Positions 1 through 64,000 of a DNA stretch of 64,000 bases are shown here, one piece after another. The stretch is from positions 1 through 64,000 of the forward strand of contig CAUJDF010000037.1 of the NCBI GenBank assembly GCA_963169045.1, in the 5' to 3' direction. Both the position numbers and the translations under genes were made by a program. The notes beneath the pieces were generated by a model. The model had not been told where the DNA came from and searched no databases. It saw nothing but the letters and a program-made list of their open reading frames with translations. This DNA is from Myxococcota bacterium (lineage in GTDB: Bacteria > Myxococcota_A > Bradymonadia > UBA7976 > UBA1532). The first letter of the stretch is position 1; each line of letters opens with the position of its first letter.

Positions 1-449
1 TCGGTGACCAGGGTCCCCTTCCACTGCTTCGTCACGGCGGAAATGGTGTACCGGCTGTAGACGGGAACCACAGGGACGAGATCCGAGAGAAGCTTCTGGG
101 CCTCCGAGGCCGCCGCCCGGGCCGCCGTCTCGTCGGGGGCGAAGCGGAGACGGTCCAGCACTTTGTCGAGTTCGGGCTCTGAGATGCCGGGCATGTTGTA
201 TCCGCCCCGGATGTCCATCTTCGAGGAGTAAAAAACGTAGAGGGAGTCGGGATCCCGGGTCATCTGCCATGCCAGGACGTACATCTGGAAATCCCGCTCG
301 TCCAGCCTGGAGATCATGGTGGAGAAGTCCATGGGCTCCGCTTCGACCGGTATGCCGACTGCGGTCAGGGCTTCGGCCATGCGCACCGCGATCTCGGCGG
401 TGGTGGGGGCGGTGGATGCTGTTGGGCAGAGGAGCTTCTGGGGAGGGAT
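1..449 (-). CDS. Peptide/nickel ABC transporter substrate-binding protein, internal fragment
   Basis: The minus strand is open through this whole stretch with no stop or start, giving about 149 residues typical of the C-terminal lobe of family-5 solute-binding proteins (SBP_bac_5, periplasmic oligopeptide binding). Visible signatures are 'AEALTAVGIPVEAEPMDF', 'WQMTRDPDSLYVFYSS' and a closing 'LSDLVPVVPVYSRYT'. The gene runs off the left edge and breaks off on the right at about position 449, where an unrelated EAL-domain frame begins on the other strand. Codon use includes GTT, TTT, AAA and ATT, which are rare elsewhere in the window. It probably does not belong to this chromosome context (chimera or recombination junction). 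The family call is fairly firm; the origin is inference. Confidence 0.72.
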   Translation of the reverse strand, partial: MPPQKLLCPTASTAPTTAEIAVRMAEALTAVGIPVEAEPMDFSTMISRLDERDFQMYVLAWQMTRDPDSLYVFYSSKMDIRGGYNMPGISEPELDKVLDRLRFAPDETAARAAASEAQKLLSDLVPVVPVYSRYTISAVTKQWKGTLVT

Positions 450-450
450 C

Positions 451-771
451 TTCCGCGTCGCGCTCGACGACGTCGGCGCCGGTTACAACTCGCTCGGCGC
501 GGTCGCCGCCGTGAAACCGGATGTCATCAAGCTCGACATCTCGCTCGTGAGCGGCGTCCACCGCGACCCGCGGCGCGCCGAGCTCGTCCGCCTGCTCTGC
601 GCCTACGCCGCGGGGCAGGGGATGGGCACCGTCGCCGAAGGCATCGAGGAGGCCGCCGAGGCCGACGTCTGCACCGACCTCGGCGTCCGCTGGCTGCAGG
701 GCTACCACCTCGGGCGCCCGATGCCGCTCGACGACCTCTCTTCGCGCTGCGGCGTCACCCTCCGTCCGTGA
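451..771 (+). pseudogene. EAL-domain c-di-GMP phosphodiesterase, C-terminal remnant
   Basis: This is the last 106 residues of an EAL domain. It shows 'ALDDVGAGYNSL' (the DDFGTGYSSL motif with Asp pair and substitutions), 'KPDVIKLD', 'VAEGIEE' and 'QGYHLGRP'. Full EAL domains of about 240 residues hydrolyse cyclic di-GMP; here the N-terminal half, with the E-A-L loop, is absent. The homology begins at the TTC codon at 451, where a Gly codon would be expected just before, and everything upstream belongs to a transporter gene on the other strand. The frame has no natural start and could not make an active enzyme as it stands. It ends tail-to-tail with the acetyltransferase, overlapping by 17 bases. 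Either a true truncation or an artefact of assembly. Confidence 0.8.
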
Positions 772-1564
772 GCGCGTCCGATCGCCAGACGCCGAGCAGG
801 TGCTCCACCGGACGGAAGCCGACCGACTCGTAGATCCGGGCGGCGTGGTATGCCTCGTCGGCGACCATGACCAGCGTCTCGACGCCGAAGCGCGCGAAGG
901 CATGCCGCGCGGCGGCGTACACGAGCGCGCCGCAGACGCCCTGGCGCCGGTGGGCGGGGTGGGTGGCGACGAGCTGGAAGCGACCCAGCGTGCCTTCGTG
1001 GAACACGCCCAGGCTCGCGACGAGGCGTCCGTCGAGGAAGCCGCCGAACCACACCCCGCGGCCGGCCTCGGTCATGCGCCGATAGCGCGCCAGCTGGGCG
1101 CGAAAGAACGTGGCCATCGCCTCCGCCGGCAGCGGCCCGTCGACGCCGGCGAGGTGCACGGCGGTGGCGGCGTCCCAATCCGCGTCGCCGGCGATCGGGC
1201 GGACCTCGAGGCCGTCGTGGTGCTTCGGGGCGCGCCGGATGTCGGCGGCGCGCGCGGTCAACACGACGTCGCGGTCCAGGCGGAAGCCCGCGGCGACGAA
1301 CTCGGCCGCCGCGCCCTCGTCGTCCTCGTCCCAGGCGAACGTCATGTGACGGACGCGTGGATCGGTGTGCGCCGCCGCGAACAGCGACGTCCAGACCGGC
1401 CGGTCGCCGGGCCGCGGCGCGCGCGGGAACACCAGCAGGTTGCCCCAGAAGAACGTCGGGTTCGTCGGCGTGCGCACGACGAGGTGGTCGCCGCGGTCGG
1501 CGACCTCGCCGTCGAAGCGGATGAGCATCAGGTCGGAGCGGAGGCCGAGGCCGCGCAGCTGCAT
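755..1564 (-). CDS. GNAT-family N-acetyltransferase
   Basis: Predicted soluble acetyl-CoA-dependent acetyltransferase of 269 residues. The C-terminal half carries the GNAT acetyl-CoA loop 'LVATHPAHRRQGVCGAL' (R/Q-x-x-G-x-G/A form) followed by 'YESVGFRPVEH', the usual last strand. The N-terminal half has a second degenerate GNAT-like fold ('TPTNPTFFWGNLLVFP', 'AWDEDDEGAAAEFVAAGFRLDRDVVL'), as in tandem-GNAT proteins. The start chosen is ATG at 1564, which leaves a 37-base divergent promoter gap to the CoA-transferase; a longer frame to 1741 would overlap that gene. The substrate cannot be told. The gene ends over the EAL remnant. Confidence 0.85.
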   Translation of the reverse strand: MQLRGLGLRSDLMLIRFDGEVADRGDHLVVRTPTNPTFFWGNLLVFPRAPRPGDRPVWTSLFAAAHTDPRVRHMTFAWDEDDEGAAAEFVAAGFRLDRDVVLTARAADIRRAPKHHDGLEVRPIAGDADWDAATAVHLAGVDGPLPAEAMATFFRAQLARYRRMTEAGRGVWFGGFLDGRLVASLGVFHEGTLGRFQLVATHPAHRRQGVCGALVYAAARHAFARFGVETLVMVADEAYHAARIYESVGFRPVEHLLGVWRSDALTDGG

Positions 1565-1601
1565 CGTGGCGAAGGCTAACAGATTGCGTATCCTGCCCGG
1601 C

Positions 1602-2906
1602 ATGAAGCAGCTCCCGAACTGGTCCTCGCGCGCCATGAGCGCGGACGAAGTGGTGGCCTCGATCCGCAGCGGCGATCGCGTGTTCGTGCACGGCGCCGCG
1701 GCGACGCCGACGACGCTGTTGCAGGCGCTCTGCCGGCGCACCGACCTCGAGGACGTGCGCCTCTACCACCTGCACCTCGAAGGCGACTGCGGGTTCGCCG
1801 CGCCGGAGCACGCCGGCCGCTTCCTGTCGACGTCGCTCTTCACCGGGCCGGGCCTGCGCGCGGCGATCGCCGAGGGGCGCGCGGACTTCATCCCCGTGTT
1901 TCTCAAGGACATTCCGCGCCTCTTCCGCGATCGGCACATCCCGCTCGACGTGGCGATCGTGCAGTGCTCGCCGCCCGACGCCCATGGCATGGTCACGCTG
2001 GGGACGTCGATCGACGCGGCGATGGCCGCGGTGGAGTCGGCCACGCGCGTCGTCGCCGAGATCAACGAGCGCATGCCGCGCACGCACGGCCGCACGTCGT
2101 TCCCGCTCTCGCGCATCGACGCGTTCGTCCATACCGACCGGCCGCTGCCCCAGCACGCGCCTCCGGCGACCACCCCCGTCGAGGAGCGCATCGGCGAGAT
2201 CGTCGCCGGGCTCGTCGAGGACGGCGCCACGCTGCAGATGGGCATCGGCGCGATCCCCGACGCCGTGCTGCGCCGACTCGGCGACAAACACGACCTCGGG
2301 GTGCACACCGAGATGTTCTCCGACGGCCTCGTGCCCCTCGTCGAGGCCGGCGTCATCACCAACCGCAAGAAGAACGTCCACCACGGCCGCATCGTCACCA
2401 GCTTCGTCAACGGCACGCAGCGCACGTACGACTTCGTCGACGACAACGCCCTCGTCGAGTTCCACCCGTGCGACCGCACCAACGACACGGCGCTCATCCG
2501 CAAGAACGAGCGCGTGACCGCCATCAACTCCGCGCTCGAGATCGACCTGAGCGGACAGGTGAGCGCCGACTCGATCGGGCACCGCATCTTCTCGGGCATC
2601 GGCGGCCAGATGGACTTCATCCACGGCGCCTCGCTGTCGGCGGGGGGCAAGCCGATCATCGCGCTCCCGTCCACCGCCGCCGGCGGCCAGGTCTCCCGCA
2701 TCGCCGCGGAGCTGAAACCCGGCGCCGGCGTCGTCACCACGCGCGGCCACGTGCACTGGGTCGTGACGGAGCACGGCGCCGTGAACCTGCACGGCCGCTC
2801 CCTGCGCGAGCGCGCGGACCTGCTCGTCGGCATCGCGCACCCCGACTTCCGCGCCGAGCTGCGCCGCGCCTTCGCGCAGATCCGCCACTTCACCCTGCCG
2901 GGCTGA
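1602..2906 (+). CDS. Acetyl-CoA hydrolase/transferase (4-hydroxybutyrate CoA-transferase type)
   Basis: A 434-residue class I CoA-transferase, the standard length for the 4-hydroxybutyrate/acetate:CoA-transferase group (cat1/abfT/buk-like). It has 'TLQMGIGAIPDAV' (CoA-binding loop) and 'GVHTEMFSDG', whose Glu at about residue 237 corresponds to the catalytic glutamate that forms the glutamyl-CoA intermediate. It also has the late 'GIGGQMDFIHGASLS' and 'VVTEHGAVNL' motifs. The cytoplasmic enzyme would move CoA between acetate or acetyl-CoA and another short acid. ATG 1602 is preferred because it begins the first recognisable helix and avoids overlap with the divergent acetyltransferase. No pathway partner lies next to it, so the acid used is unknown. 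Confidence 0.9.
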   Translation: MKQLPNWSSRAMSADEVVASIRSGDRVFVHGAAATPTTLLQALCRRTDLEDVRLYHLHLEGDCGFAAPEHAGRFLSTSLFTGPGLRAAIAEGRADFIPVFLKDIPRLFRDRHIPLDVAIVQCSPPDAHGMVTLGTSIDAAMAAVESATRVVAEINERMPRTHGRTSFPLSRIDAFVHTDRPLPQHAPPATTPVEERIGEIVAGLVEDGATLQMGIGAIPDAVLRRLGDKHDLGVHTEMFSDGLVPLVEAGVITNRKKNVHHGRIVTSFVNGTQRTYDFVDDNALVEFHPCDRTNDTALIRKNERVTAINSALEIDLSGQVSADSIGHRIFSGIGGQMDFIHGASLSAGGKPIIALPSTAAGGQVSRIAAELKPGAGVVTTRGHVHWVVTEHGAVNLHGRSLRERADLLVGIAHPDFRAELRRAFAQIRHFTLPG

Positions 2907-2928
2907 AGCGCCGGCTGCTCGGCACCGA

Positions 2929-4158
2929 CTAACCCTCGATGACCCGCTTGCGCTCGCGGAAGCGGGCCACGGGGTGCGGACCCTCGGTCTCGAGGCGGTG
3001 GTCCTCGCCGAACTCGTCGATGTGTCGACGGATGACCTGCTGGCTCGGCGTCTGTCCGTTGACGTTGACCGCCTTCTGGTACGCGAAGAAGCGGTGGTCC
3101 TTCGGCAGCTCGGCGAGCGGCACGAACTCCGGGCCGTCGGCGGTCAGGTCGACCTGCGTCGCGAGCACCTGGCGCAGGTAGTCCTTGTTGGACTCGAACT
3201 TGATCGGCGGCGGCAGCGCCTTCGGCAGGAACTCGCGCGGGTCCTTGCGCGCGTACTGCTTCATGGCTTCGCAGGCCAGCCGCAGGTGCTCGATCTCCAT
3301 CGCCAGGTGTGTCTCCCAGACCTGCTTGATGCGACGGTCCACCTCGTCCGACATCGCGGCGAAGTAGTTGTAGCACTCGTTGTACTCGTGCAGGACGAGC
3401 ATCTCCCACCACGTCGCCCGCGGATCCATCAGCGACTCGTAGTGGGTGACGTGCTGCTCCTCGATCTGTCCGATCTCGAGGTACAGACCGCGCGCCACCG
3501 GCTCCTGGAAGCGATTGCCGATGGTCATGTAGTAGTTCATGGTCTGTTGCTCAGCCGCCATCACCGTCATCACGTGCAGCAGCGAGAGCGGGTCGGCCTT
3601 CTTGCGATCGGCGAAGTTGCGCACGTCGTCGAAGGGGTGCCGGTGCTCGACCACCGTCGGTCGTCCCATCGTGATCTCGGTGAAGGAGCCGGTCACCTCC
3701 TCGGCGCGCGGCAGCTTCAACAGATCGGCCAGGTTGGCATAGCGGTACAGATGGTCGAAGTCCTCGAGCAGGCCGAAGTCGAAGGCCTGCTTGAGGTACG
3801 GATCGGGCTCGCTCTGGGCGACCCAGGCGGTGAGATCGACGGCCACCTGCTCGTAGCCGAGCGTGACCTCGAGCGTCGACTCGTCGCCGGGGATGAGCCA
3901 GTTGACCGCCTTCTGCTGCTGCTGCTCGACGCGCCGGATCAGGGCGAGCGCGCGCTTGACCTCGATGTCGTCGCAGTGGCGGGCGAACTGGTGCGAGAAG
4001 AGGACGCTCTCCACCTCGATGCCGTTCAGCGCGATGATGCGAGTGCGGGTGTAGGGATGCACCTCGCGCTTGTCGTAGGGCTTGACGTTCAGCTCCTGCC
4101 AGTTGCGGAACTGCCGGTCGATGGGGATGCCTTTTTCTTCGAGCGGGTTGAAAGCCAT
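2929..4158 (-). CDS. Ferritin-like four-helix-bundle protein
   Basis: A 409-residue soluble protein without a signal peptide. Two E-x-x-H helices are visible, 'IGQIEEQHVTHYESL' and 'AMEIEHLRLACEAM', with two further Glu/His-rich helices ('FSHQFARHCDD', 'VMTVMAAEQQTMNYY'). This is the pattern of a ferritin-like di-iron bundle. The remaining third is unlike ferritin or rubrerythrin, so this is one of the uncharacterised ferritin-like families seen in deltaproteobacteria. A redox or iron role is inferred from the ligands only. It stands alone between the convergent CoA-transferase (22-base gap) and the lipoprotein gene 111 bases upstream. Codon use fits the window. Confidence 0.75.
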   Translation of the reverse strand: MAFNPLEEKGIPIDRQFRNWQELNVKPYDKREVHPYTRTRIIALNGIEVESVLFSHQFARHCDDIEVKRALALIRRVEQQQQKAVNWLIPGDESTLEVTLGYEQVAVDLTAWVAQSEPDPYLKQAFDFGLLEDFDHLYRYANLADLLKLPRAEEVTGSFTEITMGRPTVVEHRHPFDDVRNFADRKKADPLSLLHVMTVMAAEQQTMNYYMTIGNRFQEPVARGLYLEIGQIEEQHVTHYESLMDPRATWWEMLVLHEYNECYNYFAAMSDEVDRRIKQVWETHLAMEIEHLRLACEAMKQYARKDPREFLPKALPPPIKFESNKDYLRQVLATQVDLTADGPEFVPLAELPKDHRFFAYQKAVNVNGQTPSQQVIRRHIDEFGEDHRLETEGPHPVARFRERKRVIEG

Positions 4159-4269
4159 GGGCTCCCTCCGGGTGGGCTTCAGGGGGTCACCGATGTCGGG
4201 TGCAAGGCATGCACCAGCCCGAAGCCATGATCGCGGGCGAGGGGGTGGGGCGAATCGACCCGGCGGGCG

Positions 4270-5892
4270 TCAGTCGTCGGGGGAACCGGCCGCGATCCAG
4301 TCGCGCAGGCGCGCGACGAGGGCGGGGTCGAGCAGCGTGGGGTTGTTGAGCGGCATGTGCGACTCGCCGTCGGCGGGCACGCAGCGCGAGACCTTGCGGT
4401 AGAGCCAGCTGCCTTCGGGGTCGCCGGGGGCCACGAGCGGGAGGTCCGTGCGCCCGGTCGGTCGGTGGGCGAGCAGACGCTCGCGCAGGCCCGCGGAGGC
4501 CAGGTCGAGGCCGGCGGCGGGTGTTTCGGGGCCGTGACAGGCGTTGAACGAGCAGCTCGGGAGGAACATGTCGCGCCGCAGCAGGCCGAGCGCCGGCGAG
4601 GCGTCGGCCACCGCGTCCGGCGGCGTGTCGGCGCAGGGCGGGGGACCGGCGAGCTCTCCGGGCTCGAGCGGCGACGGCGGCACGTTGAGCGGCGCCGCGT
4701 CCTCGTCCGGCGTCGGCATCGTCTGTGCGGCGTTCTTCGGCAGCGTCACCACCGTGCACGGCCCGGTCGCGTAGGTGATGCCCTCCTGCGTGCCGACCAC
4801 CCGTGGGTTGAGGTAGACGCCGGCGTCCATGAGCACCGCCGAGTCGGCGAAGCCGAGCAGGTCGCACATCTCCCCGTCGCCGTAGCCCCACTCGACGCGC
4901 TCGTCCCGCGGGTTGCGGTAGCCGCACGTCAGCCGCAGGCCGCGCGCGCCCGTCAGATCCACCGCCGGCCGGAACGCCTTGCCGCTGGCCTCGCCGTCGA
5001 ACTCGCCGACGTCGAGCAGCACCTCGCCGTCGCGCGGGCCGCCGACGACCTCGACCCGGAAGTGGTTCCCGAGCGAGTGGTAGTGCGGCAGGAGCCAGTA
5101 GAGCTTCAGGTCGAACGGCCGCCGCGCCATGCGCTCGTAGCTCGCGGCCATGTCGCACTCGGACGTGACGCGCGCCTCGGATCGCGGTGGCACGTCGATC
5201 GGCTGGTAGGTCATGCGGAACGGCGTGACCACCGTGCGCACCGCCGTCGGGTGGACGGCCTCGAGGCCGAGCCGCAGGCGCGTCTCGCGGGCCGATCCGG
5301 CGAGGTTGAGCAGGTGCACCTGCACGACGACCTTGTGCCGCGGCGGGATCTTCACCACGACGCCCTCGCCGAGGTCCTGCTCTTCGTAGGCGGCCTGGGT
5401 CGACTGCGCGAACAGCACGGTGCCCCGCATGGCGGCCCGCACCTCGTCGAAGTCACGCGACGAGCAGCGGAACAGGCCGTCGGGACCGGCGTACTCGGCC
5501 TCGGGCACGACGAACCAGTTGGAGTGGTGCAGCGCGCCGTCGTTCGCGAGCCGCACGCGCTGGACGTAGAGCGGCGCCTCGTTGTGGAGCGTCCAGGCGG
5601 CGCACAGCTGCGTCTCTTCGAACGGCCGCAGCGCGAAGCGCCCGATCTCGCTCGCGATCAGCGCGCGGTCCGGGCGCGGCGGGGGGCGCGACGCGTCAGG
5701 CGTGGCGTCGGGAAACGCGGCATCGGGAGACGCGGCATCGGGAACTGCGGCGTCCGCGATCGGCGGCGCGGCGGCATCGGACGCGGCGGCGTCCGCGAGC
5801 GGCGGCGCGGCGTCGTCCGATGTCGCGGGCGCTTCGTCGTCACCACCACAGGCGGCCAGGAGGAGCGCGAAGGCGAGGAGGGCTCGGCGCAT
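4270..5892 (-). CDS. Lipoprotein with copper-monooxygenase-like fold and C-terminal cytochrome-type CxxxxCH motif
   Basis: A 540-residue lipoprotein: signal peptide and lipobox 'LLLAACGG' at residues 10-17, then an Asp/Ala/Pro-rich linker to about residue 75. The middle resembles type II copper ascorbate-dependent monooxygenases (PHM-like): 'ALHHSNWFVVP', 'KVVVQVHLLNLAG' and 'YWLLPHYHSLGNHF' supply the expected His pairs and trio. Near the C-terminus 'FLPSCSFNACHG' is a CxxxxCH motif like those in planctomycete-type cytochrome c domains, followed by 'SHMPLNNPTLL', the usual distal Met segment. ATG 5892 is chosen because it begins the signal peptide. It is the last gene of the sigma/anti-sigma cassette and its likely output. 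Catalytic activity is inference. Confidence 0.72.
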   Translation of the reverse strand: MRRALLAFALLLAACGGDDEAPATSDDAAPPLADAAASDAAAPPIADAAVPDAASPDAAFPDATPDASRPPPRPDRALIASEIGRFALRPFEETQLCAAWTLHNEAPLYVQRVRLANDGALHHSNWFVVPEAEYAGPDGLFRCSSRDFDEVRAAMRGTVLFAQSTQAAYEEQDLGEGVVVKIPPRHKVVVQVHLLNLAGSARETRLRLGLEAVHPTAVRTVVTPFRMTYQPIDVPPRSEARVTSECDMAASYERMARRPFDLKLYWLLPHYHSLGNHFRVEVVGGPRDGEVLLDVGEFDGEASGKAFRPAVDLTGARGLRLTCGYRNPRDERVEWGYGDGEMCDLLGFADSAVLMDAGVYLNPRVVGTQEGITYATGPCTVVTLPKNAAQTMPTPDEDAAPLNVPPSPLEPGELAGPPPCADTPPDAVADASPALGLLRRDMFLPSCSFNACHGPETPAAGLDLASAGLRERLLAHRPTGRTDLPLVAPGDPEGSWLYRKVSRCVPADGESHMPLNNPTLLDPALVARLRDWIAAGSPDD

Positions 5893-5954
5893 CCGCCGAG
5901 CATCGCCGCGCCGCCCCGCGGACGGCAAGCGCCGCCGCCGACCGCCGCGCGCCT

Positions 5955-6170
5955 TCAGTGCTTCTGCCGCACGTAGTCGATCGCCACCATCATCCGGGCG
6001 CACGTCCGCCGCTCCTTCTCGGAGACGTCGCTCGCGAGCCGTCGGGCCGCGGTGCACTCCGGTGAGTCGGGTCCCAAGACGCCGCACGCCTTCTCGGCCA
6101 GCTGCTCGCACTCGTTCTTCGTGCAGCCGCCGAGCGCCAGCACGGCCAGCAGGACGCATCCCATGCGCAT
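5955..6170 (-). CDS. Small Cys-containing lipoprotein
   Basis: A 71-residue lipoprotein with signal 'GCVLLAVLALGGC' and mature sequence beginning CTKNECEQLAEKAC. The mature part has four further Cys (CEQL, KAC, PEC, RTC), so disulfides in the periplasm are likely. The start at 6170 has a good ribosome site (GAGGGGGT, about 8 bases before). It lies 55 bases after the anti-sigma factor gene and 62 bases before the copper/heme lipoprotein gene, all in one direction, which suggests a single transcript. No family was recognised; the helical Cys-rich form resembles small helper lipoproteins found beside other exported metalloproteins. Confidence 0.7.
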   Translation of the reverse strand: MRMGCVLLAVLALGGCTKNECEQLAEKACGVLGPDSPECTAARRLASDVSEKERRTCARMMVAIDYVRQKH

Positions 6171-6225
6171 CGGCCACCCCCTCGCGGGAGCTTGCGACAC
6201 GCCGGTGCGGATGTCTACGGCGAGG

Positions 6226-7023
6226 TCAGTGCGCGTTTGCGACGAGGCGCAGCAGGTCGGTCTCGGGCAGGTCCGACGTATAGGCGTAGGTGAGCGCGCC
6301 CTTGCGGTAGACCGCCACGTTGTAGCCGTGGTGGTCGTGGTGGATCGACAGGCGGCGCCCGTTCACTTCGCGGATGGCGCTGTCGTCCTCGATCTCGAGG
6401 TCCTTGCCGTCGAACACGAGGACGGTGAGCTTGTGCGGGCCGACCCCGTAGAGGAGGTAGGCCGCGCGGCGGCTGCGCATGCCGCTGTCGCCACCGCCGA
6501 CCTTGCTCAGGCGGCCGCCGAGCAGCATGACCTGCTCGTCGTCGAAGCGCGGCGCGGCCAGCTCGAAGGGGAGCTTGTCGCGGAACCACTCGTCGACCTC
6601 GCGCGCCTCGGGCGTCGGCACCTCGATGGGCACGCGCTCGCAGTGCTGGCCGACCGCGTCGTCGACCACCGGCGCGAACCCGGTCATGGGGATGTAGAAG
6701 AGCGCCACCGCGCCGACGGCGGCCACCGCGGGCAACGGCGCGGCCACGCGGCTGAGCCAGCGGGCGGCGCGGTCGGGGCGCGACACCGTGCGCATGCGCG
6801 CCTGGATGCGCGCGCGCGCGTCCGCCGGCATGTCGCGCTTCTGCTGCATGTGGGACCGGATGCAGCGGCGGAACGACAGGTGGTCCTCCACCCGGCGCCG
6901 GCAGCACCCGCAGAGGGCGACGTGCGCGTCGAAGTCCGCCCGATCGCGTGCGTCGAACTCGTCGTCGAGGTACGCGTCGATGAACTTCCTGAAGTCGTCG
7001 CAGGTCACACGGCCCACGCTCAC
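6226..7023 (-). CDS. Anti-sigma factor with zinc-binding (ZAS, HxxxCxxC) N-terminus
   Basis: A 265-residue single-pass membrane protein. Residues 1-60 form the zf-HC2/ZAS domain with 'HVALCGCC' (H-x3-C-x2-C) and an earlier Cys in 'VTCDDF', the known zinc ligands by which such proteins hold an ECF sigma factor. A membrane segment 'VAAPLPAVAAVGAVALFYIP' follows at about residues 90-110, and the remaining 150 residues would sit in the periplasm as sensor. The GTG start overlaps the sigma factor stop (GTGA), so the two are translationally coupled. The HxxxCxxC type often responds to thiol oxidation; the signal here is unknown. Confidence 0.88.
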   Translation of the reverse strand: MSVGRVTCDDFRKFIDAYLDDEFDARDRADFDAHVALCGCCRRRVEDHLSFRRCIRSHMQQKRDMPADARARIQARMRTVSRPDRAARWLSRVAAPLPAVAAVGAVALFYIPMTGFAPVVDDAVGQHCERVPIEVPTPEAREVDEWFRDKLPFELAAPRFDDEQVMLLGGRLSKVGGGDSGMRSRRAAYLLYGVGPHKLTVLVFDGKDLEIEDDSAIREVNGRRLSIHHDHHGYNVAVYRKGALTYAYTSDLPETDLLRLVANAH

Positions 7024-7682
7024 TCCTCCCCGCCGTTCGCAACCTTGCGCCGCCGCCGGAAGGCATCGAGGTCGGCGACGTTCTCGGACGTGACCCCCTC
7101 CGGCGCGTCGATGACGCCCCGCTCCACTGCATAGTCGAACAGGCGCGCCTGCAATAGCTTGCGCGCCCGGTGGAGCCTACTCATGACCGTGCCGACGGGG
7201 CAGTCGAGCACGTCGGCGATCTCCTTGTAGGAGAAGTCGTGCATGTCGGCGAGCAGCACCGTCATGCGGAACTCGAAGGGCAGGTCGTCGAGCGCGCGCA
7301 TCACGTCGTCGGAGAGCACCTTCTTGAAGAAGTCGTCCCGCGTATCGGGCGGGATGAAGGTGTTCTCCTCGGCTGCATACCGGCCGAGCAGGTCGTCGAT
7401 CTCGCGATCGTCGATGACGGCCTGCTCCGTCTGCCGCTTGCGATACTTGTTGATGAAGATGTTCGTCTGGATCCGGAAGAGCCACGCCTTGATGTTCGTG
7501 CCCTTCTCGAACTTGTGCCAGAAACGGTACGAGCGAAGGAGCGTCTCCTGGACGAGGTCCTCGGCTCGGCTCGGGTCGCGGGTCATGCGCAAGGCCGCCC
7601 CGTAGAGGGCGTCCATGTGCGGCATCGCGATCTCCTCGAACTCGAGGTGATCATCGCGCTTGCGGAAAAGGCCTCCGAGCAT
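7020..7682 (-). CDS. ECF-family RNA polymerase sigma factor
   Basis: A 220-residue group IV sigma-70. Region 2 is 'MPHMDALYGAALRMTRDPSRAEDLVQETLLRSYRFW' (split here: 'RAEDLVQETLLRSY' is the core), with 'GTNIKAWLFRIQTN' behind it. Region 4 is 'LADMHDFSYKEIADVLDCPVGTVMSRLHRARK', the -35-binding helix-turn-helix. An upstream ATG at 7757 would add 25 residues, but its ribosome site lies inside a 13-bp hairpin stem (7763-7800). ATG 7682 has a free GGGGGT-type site and begins where the homology starts, so it is preferred. It is coupled to the anti-sigma gene by a GTGA overlap and probably drives its own cassette and the lipoproteins behind it. Confidence 0.88.
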   Translation of the reverse strand: MLGGLFRKRDDHLEFEEIAMPHMDALYGAALRMTRDPSRAEDLVQETLLRSYRFWHKFEKGTNIKAWLFRIQTNIFINKYRKRQTEQAVIDDREIDDLLGRYAAEENTFIPPDTRDDFFKKVLSDDVMRALDDLPFEFRMTVLLADMHDFSYKEIADVLDCPVGTVMSRLHRARKLLQARLFDYAVERGVIDAPEGVTSENVADLDAFRRRRKVANGGEE

Positions 7683-7762
7683 GGATGGCGACCCCCTTCG
7701 GGCAATTTCGTCCAGCAGTCGCTGATCTAGACGAACGAACAGGGCGATCGGATTCATTCCGC

Positions 7763-7800
7763 CTGGGCGATTCCCCGAAGAACAATCGGGAATCGCCCAG
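7763..7800 (-). terminator. Perfect 13-bp hairpin after alanine dehydrogenase
   Basis: CTGGGCGATTCCC at 7763-7775 pairs exactly with 7788-7800 around a 12-base loop. It lies 9 bases past the ald stop in the direction of transcription. There is no T-run after it, so it may be a Rho-assisted terminator, a transcript-end stabiliser or an attenuator before the sigma factor gene. The stem covers the ribosome site that an upstream sigma start at 7757 would need. Confidence 0.6.
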
Positions 7801-7809
7801 TAGTTCCAA

Positions 7810-8940
7810 TTACTTGGACGCGCTCCACACGCGGCCCGCGGGCACGTGCTCGAGTCCCAGCGACTCGGCGACGGCGCGGTGGGTGCACACGCCGCCGAGC
7901 GTGTTGAGGCCGCGGGCGAGGGCGGGGTCGGCCTCGCAGGCGGCCCGGAGGCCCTGCTCGGCAATACGGACGCCGTAGGGCATCGTCACGTTGTTCAGTG
8001 CGAACGTGCTCGTGTGCGCCACCGCGCCCGGCATGTTGGCCACGCAGTAGTGCAGCACGCCGTCGACGACGAACGTGGGATCGTCGTGGGTGGTGGGGTG
8101 CACGGTCTCGATGCAGCCGCCCTGGTCGACGGCGACGTCGACGATGACCGAGCCCGGCTCCATCTTCGACACGAGCTCCTTCGTGACGAGCGTGGGGGCG
8201 CGGGCGCCGGTGACGAGCACCGCGCCGACGAGCAGGTCGGCGTGCGGCACGAGGCTCGCGATGGTGTCGGTGTCGCTGTAGAGCGTCTGCACGCGGCCGA
8301 GGAACACGTCGTCGAGGTACGTGAGCCGGTTCACGTTGGTGTCGAGGATGGTGACGCTGGCGCCGAGGCCGAGGGCGACCTTCGCCGCGTTGATGCCGAC
8401 GACGCCGCCGCCGATGATCACCACCTGGCCGCGCTTCACGCCGGGCACGCCGCCGAGCAGCAGGCCCTTGCCGCCGGCCTCCTTCTCGAGGCAGCGCGCG
8501 CCGACCTGCGGGGCCATCTTGCCGGCCACCTCGGACATGGGTTTGAGCAGCGGCAGGCTGCCGTCGGCGAGCTCGATCGTCTCGTAGGCGACGGCGGCCA
8601 CGCGTTTCGCAAGCAACACCCGAGCGAGCTCGGGCACGGCCGCGAGGTGGAAGTACGTGTAGATGATCTGCCCTTCGCGAATGAGGTCGTACTCCTTCGG
8701 GATGGGCTCCTTCACCTTCACGATCATGTCGGCCTGGCCCCAGACGGAGGCCGCGTCGTCGACGAGCGTCGCGCCGGCGTCGGTGTAGCGCTCGTCGGGG
8801 ATGCCGCTGCCCTCGCCGGCGCTGCGCTGCACGAGCACGCTGTGGCCGCGCGCCACCATGGCGCGAACGCCCGCCGGAATCATGCCTACGCGGTACTCCT
8901 GGCTCTTGACCTCTCTCGGAACGCCGACGATCACGGGCAA
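7810..8940 (-). CDS. ald: Alanine dehydrogenase
   Basis: A 376-residue NAD-dependent L-alanine dehydrogenase interconverting alanine with pyruvate and ammonia in the cytoplasm. The N-terminus '[15 protein letters not shown]' is the family signature. '[20 protein letters not shown]' and 'TYFHLA' carry the catalytic Lys and His. The Rossmann loop is '[27 protein letters not shown]'. Length matches the family (about 370). The ribosome site GGAGG sits a few bases ahead of ATG 8940. It is divergent from the CAP-domain gene across 92 bases, and its transcript is followed by a strong hairpin before the sigma factor gene, so it is probably a separate unit. Confidence 0.95.
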
Positions 8941-9032
8941 CCTCCAAGTCCCTTCGGGGAAAACGCCGCGCAGGATACTCCAGCGGCTCGGGCGGAGGGA
9001 ATGCCGCCGCGGACGGGCGTTCGCCGTCGCGG

Positions 9033-10244
9033 ATGCGTATCATCGGACGGGTGGGCGGGGTCCTGGCCGTGATGCTGGCGGCGGGCGTGGCGTCGGGCGA
9101 CGTCGCGGCGCTCGTCTCGCGTCTGCTCGAGGCGCACGGCTGGGGCGCGCCGGCGCGCGAGGCGGTGCTCGACGACGCCGCGGCCCGGGTGGCGGCGCGG
9201 CTCGCGGACCGACCCGAGGCGCCGGCGCCCGAGGCCCCCGACGCGCACGTGCGCTTCGTGTTGCAGGCGCTGGCGGTGGGCGACGCCGAGGTGCGGCCGT
9301 TCACCCTGCGTCACGCGGCGCCCGCCGATTTCGAGGCGCGGTTGCCGGCGTTGCTGACCCGGCTCGACCGGCGCTTCCCGCCGACGCACTTCGGCGTGGC
9401 GACCGCGGTGCGGCACGGCGCGTACACGACGACGATCGTGACGATCCACCGCGGCGTGACGCTCGACGAGCCGCTCCCGGTGACGGCGGCGCCGGGCGAC
9501 CTCGTGCGGGTGGCGGGCGCGCTGCGGCGCGGCTACTTCGCGCCGCGGGTGCTCTACGAGCCGCCGGGGCGGCCGGTCTCGGAGCTCGACGCCACCGCCG
9601 AGGATAGGCGGGTGCACGCCGCGCTCTCGTTCGACGCGGGGCCCGGGGCATACGGGATCGAGCTGTTGGCGGACAGCCGCCACGGTCCGGTGGTGCTGCT
9701 CAACCACCGCGTCTGGGTGGGCACGGCGCCGCCGGCGCTGCCGACGGTGCGCATCGCGCCGCCGCCCGCCGAGGGCACGCCGCCCGACCGGGGTCTGTTC
9801 GAGCTCGTGAACCAGGAACGCTTGCGGTCGGGGGCAAGGCCGCTCGAGTGGGATCCGCGCCTCGCGCAGGTCGCCGCCGCGTACGCGGGCACGCTGCGGC
9901 GGCTGTCGACGCTGGCGCACCACTCGAGCGACGAGGGCACGTTGGCTTCGCGGCTGCGCCTCGCGGGGCTGAGGTTCGAACGGCTGGCGGAGAACCTGGC
10001 CGAGGCGGACGGTCCCGCCGCGGCGCTCGATGCCTTCCGGGCGAGCCCGGGGCACAAGCGCAACGTCGTCGATCCGGGGTTGACCCACGTCGGCGTCGGC
10101 GTGGCGGGGCGCTACTTCGTCGTCGCCTTCGCCACCTGGCCGAAGCCGCCGGCGGTCACTCCGACGCGCCCCCCGCGCCGCCCATCCCCCCGGCGCCGCC
10201 GCCGCCGTCGTCACCGCCGCCCACCAGCGTGCGAACGCCGGTGA
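9033..10244 (+). CDS. Secreted CAP (SCP/PR-1) domain protein
   Basis: A 403-residue exported protein with signal peptide '[16 protein letters not shown]'. Residues of about 40-250 form a region I do not recognise. A CAP domain occupies roughly 255-370: '[31 protein letters not shown]', 'LAHHSS', 'LAENLAE', and '[20 protein letters not shown]'. The two His and Glu are the conserved cavity residues. Bacterial CAP proteins are extracellular or periplasmic; their activity is mostly unknown. The last 25 residues are a Pro/Arg-rich tail encoded opposite the Gly-rich end of the convergent lipoprotein gene, an 89-base overlap. The tail may be accidental coding. Confidence 0.82.
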
Positions 10245-10752
10245 CCTGCAGGTCGGCGGAGCAGTCGACGACGCCGAAGGCGTAGTAGCGGCGCTTCGCG
10301 GTGGCCGTCATCGTGGCCTCGACCGCGTTCACGTCGGGCTGCTTCAGCGTGCCGGTGACGATCTCGATGCGGCTGAGGCCGTCGACGCCGTAGTACAGGC
10401 CGTACTCGAAGGTGCCTTCGAGGCCGCTGCCGCTGATGCCGCCGTGGAACGTGCGGCCCGGCAGGTCGTCGAGGCCCTGGGTGAGCTTGCCGTCGGTGTG
10501 GACGAAGATCTTCGTCTCGTCGGCCTTCTCGCCCTTCTTCGGCAGCACGAAGTTGCCGAGCGGCAGGCAGTTCGTGTCGGTGACGGTGGTCTTCAGCTCC
10601 CACGTCCCCGAGAAGTTCGTGCCGCCGTTCCACTGGCCTTCGCCGATGGCGTCGACGTCTGCCTCGGTGATGGCCGGATTGCCGGACGCGTCGGTGGCGT
10701 CGGCGCCGCAGCCGGCCAAGAGCAGGACCGCTGCCGCGAGCTTGATGCGCAT
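10156..10752 (-). CDS. Lipoprotein of unknown function with Gly-rich tail
   Basis: A 198-residue lipoprotein ('AAAVLLLAGC' lipobox) whose mature part looks like a small beta-rich domain: 'NFSGTWELKTTVTDTNC', 'TFHGGISGSGLEGTFEYGLYYG' and '[21 protein letters not shown]'. The three-strand 'GTWELKTT' start recalls lipocalin-like or META-type folds, but no family was identified. The end is a run of Gly/Asp/Ala that overlaps the Pro/Arg tail of the convergent CAP gene. The start at 10752 faces the caspase operon across a 189-base divergent region that should contain promoters for both. Confidence 0.7.
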   Translation of the reverse strand: MRIKLAAAVLLLAGCGADATDASGNPAITEADVDAIGEGQWNGGTNFSGTWELKTTVTDTNCLPLGNFVLPKKGEKADETKIFVHTDGKLTQGLDDLPGRTFHGGISGSGLEGTFEYGLYYGVDGLSRIEIVTGTLKQPDVNAVEATMTATAKRRYYAFGVVDCSADLQVTGVRTLVGGGDDGGGGAGGMGGAGGASE

Positions 10753-10941
10753 GGTGCTCCCCCCGCGGGCGCCGCCTCCGTCGGCCGCGCCCGAGCGACC
10801 GCAGGTCGCCGTGTCGAAAGTGCGCGCACACTAACACGAACGCGCGCTCTGTCTGAATTCCCCTTTGCCGAGGACACCACCACGAGTCGCCGGCTTCGCG
10901 CGGGCTCGACCGCCACCGGCGCGATCGGCTATGGAGAGGGG

Positions 10942-13059
10942 GTGAATCCCCGACTGACGACGAGGGCGCTCTGCGGCGCCATGTGCCTGCTGTGGGCCGG
11001 CGCCGCCGTCGCCGGTCCGTGGCCCGACCTCGACGCGCCGCCGCCGACGCTCGGCGGAGGCGAGCACGACGCGGCGGTGGTCGTCGGCGTCGAGGACTAC
11101 GCCTTCCTGGCCGACGTGCCGGGGGCCGGGCGCAACGCGCGGGCCTGGTACGAGTACCTCGTGCGCACGCGAAAGGTGCCCGTGGGCCACGTGTCGCTGT
11201 TGCTCGACCGCGCGGGGACCAACACCAAGGTGCGCCGGGCGGTCGCCGAGGCCGCCGCGCAGGTGAGACCGGGCGGGACGCTCTGGTTCGTGTTCATCGG
11301 CCACGGCGCGCCGGCGAAGGACGGCGGCGACGGTCTGCTCGTGGGCGTCGACGCCCAGGTCGACGACGTCGACTTCAGCAGCCGGAGCGTGTCGCGGCGC
11401 GATCTCCTCGCCGAGATGGCGAGGGCGCGCGGCGCCCGGCCCGTGGCGGTCCTCGACACCTGCTTCAGCGGGCTCGACGGCGAGAGCCGTCCGCTCGTGC
11501 CGGGGACGCAGCTCGTCGTGAACCCCGAGGCGCTGCGCGCCGGCCTGGCGGGCGTGGCCGGCGTGACGGTCCTGTCCGCGGGGCGCGCCGACGAGATCGC
11601 CGGACCGTTGCCGGGCGAGGCGCGGCCCGCGTTCAGCTACCTCGTGCTCGGGGCGCTCCGCGGGTGGGGCGACGCCGACGGCGACGGCCGCGTGACGGCG
11701 CGCGAGGCGGCGGACTACGCGGGGACGGCGCTCCGGCTGTTGGCGAAGGGGCGCAGTCAGCGGCCGGGGGTGAGCGGCGAAGACGCGCCGCTCACGCCGA
11801 AGCTGGCGACGGCCGAGGCGGGGCCGGACCTCGCGGGGCTGGTGGTGGCGCTGGCAGGCGCGACGTCGCGCGGCGAGGGGTTTGCGAACGAGCTGGCCGA
11901 GCTCGAGCGCGCGGCACGGGCCCGCGAGGCGGCCGAGAAGCTCGAGCTCGAGGCGCGCGGGCGGGCGGTCGAGGCGCACCGGCGGCGGGTCGACGACGAC
12001 TGGGCGCTGCTCGAGCGGTTCGTCGCCGCGTCGAAGGGACCGGAGGCGGTCCGCGCCGTCGAGGCGTTCCTGGCGAAGCACGCGGCGCACCCGCTCGGCA
12101 ATCCGCGCGCGAAGGACGCCGAGGAGCTGCTGCGCCGCATGCAGGCCCGCAACGTGTCGCGCGTCCTCGTGCGCATCGCGCCGGGGGCCATCACGATGGG
12201 CTCGCCGGCCGACGAGCCGGGGCGCGACGGCGACGAGGAGGCGCGCCGCGTCCGGATCACCCGCCCGTTCTGGCTGCAGGCGTCCGAGGTCACCCAGCGC
12301 GAGTGGAAGACGCTGATGGGCAACAATCCCGCGTACTTCCGAGAGTGCGGCGACGACTGTCCCGTCGAGAGCGTGACCTGGTACGACGCCGTGGCCTACC
12401 TCAACGCGCTCTCGCGCCGCGAGGGGCTGCCCGAGTGTTACGCGCTGTCCGAGTGCAAGGGGACGCCCGGCACCGGCTGCTGGCCCGGCCAGGACGCCCC
12501 CAACGCGTGCTGGGGCGAGTACCGGTGCGAGGGGGTGCGCTTCGCCGGGCTGGACTGCCCCGGCTACCGGCTGCCGACGGAGGCCGAGTGGGAGTACGCG
12601 GCGCGCGCCGGCGCGACGACGGCCACCTACGCCGGGGCGATGCCCATCCTCGGGGCGAAGAACGCGCCGGCGCTCGATCCCATCGCCTGGTACGGCGGCA
12701 ACAGCGGGGCCACGTACGCCGGCGCCGTCGACTGCAGCGGCTGGGCGCAGCGGCAGGTCGCCGCCGCGACGTGCGGCCCGCAGCCCGTCGGCCGCAAGCG
12801 GGCCAACGCGTGGGGGCTGGCCGACATGCTCGGCAACGTCGCGGAGTGGACGGCCGACGACTCCCTCGACGTCGGGCTCGGCGCGGACGACCCGTTCAGC
12901 GTGGGCGACGAGGCGCGGCCGGACGACGACTGGCGACGCATCCGCGGCGGCGACTGGCGCCTCGACGCGAAGGGCGTGCGGCTGGCGTATCGCAACCGGT
13001 TTCGCGCCGACGCCGCTTCGTTCTCCGTCGGCTTTCGCGCCGCGAGGACGATCCGATGA
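10942..13059 (+). CDS. Exported caspase-like peptidase fused to an FGE/SUMF1 domain (first gene of caspase operon)
   Basis: 705 residues. The GTG start at 10942 is preceded by GGAGAGGGG and gives signal peptide 'RALCGAMCLLWAGAAVAG'. Residues of about 45-300 are a peptidase C14-like caspase domain: strand 'DAAVVVGVEDY', catalytic His121 in 'FIGHGAP', catalytic Cys174 in 'LDTCFSG', then 'GADGDGR'-type acidic loop 'DADGDGRVTAREAADY'. A Lys/Arg/Glu-rich coiled segment (about 310-395) leads to an FGE-sulfatase domain ('AITMGSPADEPG', 'EVTQREWKTLMG', 'GYRLPTEAEWEYAARAG', 'GLADMLGNVAEWTAD', 'IRGGDW'). Such domains act as formylglycine enzymes or as binding modules; which applies here is unknown. It overlaps the next gene by ATGA. 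Confidence 0.9.
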   Translation: MNPRLTTRALCGAMCLLWAGAAVAGPWPDLDAPPPTLGGGEHDAAVVVGVEDYAFLADVPGAGRNARAWYEYLVRTRKVPVGHVSLLLDRAGTNTKVRRAVAEAAAQVRPGGTLWFVFIGHGAPAKDGGDGLLVGVDAQVDDVDFSSRSVSRRDLLAEMARARGARPVAVLDTCFSGLDGESRPLVPGTQLVVNPEALRAGLAGVAGVTVLSAGRADEIAGPLPGEARPAFSYLVLGALRGWGDADGDGRVTAREAADYAGTALRLLAKGRSQRPGVSGEDAPLTPKLATAEAGPDLAGLVVALAGATSRGEGFANELAELERAARAREAAEKLELEARGRAVEAHRRRVDDDWALLERFVAASKGPEAVRAVEAFLAKHAAHPLGNPRAKDAEELLRRMQARNVSRVLVRIAPGAITMGSPADEPGRDGDEEARRVRITRPFWLQASEVTQREWKTLMGNNPAYFRECGDDCPVESVTWYDAVAYLNALSRREGLPECYALSECKGTPGTGCWPGQDAPNACWGEYRCEGVRFAGLDCPGYRLPTEAEWEYAARAGATTATYAGAMPILGAKNAPALDPIAWYGGNSGATYAGAVDCSGWAQRQVAAATCGPQPVGRKRANAWGLADMLGNVAEWTADDSLDVGLGADDPFSVGDEARPDDDWRRIRGGDWRLDAKGVRLAYRNRFRADAASFSVGFRAARTIR

Positions 13060-15110
13060 GGCGCGCGGCGCTCGCCCTCTTGCTGCCGACGTTCGCCGCC
13101 GCCGCCGAGCTTCCGGCGCTCGCGCCGCCGCGCACCGGGCGGGCGGCCCCGAACGACGCGGCGGTGGTCGTCGGCATCGAGACGTACGCGTTCGGGCTGC
13201 CGCCGGCGCCGTACGCGGTGCGCGACGCGCGCGTCTTCGCCGACTTCCTGCGCGACACGGTGGGCGTCCCGCGGCAGCGCGTGAAGGAGCTCACGGGGGA
13301 CTTCGCGATCAGCGACGCCATCGTCGACGAGGTGCGCGACAAGGCGAAGCTCGTCGGCCCCGGCGGCACGTTGTGGATCTACTTCAGCGGCCATGGCGCG
13401 CCGGCGCCGGACGGCGACGCGTTCCTGTACGGCGCCGCCGTCAATCCGGATGGACGGTACGTCGAGAAGCAGGCGGTGCGGCGCAGCGCGCTCCAGCAGC
13501 TGGCAGGCACCGTGCCCTCCGGCGCGCGGGCGGTCATCGTGCTCGACGCGTGCTTCAGCGGGAAGGGCCGCGACGGCGCGGCGCTCGGGAACACGCGGTT
13601 CGCCGCGCCGTCGTCGCTGCTGGCGGCGCCCAAGGTGGCGGTGTGGTCGGCGGCGCAGGGGAGCGAGTACGCGGGGCCGCTCGAGCCGGCGCGGCACGGC
13701 CTGTTCACGTACTTCGCGGTCGGGGCGCTCTCCGGGTGGGCCGACGCGAACGCCGACGGCGCGGTCGACCTGCGCGAGGCCGAGCGCTACGTGCGCGACG
13801 GGATGGCGGCCGCGCTCGAGCGCGCCGGCCGTGCGCAGGCGCCGGAGCTGACCGCGCCGGACGACGCCGACCGCTGGGTCGTGGCCGCGCTCGGGACGAG
13901 CGGGGCGCGGGCGCCCGACCTGCGCACGTTCCTCGACGACGCCCCCGCGCCGGTGGCCGTGCGTCCCGACGCGTTCGTGCCGGTGACGGTGACGAGCGAT
14001 CCGGCGGGCGCGACGCTGCGCGTCGACGGCAAGGAGGTGGGGCATACGCCGTGGACCGACTTCCTGCCGCCCGGATCCCATGACTTCGAGGCGTCGCTCG
14101 CAGGCCACGACGGGGCGAAGTCGACGGTGCACGTTGCGCCGCAGGCGGCGGGGCAGGCGCGGCTCGTGAGCTTGCGGCTCGCGGCGCGCAAGGGGTTCGT
14201 GCAGGTGCTCGTGCGCGGTCCCGACGGGGCGGCGATCCCGGCGCAGGTCAAGGTCGACGGCGGCGAGGCGGTGGCGGCCCCGGCGACGTTCGAGGCGCTC
14301 GAGGGGCGGCGCACCGTGGCGGCCACCGCCGCGTCCAGCACGGCGACGGCGCAGGTCGACGTGGTCGCCGGGCAGACGGCGCGGGTGGTGCTGGAGCTCG
14401 GCGTCGTCCGGGGCAAGGCGGGCATCGAGTGGGTGGCGTTCCCGGGCGCCCCCTTCACGATGGGCGCGAACGACGGCTTCCACGACGAGCGCCCGCCGCA
14501 CCGCGTCACGGTGCCGCCGTTCCAGATCGCGAAGACCGAGGTCACCGTCGCGCAGTACCGCGCCTGCGTCGAGGCGGGGGCGTGCACCGCGCCCGGCACC
14601 GAGGCCGGCTGCAACTGGCACGTCGCCGGCCGCGAGCAGCACCCTGTGAACTGCGTCGACTGGGCACAGGCGCGGGCCTTCTCGACCTGGGTCGGCGGGC
14701 GTCTGCCCACCGAAGCGGAGTGGGAGCATGCGGCGCGCGGCGGCGGGGCGGTGGGGCCGTGGCCCTGGGGCGCCGAGGAGGCCACCTGCGCCCGGGCGGT
14801 GATGGAGGACCCGAGCAACGATGGCTGCGGACGCAACGCGACGTGGCCGGTCTGCTCGAAGCCGGCGGGCAACTCGCGGCAGGGGCTCTGCGACCTCGCC
14901 GGCAACGTCAAGGAGTGGGTCGAGGACTGCTTCGGCGACTACGCCGGGGCGCCGGTGGACGGCAGCGCGCGGACGGAGGGGGAATGCAAGGAGCGGGCGG
15001 TGCGCGGCGGCTCCTGGGCGGAGACCAAGGGCATCGTGCGCGTCTCCAACCGCACCGGCTACAGCCCGCGGTCGGGCAACTTCCTCTTCGGCTTCCGGCC
15101 GGCGCGGTGA
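13056..15110 (+). CDS. Exported caspase-like peptidase with PEGA and FGE/SUMF1 domains (second gene)
   Basis: 684 residues with signal 'RRAALALLLPTFAAAAE'. The caspase domain (about 30-285) has 'DAAVVVGIETYAFG', His113 in 'YFSGHGAP' and Cys166 in 'LDACFSGKGRDG'. A PEGA-like domain follows (about 305-360: 'VTSDPAGATLRVDGKEVGHTPW', read in two parts), then a second beta module, and from about 460 an FGE-sulfatase domain ('APFTMGANDGFHDERPPH', 'KTEVTVAQYRACVEAG', 'GRLPTEAEWEHAARGG', 'CDLAGNVKEWVEDC', 'VRGGSWAE'). The ATG sits inside the preceding stop (ATGA), so translation is coupled. It is paralogous to the genes on both sides; the caspase part closely matches the third gene. Confidence 0.9.
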   Translation: MRRAALALLLPTFAAAAELPALAPPRTGRAAPNDAAVVVGIETYAFGLPPAPYAVRDARVFADFLRDTVGVPRQRVKELTGDFAISDAIVDEVRDKAKLVGPGGTLWIYFSGHGAPAPDGDAFLYGAAVNPDGRYVEKQAVRRSALQQLAGTVPSGARAVIVLDACFSGKGRDGAALGNTRFAAPSSLLAAPKVAVWSAAQGSEYAGPLEPARHGLFTYFAVGALSGWADANADGAVDLREAERYVRDGMAAALERAGRAQAPELTAPDDADRWVVAALGTSGARAPDLRTFLDDAPAPVAVRPDAFVPVTVTSDPAGATLRVDGKEVGHTPWTDFLPPGSHDFEASLAGHDGAKSTVHVAPQAAGQARLVSLRLAARKGFVQVLVRGPDGAAIPAQVKVDGGEAVAAPATFEALEGRRTVAATAASSTATAQVDVVAGQTARVVLELGVVRGKAGIEWVAFPGAPFTMGANDGFHDERPPHRVTVPPFQIAKTEVTVAQYRACVEAGACTAPGTEAGCNWHVAGREQHPVNCVDWAQARAFSTWVGGRLPTEAEWEHAARGGGAVGPWPWGAEEATCARAVMEDPSNDGCGRNATWPVCSKPAGNSRQGLCDLAGNVKEWVEDCFGDYAGAPVDGSARTEGECKERAVRGGSWAETKGIVRVSNRTGYSPRSGNFLFGFRPAR

Positions 15111-15886
15111 GGCCGGCGGATTGCCTGCCGCGCCTGGCCGGCCCGGGCGGCACGTTGTGGGTCGACTTCAGCGGGCACGGGGCGCCGGCGCCCGACGGCG
15201 ACGCGTGGCCGTTCGGCGTGGCGACGAACCCGATGCCGTCCGACCTCGAAGAGGGGTCCGTGCGACGTCGGACGCTGCAGCGGATCGCGGCGGACGCGCC
15301 CACCATCCTCGTGCTCGACGCCTGCTTCAGCGGCAAGGGGCGCGACGGCGACGCGGTGATGGGCGTGCGCTTCGCCGTGCCCGCCTCGCTCGCCGCGGCG
15401 CCGCGCGTCGTCGTCCGGACGGCGGCGAGCGGCGCCGCGTACGCCGGGCCGCCCGAGGGCGCCCGGCACGGTCTGTTCACCGACTTCGCGGTCGGCGCGC
15501 TCTCCGGTTGGGCCGACGACGACGGCGACGGGCAGGTGCGGCTGCGCGAGGCCGAGCGGTCCGTGCGCGACCACATGAGCCTCGCGCTCGAGCGGGCCGG
15601 GCGGCGGCAGTCGCCGGAGCTCGCCGCGCCCGACGAGGCGGACCGGTGGGTCGTCGCGGCGCCGGGCGCGCGCCGCGGTCCCGAGGAGGCGATGCTGCGG
15701 GCGGCGCTCGGGGGCGTCGGTCCGGCGCCGGCGCCGGTGCGCGAGGCGGCGGCGCCCGCCGGTGCGCGACACGCCGACGCCAACGGCCTGCGCGACACTG
15801 GCCGCGTCCCGGCGCGGCGCGTGAAGATGCTCGAGGGCGCGCGGACGTTCGCTTCGTCTTCCCGGTTGGGAGGTGGGCCCGCATGA
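15107..15886 (+). CDS. Truncated, apparently rearranged third caspase-like gene
   Basis: A 259-residue frame starting with a GTG overlapped by the preceding stop (GTGA). It enters the caspase fold directly at 'GPGGTLWVDFSGHGAP' (His24) and keeps 'LDACFSGKGRDG' (Cys73), so the dyad survives, but the first strands and signal peptide are missing. It ends without PEGA or FGE domains. Strikingly, its C-terminal 'LRDTGRVPARRVKMLEG' matches the N-terminal 'LRDTVGVPRQRVKELTG' of the second gene, that is, the part lacking at its own front. This looks like a circular permutation or the residue of unequal crossing-over among tandem copies. It may be a decaying gene, yet both coupling overlaps are intact. 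Confidence 0.7.
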   Translation: MRPADCLPRLAGPGGTLWVDFSGHGAPAPDGDAWPFGVATNPMPSDLEEGSVRRRTLQRIAADAPTILVLDACFSGKGRDGDAVMGVRFAVPASLAAAPRVVVRTAASGAAYAGPPEGARHGLFTDFAVGALSGWADDDGDGQVRLREAERSVRDHMSLALERAGRRQSPELAAPDEADRWVVAAPGARRGPEEAMLRAALGGVGPAPAPVREAAAPAGARHADANGLRDTGRVPARRVKMLEGARTFASSSRLGGGPA

Positions 15887-17124
15887 CACGCCACGCCACG
15901 ATGCTCGCGCTCCTCCTCGCCACCACGGTCCAGGCCGCCCCCGCCACCTGGACCGGCCCGTGCGAGGCCCCGCGCCCGCCCGAGGGCGCCTGGCGCGTCG
16001 AGCGCGGCTACGCCCGCGCCGCCACCGCCAGCGCCGCCGAGGAGGAGGCGCAGGCCAAGGCACGCCGCCAGCTCGTCGACGCCGTGGCCGCGCCGCTCAC
16101 GCCGCAGGAGCGCGCCGAGGTCGAGGCCCACGTCGACACGTCGTGGCAGCCGGTGCGCGTCCGCGAGGCCGCCGGCGGCTTCGAGGCCTGCGCCGTCGCG
16201 ATCGTGCGCCAGCGCGACGTGAGCGAGCGCCTGCGCCGCCTGAGCGGTGACCTCGACGCGCAGTTGAAGGAGCGCGCCGCGTCCCTTGCCGCGGGGCTCG
16301 GCGCCAAGGGGCTCGTGCGCGCCGACATCCCGCTCTGGGACGACGGCACGCCCGCCGACGCGCTCGGCCGCGAGATGCACCTGCGCTGGCTCGGCGCCGT
16401 CGGCCTGCCGGTCGCCGGGCCCACCGACACGGCGTGGACGGCGCAGGTCCGCGGGCAGCTCGGCCGCGGCGGCGGCGACACGTGCCGCCTCCAGCTCTTC
16501 TGGCAGCGGCGCGGCAAGCCCGGCTGGCTGCCCCTCGAGCCGGTGAGCTTCAACCCGATGGCGGTCGGCCTGCAGAGCTGCGCCCCGCCCGCGGAGGGCG
16601 CGCTCTCCGACGCGCGCCTCGGCCTCGACGCCGGCAGCCGCCCCGGCAGCGGCGGCCTCGAGCTGCGCCTCGAGAGCCCGCCGCGCCACGACCTGCTCTG
16701 CGACGGCGAGCGCTTCTCCGTCGTCGCCGAGGCCAGCGCCGACGCCTGGGTGCGCGTCTACAGCGTCGCCGAGGACGGCCGCGTCCTGCTCGGCTGGGCG
16801 TCGGATAAGCCCGTGCGCCGCTTCGCCCCGGCCGATCCGGCGGTCGGCGTCCGCCTGCCCGGCAACCAGCGCGACCGCATGATCGCCGTCGCCATCCCGG
16901 CGAACCTCGGCCCCGGCGCGTTCGCCGGCCTGCCCACCGAGCCCACCTGCTTCGGCACCGGCTTCGACGCGCGCCACCTGCCGCCCGAGGCCGCCGTCGC
17001 GAGCCTCGCCCACAGCGTCGCCGCGCCGGGCGCCGCCGGCTGTCCGAGCGACCCGGCGAAGCGCGCCGAAGGCGACGCGATGCGCGCCGCGATCGCCGCC
17101 CTCCCGCGTTGCGCCGCCCGCTGA
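15883..17124 (+). CDS. Exported LPP20/DUF4384-like protein, last gene of caspase operon
   Basis: 413 residues with signal 'MLALLLATTVQAAP'. Residues 20-110 ('WRVERGYARAATASAAEEEAQAKARRQLVDAV', read as one helix-strand unit, plus 'CAVAIVRQRDVSERL') resemble the LPP20/flagellar-assembly-lipoprotein fold. The segment around 250-310 ('GERFSVVAEASADAWVRVYSVAEDGRVLLGW') resembles DUF4384, a domain often fused or linked to bacterial caspases. The remainder is unrecognised. ATG is nested in the stop of the truncated caspase gene. Its position suggests that it is an accessory or adaptor for the exported caspases; that is inference. It meets the kinase gene tail-to-tail with 7 bases between. Confidence 0.72.
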   Translation: MTRHATMLALLLATTVQAAPATWTGPCEAPRPPEGAWRVERGYARAATASAAEEEAQAKARRQLVDAVAAPLTPQERAEVEAHVDTSWQPVRVREAAGGFEACAVAIVRQRDVSERLRRLSGDLDAQLKERAASLAAGLGAKGLVRADIPLWDDGTPADALGREMHLRWLGAVGLPVAGPTDTAWTAQVRGQLGRGGGDTCRLQLFWQRRGKPGWLPLEPVSFNPMAVGLQSCAPPAEGALSDARLGLDAGSRPGSGGLELRLESPPRHDLLCDGERFSVVAEASADAWVRVYSVAEDGRVLLGWASDKPVRRFAPADPAVGVRLPGNQRDRMIAVAIPANLGPGAFAGLPTEPTCFGTGFDARHLPPEAAVASLAHSVAAPGAAGCPSDPAKRAEGDAMRAAIAALPRCAAR

Positions 17125-17131
17125 ATCGTCT

Positions 17132-18768
<1,637 letters not shown>

Positions 18769-18769
<1 letters not shown>

Positions 18770-19404
18770 CAAGCGCCAACGTCTCCACCGGCGCAACCCT
18801 CGAGAACGCCCAATGCTTCGAGCCGCGCGCGCAGGCCCGCCGCGGACTCGAAGACGACGCCGGTCATGCCGAGCGCCTCGGCGGCCTCGACGTTGTCGGC
18901 GCGATCGTCCACGAACACGCAGCGCGCCGCGTCGACGCCGAGGACGGCGGCGGCGCCGGCGTAGGCGCGCGGGTCCGGCTTGCGCACGCCGGTGCGGCAC
19001 GAGACGAAGCGCCACGACAGGTAGCGCGACAGGCCGGTGACCTGCTCGATGAGCTCGTACCAGACCGGGTAGTTCGAGAGCGCGTGCATCGGCACCCCGG
19101 CGGCGCTCAGGTCGCGCAGGAGCGGCTCGATGCCGTCCAGCAGCCGGTAGGCGCCGCGCAGGCACCCGCGCAGCGCCTCCGGCTCGAAGGGGAGGGGGTC
19201 GCGCATCCAGCGCGCGAAGAATTGCGCCTCGTCGAGCTCGCCGCGCTCGAAGGCGTACCAGACCTCGGGGTCGAGCCGGCGGAAGAGCCCGCGCACGTCG
19301 CAACCGAAGAACGCGGGCACGGCATCGAAGATCGGATCGTGGACGAGCGTGCCCATCACGTCGAGCAGCAGCACCGGTTGACGCTCATTGCGCACGTCGA
19401 ACAT
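18769..19404 (-). CDS. HAD-superfamily protein lacking the second motif-I aspartate
   Basis: 211 residues. Motif I is 'LLDVMGTLV': the nucleophile Asp is present but the usual D at +2 is Met. Motif II is 'HALSNYP', motif III 'VRKPDPRAY', motif IV 'CVFVDDRADN'. The cap is alpha-helical (C1). L-2-haloacid dehalogenases also lack the +2 Asp, and a 'DVMDTL' HAD family is known in plants and cyanobacteria. So phosphatase activity should not be assumed. ATG 19404 is preferred over a TTG at 19425. The stop overlaps the kinase start, so the two are probably made together. The gene is divergent from the RNase Z-like gene across 29 bases. Confidence 0.85.
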
Positions 19405-19433
19405 CCTGCGCGGGTTCAAGCCCAAGGGTGGTG

Positions 19434-20281
<848 letters not shown>

Positions 20282-20285
<4 letters not shown>

Positions 20286-20728
20286 GCAAGGCCTTCACGA
20301 AGGAGGACGACGCGCGCGACGAGGCGCTGCCCGAGGGCGGCCCCGCGCTGCCCGACGGCGCGCCGAACTACATGACACCCGGCGGCTACGAGCGCCTGCA
20401 GGCGGAGCTGCGCGCGCTCCAGGCCAGCGGCGAGCGGCCGCGTCGGGCGCGGTACCTCGCGCGCAGCCTCGAGATCGCGCAGGTCGTCGCGCCGGCGCCG
20501 CGCGACCAGGTGTTCTTCGGCGCGACGGTGACGTACGCCGACGCGCAGGGCGACGAGCACACCGTCACGATCGTGGGCCTCGACGAGGCGGCGCCGGAGC
20601 AGGGCCGGGTGAGCTGGATCGCACCGCTGGCGAAGGCGCTGCTCGGCAAGCGCGAGGGCGACGCCGCGGAGCTGCGGACGCCCGCCGGCCGAGAGACGCT
20701 CGAGATCCTCGCGATCACCTACGAGTAG
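20282..20728 (+). CDS. GreA/GreB-like polymerase secondary-channel factor with shortened coiled coil
   Basis: 148 residues. 'NYMTPGGYERLQAELRAL' is the standard first helix of GreB, and from 'RRARYLARSLEIAQVV' onward ('DQVFFGATVTYAD', 'ISWIAPLAKALLGKREGD'-type end) it matches the second helix and C-terminal domain. About 40 residues that normally form the coiled-coil tip, including the acidic D-x-x-E pair that positions magnesium for transcript cleavage, are missing in frame. Rnk has a similarly short coil. So it should bind RNA polymerase but not stimulate cleavage. The N-terminal 30 residues are an acidic, Pro-rich extension. ATG overlaps the preceding stop. Confidence 0.85.
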
Positions 20729-20750
20729 GCGCGCGCCCGCGGACGCGCGC
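20729..20750. terminator. GC hairpin between convergent genes
   Basis: GCGCGCG at 20729-20735 pairs with CGCGCGC at 20744-20750 around 8 bases. It fills the whole gap between the stops of the Gre-like gene and the MYXO-CTERM gene, so it could end transcription from both sides. No T-run is present, and alternating GC is common here, so the call is tentative. Confidence 0.35.
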
Positions 20751-21206
20751 TCAGGCGCGCCTGCGCCGCAGCTGCGCCAGCCCCGCGAGCAGGATGAGCG
20801 CCCACGGCGCCGCGACCGCCGCGTCCGCCGCTTCGCACCCGCCATCCTCCGCCGGCACCGCCTCGGGCTCGCCCGGCTCGCAGCGGTTGCACTCGTCGAA
20901 CGACGTCTCCGGCCGGTCCGTGCACGTCTCCACCGGCTGCCGCGCGCACACGCCGTGGGTCTTGTCGCGGCGCAGGCAGCTCTCGCCCTCGTCGAGCGCG
21001 CCGCAGCCGTCGCGGCACAGCAGGCACTCGTTCTGCTCGGGTACGGGCTGGTCGACGCACAGCGTGTCGAGGACGCAGTTGCCGTGGCGCGGCCCCACGG
21101 TCTGGCACGGATCGCCGGGCGCCGCGCCCTCGCAGGCGACGTACTCGGCGGGGATGTTGGCCGCCGCCGGCGAAGCCACGAGCAGGACGGCGAGCGGCCA
21201 GCGCAT
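20751..21206 (-). CDS. Exported Cys-rich protein with MYXO-CTERM-like sorting tail
   Basis: 151 residues: signal 'WPLAVLLVASPAAAN', then a Cys-rich region with about a dozen Cys ('YVACEGAAPGDPCQ', 'NCVLDTLCVD', 'CLLCRDGCGALDEGESC', 'CNRCEPGEP'), an acidic stretch, and a tail 'GGCEAADAAVAAPWALILLAGLAQLRRRRA'-like in form: a Cys, a hydrophobic helix and an Arg cluster (shown here in parts: 'WALILLAGLAQLRRRR'). That tail type directs proteins to the cell surface in Myxococcota after processing by a rhombosortase-like system. The ATG is inside the stop of the HelD-like gene (ATGA). Function is unknown. Confidence 0.75.
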   Translation of the reverse strand: MRWPLAVLLVASPAAANIPAEYVACEGAAPGDPCQTVGPRHGNCVLDTLCVDQPVPEQNECLLCRDGCGALDEGESCLRRDKTHGVCARQPVETCTDRPETSFDECNRCEPGEPEAVPAEDGGCEAADAAVAAPWALILLAGLAQLRRRRA

Positions 21207-23485
21207 CAGGTCTCCAGGAGCGAGGGCGGCAGCAGCGGCGAGGGCGTGGCCGACGACACGAGCCAGAGCTGGTGCGCCGCGCGGGTGGCGCCGACGTGCA
21301 ACAGATGCCGCGATTCCAGCTCCTCGGGATAACAGTCCGCCGTCGTCTCGAGCAACACCACGTAGTCGTACTCGAGGCCCTTCACCTGGTAGACGTCGGT
21401 CACGTCGATGCCCGGCGAGAAGTCGAACTCCTGCTCGCGGATGCGCCGCATGCCCGGCACCTCGGCGCGAATGAGGCCGTCGTAGTACGAGTCCGCGATC
21501 TCGGGCGTGCGCGCGATCAGCGCCACCGTCGCCCGTCGCTCGCGCGCCCGCAGGCTCTTGAGCGAGTCGGCCATGAAGGCCACCGCCTCGCCCACCTCGT
21601 GGAAGCGCAAGAGCTCCACCGGCGCCCCATCGCGCGCGTCGCGCGTCGTCTGGTCGCCGGCGAGCGGCCCGAGGACGTGCCGCGCGAGCTCCATGACCTG
21701 CTGCGTCGACCGGTAGCTCACGGACAAGGGCGGCAACACGTGCGCCTCGACGCCGAGCGCGCCGATGAGCGTGCCCCAGTCGTCGAAGCCGCTGTCGAAG
21801 CGCACACGCTGGTTCGTGTCGCCGGCCAGCGTGATCGGCGCCCCCGGCACCGCCGAGTCGACCACGATCTTGATGTGCAGCGGCGCCAGGTCCTGCGCCT
21901 CGTCGACCACCACGTGCTCGTAGCGCGTCGGCTGCCCCGCCGGACCGCGCAGCGCCCCGCCGCCGTACTGCAGTTGGCAGATCCGCAAGAGAATCGCGAG
22001 ATCGTCGACGTCGAGCCGCCCGCGTAGATCGCCTTCGTCGAGGTCGCGGCCGTCGACGGCGGTGCGGCGCTCCTCGTCGATGCCGCTGTAGTCCGGCGGG
22101 TCGTCCGCCTGCCGCGCCGCGGTCTCGACGAGCTGGTCGAGCTCCCACACGCGCGGACCGGCGCCGCCCTTCAGCAGGCCGCGCGCCAGCCGCTCGCGGT
22201 CCGTCAGCAGCGTCGACCAGATCTCGATGGGATCGCCGAGCACCGAGCGCGCGAGCTCGATGACCTGCCGCACACGGTGCGAGCGCTCGAGCTCCTTGCC
22301 GCGCACCCACCGGGCCAGCTGGTCCACGCGCTGCGCCGGCGGCAGGTTGCGCCGCTGCACCCACGCCTTGAGCAGCGCCGGACCGCCGGCCTCCTCGATC
22401 GGCGCGTCGAAGGCGCGCGCCGCGTCGCGCACCGCCTCCTCGAGCATCGGCAGCAGGGCAGGGTGCCGCTTCAGCCGGCGCGCGCCCATCGGCGTGTCGC
22501 TCGTCAGCGGCCGCTTCTTGAGCGCCGGGATCAGCCGCTTCACGTGCCGGTGCGCCCACTTCTCGAACGTCTCGATGGCGACGCCGTTCACGTCGAGCGC
22601 CGGCAGCACCCGCCCCACGTAGCGCGCGAGCGCGTCGCCGGGCGTCAGCACCAGCATCTTCTTCGCCGCGAACCGCTTCGCGTCCTGGAAGTGCAGCCAC
22701 GCCGCGCGGTGCAGCGCGATCGTCGTCTTGCCGGTGCCCGCGCCGCCGTTGATGACCACCACGCCGGACTTGTCGGTCGTGATGGCGTGGAACTGGTCCG
22801 GGTCGATCAGCGCCGTGATCTCGGGCAGGCGCGTGTCGGGGCCGGTGCGGCCGAGCCGCTCCGACGGCGCACGCAGCGCCGCGCCCTGGCCGCCCTCGAG
22901 GCGCACGAACGTCGGCGCGAGGCGCCGCCAGCTCTCGCCGTCGCGCACCATCACGCACTCGCCGCTGCGCACGCGCGTCAGCCGGCCGTCCTCGATGGTC
23001 ACCGTCCGGCGCAGCTCCACCACGCCGCGGCGCACGCCGCCCGGGAACGACTCCTCGTACTCGTCGCCCTCTTCGTAGCGGTAATAGATGCGTGAGATCG
23101 GGGAGTTGCGCCAATCGACGATGTGCACGTTGCGCTGGCGGTCGATGAACGAGCGCCGGCCGATGAGGATGTCCTGCACCTCGTCGCCCTCGCGCAGCCG
23201 CAGGTGGGCGAAGTACGGGCTCGCCGGGTTGACCGGGACGGAGCGGCCGCGCCCCGACACCTGGCGCAGCGCCGACAGGCGCAGCAGGTGCTCGACGAGC
23301 GCGGCGTGGTCCTCGGCGCGCGACTCGGCGAGCTGGTCGCGCAGCGAGACCATCTCGCGGTCGTAGTCGGCGGTGCCGGCCTCGCCGTCGTCCTGGCCGG
23401 TGACGAGCCGCTGCACCTTCAGCAGCATCACCAGCTCTTCTTCGACGATGCGGGCCTCGTCGGGCGCGAGGCGTTCAGCGGCCAT
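21206..23485 (-). CDS. HelD-like UvrD/Rep-family ATPase
   Basis: 759 residues of the superfamily 1 type. Residues 1-90 form an N-terminal helical arm, followed by a unique beta region ('DILIGRRSFIDRQRNVHIVDWRNSPISRIYY', read as the family hallmark 'IGR...VDWR'). Walker A is 'INGGAGTGKTTIALHR'; motif II is 'HVVVDEAQDLAPL'; later helicase motifs include 'LAGDTNQRV', 'LSVSYRSTQQVMELA' and 'DVTDVYQVKGLEYDYV'. HelD proteins bind RNA polymerase and release it from stalled or terminated complexes by ATP hydrolysis; general DNA unwinding is the alternative. It overlaps the methyltransferase gene by 11 bases and the small exported protein gene by 4. Confidence 0.88.
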   Translation of the reverse strand: MAAERLAPDEARIVEEELVMLLKVQRLVTGQDDGEAGTADYDREMVSLRDQLAESRAEDHAALVEHLLRLSALRQVSGRGRSVPVNPASPYFAHLRLREGDEVQDILIGRRSFIDRQRNVHIVDWRNSPISRIYYRYEEGDEYEESFPGGVRRGVVELRRTVTIEDGRLTRVRSGECVMVRDGESWRRLAPTFVRLEGGQGAALRAPSERLGRTGPDTRLPEITALIDPDQFHAITTDKSGVVVINGGAGTGKTTIALHRAAWLHFQDAKRFAAKKMLVLTPGDALARYVGRVLPALDVNGVAIETFEKWAHRHVKRLIPALKKRPLTSDTPMGARRLKRHPALLPMLEEAVRDAARAFDAPIEEAGGPALLKAWVQRRNLPPAQRVDQLARWVRGKELERSHRVRQVIELARSVLGDPIEIWSTLLTDRERLARGLLKGGAGPRVWELDQLVETAARQADDPPDYSGIDEERRTAVDGRDLDEGDLRGRLDVDDLAILLRICQLQYGGGALRGPAGQPTRYEHVVVDEAQDLAPLHIKIVVDSAVPGAPITLAGDTNQRVRFDSGFDDWGTLIGALGVEAHVLPPLSVSYRSTQQVMELARHVLGPLAGDQTTRDARDGAPVELLRFHEVGEAVAFMADSLKSLRARERRATVALIARTPEIADSYYDGLIRAEVPGMRRIREQEFDFSPGIDVTDVYQVKGLEYDYVVLLETTADCYPEELESRHLLHVGATRAAHQLWLVSSATPSPLLPPSLLET

Positions 23486-24500
23486 GGGGACTCCGGGGCT
23501 CCGCGACGACCAGATCGACCCGCAGCCCGCCGTTGGTGAGCGGGTGAAGATGCGCCGCCGGCCGGCCCAGTCGCGGGACCCAGGCCGGCTCCGGCACCAG
23601 CACTGCGGCGCGCCAGCCCGCGAACGGCCCGGCCAGCGCCGCCGCCAGGCGGTCGAACGCGTGCAGGGCCGCCGGCGACCGTTTGCCGTAAGGCGGGTTG
23701 CACACGAGCAGCCCCGTCCCGGCCGGCGGCCGCGCGCGCCCGACCTCGATCTCGGTCACCGTCAATACGATGCCGGCGCGCTCGGCATTGCGTCGCGCCG
23801 CCTCCACCGAGGCGCGCGAACGATCGCTGCCCCCGAAGACCGTCGGCACCGCGTCCCAGGCGGGCACCGGCGAGGGCGGACACCACCGCTCGCAGGCGAA
23901 GGCCCGGCCCGCGCCCGGCGCCCGGCCGGCGGCCCACGTCGCCGCCTCGATCAGGAACGTCCCGGACCCGCACATCGGGTCGTACAGCGCCTCGCCGGGC
24001 CGCCACCCGGCCAGCCGCAGGATGCCCGCCGCCAGCGTCTCCCGCAGCGGCGCCGCGCCGGTCTCGAGCCGCCACCCGCGCCGGTGCAGCGGCTCGCCCG
24101 ACGTGTCGACGCTCAGCTCGCACGTGTCGTGGTCAAGCCGCGCCAGCAGCTCCACCGGTCCTGCCGGCACCACCTGCGCCAGCCGCTCGGCGATCGCGCC
24201 GGTGTGGTAGAGCCGCGACTTGTGGGCGACGGCGCGCGGCGTCAGGCCGCCGAACGGCGCCCACTCCACCTTCGTCGCCCCGGCCAGGAGCTCATCGAAC
24301 GTGCGCGCCCGGAACCGCGCCACGCGCTGCAGGACGCGCGTCGGGATCGCCAGCGCCCGGTTCGCGCGCAGCGGATCGCCCTCGAAGGCCACGCCGCCGG
24401 GCTCGGCGCGCGCGCCCGCGAAGCCGCGCTCGAGAGCCTCGGCCGCCGCGGCCGCCTCGAGGCCCGGCGGGACCACCGCGAAGAGGGGGTACGAGGTCAT
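23475..24500 (-). CDS. RlmL-like N2-guanine/adenine RNA methyltransferase with THUMP region
   Basis: 341 residues. The first 150 contain a ferredoxin-like/THUMP-type RNA-binding part ('LFAVVPPGLEAAAAAEALE', 'LLARLDHDTCELSVDTSGEPLHRRG'). The catalytic half has SAM motif 'LYDPMCGSGTFLIEAATWAAG', 'GGSDRSRASVEAARRNAERAG' and the substrate motif 'LLVCNPPYGKR' (N-P-P-Y). This matches the N-terminal half of RlmL (23S rRNA G2445 methylation) and related COG0116 enzymes. The exact target base is not certain. It is the first gene of an overlapping minus-strand group with the HelD-like ATPase, so both act around RNA. Confidence 0.88.
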   Translation of the reverse strand: MTSYPLFAVVPPGLEAAAAAEALERGFAGARAEPGGVAFEGDPLRANRALAIPTRVLQRVARFRARTFDELLAGATKVEWAPFGGLTPRAVAHKSRLYHTGAIAERLAQVVPAGPVELLARLDHDTCELSVDTSGEPLHRRGWRLETGAAPLRETLAAGILRLAGWRPGEALYDPMCGSGTFLIEAATWAAGRAPGAGRAFACERWCPPSPVPAWDAVPTVFGGSDRSRASVEAARRNAERAGIVLTVTEIEVGRARPPAGTGLLVCNPPYGKRSPAALHAFDRLAAALAGPFAGWRAAVLVPEPAWVPRLGRPAAHLHPLTNGGLRVDLVVAEPRSPHGR

Positions 24501-24554
24501 GTGCCTGGGGAAGATGGGGCGCTCCGGTCGGAGCGCAACGCGATTGGCGTGGAA

Positions 24555-27185
24555 TTACAAAGGAATACAGATGTTGACCTGACCGCCGCCGGCCCGGTTC
24601 TGACGGCGGCAGCCGTAGCCCTGGCGGCACTCGCCGTCGTTCGCGCACTCGTCGCCGCAGTGGTTGCCGCCCCCGAAGGTGGCGCACACGCCGCCGGCGT
24701 CGCAGTCCGCGTCGCGGCCGCACTCGCGCGTGCAGTAGCCGCCGGGCACGCCCACCGCGTTCAGGCAGTCGTAGCTGCCCGCGCAGTCGGTGAAGTCGAT
24801 GCACGACTCGCCGACGCCCGCGGGCCCCTCGATGCCGCAGGTCTCGATGCCCTGCAGCAGCTTGCACGCGTAGTCGGCGCGGCCGCACGTGAGGTCGTCG
24901 TTGCACAGCTCGACGCACCACGTCTGGTGGCAGAGGTAGTCGCCCGGACACGCGTCCGGATCCGCCGAGCAGTCGCTCACGACGCACTGTTCGGTGTCGT
25001 AGTCGCACACGTACACGGTGTCGCAGGTCTGGTTGTTCGGGCTGCACGCGCCGCCGGCGCCGGCGCGCTGCTGCACGCGCACCGACGCGTCGTACTGCAT
25101 GCCCACCGTGCCCTGTGTCACCGACCAGAACACGAAGCCGGGCGCCGCCGGACGCGCCACGAGCCGCCGGCACCCCTCGCGTCCCGCCTGGCAGCCGTCG
25201 CCCTGCGCCACCTCGAAGCTCTGCCCCGGGACGCGCACGCCGTCCGCGTTCGTCGCCTCGACCACCGGCGCGCGGTTGCCGGTGTAGCTGATGAACACCA
25301 CCAACTCCTGGTTCGCGGGCACGTCGGTCTTGTACCAGTCGGTGTCGCCGCACCACGTCAGGTTGCGGTACAGCTCCGGCCGGAACGGCTCCGCATCCGG
25401 GCGCGTGTCGTTCGGTTCCACCCGGTCCCGCTCGCAGGGCGTGCCGGCGTCCTCCTCGAGCTCGACGACGTACTCGTTCTCGGCGCCCTGGTAGCCGTAC
25501 ACACGCAGGACGTACGTGCCGGTGACCGGCACCGCCTCGATGGCGATCTCCTCGTCGTCGTTGGACGACGTCCCCTGCCGGCGGAAGCCCTCCGGACCCG
25601 TCAGTTCCAGGTCGATGTCGCCCTGCGCGTGCGAGAACAGTACCCGCAGCGTCACCCGCGCGCCCGCCGTCAGATCGACCGAGTAGAAATCGTCATCGTT
25701 CGGACAGATCTTCAGGTTCACCCCGGTGAAGTCGCGCAGATCGGCGGCGCGGCCCGCGTCGTCGTTGCCCGTCTCGTCGGCGGCGTCGTCGGCGCACATG
25801 TCCGGCCCCTGGCCCATGCTGTCGAAGCGGATGCGGTAGTCCGGGTTGACGCTCTGGAAGCCGTAGACGCGCGCCTGGTACGCCCCGCCGGCCACGTTGG
25901 CGCCGACCACGCTCTCGAGGTCCGTGACGCTGTCGGACGTCGCGCGGTAGCCGCCGGGCCCGGTGACCTCGAGGTCGATGTCGCCCCGGGCGTGCTGGAA
26001 GGTCACGTCGACGCGGAACGAGCCGCCGGCGGGCACCTCGAACGGGTACACGTCCTCGTCGCCGACCGGGCAGATGCTGCGGCCCTCGACGGCGCGGCCG
26101 GACTCGAGCGCCTCGGGCCCGGGCTCGGCGGCGTCGGCGGGGCAGTCCATCGGCGTCTCCCCGCCGGCGACCACCTGGATCGTCGTGCGGCGCACCGCGC
26201 GGAACTCGCCGTCGGAGGCCTCGAAGACGACGCGGAACGCCTGGCCGGCGTGCTTTTCGCGGGGCGTCCACGTGAAGAGGCCCTGCGTCGTGTCGAAGGA
26301 TGCGCCGTCCGGCGGCGAGCCGACGATGCCGTAGACGAGGCTCTCCGGGCGGTCGTCCTCGGCGACCACCTGGATGCGCACCTCTTCGCCCACGCGCGCC
26401 TCGACGTCGTCGATCTGGGCGATGCGCGGGGGCAGGTTGCCGCCGTCGCCCACGACGAGCCGGACGTCGGCGGTCGTCTCGACCTGCCCATCGCCGACCA
26501 CGAACGTCACGTTGAAGCTGCGGCCGTTGGCCTCGGCGGGCGGCGTCCAGCGGAACTGGCCGGTCGCCGCGTCCAGCGTCGCCCCGTCGAGCGTGTCGCC
26601 GCGCATGCTGAAGGTGAGCGGGTCGCCGTTGGGGTCGGTCGCCTCGAGCTGCAGCGTGAACGGCCGCCCCGCCGCCAGCACCAGGTCGCCCGGATCGTCC
26701 AGCTCGGGTGGCTTGTTGCCGGCCTGGTCGGCGCCGACCACCGTGATCTGGATGGTCTCCTGGTCCTTCAGCGTGCCGTCGGACACCTCGAAGGTGATGA
26801 GGACGATGGTGCCCTCTTCCTCGGGCGTCCAGGTGAAGCGGCCCTGCTCCTTGTCGAACTTGGCCCCCTGGGGGAGCGTCGAACGGACGCTGTAGGTGAG
26901 CGGATCGCCATCGGAATCGCTCGCCGACAGCGTGATCTCGAGCGTCTGGCCGACCGGCGCCTCGCGGTCGCCGATGCGCATGAGCTCCGGGCGCGTGTTG
27001 TCGCCGCCGAAGCCGCCGCCGCCGCCGAAGCCGCCGCCTCCACCACCCCCGCCGGCGCCACCGGCGCCGCCTCCGAAGCCGCCGGCGCCGCCGGCCCCGT
27101 CGTCGTCGTCGCCGCCGCTGCCGCTGCCCGCGCACCCCGCGAAGAGCAGCGTGGCCGCCAGCAGAACCGTCGCGCGTGCTCGCAT
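24555..27185 (-). CDS. Large lipoprotein with cadherin-like repeats, PPC domains and Cys-rich end
   Basis: 876 residues. Lipobox 'LLFAGC' (Cys18), then a Gly/Asp-rich linker to about residue 60. Three He_PIG/cadherin-like repeats follow (about 62-350), each with 'SDSDGDPLTYSV', 'TDPNGDPLTFSM' or 'YGIVGSPPDGASFD' and ending in 'FTWTP' or 'FRWTP'. Two clear pre-peptidase C-terminal (PPC) domains come next ('FQHARGDIDLEVTGPGGY', 'FSHAQGDIDLELTGPEGF'), then a third, looser one, and from about 730 a Cys-rich EGF-like region. It is likely an outer-membrane or surface-anchored adhesion or scaffold protein. The ATG at 27185 has GGGGGAG upstream. No enzymatic domain was seen. Confidence 0.85.
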   Translation of the reverse strand: MRARATVLLAATLLFAGCAGSGSGGDDDDGAGGAGGFGGGAGGAGGGGGGGGFGGGGGFGGDNTRPELMRIGDREAPVGQTLEITLSASDSDGDPLTYSVRSTLPQGAKFDKEQGRFTWTPEEEGTIVLITFEVSDGTLKDQETIQITVVGADQAGNKPPELDDPGDLVLAAGRPFTLQLEATDPNGDPLTFSMRGDTLDGATLDAATGQFRWTPPAEANGRSFNVTFVVGDGQVETTADVRLVVGDGGNLPPRIAQIDDVEARVGEEVRIQVVAEDDRPESLVYGIVGSPPDGASFDTTQGLFTWTPREKHAGQAFRVVFEASDGEFRAVRRTTIQVVAGGETPMDCPADAAEPGPEALESGRAVEGRSICPVGDEDVYPFEVPAGGSFRVDVTFQHARGDIDLEVTGPGGYRATSDSVTDLESVVGANVAGGAYQARVYGFQSVNPDYRIRFDSMGQGPDMCADDAADETGNDDAGRAADLRDFTGVNLKICPNDDDFYSVDLTAGARVTLRVLFSHAQGDIDLELTGPEGFRRQGTSSNDDEEIAIEAVPVTGTYVLRVYGYQGAENEYVVELEEDAGTPCERDRVEPNDTRPDAEPFRPELYRNLTWCGDTDWYKTDVPANQELVVFISYTGNRAPVVEATNADGVRVPGQSFEVAQGDGCQAGREGCRRLVARPAAPGFVFWSVTQGTVGMQYDASVRVQQRAGAGGACSPNNQTCDTVYVCDYDTEQCVVSDCSADPDACPGDYLCHQTWCVELCNDDLTCGRADYACKLLQGIETCGIEGPAGVGESCIDFTDCAGSYDCLNAVGVPGGYCTRECGRDADCDAGGVCATFGGGNHCGDECANDGECRQGYGCRRQNRAGGGQVNICIPL

Positions 27186-27217
27186 CGAGACTCCCCCCCG
27201 AGACACGGAAGGGCCGA

Positions 27218-27808
27218 TTATAGGGGCGCTTCCGGATCCGCTTCCATCTTCGGCAGTTCCACGTCGGCGGGCAGATCGCCGCCGCCGATGCGGAGGCGAT
27301 CGCCGAGCGCGGTCGCGCGGTAGCGCAGAGGCGGACCGCCCTCCGGCTGCAGGACGAGCGCGCTCTCGTCGCCGGACCAGCGCCCGCGCGTCACCACCGG
27401 CTCGCCGGCGCCGAGCGACGCCTGCCGCATCTCGAACGTGCCGTCGACCGCCAGGCGGAGCGAGAGCGTGCCGCCCGACGCCGTGTAGGCCCAGGTCCCC
27501 ACGAGCGCCGCGGGCAGGGGCGCCGGCGCCGGCACCTGCTCCGCCGGATGCGCGACGGCGCGCAGCCGCAGCGTCCCGAAGGGCGGCCCCGTCAGCACCA
27601 CGGCCGCGCCTTCGCGGCGCCCGCGGAGGACGTAGGTCGTCGCGCCGCACACGAGCGTCAGCGCCGCGTCGTCGCTCGTATAGCGGCACTCGGCGCCGGC
27701 GAAGCGCGCCGTCCCGTCGTCGCCCAGCGTCAGGCGCACGCGCCCGCTCTCGGACACGCCGTCGTACGTGCCCGCCGTCAGCAGCGCGGCGAAGAGGGAG
27801 ATCCACAT
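27218..27808 (-). CDS. Exported beta-rich protein of unknown function
   Basis: 196 residues starting at ATG 27808 with a short signal-like segment 'MWISLFAALLTAG'; an upstream ATG at 27835 would add nine residues. The body alternates short strands ('GRVRLTLGDDGTARFAGAECRY', 'ALTLVCGATTYVLRGRREG', 'LVGTWAYTASGGTLSLRLAVDG'). The 'LVGTWAYTASGGTLSLRLAVDGTF' phrase (seen in two parts) is typical of lipocalin-like or DUF4488-like domains. It lies 32 bases upstream of the large lipoprotein gene on the same strand and may share its transcript. Function is not recognised. Confidence 0.65.
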   Translation of the reverse strand: MWISLFAALLTAGTYDGVSESGRVRLTLGDDGTARFAGAECRYTSDDAALTLVCGATTYVLRGRREGAAVVLTGPPFGTLRLRAVAHPAEQVPAPAPLPAALVGTWAYTASGGTLSLRLAVDGTFEMRQASLGAGEPVVTRGRWSGDESALVLQPEGGPPLRYRATALGDRLRIGGGDLPADVELPKMEADPEAPL

Positions 27809-27846
27809 GCGACCACCGTACGTTCGCGATAGCATGCGCGCCCGTC

Positions 27847-28194
27847 ATGGCTCGTGCAAACGCGCGATTCTTGGTGCTTCTCGGGGCGCTCGCCGCGTGC
27901 GAGGACGCGTTCGACGAGCCGCGCGCGCCGTCGATCGCCGAGGTCCGGCCGGCGAGCGCGCGGCCCGGTCAGACGGTCACGCTGATCGGCGAACGGTTCG
28001 GGCTGCGCGGCGCGTCCGACGGCGTGTGGCTCGGCGGCGCCGCGGCGCCGGTGGAATCTTGGAGCGACGACACCGTGTTGGTGCGCGTGCCCGAGGCCGC
28101 TGGCGCGGGCGTGCACGACTTCGTGCTGCGGAGCGGCGTTCGGGTCAGCGCGCCCTTCCCGTTCGAGGTCCGGTTCGGGCCTGTCGCACGTTGA
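27847..28194 (+). CDS. Small IPT/TIG-domain lipoprotein
   Basis: 115 residues: signal and lipobox 'LVLLGALAACEDAF', then one IPT/TIG immunoglobulin-like domain: 'PSIAEVRPASARPGQTVTLIGERFG', 'GVWLGGAAAPVESWSDDTVLVRVP', 'GVHDFVLRSGVRV'. Such domains bind proteins or sugars at the cell surface. The ATG follows directly after a short divergent promoter gap with the exported beta-rich protein. Its stop codon overlaps a possible -35 box of the tol operon. Confidence 0.72.
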   Translation: MARANARFLVLLGALAACEDAFDEPRAPSIAEVRPASARPGQTVTLIGERFGLRGASDGVWLGGAAAPVESWSDDTVLVRVPEAAGAGVHDFVLRSGVRVSAPFPFEVRFGPVAR

Positions 28195-28218
28195 CTTACA
28201 TCTGACCCGCATGCTAGT
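28191..28218 (+). promoter_or_regulatory. Possible sigma-70 promoter for the tol operon
   Basis: TTGACT at 28191-28196 is followed after 16 bases by GCTAGT (28213-28218), a weak -10. It sits in the only gap before tolQ and would start RNA near 28226, about 30 bases ahead of the tolQ ATG. The -35 overlaps the stop of the IPT/TIG gene. Confidence 0.35.
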
Positions 28219-28257
28219 TGCGTCCGGTCGCGGACTTCGACGGCGATGGACTGAACG

Positions 28258-28977
28258 ATGGAATCGATCCTGGTGAACCTGGTCACGCTGGCGGGCGACG
28301 AAGAGGTCAGCATCGTCGGGCTCATCGCGAAGGCGTCGCCCATCGTGAAGGGCGTGCTCGTCGTGCTCGTCCTGCTCTCGCTCTTCAGCTGGTACGTCAT
28401 CGTCTACAAGTGGCTGTCGATCCGCCGCGCGCAGAAGGAGAGCCAGCTCTTCCTCGAGACGTTCTGGCAGTCGAAGCGGCTCGACGAGATCTACCAGACG
28501 AGCCAGGCGCTGCAGCGCAGCCCGATCAGCCAGATCTTCCGCGCCGGCTACGTCGAGCTCAGCAAGCTGCGCGGCGGGGCGAGCCCCACCGACACCATGC
28601 GCGAGCAGCTCGGCGACATCGAGAACATCACCCGCGCCCTGCGCCGCGCCCAGAACAACGAGGTCGTGCACCTCGAGTCGATGACGCAGTTCCTCGCGAC
28701 CACCGCCAGCGCCGCCCCGTTCGTCGGCCTGTTCGGCACGGTGTGGGGCATCATGAACTCGTTCATCAACATCGCGCACGAGGGCAACGCCACGCTGCCC
28801 ACGGTGGCCCCGGGCATCGCCGAGGCGCTCGTCGCCACCGCCATCGGCCTCGTCGCCGCCATCCCCGCGGTCGCGGCCTACAACTTCTTCATCAACCGCA
28901 TCCGCGTCCTCGTGACCGACATGGAGAACTTCGGCCACGACTTCCTGAACATCGTCAAGCGCCACTTCTTCAAGTAA
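28258..28977 (+). CDS. tolQ: TolQ/ExbB-type proton-channel subunit
   Basis: 239 residues, three membrane helices: about 30-50 ('GVLVVLVLLSLFSWYVIVYKW', seen in parts), about 145-170 ('TTASAAPFVGLFGTVWGIMNSF') and about 185-205 ('ALVATAIGLVAAIPAVAAYN'). The last two contain the MotA/TolQ/ExbB signature, with 'GLFGTVWGIM' and 'EALVATAIGL'. With TolR it forms the inner-membrane proton channel that energises the Tol-Pal envelope-constriction machine. It is the first of seven tightly packed genes (tolQ to ppx). The next gene starts 16 bases on. Confidence 0.94.
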   Translation: MESILVNLVTLAGDEEVSIVGLIAKASPIVKGVLVVLVLLSLFSWYVIVYKWLSIRRAQKESQLFLETFWQSKRLDEIYQTSQALQRSPISQIFRAGYVELSKLRGGASPTDTMREQLGDIENITRALRRAQNNEVVHLESMTQFLATTASAAPFVGLFGTVWGIMNSFINIAHEGNATLPTVAPGIAEALVATAIGLVAAIPAVAAYNFFINRIRVLVTDMENFGHDFLNIVKRHFFK

Positions 28978-28993
28978 GGGCGGGAGCAGCGCC

Positions 28994-29515
28994 ATGGCGA
29001 TGGGTGGAGGAAACGGCAACGACCGGCGCGGATCTCTCAGCGAGATCAACGTCACGCCGCTGGTCGACGTGATGCTCGTGCTGCTCGTCGTGTTCATGGT
29101 GACGGTGCCCGTGATCGTCGAGCAGCAGAATCAGCGCAAGGTCGAGGTCGAGCTGCCGAAGACGAGTGCCGAGCCGGTGAAGGCCGAGGACTTCCAGAAC
29201 ATGATCCTCACGCTGCACGCCGACTACCGCACCACGTGGAACATGGACGGCGAGGAGATGCCGCTCCCCGGCGTCGACTGCACCGGGGTGAAGGACGGCG
29301 ACTTCGGCACCTGCCTGGCGCCGCTCGAGAGCCTGATCAAGGCGAACGAGAAGGTCCAGAAGGAGCAGAAGATCTTCCTACAGGCCGACCGGCGCCTGCC
29401 GTACGGCTTCGTGGTGGACGTGATGGCCCGCATCCGCAAGGCGGGCGTGCCGCACCTCGGCATGGTCACGAACCCGCCTGAAGGGGCGCCCAAGGCGGAG
29501 GCGGCGCCCAAGTGA
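28994..29515 (+). CDS. tolR: TolR/ExbD-type proton-channel subunit
   Basis: 173 residues. One membrane helix near the N-terminus, 'INVTPLVDVMLVLLVVFMVTVP', holds the conserved Asp used in proton passage. The periplasmic part ends with 'IFLQADRRLPYGFVVDVMARIRKAGVPHLGMVT', the usual TolR/ExbD sheet. A mid-region insertion with two Cys ('PGVDCTGVKDGDFGTC') is longer than in typical TolR (about 140 residues) and could form a disulfide. The stop overlaps the GTG of the TolA-like gene. Confidence 0.93.
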   Translation: MAMGGGNGNDRRGSLSEINVTPLVDVMLVLLVVFMVTVPVIVEQQNQRKVEVELPKTSAEPVKAEDFQNMILTLHADYRTTWNMDGEEMPLPGVDCTGVKDGDFGTCLAPLESLIKANEKVQKEQKIFLQADRRLPYGFVVDVMARIRKAGVPHLGMVTNPPEGAPKAEAAPK

Positions 29516-30330
29516 ACGGCGAGCCCCGCGACCTCGGCCTGCGGGTCGCCTCGACGATCGTCGCCGTCGTGATCAACGGCGGCCTGTTCGTCGGCATGGC
29601 GCTCGCGGGCGTGATCGGCCGCGGCGAGCCCGACGAGGCGGCGCCCGAGATCCTCGAGTTCGAGTCCATCGAGATCCTGCAGAAGGGCAAGCCGCGCGAT
29701 CCGAAGCTGCTGCCCCGCATCCCGACCTCGCCGGCGCCGATGCCGCAGGAGGAGCAGGTCGTCAAGACCGGCCCCACCGAGCCCGAGGCGCCCAAGCCCC
29801 CGGATCCCAACGAGATCCGGCTGCAGCAGGAGCGCGAGGAGAAGGAGCGCCAGAAGAAGGAGGCCGAGCTCCGCAAGCTGCAGGAGGACGAGAAGAAGAA
29901 GCGCCAGGCGGCCATCGCCAAGGCGCTCGAGCGCGTGGGCGACGAGGACGAGCCGCCCGAAGGCGCCGAGGACGGCTTCGACGGCGGCAACACCACCGAT
30001 CCGACGAAGGGCTCGGCGTTCCTCGGCTACATCTCGCAGCTCTCGCTGATCCTGAGCCGCAACCTCGAGCCGCCGGCGACGATCGCGCCCGACGTGCTGA
30101 AGCGCCTGACGTGCGAGGTGCGCTTCCAGCTCGGCGCCGACGGCAAGGTCAAGGGCGAGCCGATCATCGCGCGCAGCAGCGGCAACCAGTTCTTCGACGA
30201 CGCCGCGCTCCGCGCCGTGAAGAAGTTCGGCGCCGGGACGCCCGAGAAGCTGCCGCTGCCGACCGAGCCGAAGCTGCGCCAGGCCGTGCTGACCCGTCCG
30301 ATGGAACCCGTCATGCGCGGGGATCGATGA
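29512..30330 (+). CDS. tolA: TolA/TonB-like periplasm-spanning protein
   Basis: 272 residues with GTG start nested in the tolR stop (GTGA). There is an N-terminal membrane anchor 'STIVAVVINGGLFVGMALAGV', a Pro/Glu-rich segment, and a long charged helix ('RLQQEREEKERQKKEAELRKL' style, Lys/Glu/Arg) at about 100-145. A TonB_C-type C-terminal domain follows ('CEVRFQLGADGKVKGEPIIARSSGN', 'DDAALRAVKKFGAG'). This is the TolA architecture: it links the TolQR motor to TolB and Pal. The helix is far shorter than in E. coli TolA. The gene symbol is by position and architecture. Confidence 0.85.
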   Translation: MNGEPRDLGLRVASTIVAVVINGGLFVGMALAGVIGRGEPDEAAPEILEFESIEILQKGKPRDPKLLPRIPTSPAPMPQEEQVVKTGPTEPEAPKPPDPNEIRLQQEREEKERQKKEAELRKLQEDEKKKRQAAIAKALERVGDEDEPPEGAEDGFDGGNTTDPTKGSAFLGYISQLSLILSRNLEPPATIAPDVLKRLTCEVRFQLGADGKVKGEPIIARSSGNQFFDDAALRAVKKFGAGTPEKLPLPTEPKLRQAVLTRPMEPVMRGDR

Positions 30331-30337
30331 GGAGCCG

Positions 30338-31657
30338 ATGTTGAAGAGATTCGCCTTTCTCCTGACGTTCCTCGCCGCGGTCGCGGCCCACGCCCAGCCC
30401 AAGCCGGGCGCCAAGGACGCGATCAAGTTCGACGTCGCGGTCGGCGGCCAGTCGATGGTCAACGTCGCCGTCCCCGACGCGGTCAACATCGGCGGCTCGC
30501 CCGACACGCGCGGCGTCACCGAGGCGCTCTCCGGCACCGTGCAGCGCGACCTCACGCTGGCGGGCTACTTCAACCTGATCGACAAGGCATCCTTCTTGAT
30601 CGACCCCAAGGTCGAAGGCATGGACCCGCAGTACAAGGCGTGGTTCAACGTCGGCGCCCAGGGGCTCGTCAAGATCGGCTTCCAGATCGTCGGCACGACC
30701 GTGAAGGCCGACCTGCGCCTGTACTCGGTCGATCGCTCCCAGCGGGTGGCCCTGCCCGCGCCCTACGACGCCGTCGCCGACGTCGAGCTCGACCCCGACA
30801 AGCTGCGGCGCCACGCGCACGGCTTCGTCGACCAGGTGATCAAGTACTACACGGGCACCGAGGGCTTCTTCCGCACGCGCATCGTGTTCGTGAAGCGCAT
30901 CCAGGGCGGCAAGGAGCTCTTCATGCTCGCCCCCGACGGCAGCGACGAGATGCAGCTGACGAAGAACGGCAGCATCAACATGCTGCCCAGCTTCAACGCC
31001 GGGAAGATCATCTTCACCAGCTTCAAGGACGGAAACCCCGACCTCTTCACTCTCGAGAAGGGCGCGTCGAGCAAGCTGTCGAGCTACCCGGGCTTGAACA
31101 CCGGCGGCGTGCTCAGCCCCGACGGCACCCGCGTGGCGGCGACCATCTCGAAGGACGGCAACCCCGAGATCTATCTGCTCGAGGCCGGCACCGGGAAGGT
31201 GATCAAGCGCCTGACCAACACCGATGGCATCGACGCGAGCCCCACGTGGTCCCCCGACGGCTCCCAGATCGCGTTCGTCAGCGACCGGCACGGCACGCCC
31301 CAGATCTGGGTCATGGGCGCCGACGGCGGCAACGCGCGGCGTCTGACGTACCAGGGCGACTACAACCAGACGCCCGACTGGAGCCCTCGCGGCGATCTCA
31401 TCGCCTTCACCGCCCGCGACGAGCGCTACAAGTTCGACGTATTCACCGTGAACGTCAGCACGGGCGAGGTCGCGCGCGTCACCCAGGACCAGGGCAACAA
31501 CGAGGAGCCCAGCTTCTCGCCCGACGGCCGCTACCTCATCTTCAGCAGCACGCGCAGCGGCGAGGCGAAGCTGTTCCTGTCGACGCTCGACGGGCGCGTG
31601 CAGCACCCGGTCAGCCAGGGGAAGGGCGAGTACCTGACCCCGGCCTGGCAGCGGTGA
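30338..31657 (+). CDS. tolB: TolB periplasmic beta-propeller
   Basis: 439 residues: signal 'FAFLLTFLAAVAAHAQ', N-terminal TolB domain (to about 160: 'DLTLAGYFNLIDKASFL', 'DVELDPDKLRRHAHGFVDQVI'), then a six-blade propeller with repeated 'SPDG' units ('LSPDGTRVAATIS', 'WSPDGSQIAFVSDRHG', 'WSPRGDLIAFTARD', 'FSPDGRYLIFSSTRSG'). TolB carries force between TolA and Pal in the periplasm. Family length is about 430. It follows the TolA-like gene by 7 bases and overlaps the next gene by GTGA. Confidence 0.95.
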   Translation: MLKRFAFLLTFLAAVAAHAQPKPGAKDAIKFDVAVGGQSMVNVAVPDAVNIGGSPDTRGVTEALSGTVQRDLTLAGYFNLIDKASFLIDPKVEGMDPQYKAWFNVGAQGLVKIGFQIVGTTVKADLRLYSVDRSQRVALPAPYDAVADVELDPDKLRRHAHGFVDQVIKYYTGTEGFFRTRIVFVKRIQGGKELFMLAPDGSDEMQLTKNGSINMLPSFNAGKIIFTSFKDGNPDLFTLEKGASSKLSSYPGLNTGGVLSPDGTRVAATISKDGNPEIYLLEAGTGKVIKRLTNTDGIDASPTWSPDGSQIAFVSDRHGTPQIWVMGADGGNARRLTYQGDYNQTPDWSPRGDLIAFTARDERYKFDVFTVNVSTGEVARVTQDQGNNEEPSFSPDGRYLIFSSTRSGEAKLFLSTLDGRVQHPVSQGKGEYLTPAWQR

Positions 31658-32151
31658 GACGCGTGCTGGCCCTGGCCGCGCTCGTCGGCGCCTGCGACGC
31701 CGGAAAGCCGCCGCCGCGCGTGATCCGTCCGGCCCCGGAGCCGACGCTCTCGGGCGCCGCACAGACCCAGGCGGCGCCGCTGTTCGCCCCGCCCGCGGCG
31801 CCGTCGACGCCGGCGCTGCCGACCGGCGGCCCGCCGCCGTCGTTGCCCGTCGGCGGCCCGCCGCCGTCGTTGTACACCGCGCGCCTGGCCGTGCTGCTGT
31901 CGAAGGCGGTCCCGGTCGAGGCCGAGGTGCGCGTGCGCCTCGACGCTGAAGGCCACATCATCGAGCACCGCGTGGTGCGCGCGACCGACCCCGGCGCGGA
32001 GCCATCTCTCGCCGCGGGACTGCGCCGCTACGCGCCCGGGGGCGGGGCCACGTTGCCCGTCCCCACCGACGAACGCATCCGCGAGGCCGCCCTGGGGGAC
32101 GGCGTGGTGGTCCACGTCCGACCGGCGGCCGCGCACCGAGGAGCCCCATGA
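31654..32151 (+). CDS. Pro-rich lipoprotein with TonB_C-like domain inside the tol operon
   Basis: 165 residues from a GTG overlapped by the tolB stop. The signal ends in lipobox 'LAALVGAC'. A Pro/Ala-rich arm follows with a tandem repeat 'GGPPPSLPVGGPPPSL', then a TonB_C-like unit: 'VEAEVRVRLDAEGHIIEHRVVRAT' and 'PTDERIREAALGDGVVVHVRP'. This is the pattern of a second, outer-membrane or inner-membrane-anchored TonB/TolA C-domain. It occupies the slot between tolB and pal, where no such gene is standard. It may modulate Tol-Pal contacts. Overlap with pal is ATGA. Confidence 0.75.
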   Translation: MRRVLALAALVGACDAGKPPPRVIRPAPEPTLSGAAQTQAAPLFAPPAAPSTPALPTGGPPPSLPVGGPPPSLYTARLAVLLSKAVPVEAEVRVRLDAEGHIIEHRVVRATDPGAEPSLAAGLRRYAPGGGATLPVPTDERIREAALGDGVVVHVRPAAAHRGAP

Positions 32152-32852
32152 AGACTGTCGCCCTGGCGCGCACCTGCGCGCTCGCCCTGCTGCTGGCCGC
32201 CTGCGGTGGTCGGCCGACGAAGGTCCTCTCCGAGGCCGACGGCGCGCTCGCCGACGCGAAGCTCGCCGAGAAATGCGCGCCCGAGGAGTACGCGGCCGCG
32301 AAGAAGATGCTCGAGAAGGCCAACAAGCTGGCCGACGAGGGCAAGAACGACGAGGCCGAGAAGGCGGCGAAGGCCGCCAAGAAGCTGGCGCTCGCCGCGC
32401 GCAACAAGGCGATGCTGCGCAAGGAAGAGTGCGAGAAGCCGGCGCAGCAGACCACCGGCGTCGATCCCAACGAGTTCATCGACCAGAACACGACGCCGGC
32501 GGTCGAGGCCGAGAACCTCGAAGGCCTGAAGACGATCTACTTCGACTACGACGCCTTCGACCTCTCGCCCGAGGCGCGCGACGTGCTCGCGCGCAACGTG
32601 GCGTGGCTCAAGAAGAATCCGGGACAGCATCTCGTGATCGCGGGCCACTGCGACAAGCGCGGCAGCACCGAGTACAACCTGGCGCTCGGCGAGAAGCGCG
32701 CGCAGGTCGTGCGCCGCTACCTCGAGTCGCTCGGCATCGACGCGAGCCGCATGTCGATCATCAGCTACGGCGAGGAGCAGCCCGCCGACTACGGCGAGAG
32801 CGACGAGTCGCTCCGCCTCAATCGCCGCGCCGAGTTCAAGGCGTCGAAGTGA
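32148..32852 (+). CDS. pal: Pal-type OmpA-domain lipoprotein with DUF4398-like N-terminus
   Basis: 234 residues. Lipobox 'LALLLAACGG' is followed by an Ala/Lys/Glu helical segment (about 25-95, 'SEADGALADAKLAEKCAPEEY' and 'AEKAAKAAKKLALAARNKA' in form), resembling DUF4398. An OmpA C-domain comes next with 'TIYFDYDAFDLSPEARDVL', 'IAGHCDKRGSTEYNLALGEKRA' and 'SYGEEQP', which binds meso-diaminopimelate of peptidoglycan. Pal anchors the outer membrane to the wall. E. coli Pal (about 170 residues) lacks the helical N-segment, which here may extend the reach across the periplasm. Start and stop both overlap neighbours. Confidence 0.92.
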   Translation: MKTVALARTCALALLLAACGGRPTKVLSEADGALADAKLAEKCAPEEYAAAKKMLEKANKLADEGKNDEAEKAAKAAKKLALAARNKAMLRKEECEKPAQQTTGVDPNEFIDQNTTPAVEAENLEGLKTIYFDYDAFDLSPEARDVLARNVAWLKKNPGQHLVIAGHCDKRGSTEYNLALGEKRAQVVRRYLESLGIDASRMSIISYGEEQPADYGESDESLRLNRRAEFKASK

Positions 32853-33748
32853 GCCGCTACGCGGCCGTCGACATCGGCAGCAACTCGCTGAAGCTGCTGA
32901 TCGGCTCGTTCGGGCCCGACGGTCGCGTCGCCTCCCTCCACGACGAAGCGGTGGTCACGCGGTTGGCCCGCGGCGTCGACGCCGCCGGCCGCCTGCACCC
33001 CGAGTCGCGCGCCCGCGCCCTCGCGGTGCTGCGCGGCTTCGTCGCGACGTGCCGCGCCCACGACGTGACGCGCATCGCCGCCATCGGCACCTCCGCGCTG
33101 CGCGACGCGGCGGACCGCGACGAATTCATCAACGAATGCGCGGGCTTCGGTCTGCACGTCGAGGTGGTCGGCGGCGACGTCGAGGCGCAGATCGTGCGCC
33201 TCGCCGCCGTCCGCGAGCTGCCCGGCCTCGACCCCGGCGCCTGGGTCGTCGACGTCGGCGGCGGCAGCGCCGAGGTCGTCTGGACGGGCGGCCGCGTCAG
33301 CACCGAGCTCGGCGTCGTCCGCCTGACCGAGCGCCACGTCGCCGCCGATCCGCCGGGCGCCGAGACGCTCGAGGCCCTGCGGACGGCCGTCCGGGCGCGC
33401 CTCGCCGCGCTCCCGCTGCCGCGCCCGGCGCCGGCCCTCGTCGCCAGCGGCTCGAGCGGCCCGCTGCTCGCCCGCCTGCACCTCGGCCTGGCGACGCACG
33501 ACAGCGCCCGAATCCACAGCACCTCGCTCCCGCTCGCCGCCGTCACCGACATGGCCACCCGCTTCGCCACGTCGACGCACGCCGAGCGCCTCGCCCTTCC
33601 GGGCATGGACGCGTCCCGCGCGGACGTCGCGCTCGCCGGCGCCGTCGTCCTCGAGCAGGCGGCCGCCGCCGCCGGCGTCGACGCGTTGGTGGTGAACGAG
33701 CGGTCGACGCGCTACGGCGTCTTCCACCGCGCCTTCGGGCCGGGCTGA
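32849..33748 (+). CDS. Ppx/GppA-family phosphatase
   Basis: 299 residues from a GTG overlapped by the pal stop (GTGA). The ASKHA fold shows 'AAVDIGSNSLKLLIG' (phosphate 1), 'AAIGTSALRDAADRDEF' and 'WVVDVGGGSAEVVWTGG' (phosphate 2). The family hydrolyses inorganic polyphosphate or pppGpp. At about 300 residues it corresponds to the short Ppx/GppA form without the C-terminal HD domain, so which substrate it takes is open. Its place at the end of the tol operon is shared with some other deltaproteobacteria. It meets the multicopper oxidase gene tail-to-tail with 7 bases between. Confidence 0.92.
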   Translation: MSRYAAVDIGSNSLKLLIGSFGPDGRVASLHDEAVVTRLARGVDAAGRLHPESRARALAVLRGFVATCRAHDVTRIAAIGTSALRDAADRDEFINECAGFGLHVEVVGGDVEAQIVRLAAVRELPGLDPGAWVVDVGGGSAEVVWTGGRVSTELGVVRLTERHVAADPPGAETLEALRTAVRARLAALPLPRPAPALVASGSSGPLLARLHLGLATHDSARIHSTSLPLAAVTDMATRFATSTHAERLALPGMDASRADVALAGAVVLEQAAAAAGVDALVVNERSTRYGVFHRAFGPG

Positions 33749-33755
33749 CCCCGCC

Positions 33756-35951
33756 TCAGGGGGGACCCGGCGGCCCGGGCGGGCCCGGCGGGAGGCACTG
33801 CTCGAGGCCCGCCGTCGCGAGCTGCTCGATCGCCGCCCGGGGCAGCGCCGTGACTCTCGCCGACTCCATCTCCGCGTAGTCGCCCGGCGAGTAGCTGGCC
33901 ACCATGGCTTCGGCGAAGCGGCACTGCTCGTCGTCTTCGAAGCAGCCGGCGTTGGAGGTGACACAGGCGCCGGTGGCGTCGACCCTCCCCATCAGGCACA
34001 GGCAGTCTCGATCGTCCGGCCGACAGACCTCGACGAGCTCCATCATGCCTTCGTCCTCGTGGGTGAGCTTGTGGCAGTGCTGCACGAAGGCGCCGGTGAA
34101 CGCCTCGGCGTGCCGCAGGAGGAACCGGCGCGGGCGGTTGTCGTCGGCGATGAGATCGCTGAACTCCACGAAGTACGTGTCGCGCCAGTGCGCGAACGGC
34201 GGGTCGCGCTTCGAGGCGGCGGGACAGACGACGAACGGGTTGATGTGCAGGTGGAAGGGGTGCCCGTCCGAGGCGCTGACCTCCCAGAGCTCGCTGCTGC
34301 CCGCGACGAACACACGGTCGCTGCGGTAGCGATGCTCGGCGCCCGCGGCGTCCGTGTGCCGGAACATCCGGCGCGGGTGGAAGATCCGGCAGTTCAGGTT
34401 CGGCAGCGGGCAGCTGCACACCGAGTCGAACGCCGAGTCGCCGTGGTGGTGCTCGGGGTCGCAGTGGCCGCCGCTGCTCGGCGTGGCCTCCTCCTGCTCG
34501 TCGTCGGTGGGATCGATGAGCGCGGGGTGCACCATCACCACCTTCTGGTCGGGCTCGAGCGACCAGTCGGCGCCCTGCTCGTCGCAGCTCACGCGCACGC
34601 CGTCGCGCCCCTGGAAGCGCCCCGTCCAGCTCACGGGCGGCGCCACCGTCGCGAGCTCCGCGTCGGTCAGCAGGCGCGTGCTCGTCGCCTGTCCGGCGCC
34701 CGGATGCACGCGGATGATGGCCAGCAGGTCCTCCGCCGGGAACATGCCGATCTCCGGCTCCTGGATCTTCGTCAGGTCCGCCAGGCTGTCGGAGCGATAG
34801 GCCTGCACGCACAGCGTGGTCTCTTCCGCGGGCATCTTCACGAGCAGGTCGATGCGATAGCCCGGCGACATGAACCACCAGTTGCGCTCGAACGTCTTCG
34901 GCAGCGCGATGCCATCGGCGGCGAACTGCTGGACCGCCACCGGCTTCGAGGCGTCGATGCCGCTGCACTTCTCGTCCGTGCCGGGGAAGATGCCGATCCA
35001 CATCTCCTCGAGCTGCCCCGCGTGCACCATGCGCCAGCGCTCGACCTGACCCGGCGCCGTGACCATCACCGGCGAGATCTTGCCGTTCAGCGTGGTGTTC
35101 GTCGTCGCGGCGTGGTGCGCGGCGAGGAAGTTGTCGACGGAGAGGTGGTCCTCGTCACAGGGCTCGCCCTCGGCCAGCGGCTCGACGAGGGGCTCGCCGT
35201 CCACGTTCTTGTCTTCGACGTCGTATGGGATCTGGCTGAACACCATCACGCGCTCGCGCGCCGCGCTCACGGCCGGGAGCCGGTCGACGTCGCCCTCCAC
35301 GATGAGCATGCCCGCCGCGCCGTTCATCAGCTGGACCGTCGTCGAGCCGTGGATGTGCGGGTGGTACCAGTGTGTCCCCGGCCAGTGTCGCCCGCCGGGA
35401 CGGTCGGGATCGGCGTCGTCCTGGTCGAGGTCCCAGCGGTACTTCGCGCGCCCGCCCGGCGGCACCTCGTTCAACACATTGTCCGCGAAATACACCGCGT
35501 CTTCGCGGCCGTCGCCGTCCGCGTCCGCGCAGCCCGGCGGCGCGCAGGCCTCGCCGCCCGCGGCGTACTGCGGCTGCACGTGCAGGCCGTGGGCGTGCAG
35601 GTTCGTCAGCCCGAAGTCATAGCAGTGCTCCTCGCCGTTGCCATCCTGCGAAGCCACCGTGCGATGTGTCGACTTCGTGAACGCGTTGTGCAGGTCCACG
35701 CGCACGCTGCGCTCTTCGCCCTCGGGCACGCGGATCGTGGGGCCCGGCAGCTCGCCGTAGGCCCGCAGGCAGAGCCGGCGCCCGCCGATCGTCACCTCGG
35801 TCGGCTTCATCGTCAGCGAGACCACGCCGTCCGAGGCAGAGATCTCGCGGGGCTGGGTGAAGGTCTCTTCGGGCGCGGGCGACGAAGTCGCGCCCTGCTC
35901 GTTCGCGCCACAGGCCGCGAGCAGCACGCCCGCGAGCAGTGTTCGTTTCAT
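33756..35951 (-). CDS. Multicopper oxidase lipoprotein with collagen-like GPP tail
   Basis: 731 residues. Lipobox 'LLAGVLLAACG'. All four copper motifs are visible: 'LTNLHAHGLHVQ', 'HWYHPHIHGSTTVQL', 'HPFHLHINPFVV', and 'FVQHCHKLTHEDEGMM' (HCH-x-x-x-H-x-x-x-x-M), which gives type 1, 2 and 3 centres. It is longer than CueO/laccase types (about 500) owing to inserts with Cys and His ('GGHCDPEHHHGD', 'VCSCPLPNLNC'). The C-terminus is 'LPPGPPGPPGPP', a collagen-like repeat unlike the rest. It likely oxidises metal ions or phenols in the periplasm or outer membrane. It is divergent from the TetR gene across 153 bases, which may control it. Confidence 0.92.
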   Translation of the reverse strand: MKRTLLAGVLLAACGANEQGATSSPAPEETFTQPREISASDGVVSLTMKPTEVTIGGRRLCLRAYGELPGPTIRVPEGEERSVRVDLHNAFTKSTHRTVASQDGNGEEHCYDFGLTNLHAHGLHVQPQYAAGGEACAPPGCADADGDGREDAVYFADNVLNEVPPGGRAKYRWDLDQDDADPDRPGGRHWPGTHWYHPHIHGSTTVQLMNGAAGMLIVEGDVDRLPAVSAARERVMVFSQIPYDVEDKNVDGEPLVEPLAEGEPCDEDHLSVDNFLAAHHAATTNTTLNGKISPVMVTAPGQVERWRMVHAGQLEEMWIGIFPGTDEKCSGIDASKPVAVQQFAADGIALPKTFERNWWFMSPGYRIDLLVKMPAEETTLCVQAYRSDSLADLTKIQEPEIGMFPAEDLLAIIRVHPGAGQATSTRLLTDAELATVAPPVSWTGRFQGRDGVRVSCDEQGADWSLEPDQKVVMVHPALIDPTDDEQEEATPSSGGHCDPEHHHGDSAFDSVCSCPLPNLNCRIFHPRRMFRHTDAAGAEHRYRSDRVFVAGSSELWEVSASDGHPFHLHINPFVVCPAASKRDPPFAHWRDTYFVEFSDLIADDNRPRRFLLRHAEAFTGAFVQHCHKLTHEDEGMMELVEVCRPDDRDCLCLMGRVDATGACVTSNAGCFEDDEQCRFAEAMVASYSPGDYAEMESARVTALPRAAIEQLATAGLEQCLPPGPPGPPGPP

Positions 35952-36077
35952 GGCTCCCCCCTCCGAAGGAGCCTATCGCCCGTGCGCGCGGCGGCAAAGT
36001 CGCGTTTCGAGCGCGTCCGGAGCCCCGTCGCTGGCCGTCCGGAGACGGTCGGCGGGTGTGACGTTCATGTTTCACCG

Positions 36078-36091
36078 ACCCGGAATCGGGT
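36078..36091. promoter_or_regulatory. Possible operator of the adjacent TetR regulator
   Basis: ACCCGGAATCGGGT is a 14-base inverted repeat (5-base arms, 4-base centre) 13 bases ahead of the TetR start, in the divergent region with the multicopper oxidase. TetR proteins usually bind such sites to silence themselves and the opposite gene. This is inference from position and symmetry. Confidence 0.38.
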
Positions 36092-36104
36092 TACCTTCGC
36101 CGGC

Positions 36105-36785
36105 ATGACCACGTCGCGCGTCCCCCCGTCTCGCCGCGCGCCCCGGCAGGAGCGCAGCCGCGCCCTCGTCGAAGCCATCCTCGATGCCACCGCCGACGTC
36201 CTGCGCGTCCACGGCCTGCCCGGCGCCACCGTGGCCCGCATCGCGGCGCGCGCGGGCGTCAGCACGGGCTCGCTCTACCAGTACTTCCCCGACAAGACGG
36301 CGCTGTACCGCGCCCTGGGCGAGCGCTTCTTCCGGCGGATCGAAGCGGCCTCCGACCAGCTCTGGCCCCACCTGCAGGTCCTGCCGCTGCCCGATGCCAT
36401 CGAGGTCGCGGTGCGTGGCATCGCCGCGGCGGCGTTCGTCGATCCGGTGCTCGACCGCATCCTCCACCAGGTGGCCATCTCGCGGATGGAAGGCGAGCCG
36501 GTCGCGAGCTTCGAGGCGGGGCAGGAAGCCCGCGTCGCCACGTTCCTGGCCGCGCGGCGCGCGGAGCTGCCCGACCCTTCGCTGGACGTCGAGATGACCG
36601 CGCGCCTGCTCTCACGCGCCCTGGGCGGCATCGTGGGCTCGACCTGCGCGCGCGAGCCGGCCCTGGCCGCCGATCCGCGGTTCGTGGACGCGCTCGTGCG
36701 CTTCGCCCTGCGCACGTTGGGTTTCCCGCCGCCCGCGGTACAAACCGGGCGCCTCGCTGACACTTCAGACCGGGCGCCTCGTTGA
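36105..36785 (+). CDS. TetR/AcrR-family transcriptional regulator
   Basis: 226 residues. N-terminal helix-turn-helix: 'ILDATADVLRVHGLPGATVARIAARAGVSTGSLYQYFPDKTALYRAL', with the typical 'GVSTGSLYQYFPDK' recognition helix. The ligand domain contains the family-typical 'ILHQVAISRMEGEPV'. The last ten or so residues ('TGRLADTSDRAPR') are encoded in a 22-base tandem repeat and probably were not part of the ancestral protein. It is divergent from the multicopper oxidase, so copper or oxidative stress response is one possibility. The ligand is unknown. Confidence 0.92.
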   Translation: MTTSRVPPSRRAPRQERSRALVEAILDATADVLRVHGLPGATVARIAARAGVSTGSLYQYFPDKTALYRALGERFFRRIEAASDQLWPHLQVLPLPDAIEVAVRGIAAAAFVDPVLDRILHQVAISRMEGEPVASFEAGQEARVATFLAARRAELPDPSLDVEMTARLLSRALGGIVGSTCAREPALAADPRFVDALVRFALRTLGFPPPAVQTGRLADTSDRAPR

Positions 36786-36790
36786 CACTT
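36744..36790. repeat. Two copies of a 22-bp repeat over the end of the TetR gene
   Basis: ACCGGGCGCCTCGCTGACACTT at 36744-36765 recurs at 36769-36790 with one change (C to T). The period is 25 bases, so the second copy is read in a different frame by the TetR gene. The stop codon lies inside the second copy. Confidence 0.85.
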
Positions 36791-36795
36791 TCCGC

Positions 36796-36862
36796 GGGGG
36801 TCGTCGGCAGTCGCCGGGGGGGTCGTCGGAAGTCGCGGGGGGGTCGACGGGCGTCTCGGGGA
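36796..36862. repeat. Degenerate ~21-bp G-rich tandem repeat between tetR and pssA
   Basis: Three units of G-run plus TCGTCGGCAGTCGCC-like core (cores at 36801-36815, 36823-36836 and 36844-36857, the last more diverged). It fills the gap between the convergent regulator and pssA genes. The runs of five to seven G on one strand could form quadruplex-like structure; no gene was seen here. Confidence 0.7.
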
Positions 36863-37630
36863 TCAGGCGGCGGCCTCTTCCTCGGCCAGCGCCTCGTCCT
36901 CGCCGGCGGCGTCGGGCTGCGGTGGGAACACGAGGCACCAGCCGAGGCCGACCACCAGGTAGACGAGCGCGATCGCCAGCAGGTACTCGGGATACATCCG
37001 CAGCGGCGCCAGGATGTATGCGGCGAGCACGTTGCCGAACTGGAACACGTTGAAGAGCAGGTTCTTGCGCGGCTTCAGCTTCGGCAGCTTGAGGCTGCTG
37101 ACCATGGCGACGGCGGCGACGAGCAGCACGAACGGGAACGCCTTCAGCGACTGGTCGACCAGGCCGTGGCCGTCGAGCGTGAGGTACGCGGAGGCGATGA
37201 CGGCGCCGCACAACGTCGTCGGCACGCCGTAGAAGTAGCGGTCGCCCATCGGCGGCGAGCTGATGTTGAAGCGCGCGAGGCGCGCCGCCACCGCGACGAC
37301 GTACAGGCCGGCGCACGCGAGCACGAGGTAATTGTCGGCGCTCTGCCAGGGCGAAGCCCCGGACCCCGCGACGCGGAAGAAGACCAGCGCCGCCGGCGAG
37401 ACGCCGAACACCACGAAGTCGGCGAACGAGTCGAACTGCACGCCGAACTCGGACGTCGCCTTCAGTAGCCGCGCGAACGTGCCGTCGAGCTTGTCGAGCA
37501 GGACGCCCCACAGGATCATCCACGCCGCCAGCTCGAACTGGCCGGCCACCGAAGCGGCCACCGACGCCAACCCGAACAGCATCGACAGCGCGGTGCAGCC
37601 ATTCGGGACGAAGTACTTGGGATGGATCAT
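36863..37630 (-). CDS. pssA: CDP-diacylglycerol-serine O-phosphatidyltransferase
   Basis: 255 residues, about eight membrane helices. The CDP-alcohol phosphotransferase signature D-G-x2-A-R-x8-G-x3-D-x3-D is complete in 'LDGTFARLLKATSEFGVQFD' plus 'SFAD'. Subfamily PssA (type II, membrane form) is suggested by the start 'IHPKYFVPNGCTALSMLFGL', 'FVVFGVSPAALVF' and 'ARLARFN'. It would make phosphatidylserine for phosphatidylethanolamine. ATG 37630 begins the first conserved residues; a frame 12 residues longer exists. The end is an acidic Glu/Ala tail. The gene faces the Tad operon across 230 bases. Confidence 0.92.
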   Translation of the reverse strand: MIHPKYFVPNGCTALSMLFGLASVAASVAGQFELAAWMILWGVLLDKLDGTFARLLKATSEFGVQFDSFADFVVFGVSPAALVFFRVAGSGASPWQSADNYLVLACAGLYVVAVAARLARFNISSPPMGDRYFYGVPTTLCGAVIASAYLTLDGHGLVDQSLKAFPFVLLVAAVAMVSSLKLPKLKPRKNLLFNVFQFGNVLAAYILAPLRMYPEYLLAIALVYLVVGLGWCLVFPPQPDAAGEDEALAEEEAAA

Positions 37631-37780
37631 GCCGGCGACGGTAGCGAGCGCGCGCACGCCCGGCAAGCATCACGTGGCTGCTCGACCTTGGGGTCGGCGC
37701 ACCCCGACGCCGGGGACGACAGACCCCAGCGCCACCCCCCCGCAGGGCCGTCGCACGGTGCGTCACGAAGATTTTCCGTT

Positions 37781-37796
37781 TGGCGTGTACTTTGCT
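37781..37796 (+). promoter_or_regulatory. Sigma-54 (-24/-12) promoter of the Tad pilus operon
   Basis: TGGCGTGTACTTTGCT matches the sigma-54 consensus TGGCACGNNNNTTGCW with TGGC (37781-37784) and TTGC (37792-37795) at the exact spacing, and a pyrimidine before the TGG. It lies 65 bases ahead of the flp start. An RNA start near 37807 leaves a leader of about 54 bases ending in a strong AAGGAGA ribosome site. Transcription would then need an enhancer-binding AAA+ activator, which is not encoded in this window. Confidence 0.7.
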
Positions 37797-37860
37797 GTAT
37801 CGTTGCCGTGCATCCGGGGGGCGCCGCTTCCCGGGGGACGCCCGAACAAGGAGATTCGAG

Positions 37861-38031
37861 ATGCGTGACCTGCTCAAGCGCCTCCGCCACGAGGAAGACG
37901 CCGCCGCCGCCGTCGAGTACGGCATCATCGCCGCCATCGTGGGTGTCGCGCTGATCGGCACCCTCATCTTCTTCCGCGACAGCATCGCCGGCATGCTGCG
38001 CCGCGCCGGCGGCATCATCTCGAACCAGTAG
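37861..38031 (+). CDS. flp: Flp-type pilin subunit
   Basis: 56-residue prepilin. The leader 'LKRLRHEEDAAAA' is followed by the Flp core 'VEYGIIAAIVGVALIGTLIFF', with the Glu-Tyr pair of class IVb pilins. Cleavage is expected just before the short 'xxxxEY' start; here the residue at -1 is Ala, not the usual Gly. The gene is preceded by AAGGAG and a sigma-54 promoter, and only 10 bases separate it from the prepilin peptidase gene. It is probably the major subunit, expressed well above the other tad genes. Confidence 0.9.
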   Translation: MRDLLKRLRHEEDAAAAVEYGIIAAIVGVALIGTLIFFRDSIAGMLRRAGGIISNQ

Positions 38032-38041
38032 CGGACGCCGA

Positions 38042-38557
38042 TTGCCGCTCCTCGCCGACCCGGTCTTCGGTCCGATCTTCGGCCTGGGCCTGGTGGCCGC
38101 CGGTCTCAGCGACCTGTTCCGGCGGAAGGTGGCGAACGGCCTCAACGGGGCGATCGCCGCGACGGGGCTGGGGTGGCAGGTCTGGCAGGCCGGCCTCTCC
38201 GGCCTGGGCGACGGCGCCCTGGGCATGTTGACCGGCTTCGGGCTGGTGATCGTGCCGTTCGCCGTGCGGCTGTACAAAGGGGGCGACGCCAAGCTGGTGA
38301 TCGCCCTCGGCGCCTGGCTCGGGCCCGCGCTCACGGCGTGGGCGTTCGTGTGGGGGGTCGCGCTCGGCGGCCTCGTCGCGCTGGGGGTGCTCGCGGCGGC
38401 CGACCGCGAGTCGCGCACGCGCATCGTGCGCAACCTGCGGACGGCGGCGGCGACCGTCTCGCTGCCCGCCGTCGAGGCCGGACGACCGGCCCGGCTGCAC
38501 GTTCCGATGGCGCTGGCGTTCGGCGCCGGCGCCATCGTCGCGCTCGTCAGGGGGTAG
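38042..38557 (+). CDS. Tad prepilin peptidase (A24 family, CpaA/TadV)
   Basis: 171 residues from a TTG start, with about five membrane helices. The A24 catalytic aspartates appear in 'LVAAGLSDLFRRKVANGL' (first Asp) and 'RLYKGGDAKLVIALG' (GxGD-like, second Asp). TadV/CpaA cleaves the Flp leader at the inner membrane and, unlike PilD, usually lacks the methylase half, as here. It lies between flp and the TadE-like gene and overlaps neither. Confidence 0.85.
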   Translation: MPLLADPVFGPIFGLGLVAAGLSDLFRRKVANGLNGAIAATGLGWQVWQAGLSGLGDGALGMLTGFGLVIVPFAVRLYKGGDAKLVIALGAWLGPALTAWAFVWGVALGGLVALGVLAAADRESRTRIVRNLRTAAATVSLPAVEAGRPARLHVPMALAFGAGAIVALVRG

Positions 38558-38559
38558 TC

Positions 38560-38988
38560 ATGCGCGCGCCACCGTCTCCGAAGCTCCGCAGAAGGAAGGC
38601 TCAGCGAGGCGCCGTCGTCGCCGAGACCGCGTATTCGCTCATCATTTTGGCCTTCGTCATGACGGCGGGTATACAATTCGGCGACGCCATGGTCGTACGG
38701 CACCGCCTGACGAACGCCGCCAACCGCGCCGCCCGCATCTGCTCCGTCGGCGCCGTGGGCAACCCCAACGCCTGCGCCCAGCAGAACGCGGTGCGCGCGG
38801 TCGACACGCTCGCCGCCCGCTGCCAGCCGCTCCGCATCGAGGGCGGCGTCGAGGACCTCGGCGGCGTGCGCGCCCTGCGCGTCGAGCTGCGGTGCGCGTA
38901 CGCGGGGAGCATCTGGTCCGGACTCTACGACCGCTTCGTCGGTCAGCCGCTCACGCTGCGCGCGCAAGCGATGATGCCGATCCAGTGA
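38560..38988 (+). CDS. TadE-like pseudopilin
   Basis: 142 residues. After a basic leader ('RRRKAQRGAVVAETAYSLIILAFVMTAG'; the core 'GAVVAETAY' is the TadE prepilin-type site with Glu at +5) comes one hydrophobic helix and a soluble domain with three Cys ('ARICSVGAVGNPNACAQQ', 'AARCQPL', 'LRCAYAG'). TadE and TadF are minor pilins processed by the same peptidase. The AGGGGG ribosome site lies just before ATG 38560. The next gene starts 34 bases later. Confidence 0.8.
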   Translation: MRAPPSPKLRRRKAQRGAVVAETAYSLIILAFVMTAGIQFGDAMVVRHRLTNAANRAARICSVGAVGNPNACAQQNAVRAVDTLAARCQPLRIEGGVEDLGGVRALRVELRCAYAGSIWSGLYDRFVGQPLTLRAQAMMPIQ

Positions 38989-39022
38989 ACACCAGCGCCG
39001 CGGCGCGGGGAGGACGGTTCCG

Positions 39023-40000
39023 ATGACTGCTCGCAAGGGAGGCGGAGCCCGCGCCTCCCGCCTGGGTGCCCTGGGGTTCACGGCGGTGGCGCTCGTCCTG
39101 ACGCTGCTCACGGCCTTCCTGCTCGCCCGCGTCATGGGCGACAGCAAGTACGCGAGCGAGCCCATGCGCGACGTGGTGGTCGCCAGCCAGGACATCCCCC
39201 CGTCCGAGGTGATCACCGAAGAGCACCTCAAGATCGTGCAGTGGCCGGTGTCGTCGGTGCCCGAGGGCGCCTTCACCCGCGAGCGCATGCACGAGATCCT
39301 CGCCCCGCAGTCGCGCGTGCCGGTGACGACCATCCTCGCCGGCGAGGCGGTGCTCGAGGCGCGCCTCGCGTCGCCGAAGGCCGGCACCGGCATGGCGTCG
39401 CTCGTCGAGGAGAACCAGCGCGCGTTCCCCATCCCGGTCGACCACTGGGTCACCGAGGCCCGCCTCGTCTATCCCGGCGCCTACGTCGACGTGCTCGCCA
39501 CGCTGCGCAACGCGATGGACCGCAAGCCGAGCACGAAGCTCGTGCTGCAGCGCATCCGGGTGCTGGCGGTCGACGGCGCGGTCGACGCGGTGTCGGCGGC
39601 GGCCAACCAGCAGCGCAAGGGGAGCGGCGGCGTCGAGCGCAAGTCGGTCGTGACGCTGCTCGTCACCCCGGAGCAGGCCGAGCTGCTGGCGCTGTCGTCG
39701 CGCGAGGGCACGGTCGACCTGATGCTGCGCAACGCCGGCGACGAGGGCCAGGTCGAGACGATGGGCGTCACGCCCAGCGAGCTGCTCGGCATCCCCGATC
39801 CCGAGGAGCTCGAGCAGGCGGCCAGCGTGGTGGCCACCGACGCCAAGGTCCGCGAGGACGCCCGCCGTTCGACCCCGCCGCCGTCGCGCCGCAGCGCCGC
39901 GACCGGCCGCCGCAGCGCCGCCGAGGAGGCCGCCGCGCGCGAGGCCGAGGAGAACATCGGCCGCGGCGGCAGCAAGACGATCCGACTGGGAGCTCAATGA
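39023..40000 (+). CDS. cpaB: Flp pilus assembly protein CpaB/RcpC
   Basis: 325 residues. One N-terminal membrane helix 'TAVALVLTLLTAFLLARVM' leads into a SAF/CpaB domain: 'VVVASQDIPPSEVITEEHLKIVQWP' (shown here split: 'ASQDIPPSEVI' is the core) and 'LAGEAVLEARLASP'. A later 'VTLLVTPEQAELLALSSREG' is the typical RcpC strand. CpaB is periplasmic and needed for secretin assembly or stability. The C-terminal 60 residues are a low-complexity Arg/Ala/Glu region. It overlaps the secretin gene by ATGA. Confidence 0.9.
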   Translation: MTARKGGGARASRLGALGFTAVALVLTLLTAFLLARVMGDSKYASEPMRDVVVASQDIPPSEVITEEHLKIVQWPVSSVPEGAFTRERMHEILAPQSRVPVTTILAGEAVLEARLASPKAGTGMASLVEENQRAFPIPVDHWVTEARLVYPGAYVDVLATLRNAMDRKPSTKLVLQRIRVLAVDGAVDAVSAAANQQRKGSGGVERKSVVTLLVTPEQAELLALSSREGTVDLMLRNAGDEGQVETMGVTPSELLGIPDPEELEQAASVVATDAKVREDARRSTPPPSRRSAATGRRSAAEEAAAREAEENIGRGGSKTIRLGAQ

Positions 40001-41451
40001 TGCGCCGTGCGCTCTTCGCCCTGCTGGTCGCGACGGCGGCCCTCGCGACCGCTCCGCCCGTGCTCGCCCAGGATGACGCGGGCGAAGAGAACTGGACCGG
40101 CCGCAACGTCATCGAGGTGACGCTCGGCGGCTCGACCACCGTCACCCTCACCGGCTCGGTGGGCAAGGTGACGCTCACCGATCCCAAGGTCGCCGAGGTC
40201 TCCGCCACCGGGCGCGGCCTGCTCATCGTCGGCCGCCAGATCGGCGAGACGAACCTGATCATGTTCGGTGGCGGCGGCCAGAGCAGCAGCTACCTGATCA
40301 AAGTGACGCTGCCCGCGCGCGCCATCCAGAGCGAGCTCGAGCGCCTCTTCCCCGGTCAGCAGATCAGCGCGCGCGCGGTCGGCGGCTCCCTCGTGCTCAC
40401 GGGCACGGTGAGCGATACGTCGATGGTCCAGCAGGCCGAGGACGTGGCGATCGGCTATCTGCGCAGCCCGTCGTTCGCCGCGCTCGGCGTGCAGCCGCAC
40501 GTGATCAACCTGCTGCACGTGCGCAGCCGCGACCAGGTGATGCTCGAGGTGAAGTTCGCGGAGGTGAAGCGCACGTCGCTCCGCGAGATGGGCGTGCACA
40601 CCGCCGGGCACTACGCGGGCTCGGACCTCGGCGTCGGCGTGGCCACCGGATCGACGGCGGTCAACGCCGCCGGCTCGGGCATCATCGGCCGGCCGCTCCC
40701 GACGTTCGGCGCCGACGAGGGGGCCGCCGGCGCGCTGTTCATCAGCAAGCCCGACGGCAAGTTCCCGTTCGCGGCGACCCTCAGCATCCTCGCCCAGCGC
40801 GCCCTCGCGCGCACGCTCGCGGAGCCCACGCTCATCGCGATGAGCGGCCAGAAGGCCAACTTCCTCGCCGGCGGCGAGGTGCCGTTCACCGTCACGAGCC
40901 TCGACGGCCCCAACGTGCAGTTCAAGCCGTTCGGCGTCGAGCTCGAGTTCACGCCCGACGTGCAGGCCGACGACACGGTGCAGCTGCGCATGCGCACGTC
41001 GGTCAGCGCGCTCGATCGCACCATCAGCAGCGGCGGCACGTTCGGCTTCAAGACGCGCTCGAGCGAGACGACGATCCGCCTGCGCGACGGGCAGAGCTTC
41101 GCCATCGCCGGTCTGCTCAACGACGAGATCAACAACACGGTCGACAAGGTCCCCGGCCTCGGCGACCTGCCGGTGCTCGGCCTCCTGTTCAGCAGCAAGT
41201 CCTTCCAGCGCGAGGAGACGGAGCTGCTCGTGATCGTGACGGCGCGGCTGGTGCAGCCGATCGACGGCGACAACCTGCCGCCGCTGCCCGGCCAGAACCA
41301 GACGTCCGATCCGACCGACCTCGAGCTGTTCCTCGGCAACATCCACGAGCCGACGAAGCGGTCCGCGCCGAAGCGGCCCGCGGGCGGCGACGACCTCTCG
41401 GGGTTGCTCCCCGATCGCCGGCCGGCGGGCAAGGTCGGCTTCTGGCGATGA
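39997..41451 (+). CDS. cpaC: Flp pilus secretin CpaC/RcpA
   Basis: 484 residues with signal 'LFALLVATAALATAPPVLAQ'. N-terminal pilus-anchor and BON-like domains ('NVIEVTLGGSTTVTL', 'LIVGRQIGETNLIMFG', 'RAVGGSLVLTGTV') precede the secretin core: 'QVMLEVKFAEVKR', 'LAEPTLIAMSGQKANFLAGGEVPF', 'DGQSFAIAGLL' and 'VPGLGDLPVLGLLFSSK'. It forms the outer-membrane channel for the Flp fibre. The start is one of two adjacent ATG codons inside the cpaB stop. Its own stop overlaps the tadZ start. Confidence 0.93.
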   Translation: MMRRALFALLVATAALATAPPVLAQDDAGEENWTGRNVIEVTLGGSTTVTLTGSVGKVTLTDPKVAEVSATGRGLLIVGRQIGETNLIMFGGGGQSSSYLIKVTLPARAIQSELERLFPGQQISARAVGGSLVLTGTVSDTSMVQQAEDVAIGYLRSPSFAALGVQPHVINLLHVRSRDQVMLEVKFAEVKRTSLREMGVHTAGHYAGSDLGVGVATGSTAVNAAGSGIIGRPLPTFGADEGAAGALFISKPDGKFPFAATLSILAQRALARTLAEPTLIAMSGQKANFLAGGEVPFTVTSLDGPNVQFKPFGVELEFTPDVQADDTVQLRMRTSVSALDRTISSGGTFGFKTRSSETTIRLRDGQSFAIAGLLNDEINNTVDKVPGLGDLPVLGLLFSSKSFQREETELLVIVTARLVQPIDGDNLPPLPGQNQTSDPTDLELFLGNIHEPTKRSAPKRPAGGDDLSGLLPDRRPAGKVGFWR

Positions 41452-42443
41452 AGAAGCCGTTCGTCCGACCGGCGAGCCGCGCCGGCATCCGCGACCCGCG
41501 GAATGCCACCTACATCACGAACCTCGCCGACATCGACCGCCAGAAGCGCCGGCCGCGCCAGCTCACGTCGCACACCAGCATCCTGCGCCTGGAAGACCTC
41601 GAAGAGGTGCAGGAGCTGCCCTCCGAGGAGCCGCTCGGCGAAGCGCCGGCGCCGACGACCGTCGCCTCGCGCATGATCTGCTTCTTCGGGCCGAAGGGCG
41701 GCACGGGCGCGACGACGCTGGCGATCAACACCGCCGGTTACCTCGTGCAGCAGAACCGCGGCGTCGTCCTCGTCGACATGGACCTGCAGCTCGGCTCGAT
41801 CCCGGTGGCGCTGAACACGCGGCCGGAGCGCAGCGTGGCCGAGGTGATGCGCGAGGCGGTGCGCGCGGGGCAGGGGCCCCTGCAGAGCGGCCTCGACCGC
41901 CACCCGTCCGGCATCAGCTTCGTCGCCCAGGGCGACCGCATCGAGGAGCTGGCCGAGGTCACGACCGACAAGCTGCCGCGCTTCTTCGACGCCCTCGGCC
42001 AGAGCTTCCAGTACGTGGTGGTCGACGGCCTGAGCGACTTCAGCGACCACGCCGTCGCCACGATGGACCTGGCCCACGTCATCGCGCTGACGGTCACCCA
42101 GGACGTGCCGGCGGTGCGCGCCGCGTCGCGCTCGCTCCGCCTCTTCCGGCGCCTGGGCTACGGGCCCGACCGCCTCAAGGTCGTGCTCAACCGCTACCAC
42201 CGCAAGGCGCCGGTGTCGCTCGAGGCGATCCAGAACGCGCTCGGGCAGCAGGTCGACGCGGTCGTGCACAACGACTTCCCCCTGGTCGAGGAGTCGCTCA
42301 ACCTGGGGCGGCTGCTCTGGGAGGTGAAGCCCCGCGCGCGAACCACCAAGGATCTCGAGGGGTTGGCGACGCTGATGGCCGGCCTGCCCGTGGCGCCGCC
42401 GAGCGGCGGGGTGTTGTCGCGCCTCTTCGGGCGAAAGGGGTAG
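41448..42443 (+). CDS. tadZ: Tad pilus localisation ATPase TadZ/CpaE
   Basis: 331 residues with a MinD/ParA-type ATPase domain: deviant Walker A 'FGPKGGTGATTLAINTA' (KGGxGAT), 'VVLVDMDLQLGSIPVAL', 'YVVVDGLSD', and 'KVVLNRYHRK'. TadZ places the pilus machine, often at a pole. The usual N-terminal receiver-like (ARD) domain is reduced to about 70 residues of Arg/Pro-rich sequence without a recognisable fold. Partners tadA to tadC follow at once. Overlap with cpaC is 4 bases. Confidence 0.9.
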   Translation: MKKPFVRPASRAGIRDPRNATYITNLADIDRQKRRPRQLTSHTSILRLEDLEEVQELPSEEPLGEAPAPTTVASRMICFFGPKGGTGATTLAINTAGYLVQQNRGVVLVDMDLQLGSIPVALNTRPERSVAEVMREAVRAGQGPLQSGLDRHPSGISFVAQGDRIEELAEVTTDKLPRFFDALGQSFQYVVVDGLSDFSDHAVATMDLAHVIALTVTQDVPAVRAASRSLRLFRRLGYGPDRLKVVLNRYHRKAPVSLEAIQNALGQQVDAVVHNDFPLVEESLNLGRLLWEVKPRARTTKDLEGLATLMAGLPVAPPSGGVLSRLFGRKG

Positions 42444-42446
42444 CCG

Positions 42447-43751
42447 ATGGCGATGCGCATCATCGACCGGCTCACGACCGGTCAGGACGGCGCCGGGGGA
42501 CCGGCGGGCCGCAACCTCGACGACCTGCGCCGGCGCCTGCACCAGCAGGTCATCGACCGCATCGACGTGGCGGCGGTGGCGGCGCTCCCCCGCGAGCAGC
42601 TGCGCGCGCGCCTGCGCGAGATCGTCGAGCGCCTGGTGCAGCAGGAGGGCCTGAACCTGTCGGGCCCCGAGGCGGAGTCGGTGATCGTCGGCATCCTCGA
42701 CGAGATCACCGGCCTCGGCCCGCTCGAGGTCATCCTGGCCGACTCGACGGTGAGCGACATCCTCGTCAACGGCCCGGCCACGATCTACGTCGAGCGCCAT
42801 GGCCGCCTCGAGCAGGTCGACGCCCGCTTCCGCGACGACGCGCACCTCATCAACACGATCAGCCGCATCGTGGGGCGTGTCGGCCGCCGCATCGACGAGT
42901 CGTCGCCGATGGTCGACGCGCGCCTGCCCGACGGCTCGCGCGTCAACGCGATCATCCCGCCGCTGGCGCTCGACGGCCCGGCGCTGTCGATCCGCCGCTT
43001 CGGCGCCAACCCGCTCAACCACAAGGACCTGACGCGTCTCGGGGCGCTGACGCCCGAGATGATGAACTACCTGAAGGCGGCGGTCCGCTCGAAGTGCAAC
43101 GTCCTCATCAGCGGCGGCACCGGCGCCGGCAAGACGACGCTGCTCAACGCGCTGTCGAACTTCATCCCGTCGTCCGAACGCATCATCACGCTCGAGGACT
43201 CCGCCGAGCTGAAGTTGCAGCAGCCGCACTGCGTCCGGCTCGAGAGCCGGCCCCCGAACATCGAGGGCCGCGGGTCGGTCACCATCGGCGACCTCATGAA
43301 GAACGCGCTGCGCATGCGTCCCGACCGCATCGTGGTGGGCGAGGTCCGCGGCGGCGAGGCGCTCGACATGCTGCAGGCGATGAACACGGGCCACGAGGGC
43401 TCGATGGGCACGCTGCACGCGAACACGCCCGACGACGCGCTCCAGCGCCTGATGACGATGATCACGATGAGCGGCGTGAAGCTCTCGAACGAGGCGCTCG
43501 TGCAGATCATCGGGCGCTCGCTGCACGTCATCGTGCAGGCGTCGCGTCTGCCCGACGGCCAGCGCAAGATCACGAGCATCACCGAGGTGACCGGCTACGA
43601 GGACGGCCGCATCGGCACCAACGAGGTGTTCACCTACGACCAGCACGGCATGGACGCGGACGGCCGCATCCTCGGTGAGCACCGCTATACGCGCGAGAGC
43701 GTCCTGCTCGAACGGTTCTATCGGGCGGGCGCGCTCAAGCGGCCCGGCTGA
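42447..43751 (+). CDS. tadA: Tad secretion ATPase TadA/CpaF
   Basis: 434 residues of the GspE/VirB11 type. N-terminal helical region '[15 protein letters not shown]', then '[23 protein letters not shown]' and '[22 protein letters not shown]', the CpaF hallmark. Walker A is '[18 protein letters not shown]', Asp box '[14 protein letters not shown]', and Walker B-type '[32 protein letters not shown]' (split: '[14 protein letters not shown]'). It supplies ATP power for extension, and by some reports retraction, of Flp pili. It starts 3 bases after tadZ. Confidence 0.95.
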
Positions 43752-43753
43752 CC

Positions 43754-44695
43754 ATGCAACTGCTCATCATCTGCGCGTCGCTGTCGGTCTTCTTCATCCT
43801 CCAGGCGGTCTACTGGATCGTCGTGAGCCGGCGCACGGCGCGCACGGCGGTGCTGGCGGACCGTCTGGGCGCCGGCGACGTCGGCGTGCAGACCGACACG
43901 CTCCTGAAGGTCGACGAGGAGAACCAGAGCTGGATCGAGCAGTTCGCGCTCGGCGCGACCCTGCGCAATCTGCTCGAGCAGGCCGGCGAGGACGGCGCCG
44001 TCGGCGCGTTCGTCAGCCGCTGCTCGTTGTACTTCCTCGGCGCCTTCGCGCTCGTCCTGGTGATCACCGGCGAGCCGGCCGGCGCCTTCGTGCTCTCGTT
44101 CGGCGCGCTGCTGATCCCGTACCTGCTGCTGATGCGCAAGAAGCGCCTGCGCATCTCGCGCATCGAGGAGCAGCTGCCCGAGGCGCTCGAGGTGATGACG
44201 ATCTCGCTGCGCGCGGGTCAGTCGCTGGCGCAGACGGTGCGCCTCACCTCCACCGAGATCCAGGCGCCGCTCGGCGACGAGATGCGGCGCGTGGCCGAGG
44301 AGACCGAGCTCGGGCGCCCGCTCGACGAGGCGCTCGTGGCGATGAGCCAGCGCCTGAAGGAGGCGCGCACGGTCCGCACCTTCGTGGTGTCGGTGCTCGT
44401 GCTGCGCCAGACGGGCGGCAACCTCATCGAGGTGCTCGAGAGCATCATCGACACGATGCGGCAGCAGTCGCAGTACGAGCGCAAGCTCAAGGCGATGACC
44501 GCCGAGGGGCGCTCGAGCTCGCGCCTGCTGGCGCTGCTGCCGCCGGGCTTCATGGCGATGGCCTGGATGGCGGACCCGGGCTACGTCGGCAAGCTGCTGT
44601 CGGACCCGGTGGGCCGCATCCTGCTGACGGTCAGCTTCTGTCTGTACATGATCGGACTGTTCTGGGTCCGCAAGCTGGTGAATCCGAAGGTCTGA
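43754..44695 (+). CDS. tadB: Tad inner-membrane platform protein TadB
   Basis: 313 residues with four predicted membrane helices (about 2-22, 95-115, 120-135 and 280-305). The T2SSF (GspF-like) core shows 'EALEVMTISLRAGQSLAQTV', 'ELGRPLDEALVAMSQRLK' and 'VLRQTGGNLIEVLESIIDTMR'. With TadC it makes the membrane platform on which the pilus is polymerised. It is separated from tadA by 2 bases and from tadC by 3, so one transcript is nearly certain. Confidence 0.92.
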   Translation: MQLLIICASLSVFFILQAVYWIVVSRRTARTAVLADRLGAGDVGVQTDTLLKVDEENQSWIEQFALGATLRNLLEQAGEDGAVGAFVSRCSLYFLGAFALVLVITGEPAGAFVLSFGALLIPYLLLMRKKRLRISRIEEQLPEALEVMTISLRAGQSLAQTVRLTSTEIQAPLGDEMRRVAEETELGRPLDEALVAMSQRLKEARTVRTFVVSVLVLRQTGGNLIEVLESIIDTMRQQSQYERKLKAMTAEGRSSSRLLALLPPGFMAMAWMADPGYVGKLLSDPVGRILLTVSFCLYMIGLFWVRKLVNPKV

Positions 44696-44698
44696 GGC

Positions 44699-45625
44699 AT
44701 GGATCGCGACACCCTGCTGATGGCGACGCTCGCGTCGACGGTGGCCATGTGCCTGAGCGTCGTGCTCGCCGCGCGGGCGCACTTCCGCGCGAAGGCGGCG
44801 GCGGCGCGCGAAGCTGCCGAGGCCGCGGAGCGCATCCAGCAGGCCGACGCGAACGCCGCGAGGGGGCCGGCGCGGTTCTCCGGCCTCGCCGGCGTCCTGC
44901 GGCCGAAGACGCTCGAGGAGCTCTCCGAGCTGCGCCGCCGCCTGGCGCGCGCCGGCATGCGCAGCCAGGAGGCGGTCGACCTCTTCAGCACGTGGCGCGT
45001 GCTGTTGCTCTTCGGCAGCCTCGTCCTCTTCGTGCTCGTGCTGATGGCCACCAACTTCGGCCCCGACGGCATGATGATCGGGTCGCTCGTCCTCGGCTTC
45101 GGCTTCCTGGCGCCCCAGTTCTGGCTGAACCTGCGCATCTCCACGCGGCAGCAGAAGCTCGAGGCCTCGCTGCCGCCGACGCTCGACCTGCTCGTGACCT
45201 GCATGGAGGCCGGCCTGGGTCTCGAGCAGGCGCTGGCGCGCGTGGCGGGCGAGATCGGCTTCAGCGACCCGGAGATGGCCGAGGAGCTGTCGGTCGTCGT
45301 CGGCGAGATGCGCGCCGGCCTCAGCGTGGGCGACGCGTTCCGCAAGCTGGCCGACCGCGTGACCGCCGACGAGGTGCGCAACCTGACGAACGTGATCGTG
45401 CAGTCGGCGACCCTCGGCGCGGCGCTCGGCCGCACGCTGCGCGAGTACTCGGCGAGCGCCCGGCGCCGCCGCGTCCTGGCGCTCGAGGAGAGCGCGGGCA
45501 AGGTGGCCGCCGGCCTCACGCTGCCGCTGACGATGTGCCTTCTGCCTTCGGCCATCCTCGCGATGCTCGGGCCGGCGGTGGTCATCATCATCCGCACCCT
45601 CTTCGAGAACGACGGGGCCTTCTGA
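44699..45625 (+). CDS. tadC: Tad inner-membrane platform protein TadC
   Basis: 308 residues. The N-terminal helix 'MATLASTVAMCLSVVLAAR' and three more membrane segments frame the T2SSF core 'LPPTLDLLVTCMEAGLGLEQAL', 'GEMRAGLSVGDAFRKLADRV' and 'LGAALGRTLREYSASAR', with the TadC-specific 'EESAGKVAAGLTLPLTMCLLPSAIL' end (read in two parts). It is the partner of TadB. The stop and the next start share one base (TGATG). Confidence 0.92.
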   Translation: MDRDTLLMATLASTVAMCLSVVLAARAHFRAKAAAAREAAEAAERIQQADANAARGPARFSGLAGVLRPKTLEELSELRRRLARAGMRSQEAVDLFSTWRVLLLFGSLVLFVLVLMATNFGPDGMMIGSLVLGFGFLAPQFWLNLRISTRQQKLEASLPPTLDLLVTCMEAGLGLEQALARVAGEIGFSDPEMAEELSVVVGEMRAGLSVGDAFRKLADRVTADEVRNLTNVIVQSATLGAALGRTLREYSASARRRRVLALEESAGKVAAGLTLPLTMCLLPSAILAMLGPAVVIIIRTLFENDGAF

Positions 45626-46416
45626 TGCGCGCCGCCTGGCTCGCGCTCCTGCTCGCCGCGTGCGGCGGCGCGCAGGGCGGTCCGCGGGAGCGGCGCGCCG
45701 CCGACGAGGTCGCCCCGGACGCCGCCCGCGATCCCCTGGCGGGCGAGGTGGACGACGAGGTGCGGCTGCAGCTCGCCGAGACGCTGATCGACGGCGGCGC
45801 GCACGCCGAGGCGATGCGCATGCTGCGCGAGCTGCAGGCGACGCGGCCGAAGGACGCCCGCGTGCACTACCTGCTCGGCGCGGTGCTGCGCGACCGCGGC
45901 GTCTACGACCAGGCGGAGCGCTCGCTGAGCCTGGCCGTCGAGCTGCAGCCCGACCTGGCGATGGCCCACGGCGCGCTCGGCGTGCTGGCCGACCTGAAGG
46001 GCGACCACGCGCGGGCGCTCGCCTCGCACACGAAGGCGATCGAGCTTGCGCCGCTCGAGGCGCGCTTCCGCAACAACCTCGGCTTCTCGCGCGCCCTGGC
46101 GGGCGACCACGCGGCGGCGATCGCGGCCTACGGCGAGGCGCTGCGGCTCGATCCCACGGCGCGCGTCGTCTACGTGAACCTCGGCTTCGCGCTGGCGGCG
46201 GCCGGCCGCGACGACGAGGCGAAGCGCATGTTCCGGCAGGCCGGCACCGAGGCCGAGACGCTGAACAACCTGGCGCTGGCACACGAGTTGCGAGGAGATC
46301 CGGGACGGGCGCGTCGCCTGTACCGGGAGGCGCTGCAGAAGGACCCGAACCTCGGCGTCGCCGCCGAGAACCTGCGGGGCCTCGAGCAGGGCGAAGCGAA
46401 GGCGGAACCCCGGTGA
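45625..46416 (+). CDS. tadD: Tad TPR lipoprotein TadD
   Basis: 263 residues: lipobox 'LALLLAACGG', then at least five tetratricopeptide repeats from about residue 50 ('VRLQLAETLIDGGAHAEAMRML', 'VHYLLGAVLRDRGVYDQAERSL', 'AHGALGVLADLKGDHARALAS', 'FRNNLGFSRALAGDHAAAIAAY', 'VYVNLGFALAAAGRDDEAKRMF'). TadD acts as a pilotin-like helper for the secretin at the outer membrane. Its ATG is in the overlap TGATG with tadC. Confidence 0.9.
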   Translation: MRAAWLALLLAACGGAQGGPRERRAADEVAPDAARDPLAGEVDDEVRLQLAETLIDGGAHAEAMRMLRELQATRPKDARVHYLLGAVLRDRGVYDQAERSLSLAVELQPDLAMAHGALGVLADLKGDHARALASHTKAIELAPLEARFRNNLGFSRALAGDHAAAIAAYGEALRLDPTARVVYVNLGFALAAAGRDDEAKRMFRQAGTEAETLNNLALAHELRGDPGRARRLYREALQKDPNLGVAAENLRGLEQGEAKAEPR

Positions 46417-46433
46417 CGGCAGGGAGAAACGCG

Positions 46434-46802
46434 ATGGCGAAGCTCTTGTGGATCGCGCTCGCGGCGACGCTGGCGGCGTGCAGCGGCCGGCAGAGCCTGA
46501 GCGATGACAGCGGCGTGGCCTTCCGGCGCGTCATGCAGGCGCAGGCCCAGTCGCGGCCGAGCAAGTCGCTGCCGCCTCTGTCGGCGGACGCCGCCAAGAC
46601 GATGCTCGCCAACCGCGACGCCACGTTCCGCCGCGGCGGCGGCATGACCGGCGCCACCGGCGGCGGGGACATGGGGTTGGGGTCGTTCGTCACCGGCATC
46701 GGGGGTCAGCAGACCCCAGTCTCGTCGTCCGCGTCGTTCGGCGAGCCGCAGGGGACGGGCGGCTATGAGAACAACGCGCCCATCCGGCTCCAGGCCAAGT
46801 GA
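46434..46802 (+). CDS. Small lipoprotein within the Tad operon
   Basis: 122 residues: signal and lipobox 'IALAATLAACSG', then a Gln/Arg/Ser-rich segment, 'LPPLSADAAKTMLANRD', and a Gly/Ser/Thr-rich end ('GGGMTGATGGGDMGLG'). No folded domain was recognised. Lipoproteins at this place in other Tad loci (for example TadD or RcpB neighbours) differ in sequence. Because it lies between tadD and the TadG-like gene with only 17 and 26 bases either side, a role in pilus export is likely but unproven. Confidence 0.65.
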   Translation: MAKLLWIALAATLAACSGRQSLSDDSGVAFRRVMQAQAQSRPSKSLPPLSADAAKTMLANRDATFRRGGGMTGATGGGDMGLGSFVTGIGGQQTPVSSSASFGEPQGTGGYENNAPIRLQAK

Positions 46803-46828
46803 CGTGAGCTGACGCCGCGGAGGTCGCC

Positions 46829-48052
46829 ATGGGGGGCACGCAGGGGAGACGCCGGCAGCGCGGCATCATGGTGGTGGTCGCCGCCGAGTGGATCATCATC
46901 CTGGTGATGCTCCTCGTGGCGGGCTACGCGATCGCGCGGCTGGCCGTGCAGCGTGACGAGCATCAGGCCCAGGCCGACGCGTACGCCGTCGGTGCGGCGC
47001 AGGTGGCGATGCGCGACGGCATCGACGCCGTCTGCAACCACCCGGGCCTGCGCCAGCTCGTGGCGGCCAACAGCCAGACGCGCGCCGTGGTCGACTGTCC
47101 GCGCCCCATCGAGCGCGTGATGCCCGACGGCAGCAAGGTCATCACCTACCAGTCGAACGTCCGCGGCACGATGGAGACCGGCTTCTTCGGCGAGGACATG
47201 GCCTGGAACCTGCGCACGACGGCGTCGTCGTCGTTCCAGCAGATCGAGTTCGACGAGGCCGAGCGCCGCTACCCGAAGTTCGTGCTGGTGCTCGACTACT
47301 CGGGCTCGATGGGCGGCGAGAAGATCCGGGCGCTGCGGTCGGCGGTCACCGGCCTGCTCGACGCGCAGCTCCGCGTCGAGTACGGCCTCGTGATGTTCAA
47401 CTCCGACGTCATCCGCACGATCGGCGTCGACTTCGACAACCGGCAGGAGGACATCCGCAACGCCATCCGGCGGAACGAGGGCGGCGGCACGAACTTCGTC
47501 TCGCCGATGCGTGCCGCGATCGACCTGCTCACGCGCGAAGAGAACACCGGCTACTACATCCTCTTCATCAGCGACGGGCAGCCCAACGAGGGCAGGCAGC
47601 CCGGCATCGATCAGTCGGACCGCGCCCGCGCCCGCGACATCACGGTGTTCACGCTCGCGATCGGCGGCGACGCCGACGGCGCCACGCTGCAGCGCATGGC
47701 CGGCCCGCCGGGCGCGCCGGGCGACCGCCGCTACTACTACCCGGCGCGCGACGCGAACGACCTGCAGCGCACCTTCCGCGAGATCGTCGCCAGCATCCTC
47801 TGCACGGTGGGCCCGCTGCGGCCGCAGCCGGCGGCCAACCAGGAGGTCCACGCTTTCCTGCGCCCGCGCGGCGGCGGCGGCGAGCAGCGCCTCCCCGTCA
47901 CCAACGACCTCGACCGCGACGCCGGCCGCCTCGGCTATCAGTACGTGCGGGCCGAGAACAAGATCCGCCTCACCGAGCGCACCTGCGACCAGGTCATCGA
48001 CAACGGCGCCGAGGTCGTCGCCCGCTTCGGATCGCCGAAGCTGGTCCAGTAA
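46829..48052 (+). CDS. TadG-like protein with von Willebrand factor A domain
   Basis: 407 residues. After 'RRQRGIMVVVAAEWIIILVMLLVAGY' (a TadG/TadE-type membrane leader) the VWA domain shows a metal-ion-dependent adhesion site: 'FVLVLDYSGSMGGEKI' (D-x-S-x-S), 'GGTNFVSPM' (Thr) and 'LFISDGQPNEG' (Asp). TadG proteins sit across the membrane and may cap or adhere; VWA-bearing forms are known. The C-terminal 100 residues include three Cys. It is the last clear gene of the Tad operon; a sigma-54-like site follows 60 bases after its stop. Confidence 0.88.
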   Translation: MGGTQGRRRQRGIMVVVAAEWIIILVMLLVAGYAIARLAVQRDEHQAQADAYAVGAAQVAMRDGIDAVCNHPGLRQLVAANSQTRAVVDCPRPIERVMPDGSKVITYQSNVRGTMETGFFGEDMAWNLRTTASSSFQQIEFDEAERRYPKFVLVLDYSGSMGGEKIRALRSAVTGLLDAQLRVEYGLVMFNSDVIRTIGVDFDNRQEDIRNAIRRNEGGGTNFVSPMRAAIDLLTREENTGYYILFISDGQPNEGRQPGIDQSDRARARDITVFTLAIGGDADGATLQRMAGPPGAPGDRRYYYPARDANDLQRTFREIVASILCTVGPLRPQPAANQEVHAFLRPRGGGGEQRLPVTNDLDRDAGRLGYQYVRAENKIRLTERTCDQVIDNGAEVVARFGSPKLVQ

Positions 48053-48112
48053 GTCGCCCCCCGGCCACTCCGGTCGCCACCGTCTCCCCCCGGCAATTCT
48101 GGATTCGCACGC

Positions 48113-48128
48113 TGGCACGGCCCATGCT
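48113..48128 (+). promoter_or_regulatory. Second sigma-54-like promoter, ahead of the transglutaminase-elicitor gene
   Basis: TGGCACGGCCCATGCT matches TGGCACGNNNNTTGCW at all fixed positions except the first T of TTGC, with exact spacing and a pyrimidine in front. RNA would start near 48139, about 42 bases before the chosen ATG at 48181. An in-frame ATG at 48124 lies inside the promoter, which speaks against it as the start. Confidence 0.6.
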
Positions 48129-48136
48129 CATGGGCC
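48119..48136. promoter_or_regulatory. Perfect 18-bp inverted repeat over the sigma-54-like -12 box
   Basis: GGCCCATG at 48119-48126 and CATGGGCC at 48129-48136 are exact complements around CT. The repeat covers the -12 element and so could be a repressor operator, or a hairpin at the RNA 5' end if transcription began upstream. Confidence 0.5.
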
Positions 48137-48180
48137 GCGACATCGAGACACGCCGGCGAGACGCCGGGGGAGCGGGGGCG

Positions 48181-49878
48181 ATGCGGGGGATGGACCTTCT
48201 GAAGCGGTTCGGCATGGGCGCGGCGGCGCTCGCCATGTGCGCCTGCGGCGCCGAGAGCACCGAGAGCGAGGGCGGCGAGGGCGCGGCCGAGCCCGAGGTC
48301 ATCGGCAAGGGCAGCGGCAAGGAAGACGCCTGGGACTATCGCAACAACCCCCAGGCCTTCTCGAGCTTCGCCAACAAGAACTTCGAGTACGACTTCGCCA
48401 AGCTGCCGAAGACCGGCAAGGCCGCAAGCGCGCCCTGGCCCGACACCTACTGGCCGACCTACCAGGACAGCACCAACGTGCGCTGGCGGCAGGGCGACCT
48501 CTCGGCGCTCGAGAAGTACGACCTCGTCTTCAACGACTGGACGATGCCCGAGGGCTTCCGCGACCTGAAGCCCTTCGACCCGAGCAACTGCCAGGCGGGC
48601 TTCAGCCCCGACTACTACCGCAAGCTCGGCCCCGCCGCGAAGTGGATGAGCGAGAACAAGGGCAACAAGGCGGCCCGCGACCTCGTGTATCGCGACGGCG
48701 CCGAGACGCCGGTCTGCGACGAGAAGGTGCGCGAGGCGGTCGAGACGTGGTGGGGCCTGTGCCATGCGTGGGCGCCCGCGGCGATCAACGAGCCGGAGCC
48801 CATCCACCCGGTCACGATCGACGGCGTCACCTTCTACGCCGCCGACATCAAGGCGCTCGTCCAGACGGTCTACGACTCGTCGAAGTCGATGATCCTCGGC
48901 GGCCGCTGCAACACGAAGCAGGTCGAGCGCGACGAGACCGGCCGCATCAAGGAGGACGCCTGCCGCGACGCCAACGCCGGCGCCTTCCACGTCGTGATGG
49001 CGAACATGCTCGGCCGCTACAGCATGCCCATCCTCGAGGACCGCACCTTCGACTACCAGGTGTGGAACCAGCCCGTGTACAGCTTCACCGTCGAGCAGGC
49101 GACCGAGGTCGACCTGAAGAAGGCGCACGAGCTGCTCCGCGTGGATCCGACGCTGACGACCTACAAGTACAACGCCGCCGCGAAGCGCTTCGTCGAGGTC
49201 TTCGCCAAGGTCCAGTACGTGACCGAGTCGCACGCGACCGAGGAGCCGGTCATCCCGGAGATCGAGTCGTACCTGCGCACCGACAACTACCACTACCTCC
49301 TCGAGCTCGACGACGCCGGCAAGATCCTCGGCGGCGAGTGGCTGCAGGGCCGCGCGGCGCACCCGACCTGGGGCGTCAGCGAGCAGCCCGACTTCCTGTG
49401 GTACTCGATCGGCCCGAACACGCAGAGCTTCGGCCGCTCCAACCCCTACGTCGACTACCGCAAGGTCAAGGAGCTGCTCGAGAAGTCCCGCACGGTCCAG
49501 CCGGAGGACCCGGCCGATCCCGCGGCGCGGTTCTCGACGCAGATCGAGCCGGGCGCGGCCATCCCCGACAACGACCCGGCCGGCGTGTCGAGCCAGATCT
49601 CGGTCGACGACGCGCGCGTCGCCACCCGCGTCTTCATCAACGTCGACATCACCCACACCTACGTGGGCGACCTCGAGATCGAGCTGAAGAAGGGCGACTT
49701 CGCGAAGGTGCTCCGCCGCAAGGAGGGCGGCTCGGCCGACGACCTGCACACGCAGTTCGAGGTGCCCGAGCTCGCCGGCCAGTCGCTGCAGGGCGGCTAC
49801 ACGCTCATCGTCCGCGACCTCGCGCGCATCGACACCGGCAAGGTGGTGCGCTGGGGCGTGACCGCCGACGTTCAGTAG
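48181..49878 (+). CDS. Lipoprotein with transglutaminase-elicitor domain and proprotein-convertase P domain
   Basis: 565 residues. The signal 'MGAAALAMCAC' gives a lipoprotein-like Cys. The central region (about 100-370) fits the transglutaminase elicitor family: 'WWGLCHAWAPAAI' with Cys194, 'GAFHVVMANMLG' with His270, and Asp in 'DRTFDYQVWN'. This is a Cys-His-Asp set able to crosslink Gln and Lys. The C-terminal 110 residues are a P/Homo-B domain: 'VFINVDITHTYVGDLEIEL' and 'GQSLQGGYTLIVRDLARIDTG'. The ATG has GGGGGAG upstream and lies behind the sigma-54-like site; another ATG at 48190 is possible. Placement after the Tad operon suggests a surface or adhesion role. Confidence 0.82.
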   Translation: MRGMDLLKRFGMGAAALAMCACGAESTESEGGEGAAEPEVIGKGSGKEDAWDYRNNPQAFSSFANKNFEYDFAKLPKTGKAASAPWPDTYWPTYQDSTNVRWRQGDLSALEKYDLVFNDWTMPEGFRDLKPFDPSNCQAGFSPDYYRKLGPAAKWMSENKGNKAARDLVYRDGAETPVCDEKVREAVETWWGLCHAWAPAAINEPEPIHPVTIDGVTFYAADIKALVQTVYDSSKSMILGGRCNTKQVERDETGRIKEDACRDANAGAFHVVMANMLGRYSMPILEDRTFDYQVWNQPVYSFTVEQATEVDLKKAHELLRVDPTLTTYKYNAAAKRFVEVFAKVQYVTESHATEEPVIPEIESYLRTDNYHYLLELDDAGKILGGEWLQGRAAHPTWGVSEQPDFLWYSIGPNTQSFGRSNPYVDYRKVKELLEKSRTVQPEDPADPAARFSTQIEPGAAIPDNDPAGVSSQISVDDARVATRVFINVDITHTYVGDLEIELKKGDFAKVLRRKEGGSADDLHTQFEVPELAGQSLQGGYTLIVRDLARIDTGKVVRWGVTADVQ

Positions 49879-50816
49879 CTCGACCGCACCCTCGCCAGCT
49901 CCGCCCGCCACCGCTCCACGTCGTCCACGTCGCGTCCCTCCAGCCGGGCGCGGCGATGGGCATACGCCAGCGCCGTCGCCACCGCCGTGAAACGCAGCGT
50001 CCGGCGCGTCGGCTTCGTCACCGCGTCGAGCTCGGCGCTGGTCAGTCGACCCGCCACCACCTCGAGCGCCAGCTCGTCGCGCAGCACGGCGGCGTCGAGA
50101 CGCAGCGCCACCGACAGCAGCAAGATGAGGGCGACGAGCGTCGCCGGCAGCAGCGACAGCGCCAGCGTGTGGTAGAGCGGCTCGCCGGTGACGGCGGCGG
50201 CCATCACGAGGCCGTTCCAGGCGCCGTGCATGAGGCTCGCGAGCGCGAGGCCGAGGACGGGCGCGGCGAAGACGACGAGCAGACGGCGCTCCCAGCGCAC
50301 GGCGCCGAGGAACGCCCCGACCGCGGCCGTCGCGCCGCCGTGCACGATGAGCGAGGGCACGAGCCGGACGAGCACCGTCGTGCGCCAGCCCTCCGCGCCG
50401 GCGTTGGCGAACGCGTCGAGGAAGAACAGGAAGTTCTCGGCGGCCGCGAAGCCGACGCCGGCGACGAGGCCGTAGAGCAGGCCGTCGAGCGTCGAGCGGA
50501 ACCAGCGCGTGGGCACGAACGCCAGCAGGATCAGGGCCTTGCCGAGCTCCTCCGCCGAGGCGCCGACGATGGCGTCGAAGAAGGGCGGGCGCAGCGGCGA
50601 CTCGGCGACGGGCGCGAGGAGCCACTCGATCTGGCCGATGGCCGTGAGCGGCATGGCGACGCCGCCGAGCGCGCCGAGGACGACGAGCGTGGGGAACATC
50701 CACGCCGGCACGACCGGGCCGCGCGCGAGGCGCCAGCGCAGCGCGTAGCAGAGCGCGAGCGGCAGGAGCGCGATCGCGGCGGAGGGGAGCAGGACCGATC
50801 GGAGGTCGTCCATCAT
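49872..50816 (-). CDS. PrsW-family intramembrane metalloprotease-like protein
   Basis: 314 residues, eight or more membrane helices. It shows the family motifs 'GASAEELGKALILLAF' (E-E-x-x-K), 'FAAAENFLFFLDAF' (E-N) and 'SLMHGAWNGLVM' (H-G-x-W-N). These are the residues proposed to hold zinc in PrsW proteases, which in Bacillus cut an anti-sigma factor. The last 80 residues are a cytoplasmic helical tail. The start at the first of two ATG codons (50816) begins the first helix. It converges on the transglutaminase gene, overlapping by 7 bases. Confidence 0.85.
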   Translation of the reverse strand: MMDDLRSVLLPSAAIALLPLALCYALRWRLARGPVVPAWMFPTLVVLGALGGVAMPLTAIGQIEWLLAPVAESPLRPPFFDAIVGASAEELGKALILLAFVPTRWFRSTLDGLLYGLVAGVGFAAAENFLFFLDAFANAGAEGWRTTVLVRLVPSLIVHGGATAAVGAFLGAVRWERRLLVVFAAPVLGLALASLMHGAWNGLVMAAAVTGEPLYHTLALSLLPATLVALILLLSVALRLDAAVLRDELALEVVAGRLTSAELDAVTKPTRRTLRFTAVATALAYAHRRARLEGRDVDDVERWRAELARVRSSY

Positions 50817-51064
50817 GCCACTCCAGGGTATCCGAGAGGTCGATGCGCGGTGGAGCGGCGCGGCGTCGCGCGGCGATCGCGCCGGAGATCGTCGCCGAGC
50901 CACCGGGTCGGGACTCCGGCCGCACCTTGCGCGGCGAGGCGCCGACGGGACGCCCGTCGCGGACGCGGCGGGCGAACACGCGGCGTTCCGAACGGCCTCC
51001 GAGCGCCCGGCCCGGCGCGTCCACGGGTTGAACCGCGCCCGCGGAGTGAGACACAGTGCGCGGC

Positions 51065-51826
51065 ATGGAAACGAACGGACGCATCGCGCTCGTCACCGGC
51101 GCGTCGCGCGGCATCGGCGCGGCGATCGGCGCGGCGCTCGCCGCGGACGGCCACCGCGTGGCGTGGGCGGCCCGCGATCGCATCGCGCTCGAGCGGCTGG
51201 TCGACGCGCACGGCGGGCTGGCCGTCCCGATGGACGTGACCGACGAGGCGTCGGTGCAGGGGGGGCTCGACCTGGTCGCCGCCGAGCTCGGCCCCGTCGA
51301 CGTCCTCGTCAACAACGCCGGCGTCGCCGAGAGCGCGCCGCTCGCCCGGGTCACCGACGAGAGCTGGGAACGGACGCTGGCGGTCAACCTGACGGCGCCG
51401 TTCCGGCTCACGCGCGCCGTCGTCCCGGGCATGGTCGCGCGCGGCTTCGGGCGCGTCGTGTTCGTCGCCAGCAACGCCGGCCTCACCGGCTACCGCTACA
51501 CCGCGGCGTACTGCGCCTCGAAGCACGGCGTGGTCGGCCTGATGCGCGCCCTCGCCGCCGAGCTGGCGACGACCGGCGTCACCGTCAACGCGGTGTGCCC
51601 CGGCTTCGTCGACACCGACATGAGCGCCGCGGCCATCGCGCGCATCCAGCGGGCGACGGGGCGCTCCGCCGAGGCGGCGCGCGGCCTGCTCGAAGATCTC
51701 AACCCGCAGAAGCGCCTCATCCAGCCGGACGAGGTGGCGCACGCGGTCCGCATGCTCCTCGGCGACGCGGCGCGCGGCATCCACGGGCAGGCGATCGCCG
51801 TCGACGGCGGGCAGGTGATGAAGTGA
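51065..51826 (+). CDS. Short-chain dehydrogenase/reductase (3-hydroxyacyl-CoA or ketoacyl type)
   Basis: 253 residues of classical SDR: 'IALVTGASRGIGAAIGAALA' (TGxxxGIG), 'DVLVNNAGVAESAP' (NNAG), Ser in 'VVFVASNAGLTGY', catalytic 'YTAAYCASKHG' (Y-x-x-x-K), and 'VCPGFVDTDM'. First of four genes with overlapping or touching ends that also encode RidA, enoyl-CoA hydratase and acyl-CoA dehydrogenase. So it most likely oxidises a 3-hydroxyacyl-CoA. A GTG nine bases upstream (51056) is an alternative start. The stop overlaps the RidA gene (GTGA). Confidence 0.92.
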   Translation: METNGRIALVTGASRGIGAAIGAALAADGHRVAWAARDRIALERLVDAHGGLAVPMDVTDEASVQGGLDLVAAELGPVDVLVNNAGVAESAPLARVTDESWERTLAVNLTAPFRLTRAVVPGMVARGFGRVVFVASNAGLTGYRYTAAYCASKHGVVGLMRALAAELATTGVTVNAVCPGFVDTDMSAAAIARIQRATGRSAEAARGLLEDLNPQKRLIQPDEVAHAVRMLLGDAARGIHGQAIAVDGGQVMK

Positions 51827-52218
51827 AGGCGGTGCTCCCCGAGGGCTGGCCGCGGCCGCGCGGCTACAGCAACGGCGTGGTGGCGACGGGCACGGTCCTG
51901 GCGATCGCGGGGCAGATCGGCTGGAACGCCGAGGGCCGCTTCGAGCATCGGGACTTCGTCGGCCAGTTCGACCAGGCGCTGGCGAACGTCGTGGCGGTGG
52001 TCGAGGCGGCGGGCGGGCGGCCCGGCGACCTCGTGAAGATGACGGTGTACGTGACGGACCTCGACGCGTATCGCGCGGCGCTCGGCGCGCTCGGCGCCGT
52101 GTGGAAGCGGCGCGTCGGGCGCCACTTCCCGGCGATGGCGCTCGTGGGCGTGACGGGGCTGGTGGAGCGCGAGGCGCTCGTCGAGATCGAGGCGCTGGCG
52201 GTGCTGGAGGGGGCATGA
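51823..52218 (+). CDS. RidA/YjgF-family imine/enamine deaminase
   Basis: 131 residues from GTG nested in the SDR stop. Core motifs 'RGYSNGVVATGTVLAIAGQIG' (GQIG), 'QFDQALANVVAVVEAAGGRPGDLVKMTVYVTDLD' (in parts: 'GDLVKMTVYVTDL') and 'PAMALVGVTGLVEREALVEIEA' match the trimer-forming family. RidA removes reactive enamines; in degradation clusters it handles amino-containing intermediates. The usual catalytic Arg (R105 in the common scheme) is replaced near 'HFPAMALVGV', so activity should be tested. Overlap with the hydratase gene is ATGA. Confidence 0.88.
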   Translation: MKAVLPEGWPRPRGYSNGVVATGTVLAIAGQIGWNAEGRFEHRDFVGQFDQALANVVAVVEAAGGRPGDLVKMTVYVTDLDAYRAALGALGAVWKRRVGRHFPAMALVGVTGLVEREALVEIEALAVLEGA

Positions 52219-52994
52219 ACTTCGAGGTCGTCGACCAGGTGGGGACGCTCACGCTCGATCGTCCCGAGCGGCTGAACGCGCTGACGTTCGCCATCTACGA
52301 AGAGCTGCGCGACTTCTTCGTGGCGCTCGAGCGACGCGACGACGTGCGCGCCGTGGTGATCACGGGCGCGGGGCGCGCGTTCTGCTCCGGCGGCGACGTC
52401 GAGGACATCATCGGCGAGCTGTTCGCGCGCGACATGAAGGGCCTGCTCGCGTTCACGCGCACGACGGGCGAGCTGATCAAGAACATCCGGCGCCTGCGCA
52501 AGCCGGTGATCGCGGCGGTCAACGGCACGGCGGTCGGCGCCGGCGCGGTGATCGCGCTGGCGTGCGACATGCGCCTCGCCAGCGAGAAGGCGAAGTTCGG
52601 GTTCATCTTCCCGCAGGTGGGGCTGTGCGGCGCCGACATGGGCGCGGCGTCCCTGCTGCCGCGGGTGGTCGGGCTGGGGCACGCGTCCGAGCTGCTCTTC
52701 ACCGGCGACATCGTCGACGCGCAGCACGCGCTGCGCATCGGGCTCGTCAACCGCGTCGTCGCCCCGGAGGCGCTGGCCGGCGAGGCGGCGGCGCTCGCGC
52801 GCAAGCTCGCGAAGGGCCCGGCGTTCGCCCACGCCATGACGAAGCAGATGATCGAGAGCGAGGCGACGATGGGCCTCGAGGCGGCGATCGAGGCCGAGGC
52901 GCAGGCCCAGGCGATCTGCATGCAGCACCCCGACTTCCGCGAGGCCTACGAGGCGTGGCGGGCGAAGCGCGAGCGGCGCTTCGAGGGGACGTGA
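52215..52994 (+). CDS. Enoyl-CoA hydratase/isomerase family protein
   Basis: 259 residues of crotonase fold. 'TLTLDRPERLNALTFAIYEEL' is followed by the oxyanion holes 'GRAFCSGGDVEDI' and 'AAVNGTAVGAGAVIALACDMRLAS'. The segment 'GLCGADMGAASLLPRVVG' usually holds the second catalytic Glu near 'GADMGA'; here it reads Asp, so the reaction may be isomerisation or ring-linked rather than plain hydration. It lies between RidA and acyl-CoA dehydrogenase with overlaps on both sides, so it belongs to one CoA-dependent pathway. Confidence 0.9.
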   Translation: MNFEVVDQVGTLTLDRPERLNALTFAIYEELRDFFVALERRDDVRAVVITGAGRAFCSGGDVEDIIGELFARDMKGLLAFTRTTGELIKNIRRLRKPVIAAVNGTAVGAGAVIALACDMRLASEKAKFGFIFPQVGLCGADMGAASLLPRVVGLGHASELLFTGDIVDAQHALRIGLVNRVVAPEALAGEAAALARKLAKGPAFAHAMTKQMIESEATMGLEAAIEAEAQAQAICMQHPDFREAYEAWRAKRERRFEGT

Positions 52995-54160
52995 TGCCGG
53001 GCTCCTCGTTCGACGACCTGCCCTGGTTCTTCGACCGCGCCCACCTGCACGTCGTGGAGCGGGCGCGCGCGTTCGCCGCGGATCTGGCGGTCGACGAGCG
53101 CGCCGACGAGCGCGCCCGAACGCGCTCGGCCGCAGCGGCGCTGGGCGCGGCGGGCCTGCTCGCGTGGTGCGTCCCGGAGCGCTTCGGCGGCGCCCCCGTC
53201 GGCCGCCCGGACGACGTGGACGTGCGCGCGCTGACGCTCGTCCGCGAGGCGCTCGGCCAGGTCGACGGCCTCGTCGACACCGCGTTCGCGATGCAGGGGC
53301 TCGGCAGCTATCCGATCACGCTGGCGGGCAGCGAGGCGCAGAAGGCGCGCTACCTGCCGGGCATCCTCGACGGCACGCGCCTCGGCGCCTTCGCGCTCAC
53401 CGAGCCGGAGGCGGGCAGCGACGTCGCCAACCTGCAGTGCCGGGCCGTGCGCGACGGCGACGGCTACGTGCTCGACGGCACGAAGACGTTCATCAGCAAC
53501 GCCGGCGTCGCGGGGCAGTACGTGGTCTTCGCGACGGTCGATCCGGCGGCGGGCCGCGAGGGCATCAGCGCCTTCGTCGTCGAGCCGGAGGACGCCGGCC
53601 TCTCCGTCGAGGCGCTCGAGGTGATCGCGCCGCACCCCATCGGCACGCTGCGCTTCGACGGGTGCCGCATCCCCGCCGGGCGGCGCCTGGGGGACGAGGG
53701 CGCCGGCTTCAAGCTGGCGATGGGCACGCTCGACGTCTTCCGCACGACGGTGGCGGGCGCGGCGCTCGGCATGGCGCGGCGCGCGCTCGACGAGTCGGTG
53801 GCGCGGGCGGGCGCGCGCGTGCAGTTCGGGCGCCCCATCGCGCGCCACCAGATCATCGGCGCGTACCTGGCCGAGATGGCGACCGACCTCGACGCGGCGC
53901 GCCTGCTCGTCTTCCGCGCGGCGGCGCTGCGCGACGTGCAGGGCGCGCCGGTCACGCGCGAGGTGGCGATGGGCAAGCTGTTCGCGACCGAGGCGGCGTC
54001 GCGCATCATCGACCACGCCGTCCAGATCCACGGCGGGCAGGGGGTCACGCGCGGCAGCGTCGTCGAGCGCCTGTACCGCGAGATCCGCGCGCTGCGGATC
54101 TACGAGGGCACGAGCGAGATCCAGAAGCTCATCATCTCGGCGGCGTTGCTCCGCGCCTGA
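52994..54160 (+). CDS. Acyl-CoA dehydrogenase family protein
   Basis: 388 residues, full family length. It has 'GAFALTEPEAGSDVANLQC' (FAD/CoA signature), 'GTKTFISNAGVAGQYVVF', and C-terminal 'QIHGGQGVTRGSVVERLYREIRALRIYEGTSEIQKLII' (in parts, 'YEGTSEIQ' with the catalytic-type Glu). It is an FAD-dependent alpha,beta-dehydrogenase passing electrons to ETF. Together with SDR, RidA and enoyl-CoA hydratase it resembles accessory sets found in 2-aminobenzoyl-CoA (anthranilate/kynurenine) degradation clusters, an inference from memory of that gene set. It starts inside the TGATG overlap with the hydratase gene. Confidence 0.92.
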   Translation: MPGSSFDDLPWFFDRAHLHVVERARAFAADLAVDERADERARTRSAAAALGAAGLLAWCVPERFGGAPVGRPDDVDVRALTLVREALGQVDGLVDTAFAMQGLGSYPITLAGSEAQKARYLPGILDGTRLGAFALTEPEAGSDVANLQCRAVRDGDGYVLDGTKTFISNAGVAGQYVVFATVDPAAGREGISAFVVEPEDAGLSVEALEVIAPHPIGTLRFDGCRIPAGRRLGDEGAGFKLAMGTLDVFRTTVAGAALGMARRALDESVARAGARVQFGRPIARHQIIGAYLAEMATDLDAARLLVFRAAALRDVQGAPVTREVAMGKLFATEAASRIIDHAVQIHGGQGVTRGSVVERLYREIRALRIYEGTSEIQKLIISAALLRA

Positions 54161-54342
54161 CGGCAGTCCGGTCTGGCCCGGAGCGCGCCTCTCTACTCGG
54201 CCGCGCGACGACTCGAGCCGTTGGCCTTCCGCGCGATCACGGTGACGGTGCGCTGATCGGCGGACGCCGGCGCGCGTCGGGTTCCGCGGGCGGCCGCGAG
54301 CGTGATCGTGGCTCGACGCGGTCGGGTCGAGGCGCGTCGCGC

Positions 54343-54584
54343 TCAGCGGGCGGCGCGCGCCCGGAAGCCCAGGCCGGCGGCTCGGTGCGCGGGAGGCGCG
54401 TCGGGCGACTCGAGGGCGGCGAGCGCCGCGGCGTCGAGCTTTGGGAGCAGCCGGGCGACGGCGAAGGCGGCCGTCTCGGCGACGCCGGGCGCGGGTCGTC
54501 GAGGGCGGCGAGCGCGTCGGGCCGGACGGCGAGGGCGCGCAGCGCGGCCGCGGCGAGCGCGGGCGGATCGGCCGCGAAGGACAT
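54343..54584 (-). pseudogene. Small HEAT-like helical gene with a frameshift
   Basis: Reading minus from ATG 54584, the first 32 residues ('SFAADPPALAAAALRALAVRPD', 'ALAALDDPRP') and, in another frame from about 54490, the next 48 ('GVAETAAFAVARLLPKLDAA', 'ALAALESPDAPPAHRAAGL') join into one Ala/Leu-rich helical protein of about 80 residues ending at 54343. A single-base loss or gain in the C-rich run near 54487-54495 would explain the break. Either a sequencing error or a real lesion. It is the only coding signal in 54161-54692, a 532-base gap. Confidence 0.45.
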
Positions 54585-54692
54585 GCGCGGTCGCTCGAGC
54601 AGGGGGCCTGCGCGCAACCGGAGGCGCGCCCGTTCGACGGGATGTCGTATCGTGGCCGTCGTCTTGCGACGCCAGGCGACGGGAGGACGCAC

Positions 54693-57600
54693 ATGACGGG
54701 AACGAGAGCGGGCCTCGCGGCCCTGTGGCTCGCCCTGGCGGCGCCGGCGGGCGCCCAGGCGCCGTGTCCGGACGGCGCCCAGGTCTGCGGCGCCGCCGCG
54801 TGTTGCGGACGCGACGAGGTCTGTCGCTTCGGCGGCTGCCACGCGCCCGGTGTGGACTGCGCACACCAGGAGGACTGCCCCCAGGACGCCTTCTGCGACC
54901 CCCTGACGCGGCGCTGCCTGCCGCGCGACGCGCTGCCCCCCTGCGAGTACCGCCCCCCCGAGGGCCGCTTCGATCCGGCCCCGCTCTGGGGGTGGACCGA
55001 AAGCCCCGTCCTGCCCGCGTTCCGCAACGTGATGATGACGCCCGTCGTGGTGGGGCTCACCGACGACGACGGGAACGGGCGCGTCGACCACCGCGACGTG
55101 CCCGACGTGGTCTTCACGACCTACGTCGCCGGCGGCAGCCAAGCCGAGGAGGGCGTGCTGCGCGCCGTCTCCGGGGCGGACGGGCGCGAGCTCTTCACCG
55201 CCGCCGCCCCCGCCGACCGCGTGAACGGCCTCGGGGCCATCGCCGCCGGCGACCTCGACGGCGACGGCCTCGTGGAGATCGTCACGAGCCGGTTCCGCGG
55301 GCAGGACGTCTGGGCGTCGGGCGTGCAGGCGTTCGAGCACGACGGCACGCCGAAGTGGAAGACGGTCGAGCCCTGGACCATCGGCTGGGGCGGCCCCGCG
55401 CTCGCCGACCTCGAGGGCGACGGCACCGTGGAGGTCGTCGTCGGCCGCGTCGTCCTCAACGGCGCCGACGGCACGCTGAAGTGCGAGGCACAGGGCCCCG
55501 GCGGCCTCGGCGCCCACGACGTGCGCCGCCCGCTCTCGTTCCCCGCCGACCTCGACGGCGACGGCCGCCAGGAGCTCGTCGCCGGCAACGCGGTCTACGA
55601 GGCCGACTGCCGCACCCGCTGGGTGCAGGAGGGCGAGGCCGACGGCCTCCCGGCGGTGGCCGACCTCGACCTCGACGGCGACCCCGAGATCGTCGTGGTC
55701 TACTCGGGCGGCGTGCGCATCCAGGACGCTTCGGGCCGCGTGCTCGCGCGGAACACCGAGGTGGTGGGGGCGACCGATCCCGGCGGCGCGCCGACCATCG
55801 CCGACTTCGACGGCGACGGCCGCCGCGAGATCGCCACCGCCGGCTCGACGAACTACGTCGTCTTCAAGCCGTCCGCCGACCTGCGCCGCCTGGACGTGTT
55901 GTGGACGGTGCCCACGCAGGACGCCTCGTCGCGCGTCACCGGCTCGTCTGTCTTCGACTTCGAGGGCGACGGCCGCGCCGAGGTCGTCTACAACGACGAG
56001 TGTTACATCCGGGTGCTGCGCGGGCGCGACGGCGCGGTGCTCTTCGAGACCGAGAACTCGTCGGGCACGACGTACGAGTACCCCGTCATCGTCGACGTGA
56101 ACAACGACGGCGGCGCCGAGATCGTCAGCATCGCCAATGGCGCCGGCCGGCAATGCCCGTGGGCGGACCGTGGCGCGCCGCCGACCGGCATCCGCGTGTT
56201 CGGCGACCGCGCCGGCAACTGGGTGGGCACGCGGCGGATCTGGAACCAGCACGCCTACTCGGTGACCAACGTCTGCGAGGGCGTCGGCGGCGGGTGCCGC
56301 CCCGAAGACGATCGCTACGGCGCCATCCCGCGGCGGCCGCTCGTGAACTGGCAGCAGCCCTGGCTGAACAACTTCCGCCAGAACGTGCAGGGGGACGACC
56401 TCTTCGCCGCGCCCGACCTCGTGGTCACCGCCGCCGAGGCCCGGCTCGAGGGCTGCCCCGCGCACCTCGCCGTGCGCGCGCGGCTGTTCAACCAGGGCAG
56501 CGCGGCGGTCGAGGACGGCGTCACCGTCGCGCTCTACGCCGGCGAGGCGCGCGTGGCCGAGGCGCGGGTCGCCGGGGCCTTGCCGCCGGGCGGCGACGCC
56601 GAGGTGGACTTCGACTGGGACGAGGCCGGCCGCGAGGCGGCGGGCGAGCGCCTGCGCGTCCTGGTCGTGGTCGACGACGACGGCCGCCACAACGAGTGCG
56701 GCGAGGAGAACAACGGCTTCGTCCTGCAGGTCGACGTGCCCGCGGATGGCGGCGCCGCCGCGGGCGAGCGCTGCGCGACCGGCGATCCCGGCGCGTGCGC
56801 CGCCGGCCGGCGCACGTGCGTCGGCGCCGAGGAGGTGTGCGTCCCCGACGCCGTCCCCGAGGACGAGGCCTGCAACGCCGTCGACGACGACTGCGACGGG
56901 CGGGTCGACGAGGGCCTGCTGAACGATTGCGGCGGCTGCGGTCCGGTGCCCGACGAGGTCTGCGACGGCGAGGACGACGACTGCGACGGCGAGACCGACG
57001 AAGGCGAGGCGCTCTGCCCCGACGGCGTCTGCGCCGCGGGCGCCTGTCGCGACCGCTGCGCGGGCAACGAGTGCACCGGGGCCGGCAAGGTGTGCGACGC
57101 GCGCTTCGACGCCTGCGTCGAGCCGTGCGACGTCGTCGAGTGCCCGTGGGGTCAGGTCTGCGACGGCGCGAGCGGCCAGTGCGAGGACCGATGCGCCGAC
57201 GTGGCCTGCGGCGACGCCGAGCGCTGCTGGCTCGGCGAGTGCGTGCCGCCGGGGTGCCGTCACACGGGCTGCCCCGACGGGTCGCTGTGCGCGGGCGACG
57301 AGTGCGTGCCCGATCCGTGCGCGAGCGCTCGGTGCGGGGCCGGCGAGTTCTGCCGCGGCGGGCAGTGCGTGCCCTCCTGCGCGCACGTGAGCTGCCGCCT
57401 CGACGAGCGTTGCGTCGACGGCGTCTGCGCCCACGACCCCTGCGCGCTCGCCGGGTGCCCCGACGGGCAGCGCTGCGACGACGGCCTGTGCGGTCCCGAT
57501 CCGTGCGCCGGCATCCGCTGCCCCGCGGGCGAGCGCTGCGACGACGGCCTGTGCCTGGCCGACCCGTGCCGTGGCGTCCGGTGTCCGCCGGGCGAGGCCT

Positions 57601-57866
57601 GCGCCGTCCACGGCGACGCCGCGCAGTGCGTGCGCGAGGTCGCCTCCGAGCCACCCGCGGATGCGGGCGCCGACGCCGGGATGGACGCCGCGCCGGACGC
57701 GGACGCCTCGACGTTCGACGGCGCCGCGGATCCTCCGGACGGCGGCGGTCCCGGCCGGGGCGACGACCCGCCGGTCGCCTCGGGCTGCGCCTGCGACCTC
57801 ACGGGCACAGGCGCAGCCCCCTGGCTGCTGCTGCTCGCCCCGCTCGCCCGCCGCCGCCGGCGCTGA
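54693..57866 (+). CDS. Surface protein with FG-GAP/VCBS repeats, MopE-type Cys modules and MYXO-CTERM tail
   Basis: 1,057 residues. Signal 'LAALWLALAAPAGAQ', Cys-rich start ('CCGRDEVCRFGGC'), then FG-GAP/VCBS-like repeats over about 110-520 with calcium-loop phrases ('AAGDLDGDGLVEIVTSR', 'ADLEGDGTVEVVVG', 'DLDGDGRQELVAGN'). A CARDB-like domain follows (about 570-690), then MopE-type metal-binding units 'NAVDDDCDGRVDEG' and 'DGEDDDCDGETDEG', and an array of EGF-like or Cys-rich units. The end is an Asp/Ala linker and tail 'GCACDLTG', helix 'APWLLLLAPLA', 'RRRRR'. Surface anchoring is likely. Confidence 0.88.
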   Translation: MTGTRAGLAALWLALAAPAGAQAPCPDGAQVCGAAACCGRDEVCRFGGCHAPGVDCAHQEDCPQDAFCDPLTRRCLPRDALPPCEYRPPEGRFDPAPLWGWTESPVLPAFRNVMMTPVVVGLTDDDGNGRVDHRDVPDVVFTTYVAGGSQAEEGVLRAVSGADGRELFTAAAPADRVNGLGAIAAGDLDGDGLVEIVTSRFRGQDVWASGVQAFEHDGTPKWKTVEPWTIGWGGPALADLEGDGTVEVVVGRVVLNGADGTLKCEAQGPGGLGAHDVRRPLSFPADLDGDGRQELVAGNAVYEADCRTRWVQEGEADGLPAVADLDLDGDPEIVVVYSGGVRIQDASGRVLARNTEVVGATDPGGAPTIADFDGDGRREIATAGSTNYVVFKPSADLRRLDVLWTVPTQDASSRVTGSSVFDFEGDGRAEVVYNDECYIRVLRGRDGAVLFETENSSGTTYEYPVIVDVNNDGGAEIVSIANGAGRQCPWADRGAPPTGIRVFGDRAGNWVGTRRIWNQHAYSVTNVCEGVGGGCRPEDDRYGAIPRRPLVNWQQPWLNNFRQNVQGDDLFAAPDLVVTAAEARLEGCPAHLAVRARLFNQGSAAVEDGVTVALYAGEARVAEARVAGALPPGGDAEVDFDWDEAGREAAGERLRVLVVVDDDGRHNECGEENNGFVLQVDVPADGGAAAGERCATGDPGACAAGRRTCVGAEEVCVPDAVPEDEACNAVDDDCDGRVDEGLLNDCGGCGPVPDEVCDGEDDDCDGETDEGEALCPDGVCAAGACRDRCAGNECTGAGKVCDARFDACVEPCDVVECPWGQVCDGASGQCEDRCADVACGDAERCWLGECVPPGCRHTGCPDGSLCAGDECVPDPCASARCGAGEFCRGGQCVPSCAHVSCRLDERCVDGVCAHDPCALAGCPDGQRCDDGLCGPDPCAGIRCPAGERCDDGLCLADPCRGVRCPPGEACAVHGDAAQCVREVASEPPADAGADAGMDAAPDADASTFDGAADPPDGGGPGRGDDPPVASGCACDLTGTGAAPWLLLLAPLARRRRR

Positions 57867-57895
57867 GGCGGTCCTCCGCCTGGCCATCGCCAGGT

Positions 57896-57921
57896 GGAGA
57901 CCCGCCGGCCACCGGGTCTCC
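57896..57921 (+). terminator. 8-bp hairpin after the MYXO-CTERM gene
   Basis: GGAGACCC (57896-57903) pairs exactly with GGGTCTCC (57914-57921) around 10 bases, 29 bases after the stop. Two smaller stems precede it (GGCGG/CCGCC and CTGGC/GCCAG, 57867-57893). No T-run follows. It fits a structured transcript end or a barrier before the FMN reductase gene. Confidence 0.5.
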
Positions 57922-57996
57922 CCGTCGGGCCGCCGCTCCGGCGCCGCAATCACCAGAACGACGGGCGTCCCGGCACCGACATGCGGCGTCGCGCCT

Positions 57997-58608
57997 GAGC
58001 GCGCCTACGTCCTCGTCAGCGGCAGTTCCCGCAAGGACAGCCAGTCCGCCAAGGTCACGCGATACTTCGCCGCGCAGATCGCCGCGGCCGATCCCGGCGC
58101 GATCGTCGACGTCGTCGATCTGTCGGTCGACCAGCCGGAGATGTGGCACGAAGGCTTCTGGAGCGACGGCCCGCCGCCGTGCCCGGTCTGGGCCCGCCTG
58201 TCGCCGCTCTTCGCGCGCAGCGACGCAGTCGTCCTCGTTGTGCCGGAGTGGAACGGCATCGTCCCGCCGGCGGTGACGAACCTGTTCCTGCTCGCGAGCC
58301 GCGGCGAGCTCGCCCACAAGCCGGCGCTGCTCGTGGGCGTGTCGGCCACCCAGGGCGGCTCGTACCCGGTGGCGAGCCTGCGCGCGTCGTCCCAGAAGAA
58401 CACGCAGATCTGTTACATCCCCGATCAGATCGTCGTCCACGACGCGCGCAACGTGCTCGAGGGGCCGGAGCCGCAGAGCGACCAGGACGCGATCCTGCGC
58501 GAGCGCATCGCCTACAGCGCGCGGGTGCTGCGCGAGTATGCCACCGCCTTCCGACACATCCGCGCGAGCGGCGTCGTCGACCTTGCCAGCTGGCCCTATG
58601 GGATGTGA
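57997..58608 (+). CDS. NADPH-dependent FMN reductase family protein, start codon missing
   Basis: About 203 residues of flavodoxin-like fold: 'YVLVSGSSRKDSQSAKV' (FMN phosphate loop), 'VLVVPEWNGIVPPAVTNLFLL' and 'ALLVGVSATQGGSYPVASLR'. Homology begins with the codons at 57997-58009, yet no ATG, GTG or TTG occurs in this frame for over 100 bases upstream; the next in-frame ATG (58140) would remove the FMN loop. An out-of-frame ATG at 57981 would fit if one base in the following 15 were extra. So the start is broken, mis-sequenced or non-canonical. The stop overlaps the methyltransferase gene. Confidence 0.7.
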   Translation, partial: ERAYVLVSGSSRKDSQSAKVTRYFAAQIAAADPGAIVDVVDLSVDQPEMWHEGFWSDGPPPCPVWARLSPLFARSDAVVLVVPEWNGIVPPAVTNLFLLASRGELAHKPALLVGVSATQGGSYPVASLRASSQKNTQICYIPDQIVVHDARNVLEGPEPQSDQDAILRERIAYSARVLREYATAFRHIRASGVVDLASWPYGM

Positions 58609-59233
58609 CGTGGAGCGAGATCCGGCGCGATACCTCGGCGTGCTCCGGCACGCCTTCGAGAAGCACGACGGCGAGCGGTCCGACGTGTGGACGGAGGACC
58701 GCGAGATGCGCGCCTTCCCGTCCATCATCCAGGGGCGCCTGAAGCTGCCGGCGACGGCGCGCGCGCTCGACCTCGGCTGCGGCGCGGGGCGCGACGTCGA
58801 GTACTTCGCGGCGCTGTACGCCTCGGCCGACGGCGTCGACCTCGTGCCGCACGCCGACTGGGCCGACATCCAGGCGCGCCGACCGAACGCGTGCTTCCAC
58901 TGCGCCGACGTGCTGGGGCACACCTGGGAGGCGCCGTACGACCTCGTCTTCGACAACGGCTGCTTCCACCACCAGCACCCCGAGCACTACCGCGCCTATC
59001 TCGATCGCGTGGTCGAGATGGGCGGCGGGCACGGGTACTACGTCCTGTCGACGTTCAAGAACCCGTCGCTCGAGGCGCGCGTCGACGACAACGGGCGCCT
59101 GCACCGCTACTTCTCCGACGCGGATCTCCACCGCGAGCTCGCCGCGGCCGGCCTGCGCGTGTTCGACGAGCTCGACGCCTTTCGCGTGCGCCACAGCGAC
59201 TTCTACCGGCTCACGTTCGCTCGTCCGGCCTGA
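58598..59233 (+). CDS. SAM-dependent methyltransferase, class I
   Basis: 211 residues. SAM-binding motif I is 'ARALDLGCGAGRDVEYFA', motif II-like 'DGVDLVPHADW', and 'APYDLVFDNGCFHHQHPEHY', resembling the thiopurine-methyltransferase-like/UbiE group. A second Cys/His pair near 'CFHCADVLGH' is unusual. Substrate unknown. ATG 58598 overlaps the reductase stop by 11 bases, so the two may be coupled; GTG 58610 is an alternative. The gene converges on the large lipoprotein gene over 114 empty bases. Confidence 0.85.
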   Translation: MGCDVERDPARYLGVLRHAFEKHDGERSDVWTEDREMRAFPSIIQGRLKLPATARALDLGCGAGRDVEYFAALYASADGVDLVPHADWADIQARRPNACFHCADVLGHTWEAPYDLVFDNGCFHHQHPEHYRAYLDRVVEMGGGHGYYVLSTFKNPSLEARVDDNGRLHRYFSDADLHRELAAAGLRVFDELDAFRVRHSDFYRLTFARPA

Positions 59234-59347
59234 CCGCGACCGTCGACCGCAGCGGGCCGGCGCAGGGATGGGGAGGCCGAGGAAGCCCGCGGCAGCGTGA
59301 TCCTGCGGCATGGCGCGGACGTCGTCGCGACGCCGCGCCCGCCGCCG

Positions 59348-63634
<4,287 letters not shown>

Positions 63635-63647
63635 CGGGCTGCTCCGC

Positions 63648-64000
63648 TCAGAACTCGACGAAATCGGTGTAGTAGAAGTACAGGCGCACGTCGGTGAGGT
63701 TCTCGAGGGCGAAGTCGTCGTTCGCCGGCTCGTCGACCATGTTGAGGATCATCTCCCACTGCGTGTTCAGCAGCGGCCGCGAGGTGAGCGTCCGCGAGCG
63801 GTAGACCTCCTCGTCGTCGATCTGCGTCGCGTTCTTGCGCTCGCCCTGATAGGCGTCGATCACCGCCAGGCGCTCGGGGAACCGGTAGTGCGCGGGCGTG
63901 GCGTCGTCGCCGAGCGGCAGGATGCTCGAGGTGCCCGCCATGCGCAGGTAGACGCGGCTGAAGATGTCGTTCAGCTCGTTGCCGACGAACTGCGCCGACA
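63648..64000 (-). CDS. C-terminal end of an unrecognised protein, cut by window edge
   Basis: The frame is open from the right edge, giving 116 residues that include an internal Met at 63941. Content: 'NELNDIFSRVYLRMAGTSSILPLG', 'RFPERLAVIDAYQGERKNATQID', 'LNTQWEMILNMVDEPANDDF', and final 'VRLYFYYTDFVEF'. It has an acidic, aromatic, beta-strand look suited to a large exported protein, but no family was identified. It stands 13 bases upstream of the big lipoprotein gene on the same strand, so the two are likely cotranscribed. Confidence 0.7.
   Translation of the reverse strand, partial: SAQFVGNELNDIFSRVYLRMAGTSSILPLGDDATPAHYRFPERLAVIDAYQGERKNATQIDDEEVYRSRTLTSRPLLNTQWEMILNMVDEPANDDFALENLTDVRLYFYYTDFVEF

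Follow-up and report, generated by a model that had tools for sequence, protein, structure and literature searches.

What might caspases that appear to be exported be doing in the bacterial envelope? The question is raised by a four-gene operon in the window, the whole stretch of 64,000 nucleotides from an uncultured Myxococcota bacterium analysed here. To our knowledge, discussion of bacterial caspases nearly always treats them as cytoplasmic enzymes of death or defence, and we know of no substrates for them. The original prediction, made from the letters alone, saw in the locus a hint of a periplasmic proteolytic cascade.

The operon and its third gene

The features of the operon, by position in the window, are as follows.

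10942 to 13059, + strand: ORF1, caspase-FGE fusion of 705 aa, predicted exported (ORF, domain matches, dyad, signal-peptide-like N-terminus)
11056 to 11784, + strand: caspase domain of ORF1 (caspase profile made in this analysis, E 7e-94; dyad)
11302 to 11304 and 11461 to 11463, + strand: dyad codons of ORF1, H121 and C174
12160 to 13056, + strand: FGE (C-type-lectin-fold) head of ORF1 (Pfam, E 1e-37)
13056 to 15110, + strand: ORF2, caspase-PEGA-FGE fusion of 684 aa, predicted exported (ORF, Pfam; ATGA overlap with ORF1)
13140 to 13865, + strand: caspase domain of ORF2 (Pfam C14, E 4.8e-10)
13392 to 13394 and 13551 to 13553, + strand: dyad codons of ORF2, H113 and C166
13983 to 14141, + strand: PEGA domain of ORF2, residues 310-362 (Pfam, E 1e-8)
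14421 to 15107, + strand: FGE head of ORF2 (Pfam, E 6e-50)
15107 to 15886, + strand: ORF3, apparently a truncated and rearranged copy of the ORF2 caspase, dyad H24/C73 kept
15747 to 15832, + strand: N-terminal caspase fragment, displaced to the 3' end of ORF3 (blastn)
15883 to 17124, + strand: ORF4 (family B), LPP20-like, LpoB-like and DUF4384, 413 aa, predicted exported (ATGA overlap with ORF3)
15949 to 16251, + strand: LPP20-like domain of ORF4, residues 23-123 (AlphaFold model against 5ok8)
16243 to 16557, + strand: LpoB/TolB-N-like domain of ORF4, residues 121-225 (structure match to 4q6z)
16696 to 16902, + strand: DUF4384 beta-sandwich of ORF4, approximately residues 272-340 (hhalign against DUF4384 members of relatives)

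The coordinates bear out the predicted stop-to-start arrangement, with 4-base overlaps of ATGA between ORF1 and ORF2, GTGA between ORF2 and ORF3 and ATGA between ORF3 and ORF4. The catalytic His/Cys dyads of the C14 p20 fold are present in ORF1 and ORF2 at exactly the residues that had been named, and the differing heads described there, FGE in both proteins and PEGA in ORF2, were likewise recovered. The caspase of ORF2 scored 39.9 bits against Pfam C14 (cut-off 21.4); that of ORF1 had no match to Pfam C14 and was recognized by the caspase models of NCBIfam (6e-19, under that model's cut-off) and PADLOC (3e-12). Membership of an EACC1/STAND conflict system was rejected, since the window caspases scored 68 and 72 bits with the EACC1-associated caspase model (NF047832), far under its curated cut-off of 140 bits. 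An active formylglycine-generating enzyme carries a catalytic cysteine pair near its C-terminus; judged from cysteine positions, this pair is absent from the C-terminal segments of ORF1 and ORF2, whose last cysteines are residues 611 of 705 and 644 of 684, respectively. Export was called by a simple signal-peptide heuristic on the N-terminal sequence, which found signal-peptide-like N-termini in ORFs 1, 2 and 4, in agreement with the signal peptides ascribed to both fusions; the wider claim that all products are apparently exported holds for these three and was not confirmed for ORF3.

The start of ORF3 falls within the caspase domain, so that, compared with the ORF2 protein, approximately 97 residues are missing from the N-terminus (the first strands and helix of that domain), and the same heuristic detected no signal peptide in it. 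The fragment displaced to its 3' end matches nucleotides 149-237 of ORF2 with 74% DNA identity over 90 bp (blastn, E 9e-11). Further, ORF3 stays under the Pfam C14 cut-off at 16.8 bits, and its tail has lost GC3 bias (0.86 vs. about 0.97); its dN/dS (0.48) tells nothing either way, since synonymous sites are close to saturated. From its sequence, ORF3 appears to be what is left of a duplicated ORF2 after rearrangement, and it is probably a non-functional relic. The third caspase-like protein of the original prediction is a truncated, scrambled copy of ORF2, and we rejected it as a working caspase on the truncation, the displaced N-terminal fragment and a tail that no longer shows the codon bias.

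Exchange of FGE heads

A caspase-FGE gene closely paralogous to ORF1 lies outside the window, elsewhere in the same genome (C38). The caspase domains of the two proteins are 92.5% identical and their FGE heads about 33-35% identical, with a sharp break in identity at approximately residue 390; conversely, the FGE of ORF2 is 65-66% identical to that of the C38 caspase-FGE protein, while their caspases are 40% identical. Because near-identical caspases carry heads only about a third identical, we consider exchange of FGE heads between caspases of this genome to be shown at the level of sequence, and such exchange on a constant caspase supports FGE domains as recognition modules.

FGE or C-type-lectin heads on protease-linked proteins also occur in the DGR-diversified conflict systems of multicellular bacteria, where they are thought to sense invaders (PMC10907252, PMC7159879). 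Diversification by a DGR was rejected here, as the assembly holds no DGR-type reverse transcriptase (its two RVT_1 genes are both QG-type in motif 4, and neither has IGxxxSQ); whole-domain exchange is found instead. Also unlike those systems, the proteins at hand are predicted to be exported and are without STAND NTPases.

Prokaryotic caspase homologues (metacaspases or orthocaspases, C14) with FGE-sulfatase domains have been described with the same order of dyad-bearing caspase and C-terminal FGE, in versions with probable signal peptides and in multi-caspase operons (PMC3501461). What sets the present proteins apart from them is that caspases of almost the same sequence have swapped FGE heads, the lipoprotein and OM-barrel-like forms among relatives of the window caspases, and two constant partners: A, an LPP20 lipoprotein, and B, an LPP20-LpoB-DUF4384 protein.

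The neighbourhood of caspase, A and B

ORF4, the B protein of the window, had been guessed to be LPP20/DUF4384-like, and both parts of the guess found support. In its AlphaFold model, residues 23-123 match Helicobacter pylori Lpp20 (5ok8; Z 8.6, rmsd 3.5, 95 aligned) and residues 121-225 match LpoB (4q6z; Z 9.1, rmsd 2.7, 98 aligned), while profile-profile comparison assigns the DUF4384 domain (hhalign 97.4%, score 60 vs. a maximum of 17 in 20 column-shuffled controls). Pfam gave no LPP20 match for ORF4 or A and no DUF4384 match over the cut-off for ORF4 (best of 17 homologues, E 0.0021), and against PDB sequences B matched only a designed repeat protein.

A is encoded outside the window (G000:C38:120370-121400), where its gene overlaps by 4 bases the caspase-FGE paralogue of ORF1. 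Residues 232-358 of its model (AlphaFold, pLDDT 74) have the Lpp20 fold, again with Z 8.6 to 5ok8, which is the top or near-top match for the LPP20 domains of both ORF4 and A and covers most of the domain. The predicted C-terminal domain of A and N-terminal domain of B thus share the fold of H. pylori Lpp20 (HP1456, FlgT/LPP20 family); unlike that family, A and B have large extra domains and caspase partners.

Six-frame profile searches covered 39 A loci from 32 genera. At 32 of these loci, in 26 genera, B lay no more than 3 kb from A; at 24, in 20 genera and eight families (f1, f3, f4, f14, f19, f22, f24, f44), a caspase lay no more than 5 kb away. The order and orientation of the three genes varied between loci. 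Among 379 genomes of the phylum, A occurs in 53, B in 42 and both in 37 (Fisher p 3e-33). Because genomes of the class hold only 0-17 Pfam caspases, chance proximity is approximately 1%, and G021, G023, G024 and G025 each yielded a single Pfam caspase, which adjoins A. The caspase-to-B order of the window, sought in other genomes as the original prediction had proposed, recurs in G001 and G007, and the loss of the dyad in relatives that it had named as refuting was not seen, H and C being invariant across 29 caspases. At the remaining 15 of the 39 loci, some of them on short contigs, the searches detected no caspase within 5 kb of A, and Nannocystaceae-like variants of A have neither B nor a caspase nearby. 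Many caspase homologues are lipoprotein-anchored according to a simple heuristic.

It is well supported that the operon is one local version of a Myxococcota-wide envelope module comprising an exported caspase, B and A. We found no paper linking caspases to LPP20 or describing such a module, which is apparently undescribed. That ORF4 stands beside the caspases by chance or through simple local duplication might be argued from ORF1-3 being paralogous duplicates and from A not being at this locus; this is contradicted by the adjacency of B and caspase, or of A, B and caspase, recurring in eight families with changed orders, and we regard it as hardly credible. Activation of one caspase by another in a cascade would suit two intact caspases with different heads that are co-expressed, judging from gene overlap, and two or three metacaspases in one operon have been reported before (PMC3501461). 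The third caspase is, however, probably a relic and most homologous modules have one caspase; the cascade found no support here and is quite improbable. As the constant partners of the caspase are two non-caspase proteins, we take the unit of function to be caspase, A and B rather than caspase and caspase. A phylum-wide module of this kind provides candidate substrates and a place, the envelope.

The predicted fold of A and a possible role of the caspase

Residues 33-226 of the A model align only with gasdermin, CDC, CDCL and MACPF chains (bacterial gasdermin 8sl0, Z 6.4; 9a84, Z 6.2; RCD-1, Z 5.6; CDCLs, Z 5.2-5.3), all of these Z values, from one AlphaFold prediction built from nine sequences, being below the clear-match level of 8. 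Foldseek comparison of the model with structures gave no significant E-values, and sequence searches for gasdermin or MACPF relatives found no match in Pfam to E 1 or in PDB chains to E 10. In a viral structure library only LPP20-type phage lipoproteins came near the top, none significantly. A profile test was abandoned for want of MACPF sequence relatives, Pfam MACPF being found in just 2 of 189 phylum genomes. Keeping these comparisons in mind, the N-terminal domain of A may have the fold of MACPF/CDC/gasdermin pore-formers.

We put forward, as our best but tentative hypothesis, that an extracytoplasmic, sensor-headed caspase processes a pore-former-like lipoprotein. The exported caspase would be retained in the envelope together with the LPP20 proteins. 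A ligand at the cell surface would be sensed by an exchangeable head of the caspase, FGE (C-type-lectin-fold) or PEGA, and the activated caspase would cut A, probably between the N-terminal and LPP20 domains, releasing a membrane-permeabilising fragment; the cell could use this to destroy or defend its own envelope, or to act against its neighbours. The sensor role of FGE, the cleavage of A and pore formation are all steps that we infer. Arg/Lys residues occur in the A linker of approximately 10 of 16 sequences and, being frequent and not constant, do not mark a strict cleavage site. The absence of A from the operon of the window was counted against this mechanism.

Bacterial gasdermins adjoin caspase-like proteases and FGE-type lectins (PMC9612521). 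The present module resembles these operons in the protease gene adjoining A, in the FGE-type domains and in a gasdermin-like predicted fold, weakly supported in A. It differs in that its products are predicted to be exported lipoproteins, that A has no detected sequence similarity to gasdermins, and that A, neither cytoplasmic nor ending in a short inhibitory peptide, combines a lipoprotein signal with a C-terminal LPP20 domain. A second comparison is with the substrates of C11 proteases, which belong to clan CD. Secreted CDCLs, exported CDC-fold proteins, need cutting by these cysteine proteases for activation (PMC11952106); in A the fold is only predicted, sequence similarity is undetected, an LPP20 domain takes the place of domain 4, and there is no two-component long/short architecture. 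Whether the module is an extracytoplasmic counterpart of the caspase-gasdermin pair, FGE-headed caspases activating lipid-anchored A with the help of B and heads diversified by whole-domain exchange, is rather doubtful at present. If A is truly a pore-former, caspase-triggered membrane permeabilisation would also occur outside the bacterial cytoplasm.

LpoB is an outer-membrane activator of PBP1b, and the LpoB likeness of the middle domain of B, together with the LPP20 domains in A and B, is consistent with a periplasmic regulatory caspase that trims A and B, governs outer-membrane or peptidoglycan machinery under envelope stress and makes no pores. We counted it against the pore-former mechanism that this likeness fits cell-wall regulation equally well. 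Moreover, another exported caspase of this genome (L048) lies within an ECF sigma/anti-sigma operon, a setting known for M. xanthus metacaspases (PMC3501461). On the other hand, the genes called around A loci include no steady additional neighbour for cell-wall synthesis, and the swapped FGE heads are more suggestive of proteins that recognize variable ligands. LpoB-type domains are, besides, widespread adaptor folds. Such regulation is possible, if somewhat unlikely. Distinctly less likely is that the caspases are surface or extracellular proteases for feeding or predation, anchored to surfaces or polysaccharide by their FGE and PEGA heads. The signal peptides, the disulfide-rich FGE domains and the expansion of caspases in G007:C574, where a single region has six or more of the genes, would fit; caspase-family enzymes are, however, specific rather than digestive, the constant non-protease partners A and B would go unexplained, and lipoprotein anchors, by the heuristic, keep many homologues in the envelope.

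As for the distribution of A, a narrow alignment of it found 10 loci in the genome collection, all in MAGs, the named ones being Myxococcota, Myxococcales, Deltaproteobacteria or Nannocystaceae.

Organization of the caspase operon

In the source genome (9.0 Mb, 109 contigs), of which the window represents bases 1-64000 of contig 37, four genes follow one another with a 4-base overlap at each junction (ORF1/ORF2, ORF2/ORF3 and ORF3/ORF4).

Genes of the window operon
ORF1, 10942-13059, forward strand: caspase + FGE
ORF2, 13056-15110, forward strand: caspase + PEGA + FGE
ORF3, 15107-15886, forward strand: third gene of the operon
ORF4, 15883-17124, forward strand: fourth gene of the operon, family B

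The dyads of the original prediction were recovered at the same residues, H121/C174 in ORF1 and H113/C166 in ORF2. Export of all products, also predicted, is supported for ORFs 1, 2 and 4, which have signal-peptide-like starts by a simple heuristic rule, but not for ORF3, which has none by that rule. The catalytic Cys is the sole Cys in each intact caspase domain of ORF1 and ORF2, and each FGE head contains 10 Cys with the catalytic Cys pair absent; Cys-poor caspase domains joined to Cys-rich heads are in keeping with export.

ORF3 had been described as a third caspase-like protein, a reading we rejected, as it starts at the equivalent of residue ~98 of the ORF2 protein, within the caspase domain, lacks a signal peptide, and carries the N-terminal region displaced to its 3' end (LRDTGRVPARRVKMLEG, counterpart of LRDTVGVPRQRVKELTG in ORF2; 74% identical at the DNA level over 90 bp). 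The core has a GC3 of 0.97, which declines to 0.86 in the tail. In our reading, ORF3 is what is left of a tandem copy of ORF2 after rearrangement.

Directly upstream of the operon lie a secreted CAP/YkwD-domain protein (9033-10244, forward) and a small, divergently oriented lipoprotein gene (10156-10752, reverse).

A conserved module of two LPP20-containing families and an exported caspase

Searching relatives with ORF4 and grouping the neighbouring genes, predicted with a home-made gene caller, into families revealed that ORF4 relatives (family B) and exported caspases are adjoined by family A, LPP20-type lipoproteins of 330-420 aa with the conserved motifs FLR..FDxDPSxYxGRF, CC...C and YFVGVS. 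Those relatives that sequence searches identified by name are MAGs of uncultured Myxococcota. Of 379 genomes sampled across the phylum, 53 encode A and 42 encode B, with 37 encoding both (p 3e-33). In six-frame profile searches at 39 A loci, B was found within 3 kb of A at 32; at 24 a caspase lies no more than 5 kb away, in 20 genera and eight families, with the orders A-B-caspase, A-caspase-B, caspase-B-A and divergent forms. Genomes of the class hold 0-17 Pfam caspases, and in four genomes (G021, G023, G024, G025) the sole Pfam caspase found is the neighbour of A; chance cannot explain these associations. Most module caspases have signal peptides or lipoboxes by the simple rule, and the dyad is invariant among them, with FGE, PEGA, HEAT repeats or N-terminal extensions as variable extras. 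Caspase, B and A thus form a conserved extracytoplasmic gene association in which the dyads are kept.

Three of the module caspases scanned match HEAT repeats (Pfam HEAT_2), probably the longer ones without FGE heads at L117:8804-10537, L119:3055-4692 and L126:3799-5448. In G007, C-terminal parts of caspases resemble outer-membrane barrels (Pfam OMP_b-brl, E 0.001); in one region (L041 and L042, G007:C574:10000-45000), at least six caspase genes, two of them with such ends, sit alongside several FGE genes, a single A gene and two B genes. In G001 (C54, L043:4255-17004), a closely spaced chain runs from an FHA-domain protein and kinase-like genes to caspase, B and A. Convergent to the window operon is a gene for a Ser/Thr protein kinase whose C-terminal part is long (17132-18769, reverse), and several A loci of family f3 also have kinases nearby.

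Exchange of FGE heads in the source genome

The source genome has two A genes, neither in the window. That on contig 28 has a lipoprotein caspase and a relative of B beside it; that on contig 38 overlaps a caspase-FGE gene by 4 bases (L045: A 5370-6401, caspase 6398-8311). The contig 38 caspase domain is 92.5% identical to that of ORF1 over 254 residues, with a sharp drop near residue 390, the start of the FGE domain, where identity is 33-35%; against ORF2, the FGE domains share 65-66% and the caspases 40%. Since the two identities run opposite ways, FGE heads have been exchanged between caspases in this genome. The heads are exchangeable and without a catalytic Cys pair. No DGR-type reverse transcriptase, the usual means to diversify FGE heads, was found in the genome.

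On contig 14 (L048:5079-8876), an operon of an ECF sigma factor, an anti-sigma-like protein, an exported caspase with a weak DUF4384 match directly upstream of its caspase domain, and a lipoprotein resembles the operons of Myxococcus xanthus in which a sigma factor is reported together with a metacaspase.

Predicted folds and possible function

An AlphaFold model of A, built from a shallow set of nine sequences (pLDDT 74), places LPP20 at the C-terminus (Z 8.6). All listed PDB matches of the N-terminal domain are gasdermins, CDCs, CDCLs, MACPFs or the related stonustoxin, led by bacterial gasdermin 8sl0 (Z 6.4, rmsd 4.3, 137 aligned), followed by 9a84 (6.2), RCD-1 (5.6) and CDC-like proteins and cytolysins (5.0-5.3), values below 8 that may reflect a common arrangement; for scale, Z 8.7 was reported between a CDCL and a bacterial gasdermin (PMC11952106). 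Foldseek gave no significant match to the model, and sequence searches none to pore-former families or PDB chains. We slightly favour a gasdermin/CDC/MACPF-type fold for this domain, as yet unproven. In the proposed mechanism, FGE or PEGA heads would sense, the caspase would cut A (or B), and A would permeabilise a membrane. Two known systems offer precedents: bacterial gasdermins that neighbour caspase-like proteases and FGE-type lectins (PMC9612521), and CDCLs that are secreted and undergo activation by C11 proteases (PMC11952106). The caspase-to-caspase cascade originally proposed found no support.

The main rival, envelope or cell-wall regulation, would act through the LpoB-like B. For ORF4, Pfam returned no family above cut-off, and an alignment of 17 relatives, an AlphaFold model (pLDDT 76.6) and structure comparison assign LPP20 (5ok8, Z 8.6), an LpoB C-domain (4q6z, Z 9.1) and a beta-sandwich. 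By profile-profile comparison the sandwich is DUF4384 (97.4%, score 60; none of 20 shuffled controls exceeded 17), which bears out the label first given to this exported partner.

A variants in Nannocystaceae and others (L130, L131, L132, L141) keep the N-terminal domain with a diverged LPP20 part and have neither B nor caspase in their vicinity; two of these variants terminate in FSSD/FSFSGD-type repeats.
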